Shown here piece by piece: positions 1 through 36,686 of a stretch of DNA of 36,686 nucleotides. The position numbers and the translations under genes were made by a program. The stretch is from a bacterium (GTDB lineage: Bacteria; Cyanobacteriota; Vampirovibrionia; Gastranaerophilales; Gastranaerophilaceae). Within the stretch, counting starts at the first letter, position 1; every line of letters begins with the position of its first letter. The notes beneath the pieces were generated by a model, which saw only the letters and a list, made by a program, of their open reading frames with translations, was not told where the DNA came from and ran no database searches. The stretch lies in the NCBI GenBank assembly GCA_017433195.1, contig JAFRHR010000015.1, positions 1 through 36,686 on the forward strand, in the 5' to 3' direction.

Positions 1-162
1 AATTCTGGTACAATAAATGCTCCAATATCCAGAAAAGAAAATAGTATAATAGAACGAAAAGTATCTAAAAAAGGTGCTACTTCTATAACTCACTACAAAT
101 TAATTAAAAATTATAACGACTATTGTTTAGTAAAATTTATTTTAGAGGGAGAAAACTATTGA
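1..162 (+). pseudogene. RluA-family pseudouridine synthase, C-terminally truncated fragment (5' end outside window)
   Basis: The frame open from base 1 encodes a stretch with the RluA/RluD pattern: a G-T-I-N-A-P-I-x-R segment, then R-K-V-S, then THY-K-L, then a V-K-F-I-L-E strand. In RluA-type rRNA/tRNA uridine isomerases this strand leads into the near-invariant TGRTHQIR segment and a further 60-70 residues. Here the frame hits TGA at 160-162 just after L-E-G-E-N-Y, so that conserved part of the fold is missing. The catalytic Asp (HRLD motif) would lie upstream, outside the window. The stop overlaps the TTG start of nuoA in a TTGA arrangement. Family assignment rests on this short pattern. 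It may be a decayed gene cut by arrival of the nuo operon, or an assembly join. Confidence 0.6.
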
Positions 163-512
163 ACAATCTTTTTATATTGATTATATTTGCGCTGCTGTCG
201 CTCTTTTTTGCAATAGCATCAGTCATTTTGGGTTTTGTCTGTCAGTATAAAGACGAAACAAAAGAAAAATCCTCAACTTACGAATGCGGAGTTCAGTTAT
301 TTTCTGATGCAAGAAAACAGTACAACCTCAGATTTTTCAATTATGCACTGTTCTTTTTAATGTTCGATGTAGAACTTATTTTCCTCTACCCGTTTGCAAT
401 GAACTTTTCACAACTGAAACTCTATGCAATTTTTGAATGTGTACTGTTTTTGCTTTTGATACTCTTTACCGTATTTTATGCGGTTAAACAAAACATACTG
501 AGGTGGAAATGA
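159..512 (+). CDS. nuoA: NADH-quinone oxidoreductase subunit A (NdhC-like)
   Basis: Small membrane subunit of complex I that helps form the junction between the peripheral and membrane arms. The product is 117 residues, normal for NuoA/NdhC, with three hydrophobic helices. It has the family signatures Y-E-C-G after TM1 and [11 protein letters not shown] in TM2. I chose TTG 159 because GAGGGAG at 145-151 sits about 7 nt upstream and the protein then begins directly with TM1. An earlier in-frame TTG at 123 would add a charged, unlikely extension. The start overlaps the stop of the upstream gene fragment, and the end overlaps nuoB by an ATGA, so this is the first gene of a translationally coupled operon. 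No promoter for the operon is visible, so it must lie upstream or in the truncated gene. Confidence 0.93.
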
Positions 513-1024
513 CAATAATTATGACCACAGTTGAAAAAGTTATAAATTGGGGACGGGCAAATTCTTTATGGCCGCTTACTTTCGGAACTTCATGCTGCAG
601 TATAGAAATGATGCAGACAACGGCTTCCGATTTTGATATTGCAAGATTCGGCTCGGAAGTTTACAGAAACTCCCCAAGACAAGCTGATTTGTTAATATGC
701 GCAGGAACTATCACATACAAAATGGCACCCGTTTTAAGAAAAATTTATGACCAGATGGCAGAGCCAAAGTACGTTATAGCAATGGGCGCTTGCACATGTT
801 CAGGCGGAATGTTTGCCCCTGACAGTTATTCCGTAGTAAAAGGAATAGATAAAATTATCCCTGTCGATATTTTTCTTCCTATGTGTCCGCCACGCCCGGA
901 AGCCCTGCTTGATGCACTTATTAAACTTCAAAACAAGGTAAGGGCAGAAAAATTTGCGGACAGAAAAAAACGCATGAAATACCACCGTGAATACCCGATG
1001 ACTTATATGGAGGATATAAAATGA
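509..1024 (+). CDS. nuoB: NADH-quinone oxidoreductase subunit B (N2 cluster subunit)
   Basis: Peripheral-arm subunit holding the terminal [4Fe-4S] cluster N2, which passes electrons to quinone. From ATG 509 the four expected ligands are visible: the vicinal pair C29-C30 (T-S-C-C-S), C95 (M-G-A-C-T-C-S-G-G) and C126 (M-C-P-P-R-P). The 65-residue distance between the pair and the third ligand is the same as I recall for E. coli NuoB. ATG 509 gives an ATGA overlap with nuoA. ATG 521 (M-T-T-V-E-K) is an equally reasonable start, since the AGGTGG at 501-506 is a little too close to 509. Length is about 170 aa, typical of short NuoB/NdhK proteins. It overlaps nuoC by 4 nt. Confidence 0.95.
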
Positions 1025-1443
1025 GCATTTCAGAAATTCTCCAAAACAAGTTTGTAAATACTAAAATCATAGAAGAAAAGGGTAAAATTTTTGTTGAAAA
1101 CAATACAAAAGAGATTCTCACTCACATCAAAACAGACCTCGGTTTTGATATGCTTTTATCTTTGTACGCAACTGATTACAGAGATTATATTGAACTGAAT
1201 TATTATCTTTATTCATCAGTAAAACAGGAATACTTAACGATAACAACCCACGTAACAAGCAACACGGATTCAGTTACAGATGTATTTAAAAGTGCATACT
1301 TTGATGAATGTGAAATTTACGACATGTTCGGGGTTAATTTTACCGGAAACAATAATCTAAAACGGTTATTAATGCCTGCCGACTGGAAAGGGCACCCATT
1401 ACTTAAAAATTATGAATATGAGAAAGAGGCCGTATATGAATAA
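1021..1443 (+). CDS. nuoC: NADH-quinone oxidoreductase subunit C (30 kDa subunit)
   Basis: Peripheral-arm structural subunit of complex I. The C-terminal signature of the family is present: C-E-I-Y-D-M-F-G-V, then [15 protein letters not shown]. At 140 residues it is shorter than usual (about 150-200), mainly in the N-terminal part. The ATG at 1021 overlaps the nuoB stop (ATGA), and its own stop at 1441-1443 lies 5 nt beyond the nuoD start. The proteins are therefore made by coupled translation. It is encoded separately from nuoD, unlike the NuoCD fusion of enterobacteria. Confidence 0.92.
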
Positions 1444-2524
1444 AATGAAAATAAATATCGGACCTCAGCACCCGTCAACTCACGGGGTTTTACAAATAAT
1501 AACAGAACTTGACGGCGAAAACATAGTAAATTGCGAAACCGAAATCGGCTACCTTCACAGAGGAATGGAAAAGTTGGCGGAAAACCGAACTTACCTTCAA
1601 TATCTTCCGATGGTTGACAGGGTAGATTATTTAGGCGGATTTTTCAATTCTTTTGCTTTTTGTGATGCGGTTGAAAATCTGTCACAAACAGAAGTTCCCC
1701 AACGAGCAAAATATATAAGAGTCTTAATGATGGAATTAAACAGAATTGCATCTCACCTCTTGTGGCTCGGAACTTATTTATTGGAACTTGGAGCAATTTC
1801 TCCCTACTTTTATGCCTTCAGAGAAAGAGAAATGATTTTAAGATTCTTTGAAAAACTGACAGGGCAAAGACTCATGTATAATTATTTCAAATTCGGAGGA
1901 GTCAGAAAAGATATTGAATTTACGGAAGACATAGAAGAAATTTTAAAAGTATTGCCTGAAAAATTAAAAGATTACGAAAGGATAATTGCTGATAATCCTG
2001 TTTTTCTTGAAAGAACCAAAGATATGGGAATAATAACAGAAGAAGCCGCATTAAATTATTCAATAACAGGACCTAATTTAAGGGCAACAGGAATAAAATA
2101 CGATACAAGAAAAGAATCAGATTATTATAAAGATATTGATTTTAATGTAATTACCGCAGAAAAATCCGATGCACTTAACCGATATTTAGTAAGAACAGGC
2201 GAAATAAAAGAAAGTATGAAAATAATTTCTCAGTGCCTTGATTGGTTAAAGACAGACACATCAGATTGCATATCTTCAAAGATTAACGAAATAAATTTAA
2301 AACTGCCTGAGGGTGAATACATTTCTAAAACAGAAGCTCCGAGAGGTTTGACTTTGTGTTGTCTTGTATCTGACGGAAGTGAAAAGCCTTACAGAGTAAA
2401 ATGGAGAACAGGTTCATTCTATGCGGTACAAATCCTGCCCGAACTTTTAAAAGGGCACACCGTACCTGATATAATGGCTATTTACGGTTCATTAGACGTA
2501 ATTTTACCGGAGGTGGACAGATAA
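1436..2524 (+). CDS. nuoD: NADH-quinone oxidoreductase subunit D (49 kDa, quinone site)
   Basis: Peripheral-arm subunit that forms the quinone pocket together with NuoB. The N-terminus G-P-Q-H-P-S-T-H-G-V-L carries the histidine, and D-R-V-D-Y the tyrosine, that ligate the quinone head group in characterised enzymes, so a quinone-reducing site looks intact. The C-terminus E-A-P-R-G, L-V-S-D-G, P-Y-R and G-S-L-D-V-I-L-P-E-V-D-R is typical. The usual R-x-P-S-F reads R-T-G-S-F here. I start at ATG 1436, preceded by AGAGG at 1425-1429, giving 362 residues, slightly short for the family (390-410). It ends one base into the nuoH start (TAATG). Confidence 0.95.
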   Translation: MNKMKINIGPQHPSTHGVLQIITELDGENIVNCETEIGYLHRGMEKLAENRTYLQYLPMVDRVDYLGGFFNSFAFCDAVENLSQTEVPQRAKYIRVLMMELNRIASHLLWLGTYLLELGAISPYFYAFREREMILRFFEKLTGQRLMYNYFKFGGVRKDIEFTEDIEEILKVLPEKLKDYERIIADNPVFLERTKDMGIITEEAALNYSITGPNLRATGIKYDTRKESDYYKDIDFNVITAEKSDALNRYLVRTGEIKESMKIISQCLDWLKTDTSDCISSKINEINLKLPEGEYISKTEAPRGLTLCCLVSDGSEKPYRVKWRTGSFYAVQILPELLKGHTVPDIMAIYGSLDVILPEVDR

Positions 2525-3621
2525 TGAATTATATTTATAATTTATATCTTGAATTATTATGCCGCCTCGGAATACCTGAAATTTTCGGAGAAATTACCTT
2601 TGCAGTAATTCCTTTTGTAATTATTGCCGCAGTTTTGATACTCGTTGTACTGTTTTTGGTATTGTTTGAACGAAAACTTTTGGCATTTTTCGTTCAGAGA
2701 AAAGGACCTAACAGAGTCGGTTTGTATGGTTGTTTACAAACGGTTGCCGATGCAATAAAACTGTTATTCAAGGAAAATATCAAAATAAATGCGGGAGACA
2801 GAATTTTATTCAACCTTGCGCCAATTCTTTCTTTAACTCCCGTAATTATCATATGGGGTTTGCTTCCATATACCTCCAATTTTGAATTTATGAAATTTGA
2901 TTTCAGTTTGTTATTTTATATTGCTTTGACTTTTATCCCGTTAATTGCAGTATTTCTTGCGGGGTATTCCAGCAACAACAAGTATTCAATAATCGGGGCA
3001 GTCAGAGCTGTTGTTCAGGGAATAAGTTTTGAACTTCCTATACTGTTTGTAATTTTGGCAGTTTCTGTTTTATCGTCATCATTAAACCTATATGAAATAA
3101 CAAATGCACAAAATCATTTTGGAATTTTCGGGTGGTATGTATTCCCGTGTTTTTTGGGATTTTTGATAATGCTTATAGCACTTCCCGCAGAACTGAACAG
3201 ATGTCCGTTTGATTTATCGGAAGCAGAAAGTGAACTCATTGCAGGGTACAATACAGAGTATTCGGGAATGAGGTTTGCACTGTTCTTCCTTGCTGAGTAT
3301 TCTCTGTTGTTCGCATCGTCAGCACTTATTGCTGTGTTATTCTTTGGCGGATATAATTCACCTTTCGGAATTTATTTGGCTGAATTATTACCTGTAAAAG
3401 CAATACTCACAAGTATTTTAATTTATGCTGAACAAATTTTTTGGTTCTTCTTAAAGACTATGTTAATAGTTTCTTTCTACATTTGGGTAAGAGCGACTTT
3501 GCCGAGAATACCCGCTCACAAACTCGTTAATATCTCGTGGAAATACCTTTTGCCCGCATCAATAATCAATTTTATAATCGTTCTTTTGATAAAAGTTATT
3601 TTTGGAGGTGCTGAATGGTAA
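2524..3621 (+). CDS. nuoH: NADH-quinone oxidoreductase subunit H
   Basis: Membrane subunit that links the quinone chamber to the proton channels. About eight or nine hydrophobic helices are apparent over 365 residues. Family motifs are present: E-R-K-L-L-A-F-F-V-Q-R-K-G-P-N-R-V-G near residue 50, R-C-P-F-D-L-S-E-A-E-S-E-L with its conserved acidic cluster near 225-240, and W-V-R-A-T-L-P-R near 320. ATG 2524 overlaps the nuoD stop by one base. The 3' end overlaps nuoI by 7 nt and contains the nuoI ribosome site (TTGGAGGTG). Confidence 0.95.
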   Translation: MNYIYNLYLELLCRLGIPEIFGEITFAVIPFVIIAAVLILVVLFLVLFERKLLAFFVQRKGPNRVGLYGCLQTVADAIKLLFKENIKINAGDRILFNLAPILSLTPVIIIWGLLPYTSNFEFMKFDFSLLFYIALTFIPLIAVFLAGYSSNNKYSIIGAVRAVVQGISFELPILFVILAVSVLSSSLNLYEITNAQNHFGIFGWYVFPCFLGFLIMLIALPAELNRCPFDLSEAESELIAGYNTEYSGMRFALFFLAEYSLLFASSALIAVLFFGGYNSPFGIYLAELLPVKAILTSILIYAEQIFWFFLKTMLIVSFYIWVRATLPRIPAHKLVNISWKYLLPASIINFIIVLLIKVIFGGAEW

Positions 3622-4016
3622 AATTTGTTGCATCTTCTAAAAATTTATTAAAAGGTTTGTCTTCCGTATTCAAGCATCTTTTCAGAAATGCGGTTACCGA
3701 AGAATATCCTGAAGTAAAGCCTGAATTAAACGAAAATTTCAGAGGTAAACATACTTTAAACAATAACTGTACGGCGTGCGGACTTTGCAAAAAAGTTTGT
3801 CCGGCAAATGCGATTTCGATAAAAAAAGATGGAAACAATAAACTTGTTTCTTATAAAATAGATTACGGGAAGTGTATTTTTTGCGGAAATTGCGTGTATT
3901 ACTGTCCGAATAAATCAATCCAACATACAACGGAATTTGAACTTGCAATTACCGCAGAGCAAAAAGATGATTTGATATCAGAATTAAAACAAGAGGAGAA
4001 AAATGGGCGAAACTGA
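3615..4016 (+). CDS. nuoI: NADH-quinone oxidoreductase subunit I (2x[4Fe-4S] ferredoxin-like)
   Basis: Peripheral-arm electron carrier holding clusters N6a and N6b, which feed NuoB. Two classic motifs are visible: C52-T-A-C55-G-L-C58-K-K-V-C62-P and C87-I-F-C90-G-N-C93-V-Y-Y-C97-P. The protein is 133 residues, shorter than typical NuoI (about 150-220), with a short basic and amphipathic N-terminus. ATG 3615 follows GGAGGTG at 3604-3610 inside nuoH. In the canonical operon NuoE, F and G would precede nuoH; none is present here, so electrons would enter at NuoI from a donor not encoded in this window. Confidence 0.94.
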   Translation: MVKFVASSKNLLKGLSSVFKHLFRNAVTEEYPEVKPELNENFRGKHTLNNNCTACGLCKKVCPANAISIKKDGNNKLVSYKIDYGKCIFCGNCVYYCPNKSIQHTTEFELAITAEQKDDLISELKQEEKNGRN

Positions 4017-4521
4017 TTTAATAACAAATATATTATTCTATATTTTCGCTTGTATGCTGATTTTATCGGCAATACTTTCCATATTTTCAAAGAAAGTTAT
4101 TTATTCAATTCTTTGGGCGGTTTCAGTTTTTGTATGTGCTTCAGGTTTATTTTATCTCTTAGGAAGCGAATACAATTCAATAGTACAGTTTATGATATAT
4201 TGTACGGTTGTTCCGGTTATACTTGCTTTTGCAGTAATGTTTACCGATTATTTCAAAGATAAAAAAATCTATCTTACAAGGGGCAGAAGATTATATATAT
4301 CATTTCTCGCAATTGGGATATGTGTTTCGTTAATTGTATTCATTTTGAACTTAACGTCTGACGATTTTTCCTATGTTTTTGATAATCCTGTTATAGTTGA
4401 CGGACTCAAAAATCTGACATCAATAACTAAAGACATATTTTTAAAATATATGTATGCCTTTGAAATGATAGCGTTACTCGTTTTAATAATTGCAGCGGGG
4501 GTATCAAACCATGATGAATGA
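4003..4521 (+). CDS. nuoJ: NADH-quinone oxidoreductase subunit J
   Basis: Membrane subunit of complex I, 172 residues with about five hydrophobic helices. The N-terminal half matches the NuoJ pattern, with a helix containing A-S-G-L-F-Y-L-L-G-S-E-Y and Q-F-M-I-Y-C-T-V-V-P-V-I, where most homologues have a Q-x-x-V-Y-x-G-A-V consensus. ATG 4003 has AGAGGAG at 3992-3998. It overlaps nuoI by 14 nt and nuoK by 11 nt. Sequence conservation is lower than for its neighbours, as is usual for NuoJ, and position between nuoI and nuoK supports the call. Confidence 0.9.
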   Translation: MGETDLITNILFYIFACMLILSAILSIFSKKVIYSILWAVSVFVCASGLFYLLGSEYNSIVQFMIYCTVVPVILAFAVMFTDYFKDKKIYLTRGRRLYISFLAIGICVSLIVFILNLTSDDFSYVFDNPVIVDGLKNLTSITKDIFLKYMYAFEMIALLVLIIAAGVSNHDE

Positions 4522-4834
4522 AGCACTAAATCTTACTTTATATCATTATCTGTTTTTGGCTCTTGCCCTGTTTTTCATCGGACTTTGGGGTGCAATTGTT
4601 GTTAAAAATATTATAAAAATGCTCATTTGTATAGAATTTATGCTGACGGGCATAAATCTTAATTTTATCGCATTTTCAAGATACGCTGATAATACGGATG
4701 CAAATACTTTTGTACTTTTTTATACGGCAATTGGCGCAATTGAACTTGCTGTTGCATTATACATATTTTATTTAATGTACAAGAAAAATCCGACACCTGA
4801 TACGGAAGAGTTAAATAAGAGGGAAAATAAATAA
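4511..4834 (+). CDS. nuoK: NADH-quinone oxidoreductase subunit K
   Basis: Small antiporter-like (MrpC-type) membrane subunit, 107 residues, three helices. Both conserved membrane glutamates are present, in M-L-I-C-I-E-F-M-L (TM2) and A-I-G-A-I-E-L-A-V-A-L (TM3). These correspond to the residues needed for proton pumping in E. coli NuoK. I start at ATG 4511 (the next codon is also ATG, at 4514) with a G-rich stretch at 4496-4501 as ribosome site. A TTG at 4490 in the same frame would add an unlikely N-terminus. Its stop overlaps the nuoL start by one base (TAATG). Confidence 0.93.
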   Translation: MMNEALNLTLYHYLFLALALFFIGLWGAIVVKNIIKMLICIEFMLTGINLNFIAFSRYADNTDANTFVLFYTAIGAIELAVALYIFYLMYKKNPTPDTEELNKRENK

Positions 4835-6741
4835 TGGAATTTTTAACCGAAAATTTAATAATTGTTTTGATTTTGCCTTTATTGTTCGGGGTTCTGACAA
4901 TGGTGAGCAAATTTTTCGGTTTAAATCTGAACAAGAAATTTATGATAATATCAGGTCTTATATCGTCATTTTTAGGCTTTGCCTTCTGTTTTCCGCTTGT
5001 ACTGATGTTTGATAACTCCTGTAATTATCAGTATTTATTACCTTTTATAGATATTAATAATTTTATAATAAATATCGGAATAGAATTTGGGCAGACTGAA
5101 CTTATTTTGGCATCGTTACTATACTTTGTAGGTTTTATAATTCAGATTTATTCTGTTTCTTATATGCCAAAAGAAAAACATAACAGATATTTTGCGCTAA
5201 TTAATATGTTTATATTTACAATGGCGGCATTTATCTTCAGCCCTAATTTATTCCAGTTCTACATTTTCTGGGAATTAATCGGACTTTTCAGTTATCTTTT
5301 AATCGGATTTGATTATCAAAATGCAGAAAACGGAACGTCTGCAAAAAAAGTTTTTCTGATAAACAGAATCGGAGATTTCTGTCTGCTTTCGGGGATTGTT
5401 ATTTCATCATATCTTATGTACACAAACGGAAACAACATAAATTTAACTCAGTTACCGTTTGATGAAATTAATTTAATTGCATCTAATTTATACGGATATA
5501 CAACCCCATTAGTTTTTGGAATTTTGTGTTCGCTATTTATAATTGCTGCACTTTGTAAATCTGCACAATTCCCGTTCAGTTCCTGGCTTATACACGCAAT
5601 GGCAGCACCTACACCAGTCAGCGCATTAATACATTCGGCAACTTTGGTTACTGCGGGATTTATACTGTTTTTAAAATTAACACCTTTATTTATCTGGGCG
5701 CCTGAAATTCTGACGGTTACTGTTTGGATAGTTTTAATAAGTGCGATAATAACTTCAGTATCTGCAATTACACAGGACAGAGTCAAAAAAATTCTTGCAT
5801 ATTCAACATCTGCTCATTTAGGAATAATGTTTATGCTTGCCGCTTTAGGGCAGTTTCAGATTGCAGTTATTTATCTTATCGCCCACGGAATTGTAAAATC
5901 AATTCTTTTCTGCAATTCAGGAATTTCTGACACAATAACAAACGAAAAGAATATGTTTAATCTTCCTGCTTTATACAAACAAAACAAAACAGGACTTATC
6001 TGCGTTTTGCTTGCAATTATTTCAATAACGGGAATTGCAGGAATTGGTTTTCAGGAAAAAAATTATATCTATGAAATTTTAAAACCGTTTAATTTCTATA
6101 AATACGCATTTATAACTGCAGGTGTTCTTTGCAGTATTTATTTATCAAGAATGTTTTTTGCAGTATTTGTTCAGAATAATTCAGATAAATCTCCGGATAA
6201 AGTTCCTCAGCTGATGGATTTATCACTTATATTATTAACAATCGGACTTATTGCATTATCTTTTACAGCACCTTATAAATTCACAAATGCACTGTTTTTA
6301 ATTCCGCTTTTAGTTTTTGGAATATGCGGATTTATCTACTATAAAAAGAGAAATTTATACAAAATTCCGCTTTTATATAGCCTTTCTTATAACGGATTTT
6401 TTGCAGATAACATACTCGAATTTGTTTTTGTAAAACCATTTGGGGCTGTTGTTTTCATATTTAATTACACAGAAAAATATATAAACTTATCATACAAATT
6501 ACTTGTAAAAACATTTTATTTAATTGTAAAACTATTTGATTTAACTGAAAGACATCTGATAAATCAAATAACAATACAGTCTGTTCGAATTTCTAAAAAG
6601 AGTTCGATACTTTTCTCTAAATTGCAAAACAACAACACGCAGACTTACATAAATTACGGCATTATGATACTGACTATTGCCGTTGTTTGCTTACTTATAA
6701 TTTATAAACTTTTATACTCAGGTTTAAACGGGGGACTATGA
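4834..6741 (+). CDS. nuoL: NADH-quinone oxidoreductase subunit L (antiporter-like)
   Basis: Distal proton-pumping subunit, 635 residues. Key residues of the channel are visible: the TM5 glutamate in F-W-E-L-I-G-L-F-S-Y-L-L, the TM7 lysine in C-K-S-A-Q-F-P-F, the histidine in L-I-H-S-A-T-L-V, the lysine in A-H-G-I-V-K-S-I-L-F, and a later lysine in G-I-G-F-Q-E-K. The C-terminal 150 residues contain a long amphipathic helix region followed by a final TM (about 605-627), fitting the lateral helix that runs along the membrane arm. Starts at ATG 4834 overlapping nuoK and ends overlapping nuoM (ATGA). Confidence 0.95.
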   Translation: MEFLTENLIIVLILPLLFGVLTMVSKFFGLNLNKKFMIISGLISSFLGFAFCFPLVLMFDNSCNYQYLLPFIDINNFIINIGIEFGQTELILASLLYFVGFIIQIYSVSYMPKEKHNRYFALINMFIFTMAAFIFSPNLFQFYIFWELIGLFSYLLIGFDYQNAENGTSAKKVFLINRIGDFCLLSGIVISSYLMYTNGNNINLTQLPFDEINLIASNLYGYTTPLVFGILCSLFIIAALCKSAQFPFSSWLIHAMAAPTPVSALIHSATLVTAGFILFLKLTPLFIWAPEILTVTVWIVLISAIITSVSAITQDRVKKILAYSTSAHLGIMFMLAALGQFQIAVIYLIAHGIVKSILFCNSGISDTITNEKNMFNLPALYKQNKTGLICVLLAIISITGIAGIGFQEKNYIYEILKPFNFYKYAFITAGVLCSIYLSRMFFAVFVQNNSDKSPDKVPQLMDLSLILLTIGLIALSFTAPYKFTNALFLIPLLVFGICGFIYYKKRNLYKIPLLYSLSYNGFFADNILEFVFVKPFGAVVFIFNYTEKYINLSYKLLVKTFYLIVKLFDLTERHLINQITIQSVRISKKSSILFSKLQNNNTQTYINYGIMILTIAVVCLLIIYKLLYSGLNGGL

Positions 6742-8255
6742 TGATATCATTTTTAACAGTTTTAATATTAATATTTTCACCGCTTGTAATAGCAGGGTTA
6801 ATTGCATCTCCGCTATTTAAGAATAATGAGGTTGTAATAAGACGATTTGCAAAATCGTTCAGCGTTTTGCATTTCTTCTATACCGCATTAATCATCGGGT
6901 TTTATACAAAAACTTCAAGCCTTGATGAAACCGTATTTTCAGCAAACTGGATAAACGTCCTCGGAATAAATTTTTCCTTCGGACTTGATGAACTCACATT
7001 GTGTCTTGTAGGCTTAACCTCGTTTATATTTATGATTGCTCTTATCCTGAGTAAATTGAACATAAGAAACAAACACAAACTTTATTATTCAATGATGTTT
7101 TTGCTCGAAACGGCAGTACTCGGCGTATTTTGTGCAAGAGATATTTTTATGTTCTTCCTGTTTTGGGAACTTGAACTTATCCCGATGTACTTCTTAATAA
7201 GTCAGTGGGGTGACACAAATTCAAAAAAATCAGCGTTTAAATTTATTTTATATACCTTTATAGGCAGTTTGTTTATGCTTGTCGGGTTGTTGTTACTGAA
7301 TTACTACAACTTCTCCGAAAGCGGAATTCTAAGCGGAGATATGGCTACAATCGCCCAAAATTCAGGGGCTTTTCCTATGCCTGTTTTAATCTCAATACTT
7401 CTTTTAATAGGCTTTGGAGTAAAAATGCCGATATTTCCTCTGCACCCGTGGTTGCCTGACGTTCATACAGATGCGGTTACGCCCGTCAGTATAATTTTAG
7501 CGGCAATTCTGCTTAAATTAGGGGCATATGGGATTATCCGTTTTAATTTTCAGATGCTTCCCGATGCGTTTGTTATTATTGCACCGTTTTTGTGTATTCT
7601 TGCACTTATAAACATAATCTACGGAGGGATTTTGGCTTATTCTCAAACAGATATAAAAAGAATTATTGCATATTCAAGTATTTCAAATATGGGCTTAATT
7701 CTGCTCGGTATTTGCGCCCTTAATAATGTCGGTATGACGGGAGGAATCTTCCATATAGTCGGACACGCACTTATCGTAACGGGATTATTTACGGTTGCGG
7801 GAATTATTTATTTAAGAACCAAAACAAGAGATATGACGGCACTTTGCGGTTTAGCAAAGCACATGCCCGTACTGTTTGGCTTTGCAACTATAATTGTATT
7901 TGCAGGAGCGGGGCTTCCTGCTTTTGCCGGATTTATCGGAGAATTACTAAGCATAATGGGACTTTTGATATCAGATTATCTGTTATGGATAAAAATTATT
8001 GCAGTTATTTCAATTACAATAATGATTTGGGCAACCTGTTATCTGCTCAAATTCTTACACAATACGTTCTACACAAGAGAAAACAGTGAAAATTGTTTAG
8101 TTTTCGATAAAATCAGAGATATTACAAGACACGAATTTTTAATTCTGTTTTTAATAACGGTTGTACTTTTGGGGTTGGGACTTTATCCTGATTCATTGAT
8201 TTCCTTTATTAAAGACGGAACAATTTTTGAGACTTTAAAACATTGTAACTTTTAA
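6738..8255 (+). CDS. nuoM: NADH-quinone oxidoreductase subunit M (antiporter-like)
   Basis: Proton-pumping membrane subunit, 505 residues, about 14 helices. The TM5 glutamate (F-W-E-L-E-L-I-P-M-Y), the TM7 lysine (F-G-V-K-M-P-I-F-P-L-H-P-W-L-P-D) and the TM8 lysine (A-I-L-L-K-L-G-A-Y-G) are all present, as is G-A-G-L-P-A-F-A-G-F-I-G-E-L in the second half. Two adjacent ATGs (6738 and 6741) are possible starts; the first overlaps the nuoL stop. A 9-nt gap separates it from nuoN. Confidence 0.95.
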   Translation: MMISFLTVLILIFSPLVIAGLIASPLFKNNEVVIRRFAKSFSVLHFFYTALIIGFYTKTSSLDETVFSANWINVLGINFSFGLDELTLCLVGLTSFIFMIALILSKLNIRNKHKLYYSMMFLLETAVLGVFCARDIFMFFLFWELELIPMYFLISQWGDTNSKKSAFKFILYTFIGSLFMLVGLLLLNYYNFSESGILSGDMATIAQNSGAFPMPVLISILLLIGFGVKMPIFPLHPWLPDVHTDAVTPVSIILAAILLKLGAYGIIRFNFQMLPDAFVIIAPFLCILALINIIYGGILAYSQTDIKRIIAYSSISNMGLILLGICALNNVGMTGGIFHIVGHALIVTGLFTVAGIIYLRTKTRDMTALCGLAKHMPVLFGFATIIVFAGAGLPAFAGFIGELLSIMGLLISDYLLWIKIIAVISITIMIWATCYLLKFLHNTFYTRENSENCLVFDKIRDITRHEFLILFLITVVLLGLGLYPDSLISFIKDGTIFETLKHCNF

Positions 8256-8264
8256 CGGAGCATT

Positions 8265-9701
8265 ATGATAAACGACATTATAAACATATTATTACCGGAA
8301 TTAATTATAGGATTATTTTTTATAATCCAGTTGTTGTTTGCATGCTTCCGTGACATAAAACATTACCGCTCGGCAAAATGGATATCATTAGCGGGAATTA
8401 TTCTTGCAATTTATCTGTGTTCCGAAGTTCAGACAGAGCCACAGTACTTTGCATTTAACGGATCTTTGATGTCTGACGGTTATACATGTCTATTTAAGTT
8501 TCTGATACTTATTTCCGGATTTTTTATCGTACTGCTTACAAAAAAAGTTGTCGATAAACGCAGAGATAAAGCCTTTAGATTTCACTCAATTCTTCTTGCC
8601 GCAATTTTGGCGGCATTGTCGCTTATTTCTTCAAACGACTTTTTGACTCTGTTTCTTTCTTTTGAAACCTTAAGCATAAGCACAATGTTTTTGATTACTT
8701 TTCCGAACGAATACAAAAACAATCAGGCAGGCTTAAAATACATAATCGTAAGCAGTATTGCTGCCGCAATTTATCTCTTTGGGGTTTCTTATATGTACGG
8801 AATTACCCAAAGCATAAATTTCAGCACAATTTATGAATACTTTTCTTATAACAACCCGTCTGTTTTATACACTTTGTCATCAGTATTTATTATATTAGGT
8901 TTGCTTTTCAAGCCTGCGGTCTTTCCGTTTGCAAACTGGGTAATCGATATTTATAAAAATACTGATCTTTCAATAAACGCATATTTATCTATTATCCCTA
9001 ATATCGCACTTATCGGAATTATTTTAAGACTTCTTGCCTTTCCTTTGAGTTTCTCTTTTGAAGTATGTCTCATCATAATAATTCTTTCGCTTGTAACTGC
9101 GTTTTGGGCAAACCTTTATGCAATTAGAGAAAACAACATAAAAAGCATTATGGCTTGCAGTGCTTCCGCAAACTGCGGATACATGCTCTGCATTGCAAGT
9201 CTTGTTTCGGTTTATAATTTTTCAACGGTTATATTTTATTTGATAACCTATATTTTTATGACACTCGGGGTTTTTGCGGGAATTATTGTTATAGAAAATT
9301 CGGAATTTTCCTATAACATTCAGGAGCTTAAAAATTACGCATATATGCACCCCTGTTTTGCGACACAAATGTGCATCTGCCTTTTTGGGTTAATCGGATT
9401 TCCGATAACTTCAGGGTTTATCGCAAAAATATACCTCTTTTCAGCTTTGGCTCATGCCGGAATTGTATTCCTGCCATGTCTTGCACTTTTGATTATTGCA
9501 ATCGGAATTTCCTGTTTCTACTATCTAAAAATTATCAAACAAATGTTTATAAAAGATAATGACGATTCCGTAAAAATCATTAAATTTAAAGTAAGTACCG
9601 CTATTTCTACTCTTTATTTATGCAGTATTATAACGGTCCTGATAGGGCTTTTCCCGTCAAAAATAATAGAACTCTGCCAGTTTATAGCGTATAACATTTA
9701 A
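8265..9701 (+). CDS. nuoN: NADH-quinone oxidoreductase subunit N (antiporter-like, divergent)
   Basis: Third antiporter-like pump subunit, 478 residues. The TM5 glutamate (S-F-E-T-L-S-I-S), the TM7 lysine (L-L-F-K-P-A-V-F-P-F-A-N-W) and the TM12 lysine (G-F-I-A-K-I-Y-L-F) are present. The TM8 lysine, which in E. coli NuoN lies in A-S-K-I-A-I-F, appears to be an asparagine (I-I-P-N-I-A-L-I). The usual W-x-P-D-V-Y-x-G-A-P reads W-V-I-D-I-Y-K-N-T-D. It is the most divergent of the three pump subunits. ATG 8265 follows CGGAG at 8256-8260. The next gene begins 9 nt after its stop, so it is probably in the same transcript. Confidence 0.9.
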   Translation: MINDIINILLPELIIGLFFIIQLLFACFRDIKHYRSAKWISLAGIILAIYLCSEVQTEPQYFAFNGSLMSDGYTCLFKFLILISGFFIVLLTKKVVDKRRDKAFRFHSILLAAILAALSLISSNDFLTLFLSFETLSISTMFLITFPNEYKNNQAGLKYIIVSSIAAAIYLFGVSYMYGITQSINFSTIYEYFSYNNPSVLYTLSSVFIILGLLFKPAVFPFANWVIDIYKNTDLSINAYLSIIPNIALIGIILRLLAFPLSFSFEVCLIIIILSLVTAFWANLYAIRENNIKSIMACSASANCGYMLCIASLVSVYNFSTVIFYLITYIFMTLGVFAGIIVIENSEFSYNIQELKNYAYMHPCFATQMCICLFGLIGFPITSGFIAKIYLFSALAHAGIVFLPCLALLIIAIGISCFYYLKIIKQMFIKDNDDSVKIIKFKVSTAISTLYLCSIITVLIGLFPSKIIELCQFIAYNI

Positions 9702-9710
9702 CGGATAATT

Positions 9711-10250
9711 ATGACAATATCACCTAATATTCAAACATATATAGAAAATTCAAAAATCAACGGGATACTTTGCAAGTGGGATAAAAGTATCATTAACGTT
9801 TTTATCACCCAAATTACTCATAATATCCCAAATAAAAACTTTTTATACAGTGAAATTCTACGAGGCATGACCGTCTGGAATGAAAATTTAAGAAAAAACG
9901 GGATAAATATACGGTTTCAGCAGACACAAAGTCCCGATAATGCAGATATAATAATTCACTGGACAAAAGTCGGCAGAGTTTATAACGGAATGTGCAAATA
10001 CCCCTCTGTCGTAAACGGAATTATTAAAAAGATTTATATTGATGTGGGACTTAAAAACGATTGTTTAGATAAAAATACAACAGAAGAAAGCATTTTCTTT
10101 GTAATAATGCACGAATTAGGACACTCTTTAGGACTCGGCCACGGAGTTGACATTGACGATTTAATGTATTCCCCGAGACAAAAACGAATATCCACCCCTA
10201 ACGAAAACGATATTTATGTTTTGAAACAAATTTATGGGGTAAGGGGGTAG
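9711..10250 (+). CDS. Matrixin-like (metzincin) zinc metalloprotease, putative
   Basis: A 179-residue protein with a clear metzincin zinc site: H134-E-L-G-H138-S-L-G-L-G-H144, in which the three histidines bind zinc and E135 is the base. L-M-Y with M152 eight residues later fits the Met-turn. Upstream, W-N-E-N-L-R-K-N-G-I-N-I-R-F and A-D-I-I-I-H-W match the strand pattern of small matrixin-type domains. No signal peptide, propeptide cysteine switch or membrane segment is visible, so it may act in the cytoplasm or leave by a non-Sec route. It starts 9 nt after nuoN and is probably co-transcribed with complex I. Its substrate is unknown; a role in maturation or turnover of the complex is only a guess. 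Confidence 0.8.
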   Translation: MTISPNIQTYIENSKINGILCKWDKSIINVFITQITHNIPNKNFLYSEILRGMTVWNENLRKNGINIRFQQTQSPDNADIIIHWTKVGRVYNGMCKYPSVVNGIIKKIYIDVGLKNDCLDKNTTEESIFFVIMHELGHSLGLGHGVDIDDLMYSPRQKRISTPNENDIYVLKQIYGVRG

Positions 10251-10292
10251 GGATTAGGTGACAATCTAATTTCTTATAATGAACAAAAAAGC

Positions 10293-10335
10293 TGGATCGC
10301 CACGAAAATCAAAGATTTTCTCGCGATGACAATTA
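10293..10335 (+). repeat. 43-bp palindromic repeat, copy A
   Basis: A hairpin element containing GAAAATC-AAA-GATTTTC (10304-10320) nested inside an ATCGC/GCGAT pair (10295-10299 and 10323-10327). It matches copy B at 10433-10475 in 41 of 43 positions. One difference lies in the hairpin loop and the other turns a G-C pair into a G-U pair, so pairing is conserved. Confidence 0.9.
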
Positions 10336-10340
10336 TTACC

Positions 10341-10422
10341 GCAAGTGACTGAAATGAGCGCGGCAGTCCGGCTTTTGTCACTGCGAGGAGTGAAACGACG
10401 TGGCAGTCCAGCCTTTGTCGCT
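10341..10422 (+). repeat. Degenerate tandem repeat of about 40 bp, two units
   Basis: Unit 1 (10341-10382) and unit 2 (10383-10422) share the layout GC-A/G-AG..TGAAA..G, then GGCAGTCC-R-GC, then TTTGTC-R-CT. The best conserved blocks are 10362-10382 and 10402-10422. The unit resembles the kind of short dispersed intergenic repeat found in many copies in some bacterial genomes; that comparison is from memory. Confidence 0.75.
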
Positions 10423-10432
10423 TTAGACCAAA

Positions 10433-10475
10433 TGGATCGTCACGAAAATCAGAGATTTTCTCGCGATGACAATTA
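10433..10475 (+). repeat. 43-bp palindromic repeat, copy B
   Basis: Second copy of the element at 10293-10335, 140 bp downstream in the same orientation. The core hairpin is GAAAATC-AGA-GATTTTC at 10444-10460. The two mismatches to copy A leave the predicted stem intact (loop A to G, and C to T in the outer stem giving a wobble). Confidence 0.9.
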
Positions 10476-10477
10476 GT

Positions 10478-10503
10478 GGTAGACTAAAGTCTACCCTACT
10501 TCT
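10478..10503 (+). repeat. 26-bp palindromic element, copy 1
   Basis: Contains a perfect 8-bp stem GGTAGACT / AGTCTACC with a 2-nt AA loop (10478-10495), followed by CCTACTTCT. An identical 26-bp copy is at 10826-10851. The tail ACCCTACTTCT is itself repeated once more directly after this copy, at 10504-10514. Confidence 0.9.
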
Positions 10504-10603
10504 ACCCTACTTCTGAAAGGCGGATGAGGGGATAATTTTACACCATTTCGGAAATGACACCTCACCCGAATTTCTAATACTCATAAATTCGCATTGAAAT
10601 TCT

Positions 10604-10626
10604 GCCCTCTCCTGTTAGTAGAGGGC
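10604..10626 (+). repeat. Hairpin GCCCTCT / AGAGGGC
   Basis: Perfect 7-bp stem at 10604-10610 and 10620-10626 around a 9-nt loop. No T-run follows, so it is unlikely to be an intrinsic terminator. It is one of the set of palindromes filling the island. Confidence 0.7.
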
Positions 10627-10672
10627 GGCTATGCAGTAAAAGAAACAGCCCTTTTTAAATATAGCGGGTTAG

Positions 10673-10693
10673 ATCCTGAAATAAATTCAGGAT
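10673..10693 (+). repeat. Hairpin ATCCTGAA-N5-TTCAGGAT
   Basis: Perfect 8-bp stem at 10673-10680 and 10686-10693 with loop ATAAA, followed by GACAAGAC. It has the look of a short dispersed palindrome and is not a terminator, since no T-run follows. Confidence 0.8.
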
Positions 10694-10712
10694 GACAAGA
10701 CTATTTACTCAT

Positions 10713-10772
10713 CCTAACCTTCCCTGATAAGGGGTGGAACTATTATTCCTCCCCTATTGAGGGGAGGTTAGG
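10713..10772 (+). repeat. Nested inverted repeat (CCTAACC...GGTTAGG) with inner hairpin
   Basis: Outer arms CCTAACC (10713-10719) and GGTTAGG (10766-10772) flank a perfect inner hairpin CCTCCCCT-ATTG-AGGGGAGG (10748-10767). The GGGGAGG/CCTCCCC type of element is a common form of dispersed bacterial repeat. The inner and outer pairings overlap by two bases, so they may be alternative folds. Confidence 0.75.
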
Positions 10773-10825
10773 GTGGGTGCCTATTATGAAATTCGTAGGC
10801 TTAACTTTATTCAACCCAAATATGA

Positions 10826-10851
10826 GGTAGACTAAAGTCTACCCTACTTCT
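10826..10851 (+). repeat. 26-bp palindromic element, copy 2
   Basis: Identical over 26 bp to 10478-10503, same orientation, including the 8-bp stem (10826-10833 with 10836-10843). It ends about 55 bp before the rsmH start, so it would form a hairpin in any leader transcript entering rsmH. Confidence 0.9.
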
Positions 10852-10906
10852 AAAAAAAATATATCAGTAAAAATTATTTAAAAATTCATGTTAAAATAAG
10901 AAAGTT

Positions 10907-11848
10907 ATGGGAGAGTTTAATCATTATACTGTTATGAAAAAGGAGGCAGTCGATATTTTGAACTGCCGTGACGGGTTGCTCTATATTGATGCAACCTTAG
11001 GCGGAGGCGGACATTCCGAAGAAATTCTAAAACGTATCCCAAACGGGCAATTGTTATCTTTCGATATCGATGACGAGGCTATCGCATCGGCATCAGAAAG
11101 GTTAAAATCTTATAAAAACTTAACAATTATCAAAAATTCGTATACAAATATTAAGGAAGAGTTACAAAAACGTAACATAAAAAAAATTACGGGCGGAGTT
11201 ATTTTTGATCTCGGTGCATCCTACAATCAGCTTACCAGTGCGACTCGCGGCTTTTCTTTCAGCAAAGAAGCAAAATTGGACATGCGATTTAACATGGATT
11301 CCGACCTCACCGCTTACGATATTGTTAATAATTACAAAGAAGACGATTTGGTGCGGATTTTCAGCGAATACGGGGAAGAACATTTTTCAAAAAGAATTGC
11401 AGCAAGAATTGTTCAGGAAAGAAGAATAAAGCCAATCTCAACCACAACAGAACTTGCAAACCTTATTATATCCGCAACGCCAAAAGTCAAAACTCATATT
11501 CACCCCGCTACGAGGGTATTTCAGGCATTAAGAATAGAAGTTAACGGGGAGTTAAAAAATATAAATTACACTTTGAAATATTTATTGGACATGTTAGATT
11601 ACAATGCTATAATTAGTGTTATAAGTTTTCATTCGATAGAGGATAGGATAGTTAAAAAATTATTCAAATTCGAATCGCAAAGATGCAGATGTAATAACCC
11701 GATTTGCACTTGTGAACCTCCAAGAATTGAATTAGTTAACAAAAAACCTATCACAGCGGGAGAAGATGAATTAAGGGAAAATCCGCCATCAAGAAGTGCA
11801 AAGCTTCGTGCGGTAAGGTGTATAATCGGAGACAGAGATTTTGACTAA
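10907..11848 (+). CDS. rsmH: 16S rRNA (cytosine1402-N4)-methyltransferase RsmH
   Basis: Methylates N4 of C1402 in the decoding centre of 16S rRNA, using SAM. The 313-residue length is typical. Signatures: H-Y-T-V-M-K-K-E-A-V at the start, the SAM-binding D-A-T-L-G-G-G-G-H-S, and F-D-I-D-D-E-A-I. Further on are I-F-D-L-G-A-S-Y-N-Q-L, L-D-M-R-F-N-M-D, and V-I-S-F-H-S-I-E-D-R-I-V-K near residue 240. The start at ATG 10907 is set by the conserved N-terminus, although its ribosome site is weak (AAAG). It overlaps the next gene by 8 nt, which matches the usual mraW-ftsL order, although mraZ, ftsI and mur genes are absent here. Confidence 0.96.
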   Translation: MGEFNHYTVMKKEAVDILNCRDGLLYIDATLGGGGHSEEILKRIPNGQLLSFDIDDEAIASASERLKSYKNLTIIKNSYTNIKEELQKRNIKKITGGVIFDLGASYNQLTSATRGFSFSKEAKLDMRFNMDSDLTAYDIVNNYKEDDLVRIFSEYGEEHFSKRIAARIVQERRIKPISTTTELANLIISATPKVKTHIHPATRVFQALRIEVNGELKNINYTLKYLLDMLDYNAIISVISFHSIEDRIVKKLFKFESQRCRCNNPICTCEPPRIELVNKKPITAGEDELRENPPSRSAKLRAVRCIIGDRDFD

Positions 11849-12302
11849 CGGGGTTGTAACAGAAAAGAAAAGAGCAACTGATTACAGTTACAGACATAAA
11901 TACGTTTCTTATGTAACAGAATCAAGTATTCTGATTGAGGGTTTCTTTCCGAAAGAACATTTAGTAAAGGAGATGGCCATTAAAAAGATTAATAAAACAC
12001 TTTGTATAATTTTGGGTGCAGTAATACTTCTTGCTGCGATTAGTTATTATTTTGTTATGTCTAACGAACAAAAACTTAATCAGTTAAGTCATCAGACAAT
12101 GATGCTCAGGGATGAAAATGCTGAACTTCAAAATAAACTCGATAAATTGAAATCTTTTAATAACGTTGATAAAGCAATTAAGAAAAATACAACTTTACAA
12201 AAAGCAAGTACAGTTATAGAAGCCCCGGAAGTTGTTGCTGTTTCAACAAAAAAACAACACAAAGCTATCAAAAAACCATTCGCTTTTAATGTCGGTTATT
12301 AA
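11841..12302 (+). CDS. FtsL/DivIC-like bitopic division protein, putative
   Basis: A 153-residue protein with a cytoplasmic N-terminus of about 50 residues, one TM at about 54-72, and a heptad-rich coiled coil at about 75-110 (K-L-N-Q-L, M-L-R-D-E-N-A-E-L-Q-N-K-L-D-K-L). A basic, low-complexity tail follows. This layout and its position directly after rsmH fit FtsL, the poorly conserved bitopic partner of FtsB/FtsQ in the divisome. The start is taken as TTG 11841, 9 nt after GGAG at 11828-11831 and overlapping the rsmH stop. ATG 11973 is possible but its AAAGGAG abuts the codon. Sequence alone does not prove the family. Confidence 0.65.
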   Translation: MTNGVVTEKKRATDYSYRHKYVSYVTESSILIEGFFPKEHLVKEMAIKKINKTLCIILGAVILLAAISYYFVMSNEQKLNQLSHQTMMLRDENAELQNKLDKLKSFNNVDKAIKKNTTLQKASTVIEAPEVVAVSTKKQHKAIKKPFAFNVGY

Positions 12303-12325
12303 TGTAAATTTAGATTTGAGTTTTG

Positions 12326-12354
12326 TTGACTTGATACATCCTTTAATGTATCGT
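12326..12354 (+). promoter_or_regulatory. Possible yidC promoter with palindrome in the spacer
   Basis: TTGACT (12326-12331) lies 17 nt before TATCGT (12349-12354). A 7-bp inverted repeat GATACAT-N6-ATGTATC (12333-12352) fills the spacer and could be an operator or a short hairpin ending the upstream transcript. The -10 match is only moderate. Confidence 0.35.
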
Positions 12355-12389
12355 TTTAATAGTATTGAAATATAAATAGGGATGAGCTT

Positions 12390-13469
12390 ATGGACTTTAT
12401 AACATTAACAATAGATTTACTGAAAACCTTATCTATAGGTAATTTTGGTATCGGAATTATTTTACTTACAGTATTAATAAGACTTGCTATGTGGCCTTTG
12501 GGCGTTTCACAACAGCGTTCTATGAGAACAATGCAACTGCTTCAGCCAAAAATGAAAGCAATTCAGGAACGTTATAAAAGCGATCCGCAAACTATGCAGC
12601 GCAAAATGATGGAGTTCTACAAAGAACACAAGTTCAATCCTATGTCAGGCTGCTTACCATTATTAATACAAATGCCGATATTCATATTATTGTATTCTGC
12701 GTTAATGAGTCCTCAGTTCATACAACTTGCAGGCGACACTCCGTTTTTATTCATAAACAGACTTGATGCGACTTTAAAAACAACCGCAGGTGTTTCAAAT
12801 GACGGAGTTTTCGGAGTATCCAAGTACGATTCCTTTATCGCAGGAAAATCAGCTGTTGTTTATCTTCCTGACGAAACGCTGGAAAATGTAAAAGTTGAAA
12901 AACCAAACAAAGCACTCGAAGTTCAGGGAGACTTGGTTCCTGGTGAACCTATTGATTTCAAAATCAGTTTAGACAGTCTGAACCTGAAATTCAGCCAGCT
13001 TGATAAAATAACAAAAGCTGAAATTTCAGTTACTGATATAAATACAAAAGAAACCGAAAAATTAACCTTTGAAAGAAAAGGCGGAATACTCGTTTCATCA
13101 ATACCGTCAAAGGCAGTATCAAGCAATTTGCACTATGACGTTTTAATATTGATTATACTTTTCGGACTTACAATGATTGCTTCCCAAAAAGCAATGATGG
13201 CTATGAATAATACGGATTCAATGGATCCGCAGCAAAAAGCGATGCAGAAATCAATGAATACATTTATGCCGATTATGTTAATGGCTACATTCATATTTAT
13301 CCCGATTCCTGCAGGTGTTTTGTTATACCTCATAGTAAGTAACATTATTCAGGTTATTCAATCCGTTATCATAAATAAGCAGCTTGCGGCAGAAGAAAGA
13401 AGAAAAAAAGAAGTCGTAACTGATGATGATATAAAAGAAGCTAAAAAAATCGAGGCAAAAGAAGACTAA
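12390..13469 (+). CDS. yidC: Membrane protein insertase YidC/Oxa1/Alb3 family
   Basis: Inserts membrane proteins alone or with SecYEG. The short N-terminus lacks the large proteobacterial P1 domain. TM2 holds the conserved arginine in the hydrophilic groove (V-L-I-R-L-A-M-W-P-L). It is followed by the charged C1 hairpin Q-Q-R-S-M-R-T-M-Q-L-L-Q-P-K-M and TM3 (C-L-P-L-L-I-Q-M-P-I-F-I-L-L-Y). TM4 begins near residue 250 and TM5/6 include I-P-A-G-V-L-L-Y-L-I-V-S-N. Between TM3 and TM4, residues about 125-248 form an added, probably periplasmic, beta-rich domain. I recall a similar insertion in cyanobacterial YidC. The C-terminus is charged (E-A-K-K-I-E-A-K-E-D). It is 4 nt from queA. Confidence 0.93.
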   Translation: MDFITLTIDLLKTLSIGNFGIGIILLTVLIRLAMWPLGVSQQRSMRTMQLLQPKMKAIQERYKSDPQTMQRKMMEFYKEHKFNPMSGCLPLLIQMPIFILLYSALMSPQFIQLAGDTPFLFINRLDATLKTTAGVSNDGVFGVSKYDSFIAGKSAVVYLPDETLENVKVEKPNKALEVQGDLVPGEPIDFKISLDSLNLKFSQLDKITKAEISVTDINTKETEKLTFERKGGILVSSIPSKAVSSNLHYDVLILIILFGLTMIASQKAMMAMNNTDSMDPQQKAMQKSMNTFMPIMLMATFIFIPIPAGVLLYLIVSNIIQVIQSVIINKQLAAEERRKKEVVTDDDIKEAKKIEAKED

Positions 13470-13473
13470 TCTT

Positions 13474-14517
13474 ATGAAAGTATCAGAATTTGATTATGTT
13501 TTACCGGAAGAATTAATTGCCCAGACACCTGCTTCAAAAAGAGAAAATTCAAGAATGCTCGTTCTCGACATGAGTTCCAAAACCTACACAGACAAGCATT
13601 TCTTTGATATTGTCGATTTACTTGACGAAAATTATCTCATAGTTTTGAACAATACAAAAGTTATACCCGCACGTCTTTACGGGAAAAAAGAAACAGGGGC
13701 AAACATAGAAGTATTTTTGTTAAAAAATACCGAAGGCAAAAAGTGGGAAGTCCTTCTAAAACCTGCTAAAAGAGTAAAAGAAAATACAGTTATAAAAATT
13801 TCTGATGAATTATCATGTATTGCTTTAAACCCGTTAGAAGAAGGAAAATGGCTTGTAGAACTTCAATATGACGGAAACATCTATGAAGTTCTGGACAGAT
13901 ACGGAAACATTCCTCTTCCTCCATACATAGAGCGAAAAATGACTTCAGACGAATTAAAAAAACTCGATTATGAAAGATATCAGACCGTTTTTGCAAAAAA
14001 AGAAGGCTCCGTTGCAGCACCAACCGCAGGGCTTCATTTTTCAAAAGATATTCTTGAAAAGCTTAAAAACAAAGGGGTTGATATAGCATACGTTACCTTA
14101 AATGTAGGCTTAGGAACATTCCGTCCCGTAAAATGCGAAGACGTTTTGGATCATAAAATGGATTCAGAAACTTTTGAAATTTCAAAAGAAACCGCGGATA
14201 AAATTAATAAAGCGAAAGCAGACGGAAAGAAAATTCTTGCGGTCGGAACAACAACTGTCAGAACATTAGAAACTGCATTTAAACAGTTCGGCTGTATAAA
14301 AGAATGTAATTCTCATTCTGAACTTTTTATTTACCCCCCTTATAAATTCAACGTTATTGATGAACTTATAACAAACTTTCACCTGCCAAAATCAACATTA
14401 CTAATGCTTGTGAGCGCATTGGCAGGAAAAGATTTTATATTTGAAGTGTACAAACACGCAATATCCAAAAAATATCGTTTTTACAGTTATGGGGACTGTA
14501 TGTATATTAGAGGATGA
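13474..14517 (+). CDS. queA: S-adenosylmethionine:tRNA ribosyltransferase-isomerase QueA
   Basis: Transfers and isomerises the ribosyl group of SAM onto preQ1-tRNA to give epoxyqueuosine. The 347-residue length is normal. Motifs: L-P-E-E-L-I-A-Q-T-P, L-N-N-T-K-V-I-P-A-R-L, A-A-P-T-A-G-L-H-F, V-G-L-G-T-F-R-P-V, T-N-F-H-L-P-K-S-T-L-L-M-L-V and Y-R-F-Y-S-Y-G-D-C-M. It starts 4 nt after yidC and so probably shares its transcript. A strong hairpin begins 2 nt past the stop. Confidence 0.96.
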   Translation: MKVSEFDYVLPEELIAQTPASKRENSRMLVLDMSSKTYTDKHFFDIVDLLDENYLIVLNNTKVIPARLYGKKETGANIEVFLLKNTEGKKWEVLLKPAKRVKENTVIKISDELSCIALNPLEEGKWLVELQYDGNIYEVLDRYGNIPLPPYIERKMTSDELKKLDYERYQTVFAKKEGSVAAPTAGLHFSKDILEKLKNKGVDIAYVTLNVGLGTFRPVKCEDVLDHKMDSETFEISKETADKINKAKADGKKILAVGTTTVRTLETAFKQFGCIKECNSHSELFIYPPYKFNVIDELITNFHLPKSTLLMLVSALAGKDFIFEVYKHAISKKYRFYSYGDCMYIRG

Positions 14518-14518
14518 A

Positions 14519-14555
14519 GAAAAAGTTAGAAAAATGACAATTTTTCAACTTTTTC
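14519..14555 (+). terminator. Hairpin just after queA, terminator-like
   Basis: GAAAAAGTT pairs with AACTTTTTC, continuing inward through GAAAAAT/ATTTTTC around a GACA loop: 16 pairs with a single bulged A. The 3' arm is T-rich, although no separate T-run follows it. It probably ends the yidC-queA transcript. Confidence 0.6.
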
Positions 14556-14577
14556 AAATCCGACCTACGGTGTGTGA

Positions 14578-14613
14578 AATGCAGGCAAGTGCGGGATAGC
14601 ACTTGCCTGCATT
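14578..14613. repeat. GC-rich 15-bp perfect hairpin
   Basis: Perfect inverted repeat, arms 14578-14592 and 14599-14613 (core GCAGGCAAGTGC / GCACTTGCCTGC), with the 6-nt loop GGGATA. No T-run lies on either side. Its composition stands out from the AT-rich surroundings, suggesting a dispersed palindrome (REP/MITE-like) rather than a terminator. Confidence 0.8.
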
Positions 14614-14627
14614 GAAACCGTTCCCCC

Positions 14628-14659
14628 GCTTTCGCCTGTTTTTTGTTTTAGGCGAAAGC
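14628..14659. repeat. Hairpin GCTTTCGCCT / AGGCGAAAGC
   Basis: Perfect 10-bp stem with a 12-nt T-rich loop (14638-14649). It lies between the 15-bp hairpin and the rpsU terminator. No T-run follows the stem on the plus strand, so its role is unclear. Confidence 0.75.
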
Positions 14660-14670
14660 GTAGCATTAGT

Positions 14671-14713
14671 AAGAAAACAAAAAAGGGGCTGAAACAAATG
14701 TTTCAGCCCCTTT
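14671..14713 (-). terminator. Intrinsic terminator of rpsU
   Basis: Perfect 14-bp stem with arms 14682-14695 and 14700-14713 (core AAAGGGGCTGAAAC) and the loop ATTT on the minus strand. It is followed on that strand by a T-rich run (14681-14671). It lies 13 nt past the rpsU stop. On the plus strand TTTAAAT follows, so weak two-way action is possible. Confidence 0.9.
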
Positions 14714-14726
14714 AAATATAACTTTA

Positions 14727-14900
14727 TTATACTTTGCGCTTACGAGCAGCTTCAGATTTGCGTTTTTTCTTTACGCTCGGCTTTTCGTATCTTTCACGTT
14801 TTTTAACTTCTGACAAAGTTCCTGCTTTTTGAACTTTTTTCTTAAAACGTCTTAAAGCGCTTTCAATTCTTTCATTTTCACCTACTTTAACTTCTGGCAT
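14727..14900 (-). CDS. rpsU: 30S ribosomal protein S21
   Basis: Small-subunit protein bS21, 57 residues and very basic. It shows [36 protein letters not shown] and the terminal A-A-R-K-R-K-V. I chose ATG 14900 because homologues begin M-P-E-V-x-V and because AAGGTGG lies about 10 nt upstream; an upstream TTG at 14921 would add seven residues coded by that ribosome site. It is a lone minus-strand gene between two plus-strand operons, with its own terminator. Confidence 0.96.
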
Positions 14901-14946
14901 TCTTTTTCTCACCACCTTCAATGCTTTTTGTAATTTTTAACGTAGA

Positions 14947-14952
14947 ATTATA
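14947..14952 (-). promoter_or_regulatory. Candidate -10 box for rpsU
   Basis: TATAAT on the minus strand, 47 nt upstream of the rpsU ATG. No convincing -35 lies 16-18 nt further up; a TTGCAT is 20 nt away. The -10 alone is the support. Confidence 0.35.
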
Positions 14953-15029
14953 CTATTACAAAACTGTTAAAAATGCAAGCATCTGACCGCATAATCGATT
15001 TATAAAATATTGTTATTTACAAAACAAAA

Positions 15030-15062
15030 TATAATGGATTGTTAATTTTGAGGTTATATAAT
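15030..15062 (+). promoter_or_regulatory. Two candidate -10 boxes upstream of the LamB/YcsF gene
   Basis: Perfect TATAAT hexamers occur at 15030-15035 and 15057-15062. The first has TTGTTA 14 nt upstream (15010-15015), which is short spacing. The second has no good -35 but is at a suitable distance from the ribosome site AAAGGAG at 15092-15098. One of them probably drives the 15105-19755 operon. Confidence 0.4.
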
Positions 15063-15104
15063 AGTAATAGCAATTTAGTTTAACTAAAAAGTAAAGGAGC
15101 CTTT

Positions 15105-15899
15105 ATGCAGAATGTTTTAGAAAAAACAAATGTTAAAACTATTGATTTTAACTGTGATTTAGCACAAAGTTACGGTGTTTATAAAAACGATCTTGAATTT
15201 GAACTTTTAGATTATGTAAGTTCAGTAAATATATCATGTGGTTTTCATGCCGGAGATCCTCTCAGCATTAAAAACGCACTTTTGAAATCAAAAGAAAAAA
15301 ATATAGTATTGGGTGCACACATCGGATTTGACGATATTGCAGGTTTCGGATACAGACCCGTAAGTATGACCGATGATGAACTTGAAGCACTTGTCATTTA
15401 TCAGGTAGGAGCTTTAATGTCATTTGCAAAATGCTACAAAATGGAAATTGAAACAGTAAGACCTCACGGTGCTATGTATAAACTTGCCGGCGAAGATTTT
15501 CACTTTGCAAAGACTATTGTCGGAGCAATAAAAAAATGCTCAAACTGGTTAACATACGTTGGTCCTGCAGGAGATAACACGGAAAAAGCCGGTGAATTAC
15601 ATAATATCCACGTAGCACACGAATTATTACCTGAAAAAACATACAATTTTGATATGACAATTAATTACGGTTATCCTGATAATTTCAAAACCGATTTCAT
15701 TATAAACAGACTCAGAAAATATCTTGAAACTTCACAAATCGAACACAATGAATCAGGTTTAACAGTTGCAAAAATAGATACCGTTCACTTTACAGGCAGA
15801 TCTGTTAACGCAATTGAAATACTTAAAGCCGCAAACGAGTTAATAAAACCGGAACCCGTTAACTACGCCAAAATCAAACAGTCAGGATGGGTGGAGTAA
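15105..15899 (+). CDS. LamB/YcsF family protein, divergent PxpA-like (5-oxoprolinase subunit A)
   Basis: The LamB/YcsF fold includes PxpA, which with PxpB and PxpC hydrolyses 5-oxoproline with ATP. Family motifs are clear in the N-terminal two thirds: D-F-N-C-D-L-A-Q-S-Y-G, S-S-V-N-I-S-C-G-F-H-A-G-D-P, G-A-H-I-G-F-D-D-I-A-G-F-G-Y-R-P, Y-Q-V-G-A-L, and R-P-H-G-A-M-Y-K in place of the usual K-P-H-G-A-L-Y. The last 100 residues lack the usual A-D-R-x-Y region of PxpA. No pxpB or pxpC is nearby; the neighbour is yvcK, 3 nt downstream. The true substrate is therefore uncertain. The start has a strong AAAGGAG 6 nt upstream. Confidence 0.8.
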   Translation: MQNVLEKTNVKTIDFNCDLAQSYGVYKNDLEFELLDYVSSVNISCGFHAGDPLSIKNALLKSKEKNIVLGAHIGFDDIAGFGYRPVSMTDDELEALVIYQVGALMSFAKCYKMEIETVRPHGAMYKLAGEDFHFAKTIVGAIKKCSNWLTYVGPAGDNTEKAGELHNIHVAHELLPEKTYNFDMTINYGYPDNFKTDFIINRLRKYLETSQIEHNESGLTVAKIDTVHFTGRSVNAIEILKAANELIKPEPVNYAKIKQSGWVE

Positions 15900-15902
15900 T
15901 TT

Positions 15903-17222
15903 ATGAAAGATTTTTTTAAAAATAACAAACAACAGATACTAAAAGATTTTGTATGGTTAATTCCGGGACTTGAAATTAAAAGATGGTTTGCACTTATATT
16001 TTTAGGCTCTGTCTTAATTACATTAGGTGCAATGATTTTGTTTAATGTCAGACCAATTTATTTACTGTTGGAATTAATAAGAAAAACTGCACTTATTCTT
16101 CCTTCAAATATACTTGCAGTGATAATAATTTTGGCAGGGACTTTCCTGTTTTTCATCGGCTGGCAAAAAACCAATATAACAATGATAGATCCTGAAGCGA
16201 AAGCAAAGGGAGACATACTTGAAACTCTTTACAGAAAACGTAAACTAAACAGAGGTCCGAGAATTGTAGCAGTAGGCGGCGGAACAGGTTTATCAATGCT
16301 TCTTAAAGGAATTAAGAACGTTACCAATAATATAACTGCAGTCGTAACCGTTGGAGATGACGGCGGAAGTTCAGGAAGATTAAGAGAAGAAATGGGAGTT
16401 TTGCCTCCCGGAGATATAAGAAACTGTATTGCAGCACTCGCTGATGCTGAAGATTTGGTTACAAAATTATTTCAATACAGATTTAAATCCGGCGAAGGTT
16501 TGGAAGGTCACAGTTTCGGAAACTTATTCTTAACAGCTTTGTGTGCCATTACAGGAGATATGGTTCGTGCCGTCAAAGAATCTTCAAGCGTATTATCCAT
16601 CAGAGGAAAGGTTTTACCCTCAACTCTTGATGATATGAAACTCGTTGCGGAAATGGAAGACGGAACAATAGTTCACGGGGAATCCAATATTCCTGAACAG
16701 GGAGGCAAGATAAAAAGATTATTTACAGAGCCCGCTCAGTGTAAGGCTTTGGAAGATGTTATTATTGCAATAAGAAATGCCGAACTCATAATTTTAGGCC
16801 CCGGAAGTTTATACACAAGCGTAATCCCGAATTTACTCATAAAAGAAATTGCTGATGAAATTGCAAAATCTAAGGCAAAAAAAATATATGTCTGCAACAT
16901 AATGACTCAACCCGGTGAAACCGATAATTATTCGGTTGCAAGTCATATAAATGCTTTAATTCAGCATGCAGGAAGTTCTGACATAATTGATGCAGTCCTT
17001 GTAAACAACAAACTTCCGGAAAATATGTCCGATAAATACGCTGAAAGCGGTTCTTTCCCTGTTATTTTGGATATGGAAAACGTAAAACCGATAGGGGTTG
17101 AAGTTGTTCAGCAAAAACTTATCGAAGAAAGCAAAGAAGGGCTTGTAAGACACAGTTCGCACAGAGTAGCAAGGGCTATATATCACTGGTTCCGCAAACA
17201 ACAAAGGGCAAAAAATGATTAA
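15903..17222 (+). CDS. yvcK: YvcK-type (CofD-like) protein with N-terminal membrane anchor
   Basis: YvcK proteins bind UDP-sugars and influence central carbon metabolism and cell shape in Firmicutes; the fold is shared with the F420 enzyme CofD. Residues about 27-49 and 66-88 are hydrophobic helices. The catalytic-type domain starts near residue 118 with R-I-V-A-V-G-G-G-T-G-L-S and T-V-G-D-D-G-G-S-S-G-R-L-R. L-P-P-G-D-I-R-N-C follows, then G-H-S-F-G-N-L-F-L-T-A-L and G-P-G-S-L-Y-T-S-V-I-P-N. The two-helix anchor is absent in Bacillus YvcK and, as I recall, is common in cyanobacterial homologues. It overlaps panB by 8 nt. Confidence 0.9.
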   Translation: MKDFFKNNKQQILKDFVWLIPGLEIKRWFALIFLGSVLITLGAMILFNVRPIYLLLELIRKTALILPSNILAVIIILAGTFLFFIGWQKTNITMIDPEAKAKGDILETLYRKRKLNRGPRIVAVGGGTGLSMLLKGIKNVTNNITAVVTVGDDGGSSGRLREEMGVLPPGDIRNCIAALADAEDLVTKLFQYRFKSGEGLEGHSFGNLFLTALCAITGDMVRAVKESSSVLSIRGKVLPSTLDDMKLVAEMEDGTIVHGESNIPEQGGKIKRLFTEPAQCKALEDVIIAIRNAELIILGPGSLYTSVIPNLLIKEIADEIAKSKAKKIYVCNIMTQPGETDNYSVASHINALIQHAGSSDIIDAVLVNNKLPENMSDKYAESGSFPVILDMENVKPIGVEVVQQKLIEESKEGLVRHSSHRVARAIYHWFRKQQRAKND

Positions 17223-18063
17223 AAAAGTAAGCGTCAACACAATAAAAAAGAAAAAAATTAATAACGAAAAAATAACCGCTCTGACGGCTTATGATTATTC
17301 AACAGGAATGTGTCTTGACGAAGCAGGCATTGATATAATTTTAGTCGGTGATTCATTAGCAATGGTTGCCTTAGGTTATCCGACAACACACGCAGTCGGG
17401 GTTGATGAAATGTACATCTTCACAAAAGCTGTTGCAAAAGGCGTAAACAGAGCAATGGTTATAACCGATATGCCGTTTATGAGTTACGGGGTAAGTGTTG
17501 AAAACGCTATGGAAAATTTTGCAAAAATGATAAAAGTCGGAGCAAATGCAGTTAAACTCGAAGGGTGCAACGATTATATTTTGCAAATTATAGAAAGATG
17601 CAATAATACAGGTATTCCTGTTTTGGGGCATCTTGGTTTTACTCCGCAGTTTTTAAACACAATTGGCGGATATAATATTCAGGGAAAAACTCTTGAAACA
17701 ACTGAACTTATCTTAAAAAGAGCAAAACAACTACAGGATGCGGGTGTTTTTGCAATAGTTTTGGAAATGGTTCCTGAAGAAAGCGCAAAATATATAACAG
17801 AAAATCTTGAAGTCCCAACTATAGGTATCGGAGCAGGGAAATATTGTTCGGGACAAATTCTTGTGTCGGATGATTTATTCGGGAAATACTCAGATTTTAC
17901 TCCGAAGTTTGCAAGAAAATATGCAGACATTCGCTCAGTTATGAAAGATGCCGTTACTAATTATATAAATGATGTTAAAAATTCTGCATTCCCTGCGGAA
18001 AATGAAGTTTTTAAATTATCAGAAGAAGAATTAAATAAGTTAATGGGAGAAATAAATTGTTAG
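17215..18063 (+). CDS. panB: 3-methyl-2-oxobutanoate hydroxymethyltransferase PanB
   Basis: First step of the pantothenate branch: adds a hydroxymethyl group from methylene-THF to ketoisovalerate to make ketopantoate. The length of 282 residues is slightly longer than usual owing to the C-terminal tail. Motifs: T-A-Y-D-Y-S-T, V-G-D-S-L-A-M-V-A-L-G-Y, M-P-F-M-S-Y, A-V-K-L-E-G, G-H-L-G-F-T-P-Q, L-E-M-V-P, I-G-I-G-A-G and G-Q-I-L-V-S-D-D. The ATG lies within the yvcK 3' end. The stop overlaps panC by 7 nt. No panD or panE is present in the window. Confidence 0.96.
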   Translation: MIKKVSVNTIKKKKINNEKITALTAYDYSTGMCLDEAGIDIILVGDSLAMVALGYPTTHAVGVDEMYIFTKAVAKGVNRAMVITDMPFMSYGVSVENAMENFAKMIKVGANAVKLEGCNDYILQIIERCNNTGIPVLGHLGFTPQFLNTIGGYNIQGKTLETTELILKRAKQLQDAGVFAIVLEMVPEESAKYITENLEVPTIGIGAGKYCSGQILVSDDLFGKYSDFTPKFARKYADIRSVMKDAVTNYINDVKNSAFPAENEVFKLSEEELNKLMGEINC

Positions 18064-18914
18064 TTCACACAATAAAAGAAGTAAGAGATCAAGTAAAAGA
18101 GTGGAAAAAAGAAGGTTTGACAATAGGACTTGTCCCGACAATGGGTGCGCTGCATGAAGGTCATTTAAGTTTAATAAAAAAAGCGGGATCATGTTGCGAT
18201 AAAGTTATTGTATCCGCCTTTGTAAATCCTATTCAGTTTGGAATAAACGAGGATTTTGACAAATACCCGAGAGCAATTGAAAAAGATTATAAATTATGTT
18301 CCGAAAATGGTGTTGATATTTTATTTAACCCTGACGTAAAAGAAATGTACGGAACAAATGAACAAACAAATTCCAATAATTTCACATACGTAACTCCGCC
18401 TTATTTTTATGTTGATAAACTCTGTGGAGCATCAAGAGTAGGACATTTTGACGGAGTTTGTACCGTTGTACTTAAATTATTTAACATTGCACAGCCTGAT
18501 AAAGCATTTTTCGGAGAAAAAGATGCACAGCAGGCAATAATCATAAAGAAAATGGTTAAGGATCTTAATGTTCCTGTTGAAATAATAACCTGTCCGATAA
18601 TCAGAAGTAATGAGGGTTTAGCTTTAAGTTCAAGAAATCAATACTTATCTGATGAAGGTAAAAAAGAAGCACTCGCTTTAAATAAAATTCTGACAAACAT
18701 AAATAATTGCTATTTAAAAGGAATTACAAATGTTTCAGCATTAAAAGAAACGGCATTTTCTTTTCTTAATAACCATCACGAACTTGAGTACTTAGAATTT
18801 TTTGATGCTGATGATTTATCGGAAAAACAAACCGCTGATAATAATACGAGAGTTTTTATCGCATGCAGAGTTGACGGCATAAGGTTAATTGATAACAAAA
18901 AATTAGGAGAATAA
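18057..18914 (+). CDS. panC: Pantothenate synthetase PanC
   Basis: Ligates pantoate and beta-alanine with ATP to give pantothenate. Motifs: V-P-T-M-G-A-L-H-E-G-H-L-S-L (ATP site), V-N-P-I-Q-F-G, G-H-F-D-G-V-C-T-V-V, F-F-G-E-K-D-A-Q-Q and L-A-L-S-S-R-N-Q-Y-L-S (KMSKS-like). The start is TTG 18057 with GGGAGA at 18045-18050 upstream. The protein is 285 residues, which is normal. It is followed after 1 nt by a membrane protein gene with the same style of TTG start. Confidence 0.96.
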   Translation: MLVHTIKEVRDQVKEWKKEGLTIGLVPTMGALHEGHLSLIKKAGSCCDKVIVSAFVNPIQFGINEDFDKYPRAIEKDYKLCSENGVDILFNPDVKEMYGTNEQTNSNNFTYVTPPYFYVDKLCGASRVGHFDGVCTVVLKLFNIAQPDKAFFGEKDAQQAIIIKKMVKDLNVPVEIITCPIIRSNEGLALSSRNQYLSDEGKKEALALNKILTNINNCYLKGITNVSALKETAFSFLNNHHELEYLEFFDADDLSEKQTADNNTRVFIACRVDGIRLIDNKKLGE

Positions 18915-18915
18915 A

Positions 18916-19755
18916 TTGTTTAAAACATATTTTTTTATTTTAAAAGTTTTTTTTCATTTATTTAAATTTATTTCTTTAATTTCATTATTTATTGCCTTTT
19001 TTATGATGATAGTGTGGATGTCTGCAATATCAAACCATTTTTTAGGTCCGGTTGAGACTTTCTTTAACCATTTTGCAGATTTTGCAAGAATGATTTATGA
19101 TGCCAAAATTGTCCTTTTTAATGCAACATTCGATTTTTCTTATCCTTTTGCTTCTGTTGTATTAATAGGAATATCCATTTTTTGTGTACAAATTGTTAAA
19201 CTTATTACAAAAACAGAGGAGAAATTTCATAAATTAGAACAAAAGTATAAACTTAAAGAAGAAATACTTATAAACAAAGAATTGGAAAATTCATACAAAA
19301 TGAATAATCTGTCAGAAAATAAATTCATTGTTAAAATTATTTTAAAAGAAAACGAAGATTGCAAAAAAATTTCTTACGAAGACTCTCATTTATTTATCAG
19401 AAGATTAGTAAATCTGTTAAAAAAACATGTACAATCACTTGATTACAGAGAAAAAATCAAAGGAGTTACATTAGTATTTGACCACTTTGATGATATTGAT
19501 AAAGTCATAACATGTATAAAATACTGGAATAAAAACTTGCTTGAAGCTGATTTTACCGCTGTCGTTCTATTAGATCAGGAAAATGTCCAGAATTCTTTTA
19601 ACAAAATATTTAATGTAGCAACAAATGGCAAAATAATTACGGATTCAATGTTAAAAGCAAAATACAATTTCTTAGAAGAACAGCATTTCAAAATTTCTTC
19701 AGAAGGAACTTTTATGATAAATGAAGCAGGAATTGAATTATTTAGTTTTAATTAA
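18916..19755 (+). CDS. Two-TM membrane protein with a possible degenerate class III cyclase-like domain
   Basis: 279 residues: TM1 at about 17-39, a loop, TM2 at about 76-97, a short coiled coil (E-E-K-F-H-K-L-E-Q-K-Y-K-L-K-E-E) and a soluble domain from about 120. The end of that domain, with N-S-F-N-K-I-F-N-V-A-T-N-G-K-I-I and then F-K-I-S-S-E-G-T-F, follows the class III adenylate/guanylate cyclase layout N-x-A-A-R-L-x-x-x-A-x-x-G-x-I and its closing strands. The metal-binding aspartates are not visible and the catalytic arginine position is lysine, so it would be inactive. This similarity is my reading and not a proven homology. TTG 18916 has AGGAGA at 18904-18909. Last gene of the pan operon. 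Confidence 0.55.
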   Translation: MFKTYFFILKVFFHLFKFISLISLFIAFFMMIVWMSAISNHFLGPVETFFNHFADFARMIYDAKIVLFNATFDFSYPFASVVLIGISIFCVQIVKLITKTEEKFHKLEQKYKLKEEILINKELENSYKMNNLSENKFIVKIILKENEDCKKISYEDSHLFIRRLVNLLKKHVQSLDYREKIKGVTLVFDHFDDIDKVITCIKYWNKNLLEADFTAVVLLDQENVQNSFNKIFNVATNGKIITDSMLKAKYNFLEEQHFKISSEGTFMINEAGIELFSFN

Positions 19756-19756
19756 C

Positions 19757-19785
19757 TTGTTATAAAAATTTTCTTATTATACAAT
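19757..19785 (+). promoter_or_regulatory. Sigma70-type promoter for the oxidoreductase operon
   Basis: TTGTTA (19757-19762), a 17-nt spacer, then TACAAT (19780-19785). Transcription would start near 19792, giving a leader of only about a dozen bases that holds the ribosome site GGGAGA. This supports a new transcription unit beginning at 19804. Confidence 0.55.
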
Positions 19786-19803
19786 AGTATCGGGAGAACT
19801 AAT

Positions 19804-20805
19804 ATGAGCGGACAAAGAATAGCAGTTATAGGTTATGGCTTATGGGGCAGAAACATAGTAAGAAATTTTTATAACTTGAACGTTTTGCACACAGTCTGTG
19901 ATCTTGATGATGAAAATTTAAAAAAGGTTAAGGAATTATATCCTGAAGTTAATGTAACAAAAGATTTTAATGAGATTATCAATAACGATGAAATAACATC
20001 AGTTGCAGTAATAACACCAAGCCATACACACTTTAAAATGGTTCAGGCAATGTTAAATGCAGGCAAAAATGTTTACGTTGAAAAGCCTATTGCAACTTCT
20101 GCATTTGAAGCAAAAACACTTGATGAAATGGCTCACGAGAAAAATCTCGTACTTATGGTAGGACACTTACTTTTATACCATCCTGCAGTTAACAGATTAA
20201 AAATGCTCATCTCTGACGGCGAATTAGGTGATATTGTTTATGCTCAAAGCGACAGACTGAATGTTAATTATTTCAAAAACGACAGAAGTGTTATGTGGGA
20301 TTTGGCACCGCACGATTTATCAATGATTTCTTATGTTACCGGTAAATTACCTAAAAAAGTAATATCCGCCATTGGTTGTTCTTCCGACAGAAATGAAATT
20401 ATGGATATAACTCATATAGGTATTGAACTTGAAGACGGAGTTACCGCATTTATATCAGATAGCTGGATTACACCTCAAAAGCACGTTACACTGCTTGTAA
20501 GAGGAACTAAAGCAACCGCTATTCTTGATGACACTTTGGCTGAAAACAAATTAAGACTTTATGATAACATTGCAGGCGGAACACAAAAAGATATTCCTCT
20601 GGATTATTTGGAAATTGAACCGTTAAAATTAGAATGTCAGCACTTTATTAACTGTTGTGATACAGGTAAAAAAGCACGTTCTGACGGAGAAAACGGTTAT
20701 CAGATAGTAAAAGTTCTTGAAGAAGCAGAAAAAGTTATGCTCGGAAACAAAGTAGATACACTTAACGAAAGAGATTTCGCTTTATCAAGAGTTAAAGGAG
20801 TTTAA
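19804..20805 (+). CDS. Gfo/Idh/MocA family NAD(P)-dependent oxidoreductase
   Basis: An NAD(P)-linked dehydrogenase of sugar or inositol-type substrates. The N-terminal Rossmann fold has I-A-V-I-G-Y-G-L-W-G and an aspartate-rich second strand (C-D-L-D). The family signature E-K-P is at residues 93-95 (V-Y-V-E-K-P-I-A-T). W-D-L-A-P-H-D-L-S-M carries the conserved Asp and His of the active site. 333 residues is typical. The substrate cannot be read from sequence. It lies 1 nt before a CDP-alcohol phosphatidyltransferase, so a lipid or glycan head-group pathway is possible. Confidence 0.88.
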   Translation: MSGQRIAVIGYGLWGRNIVRNFYNLNVLHTVCDLDDENLKKVKELYPEVNVTKDFNEIINNDEITSVAVITPSHTHFKMVQAMLNAGKNVYVEKPIATSAFEAKTLDEMAHEKNLVLMVGHLLLYHPAVNRLKMLISDGELGDIVYAQSDRLNVNYFKNDRSVMWDLAPHDLSMISYVTGKLPKKVISAIGCSSDRNEIMDITHIGIELEDGVTAFISDSWITPQKHVTLLVRGTKATAILDDTLAENKLRLYDNIAGGTQKDIPLDYLEIEPLKLECQHFINCCDTGKKARSDGENGYQIVKVLEEAEKVMLGNKVDTLNERDFALSRVKGV

Positions 20806-20806
20806 T

Positions 20807-21412
20807 ATGGCAAACTTTATTTCAATCTTCAGAATTTTTGTTATGTTTTTTGCGGTATATCTTATATTGTGCTATCAGGGCGACTTTACCGCTTACGTAT
20901 GGGCTTTGATTTTAACAATAATAGCATTTGCACTCGATGGCGTTGACGGGTATGTTGCAAGAAAATTTCATGAAGAATCAAAATTAGGTGCCGTACTTGA
21001 CATAATGGGTGACAGAATTGTTGAAAATACATACTGGATTATATTTGCTGTTATGGGATGGTTATCCGTACTATTCCCTCTTATTGCATTAACAAGAGGA
21101 TTTATAACGGATGCTATAAGAAGTGTTGCAATGGAACAAGGATACACCGCTTTCGGCAAAACAAGCATGCAAAAAAATCCCGTTTGTATATTTATAACAT
21201 GTTCAAAATTTATGAGAATACTTTATGCAGTTGCAAAAGTAGTAGCTTTTATATTTATTATTGCGGCATATATTCCAAATGTTCCTTATCAGGAAATAAT
21301 TCTTAAATGCGGAATAATATCTGCAATTGTTGCAATTTCTCTTTGCGTAATAAGAGGAATTCCTGTTGTTATCGAATCTAAATTTTTATTTGAGAAAAAT
21401 GACAAAAATTAA
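20807..21412 (+). CDS. CDP-alcohol phosphatidyltransferase (PgsA-like)
   Basis: Transfers the phosphatidyl group of CDP-diacylglycerol to an alcohol. The full family motif D-G-x2-A-R-x8-G-x3-D-x3-D is present at residues 47-69 (D47-G-Y-V-A-R ... G61 ... D65 ... D69). About five hydrophobic helices span 201 residues. The R-G-F-I-T-D-A-I-R-S and F-G-K-T-S-M-Q segments resemble the phosphatidylglycerophosphate synthase layout, but the acceptor alcohol is not certain. It overlaps trmL by 14 nt. Confidence 0.85.
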   Translation: MANFISIFRIFVMFFAVYLILCYQGDFTAYVWALILTIIAFALDGVDGYVARKFHEESKLGAVLDIMGDRIVENTYWIIFAVMGWLSVLFPLIALTRGFITDAIRSVAMEQGYTAFGKTSMQKNPVCIFITCSKFMRILYAVAKVVAFIFIIAAYIPNVPYQEIILKCGIISAIVAISLCVIRGIPVVIESKFLFEKNDKN

Positions 21413-21848
21413 TGTAGTTTTATACGAACCGGAAATACCGCAAAATACAGGCAATATTGCACGTTTGTGCGCATGTTGCGGTGCGGATTTATATTTAATC
21501 GGAAAACTTGGATTTTCACTTTCAGACAAATACACAAAACGTGCAGGACTTGATTACTGGGACAATGTAAATATATTCAGACTTGATTCAATGAAAGAAC
21601 TTTTTGAAACAAATCCAAATGCAAATTTTTATTATTTAACAACAAAATCAAAAAAATTGTACACGGATATAAAGTTTAAAGATGGCGATTTTCTTGTCTT
21701 CGGACCGGAAACAAGAGGACTTCCCGATGAATATGTAACGCAGCCTAACGCAATTACAATACCTATGAAAGAAGGACAGCGTAGTCTGAATTTATCAAAT
21801 TCAGTTGCTATAACAGTATATGAGGCTATAAGACAAAATGGAATTTAA
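21399..21848 (+). CDS. trmL: tRNA (cytidine/uridine34-2'-O)-methyltransferase TrmL
   Basis: SPOUT-class enzyme that 2'-O-methylates the wobble base of tRNA-Leu. Its motifs are V-L-Y-E-P-E-I-P-Q-N-T-G-N-I-A-R, R-A-G-L-D-Y-W, F-G-P-E-T-R-G-L-P and I-P-M-K-E-G-Q-R-S-L-N-L-S-N-S-V. The last two form the knot that binds SAM. I start at ATG 21399, which gives 149 residues and the conserved N-terminus; an upstream in-frame start at 21366 would read through the preceding gene. It overlaps nnrD by 11 nt. Confidence 0.94.
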   Translation: MTKINVVLYEPEIPQNTGNIARLCACCGADLYLIGKLGFSLSDKYTKRAGLDYWDNVNIFRLDSMKELFETNPNANFYYLTTKSKKLYTDIKFKDGDFLVFGPETRGLPDEYVTQPNAITIPMKEGQRSLNLSNSVAITVYEAIRQNGI

Positions 21849-22656
21849 ATTACCTAAAAGAGAAGAATTTTCACATAAGGGAACTTTTGGCAGAGTATTA
21901 AATATTGCAGGATCCGATAACTATACAGGGGCAGCTTATTTATCAAGCGTATCTGCACTAAAAACAGGTTGCGGCCTTGTTTCTCTTTGCAGTTCAAACA
22001 AGGTTATATCCGCAGTTTCAAATTTATCACCTGATATAACTTTTACTCCGCTTACTGAATTAAAAAATAAAATTGAAGAATTTGACGTTATATCAATAGG
22101 CTGCGGTCTTTCTACAGAAACGGCTCAAACAGTTTTGTTTAAATCAGTTTTATCTGCATTACAGGATAAACAGACACCTCTTGTAATAGACGCTGACGGA
22201 TTAAATATTCTTGCAAAATTAAAGAAACCTGTTTTGCCTGAAAATACGGTTATTACACCTCATCCGAAAGAAGCTTCGAGACTTTTAAAAACAGATGTAA
22301 AAAAGATTTTGGATAAACCTGTTGATTATACAAAAAAACTTGCAGTGAAATACAACTGCACTGCAATATTAAAATTACACAGTACTGTTGTCTGTTCCAA
22401 AGATATGGAAATATACATAAATGACACAGGAAACAGTGCGTTAGCAAAAGCAGGAAGCGGGGATGTTCTTACCGGAATTCTTTCAGGACTTTTGGCTCAA
22501 AACATGAATCCTTTTGAAGCCGCAAAGTTAGCCGTATATTTACACGGAAAAACAGGAGAAATAGCATCATCCATGCTTACGGAATACTCAACACTTGCCT
22601 CTGACCTAATAAAATACATACCTTTAGCAATACAGGTTATACTTGACGAAGATTAA
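21838..22656 (+). CDS. nnrD: ADP/ATP-dependent NAD(P)H-hydrate dehydratase (NnrD, YjeF C-terminal type)
   Basis: Repairs hydrated NAD(P)H. The ribokinase-like fold shows K-G-T-F-G-R-V-L-N-I-A-G-S, Y-T-G-A-A-Y-L-S, I-D-A-D-G-L-N, T-P-H-P-K-E-A-S-R and the active-site segment N-S-A-L-A-K-A-G-S-G-D-V-L-T-G. At 272 residues it is the dehydratase domain only; the NnrE epimerase domain, often fused to it, is not in this window. It is tail-to-tail with the minus-strand gene, the stops overlapping by 4 nt (TTAA), with no terminator between them. Confidence 0.93.
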   Translation: MEFKLPKREEFSHKGTFGRVLNIAGSDNYTGAAYLSSVSALKTGCGLVSLCSSNKVISAVSNLSPDITFTPLTELKNKIEEFDVISIGCGLSTETAQTVLFKSVLSALQDKQTPLVIDADGLNILAKLKKPVLPENTVITPHPKEASRLLKTDVKKILDKPVDYTKKLAVKYNCTAILKLHSTVVCSKDMEIYINDTGNSALAKAGSGDVLTGILSGLLAQNMNPFEAAKLAVYLHGKTGEIASSMLTEYSTLASDLIKYIPLAIQVILDED

Positions 22657-23765
22657 GCAAATACTCTCTGAGTATAGCCGTTAAATCTCGGATCACCTTT
22701 TGCAGTTGCTGAATTAAACGCTCCTGAATAATATAATTGTGCATTATCATTGCTTACTCTTGTTTTTTCTGCCAATGCTTCTTCAGGATTTTGCATTGCA
22801 GCACTCAATTCTTCATCAGTACCGCCTGCAGCTTTGAATTTTTTCATCAATTCTTCAGATGATTTTGCAACTGTTTCTATTTTCTCATCCATTTTCTTTT
22901 TACCTGTCAAAGAAACATTTCCGTTTTCATCTGCAAATTGCATTAACCATAACTGATTTTTTATTAACTGCTGTTTCAGAGTTGTTTTATCGTTTAAATC
23001 TATATTTTTTAAATCCTGTTTATATTTTGCGTCCTGAGCTTTCGCTAATTCGGATTTACCGTAAATTTTTTCTCCGACTTTGTTCATAGCACGTTCACCT
23101 AAAACACCGCCTAAGAAACCTATGACATTACCAATTAAATTTCCGACAAATCTTCCTGCCGGACCACCGCATACAGAACCTATTGCGCGACCTATTGCCG
23201 GAGCTACTTTACTTGCTGCAAGGTGTCCGACAGCAGAACCTGCTACCCACCCTGCAAGAGAAGTACCTGCATTTGCAACACCTCTAAATGCTTGTTTTAT
23301 ACCTGACTTAGTACCTAATTCCTTAAATGTACGAAAGGCTTCCATACCTTCCATAGCCAAATATATGAGAAACATACTTTTACCGCCATATTCTTTGAAC
23401 GCTGCTTTAGGATTCGTTACGGCTTTTATATTAACGCCTTCTTTTATTAATTTATCTGTATCATTAACCTTTTTGGTTAATTCTGCAACTTTTTCCGCTT
23501 TACCCGCTTTGGTTGCTCTGTTCAGTTTTCTTGTTAATTTATTTAATTTAAGATTACTTCTTCCATATGCATAAGGAATAGCAAATGCAAGAGGAAATGC
23601 TAAATCAGAACCGGGAGAAAAGAATTTTTGCTCTTCTGGGATATCATTTGTAATTTTATACGCCTGATCTATAACATCAGTTTTTATTTCCGGTTGTTTT
23701 GACTCTTTTTTTCTGCCAAAACTAACACCTTGGTTCATTTGGGGCAAATTAACTGCACTAACCAT
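22653..23765 (-). CDS. Hypothetical glycine/alanine-rich protein with a glycine-zipper-like core
   Basis: 370 residues, family not recognised. The N-terminus is polar, with a short G-V-S-F-G-R-K-K stretch. Residues about 50-100 hold a hydrophobic patch and then a lysine-rich helix. Residues about 150-235 are Gly/Ala-rich with G-x3-G spacing (G-R-A-I-G-S-V-C-G-G-P-A-G-R-F-V-G, then N-L-I-G-N-V-I-G-F-L-G-G-V-L-G), which suggests a membrane-inserting or self-associating zipper. The C-terminal third is charged and helical. It has a strong ribosome site (AAGGAAGG) and a promoter-like TTGTAT-N16-TATAAA upstream. No Sec signal is obvious. A secreted or surface role is only speculation. Confidence 0.8.
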   Translation of the reverse strand: MVSAVNLPQMNQGVSFGRKKESKQPEIKTDVIDQAYKITNDIPEEQKFFSPGSDLAFPLAFAIPYAYGRSNLKLNKLTRKLNRATKAGKAEKVAELTKKVNDTDKLIKEGVNIKAVTNPKAAFKEYGGKSMFLIYLAMEGMEAFRTFKELGTKSGIKQAFRGVANAGTSLAGWVAGSAVGHLAASKVAPAIGRAIGSVCGGPAGRFVGNLIGNVIGFLGGVLGERAMNKVGEKIYGKSELAKAQDAKYKQDLKNIDLNDKTTLKQQLIKNQLWLMQFADENGNVSLTGKKKMDEKIETVAKSSEELMKKFKAAGGTDEELSAAMQNPEEALAEKTRVSNDNAQLYYSGAFNSATAKGDPRFNGYTQRVFA

Positions 23766-23792
23766 ACAAATATTCCTTCCTTACGTTACACA

Positions 23793-23820
23793 TTTATATA
23801 AAGTATTTTTTTTTATACAA
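23793..23820 (-). promoter_or_regulatory. Candidate promoter of the glycine-rich protein gene
   Basis: On the minus strand TTGTAT (23820-23815), a 16-nt A-rich spacer, then TATAAA (23798-23793), about 28 nt before the start codon and ahead of AAGGAAGG. Confidence 0.4.
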
Positions 23821-23926
23821 TTTGCTATTTTTAAAATCTTTGTAAAGTTTTGTAAAAAATAAACTAAAATTGCTAAAGTTTTTTTAGAAAAAACCGATAT
23901 ATAAAGTGTTAGTAAAGGAGTATAAA

Positions 23927-24058
23927 ATGAATAATTATCTTTGGCCTAGCGCTTTTAATTTTAATTTGGGATTAAAACTTTTCTTGGAATCATTTCAGAA
24001 TTTCTGTACAAGCCTTTTATATAAACTTGCAGAAATTGAAAAAAATCTTTCACTTTAG
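23927..24058 (+). CDS. Small protein of 43 residues, unknown function
   Basis: ATG 23927 is preceded by a full AAAGGAG at 23914-23920 (6-nt gap). The frame runs 43 codons to TAG at 24056-24058 and is followed by an intrinsic terminator. The product is aromatic and leucine-rich: it starts M-N-N-Y-L-W-P-S and continues L-G-L-K-L-F-L-E-S-F-Q-N-F as a likely amphipathic helix, with one cysteine and a charged tail. The ribosome site, length between signals and terminator make it a credible gene or a peptide-coding small RNA. It is convergent with nifS. Confidence 0.6.
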   Translation: MNNYLWPSAFNFNLGLKLFLESFQNFCTSLLYKLAEIEKNLSL

Positions 24059-24090
24059 TTTGTTTATTAAGAGTATATGATTAAAAATCA

Positions 24091-24121
24091 AAAGCAGTCT
24101 TATAAGACTGCTTTATTTTTT
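24091..24121. terminator. Bidirectional intrinsic terminator shared by the small gene and nifS
   Basis: Perfect 10-bp stem AAAGCAGTCT / AGACTGCTTT (24091-24100 and 24105-24114) with a TATA loop. On the plus strand ATTTTTT follows; on the minus strand GATTTTTAA follows. The nifS stop codon (24102-24100) lies within the hairpin itself. Confidence 0.85.
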
Positions 24122-25302
24122 GACAACTTCAACTGTTCTAATTCATCCTGATACGGAGAAATCTGTGTTATTTTTTCCATTATCGGAGGTAATTTTTCAA
24201 GAACATAATCAACTTCGTCTTCCGTGTTAAATCTGCTTAAACTGAATCTTATGCTTCCGTGCAACGCAGTAAACGGAACACCCATTGCTCTTAAAACATG
24301 GCTCGGCTCTAATGAACCGGACGTGCATGCACTTCCGGAACTTGCACAAATACCTTCATCTCCGAGGTGAAGAAGTATCAATTCTCCCTCAACATATTCA
24401 AAACCGATATTTGTCGTATTCGGAACTCTGTTATAAACAGATGTATTCAGTTTCGCATTATAAATTGAATTTAAAATTCCGTTTTCAAGTTTATCTCTTA
24501 ATCTTTTTACTTCGCTGTTTTCAAAATCGAGACTTTCCTGTGCTAACTGAGCCGCTTTTCCCATTCCGACAATATACGGAACATTTTCTGTACCGGCTCT
24601 TAAACCAAACTCCTGATGTCCGCCTTTTATAAGCGGCTTTATAATAGCATCGGATTTAATATACAAAGCACCTATTCCTTTTGGCGCATGGAATTTGTGT
24701 CCTGATATTCCCAATAAATCAATTTGGGTATTTTTTACATTCATCGGAATTTTACCCGCAGCCTGAACGGCATCAACATAAAACTTAGTATCGGGATTTT
24801 TTGATTTTATAATTTCACCTATTTTTTCAACAGGAAAAATCACACCCGTTTCATTGTTTGCCCACATAACAGAAACCAGAGCCGTATCTTTTCTTATTTT
24901 TGAAGATAATTCATCAATATCAAGTTCGCCTCTTGAATTAACCCCGATATAATCAACCTCGTAACCTCTTTTTTCTAAATACTTATAAGGATTTAAAACA
25001 CAGGCGTGTTCAACTTTTGTAGTTATAATATGTTTTGCATTCCTATTATGAGAAAGTACACCATAAATTGCAGTATTTGCACTTTCAGAACCGCAGGATG
25101 TAAAAATAACTTCTTTTTCATTTTTAGCACCGACAAAATCTCTTATTTTAACTCTTGCCTCTCTTATAGCATTTGAAGAATTTTTGCTAAAATCGTACAT
25201 ACTTGAAGGATTTGCATATTCTTCCTTAAAATAAGGCATCATCTCTTCAAGAACTCTTTCGTCCGTCTTTGTCGTTGCGTTATTATCAAAATATACTTTC
25301 AT
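24100..25302 (-). CDS. nifS: Cysteine desulfurase (NifS-like)
   Basis: PLP enzyme that removes sulfur from cysteine for Fe-S cluster assembly. 400 residues. Features: Y-F-D-N-N-A-T-T at the start, H99 in V-E-H-A, N-N-E-T-G, the PLP lysine K203 in S-G-H-K-F-H, and the active-site cysteine C326 in S-S-G-S-A-C-T-S-G. It lies 4 nt after nifU, with GAAGGA upstream of the ATG, so the two are co-translated. The stop codon is inside the terminator stem. The NifS name follows from its NifU partner; no nitrogenase genes are in view. Confidence 0.94.
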   Translation of the reverse strand: MKVYFDNNATTKTDERVLEEMMPYFKEEYANPSSMYDFSKNSSNAIREARVKIRDFVGAKNEKEVIFTSCGSESANTAIYGVLSHNRNAKHIITTKVEHACVLNPYKYLEKRGYEVDYIGVNSRGELDIDELSSKIRKDTALVSVMWANNETGVIFPVEKIGEIIKSKNPDTKFYVDAVQAAGKIPMNVKNTQIDLLGISGHKFHAPKGIGALYIKSDAIIKPLIKGGHQEFGLRAGTENVPYIVGMGKAAQLAQESLDFENSEVKRLRDKLENGILNSIYNAKLNTSVYNRVPNTTNIGFEYVEGELILLHLGDEGICASSGSACTSGSLEPSHVLRAMGVPFTALHGSIRFSLSRFNTEDEVDYVLEKLPPIMEKITQISPYQDELEQLKLSKNKAVL

Positions 25303-25306
25303 TTTT

Positions 25307-26116
25307 TTAGTCCTTCAATTCTATTACAATAATATCTTTTGAAACTTTATCTTTTAAAGTGGTTTCTACAAACGCTTTTAAAGTAACAGTGGATTTTTTA
25401 CACTCGGAACAACGACCGTGAAGTTTTACATAAACTTCATTATCCTGAATATCTATTAATTCTATATCACCACCGTCTTTTTGTAATTCGGGAGCAATTA
25501 TTTCTTCTATTACTTTATTAACTTTGAGTATTTTCTGAGCAGGAGTAAGCGTAGAAACTCCTGATTTTGAATATTTGTTAAGCAATTCCTGAATCAGACC
25601 TTTGCAACGTCCGCAGGCTCCGCCTGCTTTTGTATAATTTGTTACATCCTGAAGCGTTGTAAGGTTATTTTCGGTAATAGCCTCGATAATCATACGCTCC
25701 GTAACACCGAAACAAGTACAAATTACCTTTTCACTGACATTATCATTATTAGTATGTGTATAATTTTTCAGCGCATCTATAAGTGCTTCGTGTCCCATAA
25801 CAGAACAGTGCATTTTTTCGGGAGGTAAACCTCCTAATTCTTCAGCTATATCTTCATTAGTTATTTTTAATGCATCTTCAACTGTTTTCCCTATTATCAT
25901 TTCCGTCAGAATACTTGAACTTGCAACAGCCGAACCGCACCCAAAAGTCTGAAATTTTGCATCTACAATTACATCATTTTCTATTTTTAAATATATTTTT
26001 AATTCATCACCGCAGGATAAAGCCCCTGCCTGACCTATTGCATCAGCATCATCAATTTTTCCGACATTTCTCGGATTTCTGTAATGATCCATAACTTTTT
26101 CAGAATAATCCCACAT
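25307..26116 (-). CDS. nifU: Fe-S cluster scaffold NifU, three-domain
   Basis: Scaffold on which clusters are built from NifS-derived sulfur. Three modules are visible in 269 residues. The first is IscU-like, with cluster cysteines C35, C60 and C104 and D37. The second is a central Bfd-like [2Fe-2S] module with C133-T-C135 and C168-G-R-C171. The third is a C-terminal Nfu-like module with D-G-G-D-I-E and C236-S-E-C239. The full NifU form is classic for diazotrophs but also serves as the general system in some non-fixers such as Helicobacter. Starts at ATG 26116 with AGAAAGG upstream. The promoter region holds an inverted repeat. Confidence 0.95.
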   Translation of the reverse strand: MWDYSEKVMDHYRNPRNVGKIDDADAIGQAGALSCGDELKIYLKIENDVIVDAKFQTFGCGSAVASSSILTEMIIGKTVEDALKITNEDIAEELGGLPPEKMHCSVMGHEALIDALKNYTHTNNDNVSEKVICTCFGVTERMIIEAITENNLTTLQDVTNYTKAGGACGRCKGLIQELLNKYSKSGVSTLTPAQKILKVNKVIEEIIAPELQKDGGDIELIDIQDNEVYVKLHGRCSECKKSTVTLKAFVETTLKDKVSKDIIVIELKD

Positions 26117-26140
26117 ATAAGAACCTTTCTATCTAATAAA

Positions 26141-26193
26141 TACACCTTTGATTTTATAACAAACACAAAGTAATATCATTAATCAAAGGTGTA
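26141..26193. promoter_or_regulatory. 13-bp inverted repeat upstream of nifU
   Basis: Perfect arms TACACCTTTGATT (26141-26153) and AATCAAAGGTGTA (26181-26193) are 27 nt apart. On the minus strand a TATAAA -10-like box (26158-26153) touches the downstream arm, so the arm would cover the start of transcription. The arm centres are 40 bp apart, about four helical turns. It could be a paired operator for an Fe-S regulator or a long-loop hairpin after aspS; no T-run follows, which favours the operator. Confidence 0.5.
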
Positions 26194-26213
26194 AATTTTA
26201 TAAATTATTTTTG

Positions 26214-27992
26214 TTATTGAACGTGTGGCTTAACAGTACTTTTTAAATGCAATTCACGAAGCTGTTCTTCCGATGCTTCTGTCGGAGCATTTGTCATTAA
26301 GCACTTAGCACCTGAATTTTTCGGGAACGCAATTACGTCTCTTATTGAATCAGTTCTGCAAAGAAGTGCAATTAATCTGTCCAAACCTATTGCCAAACCT
26401 GCGTGTGGAGGAGTTCCGTACTGGAATGCATTTACCATAAATCCGAATTTTCTCTGAGCATCTTCATCGCTTATACCCAAAGCCTTGAATACTCTCTTTT
26501 GAATTTCAGCAGAATGGATTCTCACACTTCCGCCGCCTAATTCGGTGCCGTTATAAACGATATCGTAAGCAATTGAACGGCAATTTGCAGGATCACTTTC
26601 CATCTTATCAACATCTTCAGGATTAGGTGATGTGAACGGATGGTGCATTGACATATATCTGCCTTCTTCTTCCGAATACTCAAACATCGGGAAGTCAACA
26701 ACCCAAAGCAATGCGTGTTCGTCTTTGTTAATCATATTCAGTTTTTCACCGAAGTATAATCTGAACCTTCCCAAAACATCAAAAACAGTTTTCGGTTTAT
26801 CAGCAACAAAGAATACTACATCTCCGTCTTTTGCTCCTGCTCGTTCTTTTATTTCTCTTATTCTGTCTTCGTTTAAGAATTTTGTAAGAGGTGATTTTAT
26901 TTCACCATTTTCTGCAAAGGTAATCCAAGCCAAACCTTTTGCCCCAAAGCCTACTGCAAGATTTCTTATATCATCCATTTCTTTTCTTGAATATCCTGCA
27001 ATACCGGGAATCATTATTGATCTGACTGTTCCGCCTGCTGCGATTATATCTTTAAATGCCTGAAAATCAGAATTTAACATAATATCCGTAACGTCAAACA
27101 ATTCAAGTCCGAAACGAACATCAGGTTTATCAGAACCGTATCTGTCCATCGCTTCTCTCCAGGTTATCTGTTTGAACGGAGGATTAATTTCTATACCTGC
27201 AGCACTGAATACTGCCTTTAACATACCTTCAACAGTATTTATAACATCCTGTTGTTCTACAAAAGACATTTCCAAGTCAATTTGAGTAAATTCAGGCTGT
27301 CTGTCTGCTCTTAAATCTTCGTCTCTGAAACATTTTGCAACCTGATAATACTTTTCAATTCCGCCTACCATCAGTAATTGCTTAAATATCTGAGGTGACT
27401 GCGGTAATGCAAAGAATTTACCCGGCTGAACTCTTGACGGAACGAGGTAATCTCTTGCCCCTTCAGGAGTTGTGTTGATTAAAACAGGAGTTTCAACTTC
27501 CATAAAATCTTCACTGTTAAGATAATTTCTGGCTGCTGTAACAACTTTGTGCCTCATTTTTAAATTATTCAGCATTTCTCTGCGTCTTATATCAAGATAA
27601 CGATACTTTAATTTAATATCTTCTGAAACATTTGTATCATCAAGCACAAACGGCAACGTTTTTGCTTCTGAAAGAATTGTTACTTCTTCAGGATACATTT
27701 CAACTTCACCTGTATCCAACGTTTCATTATATGTTTCAGGAGGTCTTTTTGTTATTTTACCTTTAACTGTTATTACATATTCATTTTTTAATTTTGAAAA
27801 TACGTCGTGAATAGATTTATTTACCTGCGGATCCGCAACTAACTGAAAGTATCCGCTTCTGTCTCTAAGTTCTACAAAAATAATTCCGCCAAGGTCTCTT
27901 ACGCAATCAACCCAACCGGATAAAGTTACGTATTCATCAATGTTTGCGGCTCTTAATTCTCCGCAGTTGTTTGTTTTCATTTTAGTCTTCAA
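26214..27992 (-). CDS. aspS: Aspartyl-tRNA synthetase
   Basis: Class II synthetase, 592 residues, bacterial type with anticodon-binding OB fold (C-G-E-L, L-S-G-W-V-D-C-V-R-D-L-G-G-I-I-F) and an inserted GAD domain around 290-410. Class II motifs: F-R-D-E-D-L-R-A-D-R-Q-P-E-F-T-Q-I-D, G-G-G-S-V-R-I-H and G-L-A-I-G-L-D-R-L. TTG 27992 is 8 nt from AGGAG at 28001-28005. ATG 27980 gives the conserved M-K-T-N-N-C-G N-terminus but sits 20 nt from that site, so either may be used. Whether it is discriminating or also charges tRNA-Asn cannot be read here. Confidence 0.96.
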   Translation of the reverse strand: MKTKMKTNNCGELRAANIDEYVTLSGWVDCVRDLGGIIFVELRDRSGYFQLVADPQVNKSIHDVFSKLKNEYVITVKGKITKRPPETYNETLDTGEVEMYPEEVTILSEAKTLPFVLDDTNVSEDIKLKYRYLDIRRREMLNNLKMRHKVVTAARNYLNSEDFMEVETPVLINTTPEGARDYLVPSRVQPGKFFALPQSPQIFKQLLMVGGIEKYYQVAKCFRDEDLRADRQPEFTQIDLEMSFVEQQDVINTVEGMLKAVFSAAGIEINPPFKQITWREAMDRYGSDKPDVRFGLELFDVTDIMLNSDFQAFKDIIAAGGTVRSIMIPGIAGYSRKEMDDIRNLAVGFGAKGLAWITFAENGEIKSPLTKFLNEDRIREIKERAGAKDGDVVFFVADKPKTVFDVLGRFRLYFGEKLNMINKDEHALLWVVDFPMFEYSEEEGRYMSMHHPFTSPNPEDVDKMESDPANCRSIAYDIVYNGTELGGGSVRIHSAEIQKRVFKALGISDEDAQRKFGFMVNAFQYGTPPHAGLAIGLDRLIALLCRTDSIRDVIAFPKNSGAKCLMTNAPTEASEEQLRELHLKSTVKPHVQ

Positions 27993-28019
27993 CTTCTTAT
28001 CTCCTATTTCTTTTTTATA

Positions 28020-28048
28020 ATTGTATCAAAAACACTATTTTTTGTGAA
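28020..28048 (-). promoter_or_regulatory. aspS promoter
   Basis: On the minus strand TTCACA (28048-28043), a 17-nt spacer, then TACAAT (28025-28020), followed shortly by the AGGAG ribosome site. The -10 is the same hexamer as the promoter at 19780-19785. Confidence 0.55.
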
Positions 28049-28218
28049 GATAGTTATTTTGACTTTTGTTTTTACATCATTAAAAGATATACATAAGAAA
28101 GTCTAATTTTTATGGAGTAAATTTAAAAAATTTATTACATCAAAAAGATGATTTTTAAGAACTAACTATAAACATTATAAAAAAACATACGTAAAACAAT
28201 AAAAAAGGCAGGTATATT

Positions 28219-28560
28219 ATGTTTCAAGGATTTTATCCACAATACGATTTATCAATGAGAATCCAGCATACCAAGTTGGATTGCGGTGTTACGGGAATGC
28301 CTTCTGCCAGAATGGAAAGAATGGAAAAACCCGAAACGGAAGACTTCAAAACAGTATTTTCAGGACTGGTTGAAAACTTAAATGAACAAATGAACGAACC
28401 TGATGTTTTGTTAAAAGATTCGTTAGCCGGAAACCAAAACGTTGATATCCACGATGTTATGACTGCAATGGCTAAAGCAGAACTCGGAATTAACGTAGCA
28501 ACTCAGGTGACCGGTAAAGTCATACAAGCGTATGATAGAATTATGCAATTACAAGTATAA
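28219..28560 (+). CDS. fliE: Flagellar hook-basal body protein FliE
   Basis: Adapter joining the MS ring to the rod, exported by the flagellar type III system. 113 residues. The C-terminal half follows the FliE pattern: V-D-I-H-D-V-M-T-A-M-A-K-A-E-L-G-I-N and T-G-K-V-I-Q-A-Y-D-R-I-M-Q-L-Q-V at the very end. The N-terminal 45 residues are unusual for the family. It is the first gene of the flagellar run. In most genomes flgB and flgC precede fliE; here the divergent aspS does. The 226-bp gap upstream is AT-rich with no clear promoter I can name. Confidence 0.88.
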   Translation: MFQGFYPQYDLSMRIQHTKLDCGVTGMPSARMERMEKPETEDFKTVFSGLVENLNEQMNEPDVLLKDSLAGNQNVDIHDVMTAMAKAELGINVATQVTGKVIQAYDRIMQLQV

Positions 28561-28562
28561 AC

Positions 28563-28591
28563 TTAACTTATACTAAATTATATTATATAAT
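28563..28591 (+). promoter_or_regulatory. Possible internal promoter before fliF
   Basis: TTAACT (28563-28568), a 17-nt spacer and a perfect TATAAT (28586-28591) in the 50-nt fliE-fliF gap. The gap is almost pure A/T, so a chance match is possible. Confidence 0.35.
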
Positions 28592-28610
28592 ATAGTAGGA
28601 AGAGGCTAAA

Positions 28611-30239
28611 ATGGATTTCAAAGCATTATTACAAAACAAAATTATGTTAATTTCAATCGGGGCAGGTCTGTTACTTGTACTTATGCTCGGAGTTTCAATA
28701 TCCATGATAGCAAAAGGAAGTTCTGCACCGGGAACTGCAACTGAAAAACCTATTAGCCAAAGAATTGATTTACTGACAACAGATAATTTTGGTAAAGCAC
28801 TTGAAATTCAGGCACTTTTAGCGAGAGAACGTATTCAGGTTGAAAGACAGGATGACGGACAAAAACATACTATCTATATCAAACCTAATACCTGTACTCC
28901 TACCCAAAAAGATCAGGCATTTTTAGCCATCGTAAAAAGCGGTTTAATGGACCAGAATATAGGTCTTGAAATATTCGATAAAGGTGATTTTACTTCTACA
29001 AAAGAAGATAAAAGAATAAGACTTGCAAGAGCAATTAACGGAGAACTTGCAAGATTAATCAGAAAAATTCCTCCGATAGAAAACGCATCAGTATTTATCT
29101 CTATACCTGAACAAACAATGTTCTCATCCATGCAGAAACCTGTTACTGCAACAGTTCAGGTTACTATGCCGAGCGGGGAAAAACTTGATGCAATAAAAAT
29201 TAAAGCAATTAAAAACTTGTTATTAGGAAGTGTTACAGGCTTAGTTTCTGAAAACATTTCAATAACAGATACCAACGGAAACGTATACAACAGTATGATA
29301 AATGCCGAATCCGAAATGCTTGCAAGAATAGAAGAAAACGATAAGTACATGCAGAAAAAGGTTATGGCACAACTTGATAAACTTGTCGGAACCGGCAACT
29401 ATGTCGCAACTGTAAGTACTTTCTTAAAGCAGGCGCCTGTTGAAAGATTTACTTTGGAATATGATCCAAACAGAAAAGCATCTGTAACAGAACAATCTTT
29501 CACTGAAGGTTTGGGCGATCAGACAACAGATAACAACAAAAATACTAACGCTGTCAGCGTATATTTACCAAATGGTTTACCTGCAGGCGGTTCTGATTCT
29601 TCTCAGAACAGAAGTTATTCAAGATCTGCAAAAGAAACTCAATTCGGCGTAACAAAAATCCAGACAAACGAATACTTAAGCGCAGGTGTTCTTGAAGAAA
29701 TTTCAATTGCATTAACTCTTGAAAAAAGTGCTATGCCGCCTGATGTAACCATCGAAGAACTTAAAGAACTTGTTGCAAAAGCTGCAAGTCCGAAAGTTAA
29801 CCCTGAAAACGTATCTATTGCATTTACAGATTCTTTAAATCCGTACCTTGCATCTGACAGACCGGTTAACTTACCGACCCCTGATGAAACAGGTAATCCA
29901 TGGTGGATAGTAATAGCAATAGCAATCATAGGAAGTATAATTGTTTACAGAGTTGTTTCAAATAAACTTTTAACAGAAAGAATTGAAAGTGAAAAAGCAA
30001 TCAATGCATTAAAAGCTAAGAATATGGAACAGGATAAACAGTTAAGAGATGTAAGCTTAAAAGCTGCAGAATTAATTGAAAAGCAATCACAATTATCTCA
30101 GGGATTAATTGCTCAGCAGCAAAAAACATTTGCTACCGACAAATTTGATGATGCTGTTGATGACATAAAATCAGAATTTGACATAATTGATGAAGTTGAA
30201 TTAGCTGATAATATCAAAAGTTGGATAGAACAAGGATAA
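28611..30239 (+). CDS. fliF: Flagellar MS-ring protein FliF
   Basis: Forms the membrane ring at the base of the flagellum. 542 residues: TM1 at about 14-33; the YscJ/FliF ring-building domain at about 50-230 (L-T-T-D-N-F-G-K-A-L-E-I-Q-A-L-L near the start, A-R-A-I-N-G-E-L-A-R-L-I-R and A-S-V-F-I-S-I-P later). A linker and second ring motif follow, then TM2 at about 424-442. The C-terminus is an acidic tail ending N-I-K-S-W-I-E-Q-G, where the tryptophan helix normally binds FliG. The tail is preceded by a coiled coil. Ribosome site GGAAGAGG at 28598-28605. Confidence 0.93.
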   Translation: MDFKALLQNKIMLISIGAGLLLVLMLGVSISMIAKGSSAPGTATEKPISQRIDLLTTDNFGKALEIQALLARERIQVERQDDGQKHTIYIKPNTCTPTQKDQAFLAIVKSGLMDQNIGLEIFDKGDFTSTKEDKRIRLARAINGELARLIRKIPPIENASVFISIPEQTMFSSMQKPVTATVQVTMPSGEKLDAIKIKAIKNLLLGSVTGLVSENISITDTNGNVYNSMINAESEMLARIEENDKYMQKKVMAQLDKLVGTGNYVATVSTFLKQAPVERFTLEYDPNRKASVTEQSFTEGLGDQTTDNNKNTNAVSVYLPNGLPAGGSDSSQNRSYSRSAKETQFGVTKIQTNEYLSAGVLEEISIALTLEKSAMPPDVTIEELKELVAKAASPKVNPENVSIAFTDSLNPYLASDRPVNLPTPDETGNPWWIVIAIAIIGSIIVYRVVSNKLLTERIESEKAINALKAKNMEQDKQLRDVSLKAAELIEKQSQLSQGLIAQQQKTFATDKFDDAVDDIKSEFDIIDEVELADNIKSWIEQG

Positions 30240-30260
30240 AAATAAACAGGAAAAAGGAAA

Positions 30261-31274
30261 ATGCCTATAGAAGGGTTCGATTATAAAGAATTTGCAACTG
30301 CAATGTCTGAGCAGGCAAAGGAATTAGTGCCTGCAGACCTTAACGATATGCAAAAAAACTATGTAGTCAAAACTCTGGCTAATTTTACAATGCTTGCAGG
30401 GGAAGCCATTTCCAAAGACGAATCTTTAGGGTTTAACGCAGAACAGGCTATTTTTGTCTCACAGGTCATTGCAGAATGGGCTTTTCATAAATCTATAGAC
30501 CTTATCCATTCAGGAATACTGCCCGAAAACTGGGACAGTATTATGCAGAAAATTGCATTTTCCATTTTTGAAGTTGCAAAACAGGGAATTAAAAAGAATA
30601 TTCCGCAAGACCAATTATTACAACTTGTTGAACACCATGTTGTAAAAACTTACACCGCAGCAATTGATGATTTGCTTCAAAAAGGAAAAATTAACGAAGA
30701 AATAAAAGAAAGAGCCGTAAGACAATCAAATATTGATGCAATGGCTCAACAGGTACAGGAAGAACAACAAAAACAAGAACAACAAATACAACAACAGCAG
30801 GCAACACAAGGAATACAGGTTCCGGCAACACCGGCATCAAGTTTACCTCAAAATCAGGCTGCAAGTTCAAGCCGTATTATAAGACTTGCCACTGTGGCGA
30901 TAATACTTAAAAAGATGCCGGAATCAAAAGTCAGAACCATTTTATCAAGTTTTTCAGAAAGAGATGCCCAAACAATTATAGACTATATGGCAACTGACGA
31001 TCTTGAAGAAACAATGGATAAAACTTTAACATTCAAGTGTCTGCGTGAAATGAAAAAACATTTGCCAAAACACAGAAAACGTACTTCGGCAATGGTATTA
31101 AAAGATTTAAATGAAGTTTTTGAAACCAAAGACAGAAACGAAATTGACAAAAGTATAAAAGATGAACGTCCTTACATAAGGAAATTCATTGATCAGGCCT
31201 ATGAAGGCGAATTTTATAATTTGCCTGTAAAGGTTGCGGGAATTATTGCCCAACATGTACGGGATAGTGTATAA
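30261..31274 (+). CDS. Divergent FliG-like flagellar motor switch protein
   Basis: Assigned mainly by position between fliF and fliH. 337 residues: an alpha-helical N-terminal part (to about 150), a Q/E-rich linker with runs of Q-Q (about 160-185), then a helical domain from about 205. That domain has R-L-A-T-V-A-I-I-L-K-K-M-P and V-R-T-I-L-S-S-F-S-E-R-D-A-Q, which resembles the armadillo-like FliG middle repeat T-I-A-L-I-L-x-x-L. The hallmark E-H-P-Q motif that should precede it reads I-I-R-L-A. I do not see the classic C-terminal torque helix with its charged residues. It may be a reduced or remodelled switch protein or an unrelated replacement. Confidence 0.6.
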   Translation: MPIEGFDYKEFATAMSEQAKELVPADLNDMQKNYVVKTLANFTMLAGEAISKDESLGFNAEQAIFVSQVIAEWAFHKSIDLIHSGILPENWDSIMQKIAFSIFEVAKQGIKKNIPQDQLLQLVEHHVVKTYTAAIDDLLQKGKINEEIKERAVRQSNIDAMAQQVQEEQQKQEQQIQQQQATQGIQVPATPASSLPQNQAASSSRIIRLATVAIILKKMPESKVRTILSSFSERDAQTIIDYMATDDLEETMDKTLTFKCLREMKKHLPKHRKRTSAMVLKDLNEVFETKDRNEIDKSIKDERPYIRKFIDQAYEGEFYNLPVKVAGIIAQHVRDSV

Positions 31275-31282
31275 TTTAGTAT

Positions 31283-32008
31283 ATGATTATTAAGAAAAAC
31301 CAGCAAAAAATCAGACAAGCTGTTCCAACGCAAGAACAGGTTGCAGAAGAAGAAGTCAACGAAATAGTTACCGAAGAAAACAACGATAACGAAGACGAAA
31401 TTATGACTCTTTTTGATCTTGATAATATAGATTTTTCACAAAGAAGTGAAAACAGACGAGGATCAAGACGAAGAGGTTTTCGCCGTATTGAAGACAGAAA
31501 TCTGGTATCCAGAGCAAAAGAAGAAGCTGATGAAATAAGGAAAAATGCCTATAACGAAGGCTACAAAACAGGTATTGAACAGGCTGAAAACGATATAAAC
31601 AAATTGCAGGAAGAAATTAAAAAATATATGAATGCAAAAGAAGAAGTTTATCAGTATATCGCACCGGATATTCTTGAAATAAGTTATGATATTGCAAAAA
31701 AAATCATTAAAGAAGAAATTGAAGCAAATCCTCAGGTAATATTCAATACAATTATTGATATTCTGAAAAACGTATCAAAAGGAGAGCCCAAAATTTCAAT
31801 AAAAGTTCATCCTGATGATGTTAAATTCGTAAAAGAAAAATTACCTGAAAAAACAGAATCACTTAATATAGATTCAAAAATAAGTATAATTGCAGACCCG
31901 TCTTTAAAAAGAGGCGATTGCAAATTTTATACAAACAATGGTGTAGTTGATGCCACAATTGACACACAATTAGAAATAATCCATAAAGCATTGAGGAGTA
32001 TCGTATAA
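31283..32008 (+). CDS. fliH: Flagellar assembly protein FliH (export ATPase regulator)
   Basis: Peripheral stator of the flagellar export ATPase FliI. 241 residues: a disordered acidic N-terminus, a basic patch, a coiled-coil helix (A-K-E-E-A-D-E-I-R-K-N-A-Y-N-E-G-Y-K-x-G) and a C-terminal FliH/V-ATPase-E-like domain. That domain has I-A-K-K-I-I-K-E-E-I, S-I-K-V-H-P-D-D and R-G-D-C-K-F. Position between fliG and flhA agrees, but fliI, which normally follows fliH, is not here. Its ribosome site is weak. The 3' end overlaps flhA by one base. Confidence 0.85.
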   Translation: MIIKKNQQKIRQAVPTQEQVAEEEVNEIVTEENNDNEDEIMTLFDLDNIDFSQRSENRRGSRRRGFRRIEDRNLVSRAKEEADEIRKNAYNEGYKTGIEQAENDINKLQEEIKKYMNAKEEVYQYIAPDILEISYDIAKKIIKEEIEANPQVIFNTIIDILKNVSKGEPKISIKVHPDDVKFVKEKLPEKTESLNIDSKISIIADPSLKRGDCKFYTNNGVVDATIDTQLEIIHKALRSIV

Positions 32009-34107
32009 TGGCACAGCCTCAGCAAGCAGACGTAACAAAACCAATAAGTGAAATTTTCTTAGCATTCTTCGTTTTAATGCTTATATTAATTTTGCTTATT
32101 GAAATGCCTCCATGGGTTATTAACGTATCAATAAGTTTGAACATAACACTTGGAATTGTCCTTCTGATGATTTCATTGTATGTACAAAAACCACTTGAAT
32201 TGGCATCATTTCCATCAATAATACTTATAGGAACAATGTTCCGACTTGTATTATCAATTGCATCAACCCGTCTTATCTTAGCAAAAGGTGATGCCGGAGA
32301 AATGGTCCACGCATTCGGTACATTCGTAACAGGTGGTAATATGATAGTCGGAGCCGTAATCTTCCTGATTATCACGGTTGTTCAGTTTATGGTTATCACA
32401 AAAGGTGCTGAACGTATCGCAGAAGTTGCAGCAAGATTTGCTTTAGACGCTATGCCAGGTAAACAAATGACAATTGACGCCGACTTCAACGCGGGGTTAA
32501 TTTCTCCGGAAGAAGCAGTAAAAAAACGTGAAGACTTACAGAGAGAATCAAACCTCTTCGGTTCAATGGACGGTTCTATGAAGTTCGTAAAAGGTGATAC
32601 TATAGCAGGTATCATTATCGTTATCATAAACATTGTCGGAGGTTTATGTATCGGATGTCTTATGAACGGAATGCCTGCAGGTGAAGCCGTTAACAAATAT
32701 ACAGTCTTAACCATAGGTGACGGTTTGGCATCTCAGGTTCCATCACTTCTGATGTCAATTGCAGCAGGTATCGTCATGACACGTTCTTCTGCCGCAAGTT
32801 CTTCATTAGGTGGTGATTTAACCGCACAGGTAATGAGTAAACCATACTCATTATTCTTTGCTTCCGTATTCTTGTTGTTGATTGCATTTTCATCACCATT
32901 TACCGGACTGCCATGGATACCGTTTACAATATTCGCATTAGGTTTGGCTTTCGCAGGGTTCTCTGTTCTTATCAATGCCGATGTCCAATCACAGTTAGGA
33001 CAACTTGAAAGTGTACGTCAAAACATGCAGGATTTGGTTAACCCGAATAAGATGTACGAAAGACTTGGTGTTGATGTTTTGAGTTTACAGGTTGGAGCAG
33101 GGCTTTTGGTTATTGCCGATCCGGATCAGGAAGGTCAATTGCTTGCTAAAATTGCTGCATTAAGACAAAGAACAACCGATGAATTAGGTTACATTTTACC
33201 GAATATTCGTATTATGGACTCCTCTGCTCTTGAATCTAATGAATACATGATTTCAATAAGAGGTAATAATGTTGCAACAGGATTTGTTTATCCTGGTAGA
33301 TTCATGGTTATTGCTGATCAATGGGATTCAACAAGAAAAAATGTCCCTGATGACGCAATAATCGGTGTTGATCCGACTTACCAAACTCAAGCATACTGGA
33401 TTAGTTTAGAAGATGCCAAAGCAACAAAAGAAGTTACCGCAGTTGACGCAACAGACGTTTTGGTTACTCACTTACAGGAATGTGTAAGACGTCACGTTGA
33501 TGAAGTTATGACAAAAACAGACGTTCTTAAACTTATGGAACTTGTACGTTCTCAAGACCCGACACTTGTTAACGACTTAGTTCCAGCAATTATTTCTACA
33601 AGTGATTTGAGAAAGATTTTTGTTAACTTAATCAGAGAAAAAGTTTCAATAAAAGATATTATATTTGTATTTGAAAGACTTTGTGACTATGCAAGATTTT
33701 CAAAAGAACCTGACATTCTGTCAGAACGTTTAAGAGCTGCATTAGGTCGTCAAATATGTCTCACAAACTTACAGGAAGACAAAGTTTTGTATGCTCTGAC
33801 CTTATCCCCGGAATGGGAAAAAGTTTTGGACGACAGTTGTCAGAGAACCGAGTTAGGAACAATGTTCCTGCTTAACCCGATGCAGGTACAGGATTTAATT
33901 GAGTCTACAGCAATGACATTAATGAGAGCACATCAGAACATAGGAAAACAACCTGTTATTCTTTGTTCTCCGAGAATAAGATTACCGCTTTATCAGCTAC
34001 TTGAAAGACACATTCCGACAATTGTCGTAATTTCTTATTCTGAATTAATTACGGATATTAAGGTTGAGGCGGTTGATACAATAGGTGAAAATGGCGGATA
34101 TAATTAA
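32008..34107 (+). CDS. flhA: Flagellar export protein FlhA
   Basis: Core membrane component of the flagellar type III export gate. 699 residues: about eight TM helices in the first 330, then a large cytosolic domain. The FHIPEP-family signature is clear: [25 protein letters not shown] and [10 protein letters not shown], which includes the conserved aspartate. The cytosolic half has [10 protein letters not shown] and the R-H-V-D-E-V segment. GAGGAG at 31993-31998 precedes the ATG. flhB is not adjacent. It overlaps yidD by 17 nt. Confidence 0.95.
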
Positions 34108-34309
34108 AAATTTCTTAATTTCTCTGATTAAATTGTATCAGAAGATATCATCATTATTTCCTGCCAAATGCAGATTTTATCCTACGTGTTCTGAATATAC
34201 AAAACAGGCAATACTTAAATATGGAATATTTAAAGGCGGCTTATTAGGGATAAAAAGAATTGCAAAATGCCACCCCCTTAATGAAGGCGGCTACGATCCG
34301 GTACCGTAA
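34091..34309 (+). CDS. yidD: Membrane protein insertion efficiency factor YidD
   Basis: Small amphipathic protein that aids membrane protein insertion, about 72 residues. The family core is plain: [26 protein letters not shown] and [20 protein letters not shown] 34091 lies within the flhA 3' end, with AGGTG just upstream; GTG 34085 is an alternative start. yidD usually sits with rnpA and yidC; here yidC is 20 kb away and yidD is coupled to a flagellar export gene. Confidence 0.94.
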
Positions 34310-34311
34310 AC

Positions 34312-34518
34312 CTAAATTGACGGTTTTCCGTTCATATTTACCAATATATCCACAATTTTTGGCATCTGGCAAACAAAAGAATAATGCCCCTTTGATATTG
34401 AGCATCTTGAACAATCCCCTCCAAGGTTATAACATTCAAGCGCCTGCTCTGTCCAGTTCTGAGTAATAGAATTGGAAATATCACCGTTATTTTGCGGATA
34501 AAAACAACTCTTAGCCAC
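34312..34518 (-). CDS. Small cysteine-rich protein, unknown function
   Basis: 68 residues from GTG 34518, with GGGGAG at 34533-34528 (9-nt gap). Five cysteines (C5, C29, C36, C39, C50) are spaced as C-x6-C-x2-C-x10-C in the second half: C-Y-N-L-G-G-D-C-S-R-C and F-V-C-Q-M-P. This could bind zinc or an Fe-S cluster. The tail I-V-D-I-L-V-N-M-N-G-K-P is helix plus turn. I do not recognise a named family. It is convergent with yidD (2-nt gap) and lies downstream of the helicase gene. Ribosome site, composition and cysteine pattern make it more likely real than chance. Confidence 0.6.
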   Translation of the reverse strand: MAKSCFYPQNNGDISNSITQNWTEQALECYNLGGDCSRCSISKGHYSFVCQMPKIVDILVNMNGKPSI

Positions 34519-34627
34519 TTTAAAATTCTCCCCGTTTTAAAATAACCCTATCCCTATTTGAATATTAAAATATCCGTAAAAAATCACATCCTCTAAAAAA
34601 TGTATTTTTTGGGGTAAATAAAATTTA

Positions 34628-36686
34628 TTACAGAGCAGAAAGAGAGAAAATTTCGTAAATTTCTTCGTCCGTAAGTTCTGTGATTATCTTTTCACCTTCG
34701 TAAACCGCAAGATTTGCAAGTTCTTTTTTGGACTTAAGCATTTCGTCAATTTTTTCTTCAAACGTTCCCAACGTAACAAGTCTGTGAACCATAACGTTTT
34801 TATCCTGACCTATTCTGTACGTACGGTCAGTTGCCTGTTCTTCAACTGCAGGATTCCACCACAAGTCATAGTGTATAACGTTCGTTGCACTTGTTAAGTT
34901 CAAACCTGTTCCGCCGGCTTTCAGCGAAAGTACCATAATTTTGTTTTCGGGATTTTCCTGAAAATCGGCAATCATCTTTTCTCTCTGAGGAACACTCAAA
35001 GAACCATGGAAGAAGGACGGATTTATACCCAGTTCTTCATTTAACAGTTTTACGAGTATATCTCCCATTTCTTTGTATTGAGTGAATATCAGACTCTTTT
35101 CGTTATTTTCGGTAATACTCTGAACCAAAGAAACGCATTTTTCCGCTTTTCCTGATAATTCTTTTGTCAGCTCACCTGATTTTAAGAACTGATACGGATG
35201 GTTACAAATTTGTTTTAATGCGGTAATAAGTTTGAAGATATTTCCGCGTCTGTCAATTCCCGTTATACCGCTGATTTTTGCCATCATTTCATTAAGCGTT
35301 TTTTCATAGAGTATTGCCTGCGGTTTTGCAAGATAGCAATAATCATTTATAACCATCTTGTCAGGCAAATCAGAAATAACATTTTTATCCGTTTTTAATC
35401 GTCTTAAAACAAAAGGCGAAACCGATATTTTCAACTTTGATGCTCTTGAAGTTTCTTTGAATTTTTCAATAGGAATTGCATAACTCTTTTGGAAATCTTT
35501 TAAAGAACCCAAATAACCTTTGTTTATGAAATCAAAAATACTCCATAACTCTGTCAGTCTGTTTTCAACCGGAGTACCTGTCATTGCAATCTTGATATCG
35601 GATTTCAACATCTTGATAGCCATTGTCTGAGCCGTATCTGGATTTTTCATATTCTGAGCTTCGTCAACAACTATCATACCCCAGTTATGCTTTTGCATTT
35701 CCTCAACATCAATACGCATAATTGCATACGTTGTAAGAATAATATCAACATTTGTTTCTAATTTTCTGTCTAAACCGTGATACTGCATTGTTGTCAAAGA
35801 CGGAGCAAACATCTGAAGTTCTTTTTTCCAGTTACCCATCAGGGTTGTCGGACAAATAACCAAAACCGGCTGAGTTAACTTACCTTCTTCTTTCAGTTTT
35901 AGAATCAAACTGATAACCTGAATTGTTTTACCTAACCCCATATCGTCAGCCATACAACACCCAAAACCTTTTGTTGTATTTGTCCAGAGCCATTTTAGTC
36001 CTGTTTGCTGATAAGGTCTTAATTCCCCTGTAAGGGCCTTTGGCGAAGTAACATCTACTGCCTTTGAAAAATCTTTCAGTACCCTCGCATAAGCATCATC
36101 ATAATTAAAATCATAATTTGCCAGATTACCGGACATTGACGCATGCAATAACTGCAATCTTGTCATTTTCTTATACGGATTTTGTTTTAATTGTTCAAGA
36201 AGTGCTTTTCCTTCTTTCTGATCAAGCAAAATATACTTGTCATTGTATTTTATTAACCCGTTATTATTTTCAAGTAATTTTGTGTATTCTTCAAGCGAAA
36301 TTTTATCATCACCCAATGCGATTTCATAAGTGAAATCAAGAATACTGTCAAGTGTAATTGAACTTGTGGAAACTGTATTAAAAATATCCATCAAGTCATC
36401 TGAACGTTTTGCTCTGACTTTCGCATTTATTGATGCTCTCGGAATAATTATATTATTGAGTTCATCAGGCAGAATAACTTCAATTTGTGCTTTTTGCAGA
36501 TAGTAAGAAGTTTGTGCAATTATTTTATAAACTTCATTCAAATCGAGTTCCAAAGCCAAATTATCTTCATCTTCAAAAAGTTTTTCAAGTTCAGGCATAT
36601 AGCGAAGTGCGTAATTTAACTGTTTTTCTACGATTTTCGATATGTCGGAACACTTTGCATCCCAGATATCTTCATCATTATACAAA
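34628..36686 (-). CDS. SNF2-family DNA-dependent ATPase/helicase (5' end outside window)
   Basis: A bacterial SWI2/SNF2 motor, probably remodelling protein-DNA or RNA polymerase complexes. 685 residues are visible. An N-terminal helical region (to about 215) precedes R-P-Y-Q-Q-T-G-L-K-W-L (Q-motif/Ia region) and the Walker A D-D-M-G-L-G-K-T at about 247-254. Walker B D-E-A-Q follows at 341-344, then T-G-T-P-V-E-N-R (motif III). The second RecA lobe has F-T-Q-Y, G-T-G-L-N-L-T and Q-A-T-D-R-T-Y-R-I-G-Q (motif VI). The frame is open to the window edge with no credible start, so more N-terminal sequence (often a SWIM zinc finger in this group) should lie beyond. A weak A/T hairpin at about 34592-34612 may end the transcript. 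Confidence 0.93.
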   Translation of the reverse strand, partial: LYNDEDIWDAKCSDISKIVEKQLNYALRYMPELEKLFEDEDNLALELDLNEVYKIIAQTSYYLQKAQIEVILPDELNNIIIPRASINAKVRAKRSDDLMDIFNTVSTSSITLDSILDFTYEIALGDDKISLEEYTKLLENNNGLIKYNDKYILLDQKEGKALLEQLKQNPYKKMTRLQLLHASMSGNLANYDFNYDDAYARVLKDFSKAVDVTSPKALTGELRPYQQTGLKWLWTNTTKGFGCCMADDMGLGKTIQVISLILKLKEEGKLTQPVLVICPTTLMGNWKKELQMFAPSLTTMQYHGLDRKLETNVDIILTTYAIMRIDVEEMQKHNWGMIVVDEAQNMKNPDTAQTMAIKMLKSDIKIAMTGTPVENRLTELWSIFDFINKGYLGSLKDFQKSYAIPIEKFKETSRASKLKISVSPFVLRRLKTDKNVISDLPDKMVINDYCYLAKPQAILYEKTLNEMMAKISGITGIDRRGNIFKLITALKQICNHPYQFLKSGELTKELSGKAEKCVSLVQSITENNEKSLIFTQYKEMGDILVKLLNEELGINPSFFHGSLSVPQREKMIADFQENPENKIMVLSLKAGGTGLNLTSATNVIHYDLWWNPAVEEQATDRTYRIGQDKNVMVHRLVTLGTFEEKIDEMLKSKKELANLAVYEGEKIITELTDEEIYEIFSLSAL

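Follow-up and report, generated by a model that had tools for sequence, protein, structure and literature searches.

A putative FliG-like protein within a conserved second flagellar-type gene set, probably serving export, in Candidatus Gastranaerophilales

The analysed stretch of DNA (36,686 nucleotides, hereafter the window) carries on its forward strand a cluster in the order fliE-fliF-P0001-fliH-flhA, in which P0001, a protein of 337 amino acids, occupies the fliG slot (30261..31274; ATG at 30261, stop at 31274). It is flanked by an MS-ring type fliF (28611..30239; YscJ_FliF, 117 bits; YscJ_FliF_C, 43 bits) and by fliH (31283..32008; PF02108, 97 bits), with fliE (28219..28560; PF02049, 64.8 bits) and flhA (32008..34107; PF00771, 725 bits) at the two ends. 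FliE, FliH and FlhA had been described as conventional, which holds for their Pfam family membership and, at the level of the NCBIfam equivalog cut-offs, for FliE alone (TIGR00205, 61.2 over a cut-off of 30), FlhA scoring 696 against the flagellar model (cut-off 772). The window FliF also fell below its flagellar model (TIGR00206, 109 bits; cut-off 129.75). The other FliF and FlhA of this genome passed these cut-offs, and neither of its FliH proteins did. As originally noted, the window FliF keeps a tryptophan-containing tail (NIKSWIEQG; last 14 residues, 30195..30236). Tryptophan tails, for example I(K/R)SWIE, resembling VIRQWIN of Escherichia coli, were found in all 60 FliFs retrieved from the second system described below, the tryptophan lying within the last 14 residues in 60/60. 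In flagella the FliF tryptophan tail binds FliG; the flagellar FliF of the same genome has a tail lacking tryptophan and ends in LLTSYIKD. Elsewhere in the window, a 179-amino-acid open reading frame (9711-10250) contains the stretch HELGHSLGLGH, which we take to be a zinc-metalloprotease motif.

Full-length orthologues of P0001 (40-57% identity) occur throughout Candidatus Gastranaerophilales and P0001 is therefore no chance open reading frame; their alignment showed many invariant residues. The protein proved mostly unrecognisable as FliG, as originally proposed, with no FliG Pfam domain at cut-off and no NCBIfam match at E<=0.01. FliG_M matched below threshold both in the whole protein (E 0.1) and in its C-terminal part alone (E 7.9e-4), and the related armadillo family MgtE_N matched the whole protein at E 4.8e-5. 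Among its 11 Pfam matches at E<=1 we detected neither the FliG_C torque domain (PF01706) nor YscK or OrgA_MxiK. The E-H-P-Q motif is missing, and the pattern ExPQ occurred anywhere in just two of 57 orthologues; the absence thus stands, whereas the status of the motif as a strict hallmark does not, since this genome's true FliG reads ENPQ. Two further features that had been noticed were also present, namely a Q-rich linker at about residues 161-202 (30741..30866) and a weak armadillo repeat at about residues 205-250. No relatives of P0001 were found in phages or plasmids, and none of five pattern matches in viral contigs was confirmed.

AlphaFold2 predicted an N-terminal helical domain (about residues 8-140, pLDDT near 90), disorder at residues 177-202 (pLDDT <50) within the linker and a helical C-terminal part, which folded alone reached a pLDDT of 88. 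We accordingly delimit an N-terminal domain (residues 1-160, 30261..30740), defined by this model and by the free-standing paralogues and FlhA fusions treated below, and a C-terminal part (residues 203-337, 30867..31271) with putative likeness to the N and middle domains of FliG. With Foldseek against the PDB, the first six matches of the C-terminal part were FliG chains (E 0.26-2.5), none significant singly, every match having E >0.1. The VIA comparison placed FliG in all of its top 13 rows (Z 4.8-6.6), the next row being unrelated (Z 4.5); these rows included FliG middle domains (3.2-3.5 A over 62-63 residues) and the FliG_N of a FliF-FliG complex (4.2 A over 65 residues). The Pfam matches seen most often across 54 such C-terminal parts, all below curated strength, were MgtE_N (21), FliG_N (13), WelO5 (10) and FliG_M (9; best 1.1e-4). 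By hhalign, the C-terminal part aligned over 33 columns with ten diverse FliGs (probability 22%), and the whole protein gave a probability of 1% against FliG of the same order and 6% against a more diverse FliG set. Foldseek with whole P0001 returned nothing at E<=0.001, its N-terminal half matching mainly designed bundles and V-ATPase pieces, and PDB sequence searches with P0001 and N-domain profiles gave nothing meaningful. The suggested armadillo remnant of FliG is thus backed by the fold comparison, short of proof, and the models are suggestive of residues 203-337 being a distant FliG N/M-type armadillo lacking FliG_C.

P0001 is not the only switch-slot protein of this organism, and that premise of the original prediction was wrong. 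A canonical fliG (FliG_C, 144 bits; TIGR00207, 343 over 226.7) lies on contig C7 in the row fliF, fliG, fliH, fliI, and matches to PF01706 in this genome were confined to that contig. We also found motA, fliM and fliN on contig C60 and fliP-fliQ-fliR-flhB-flhA on contig C35, and the flagellar set passed the NCBIfam cut-offs for FliF (242/130), FliG (343/227), FlhA (842/772), FlhB (361/349), FliM and FliN. A canonical fliG elsewhere in the genome had been named beforehand as a finding that would refute the original proposal, and with one present beside its own fliF, fliH and fliI the suggestion of a remodelled rotor interface finds no support for this organism's own motor.

The genome (a draft, 84.6% complete) contains two FliF, two full FlhA, two FlhB and two FliI-class ATPases, and the remainder of a second set is spread over several contigs. 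Contig C63 encodes a tandem-SpoA protein (L148 6581-7714; 50 against the SctQ model TIGR02551, cut-off 101) followed by FliO, FliP, FliQ, a small protein and FliR; contig C31 the second FlhB (336 against a flagellar NCBIfam cut-off of 349); contig C68 the second FliI (49% identity to flagellar FliI); and contig C36 FlgC, FlgB and two FlgG-like proteins. The second FliP passed its flagellar NCBIfam model (228 over 217), and the window FliF, the window FlhA and the second FlhB lay further below the injectisome models than below the flagellar ones. FlgE/F/G-like, FliK-like and FliJ-like genes were found some kb from flhB in the non-flagellate genome G018.

Several neighbours of the second set may be mentioned here. 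A sigma-70 region-4 gene adjoins the second flhB in this genome (L147:243-920, contig C31) and in G018 (L149:10830-11492), the match having been obtained on the G018 homologue, and is possibly a dedicated regulator. An SLT lytic transglycosylase gene follows flgC within the second-system operon in two genomes (L196:6796-7413, G013; L189:13094-13750, G328), a position that suggests a built-in cell-wall opener. No secretin was recognised by eye among the ORF starts of the cluster neighbourhoods.

Of 286 genomes of the order, 279 gave a P0001 match at E<=1e-3, a count that takes in some genomes with an N-domain-only paralogue (e.g. G045), and 118 gave a FliG_C match at E<=1e-10. Both were present in 114 genomes, P0001 only in 165, FliG only in four and neither in three. 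Within a subset of 47 chosen genomes (19 FliG-positive and 28 FliG-negative, four of the 47 being without a P0001 match), MotA occurred in exactly the 19 FliG-positive genomes and in none of the 28 FliG-negative ones, and full-length FlhB was single in 28/28 FliG-negative and double in 17/19 FliG-positive genomes. All 47 encode a second-type FliI (377-455 bits, 47-51% identity to flagellar FliI), a SpoA-domain frame of 327-463 codons (which in 40/47 holds a further SpoA at E<=0.1) and rod-family matches (46 over cut-off). The second set is a separate conserved gene set, kept in genomes without FliG and MotA. No MotA-driven rotor can thus operate there. The window cluster belongs to this set, which supports the original proposal of a basal body that exports instead of rotating. 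Across the class, 73 of 156 genomes matched P0001, 60 of the same order and 13 in families f9, f14 and f15, the latter matches being mostly via the C-terminal part alone.

A rotary machine of another kind, with P0001 and the tandem-SpoA protein as rotor and a non-MotA stator such as an ExbB/TolQ-type pair, would agree with the retained FliF tail and armadillo remnant. Short ExbB/ExbD/TonB-type-looking genes, judged by eye from ORF starts, do lie a few kb from the SpoA-fliP-fliR genes in two genomes (L150:17464-19385, G018; L153:161-2168, G001). However, P0001 has no FliG_C torque domain, MotA is absent from every FliG-negative genome of the subset and the tandem-SpoA protein was the only FliM-type one that we found in these genomes, so that we regard a second rotary machine as very improbable.

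Gene order around P0001 was examined in the best 80 of 296 loci, where FliH lay downstream in 78, FlhA downstream in 74 and FliE-FliF upstream in 57. No fliF adjoined P0001 in 17 of the 74 loci with room upstream, the cluster being split there. In G013, of another family of the order, a single operon reads flgG-flgG-flgB-flgC-SLT-fliE-fliF-N-domain gene (187 aa)-P0001-fliH-flhA-fliI. Two loci of family f9, elsewhere in the class, have the same core with a 170-amino-acid gene preceding a P0001-like protein of 373 amino acids, and a locus of f15 reads fliF-P0001-like-fliH-flhA. By the conserved order fliF-P0001-fliH, P0001 thus corresponds in position to fliG.

A tree of 29 FlhA/SctV proteins (12 second-system, nine flagellar from the same order, of which eight were partial at about 485 amino acids, four outgroup FlhA and four SctV) united the 12 second-system FlhAs in a single clade (100/100) on a long stem, apart from the flagellar FlhAs of the order (100/100). 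This clade, which did not reach the SctV NCBIfam cut-off, was separated from the four SctVs of the sample (100/100, with warnings of long branches), and its placement among the other FlhAs was weakly supported (84/76, also with long-branch warnings). As the second-system FlhAs do not branch within the order's flagellar clade, we reject a recent copy of the organism's own flagellum.

The same tree bears on the possibility that the second set is the residue of flagellar loss in gut lineages and P0001 an unconstrained, drifting FliG. Partial sets have been interpreted as loss or ongoing reduction in the portions of Soo 2014 and Di Rienzi 2013 available to us, and FliG and MotA are indeed missing from many genomes. 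Decay is contradicted, though, by the presence of the second set beside a complete flagellum in 19 of the 47 genomes, including the present one, as well as by the separate FlhA clade, the gene order and long open frames kept across the order and the many invariant residues of P0001. We hold this explanation to be as improbable as that of a second rotary machine.

A dedicated injectisome-like system that injects other cells with effectors and in which P0001 corresponds to SctK has rather more in its favour and is nonetheless unlikely. The tandem-SpoA protein is SctQ-like, and P0001 lies between fliF and fliH much as sctK is located between sctJ and sctL in injectisomes; a SctK fold was not among the VIA matches listed for P0001, which is no exclusion. 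A weak gatekeeper-like match (E 0.0089) was found in a neighbouring N-domain gene in another family. Against this, flgB, flgC and fliE are kept, which are exclusion criteria for injectisomes as set out in the accessible part of PMC3459982, and the second-system FlhA lies outside the sampled SctV clade.

The N-terminal domain of P0001 matched no known family in Pfam and PDB sequence searches. It also occurs as separate proteins of about 230-320 amino acids in many genomes of the order, and the longest N-domain proteins (574-592 amino acids) were, in all three examined, fused to the cytosolic domain of FlhA (L186:9633-11411, G049; L206:1900-3672, G065; L207:2364-4088, G078), the three genomes belonging to one genus (g11). 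These fusions link the N-domain to FlhA, the cytosolic part of which receives export cargo in flagella. A second N-domain gene immediately adjoins the fusion in G078. Free-standing paralogues lie away from the cluster at L184:9765-10457 (G018), L185:9429-10121 (G001) and L208-L212 (314 amino acids each), those of G018 and G001 terminating in hydrophobic stretches, as judged by eye. Soluble FlhA cytosolic domains without the membrane part were also detected, in both cases on the reverse strand, on contig C34 of the present genome (L041:2920-4389) and in G013 (L197:9038-10519); their N-terminus differs from the N-domain and is weakly DUF4177-like. A role of the N-domain as a CopN/SctW-like gatekeeper was considered and is kept as a lead only: T3SS_CopN_3rd matched two of 20 N-domain proteins (best E 0.0089), the two being nearly identical and from a single other family of the class, and a gatekeeper fold for the N-terminal half was not among the VIA matches listed, which is no exclusion. 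The 170-amino-acid gene preceding a P0001-like gene at L189:10279-10791, likewise in another family, shows such a similarity, weak as it is (E 0.0089), to the third domain of CopN.

Taken together, we think it likely that P0001 is a relative of FliG that has diverged strongly and serves as a scaffold rather than a switch within a second type III export machine of the flagellar type. Since many of its carriers have no flagellar motor, this machine probably exports proteins and does not spin. The FliG-type armadillo part would be seated on the tryptophan-bearing end of the second FliF, on the SctQ-like ring or on both, and the N-domain would connect that ring with the export gate, with chaperones or with cargo bound to FlhA, so that P0001 could act as a sorting-platform scaffold. 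Such a machine would move its rod at the least, and probably further proteins, across the envelope without turning a filament. Genes of the rod/hook type and FliK-like genes are still present, which makes a short axial structure likely, and the system may be a specialised appendage. More speculatively, and with slightly less than even confidence, we propose a third type III export lineage in the class, rod-bearing and stator-less and neither flagellum nor injectisome, in which a FliG-derived armadillo protein joins an SctQ-like ring to the MS-ring and has gained an FlhA-linked sorting domain that later spread as paralogues and FlhA fusions; these gut bacteria would have it as a core secretion system, one overlooked because its genes were annotated as flagellar leftovers.

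Common in the gut and for the most part uncultured, the Gastranaerophilales are related to cyanobacteria but do not photosynthesise. In the literature, the majority of them are considered to have lost their flagella and to retain useless leftovers. Our search of openly licensed PMC papers returned none that describes an export system of a second or non-motile kind in this order, and the larger finding that we favour is that the Gastranaerophilales have conserved a second export system, flagellar in type and stator-less. If true, this would give the order a near-universal route for protein export out of the cell in the gut, flagellar genes in these genomes could no longer safely be read as motility, and the system would be a living example of the conversion of a motor into a secretion device, with the stator-facing FliG domain gone, the armadillo kept and a new domain added. 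In the part of Di Rienzi 2013 available to us, 13 flagellar genes were used, two flhA among them, the gaps of MEL.A1 were ascribed to genome reduction, and its flagellin filament and P and L rings were given as missing; the accessible text of Utami 2018 restates the partial flagellar sets. Since that earlier gene list holds two flhA, the second set can confound trees of flagellar origin.

With the canonical flagellar basal body, the second system shares the export-gate set, FliE, FliF, an FlgB/FlgC/FlgG-type rod and the order around the fliG slot. It differs in that many carriers lack both MotA and a canonical FliG, that a single SctQ-like protein takes the place of FliM and FliN, that P0001 has a new N-domain and is without FliG_C, and that FlhA forms its own deep clade. 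Filament-less hook-basal bodies are also made by Buchnera, a non-motile host-associated bacterium, from its only flagellum; we know of no replaced FliG there. The tandem-SpoA SctQ-like ring protein, the gene for a soluble protein between the MS-ring and FliH/SctL genes and the dispensability of a motor are shared with injectisomes, whereas the second system keeps flgB, flgC and fliE and a FliF with a flagellar-type C-terminal domain. In the part of Abby and Rocha 2012 (PMC3459982) available to us, injectisomes are defined as lacking flgB, flgC and fliE, so that by these criteria the second system, in which all three are present, counts as flagellar. The same source describes the Myxo T3SS of Myxococcales as secretin-less, motor-less and clade-conserved, once annotated as degrading relics and regarded by its authors as an exaptation intermediate; as far as that account goes, the Myxo T3SS lacks flagellum-specific genes, whereas the second system retains rod genes and a FliG-like protein. 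A precedent for export without FliG is provided by the non-flagellated Lysobacter enzymogenes, in which, according to the portion of PMC9927559 available, the flagellar T3SS is functional without FliG or motility and secretes FlgD. Lysobacter, however, has on that account a reduced single flagellar set, whereas here we find a separate second system, in some species beside a full flagellum.
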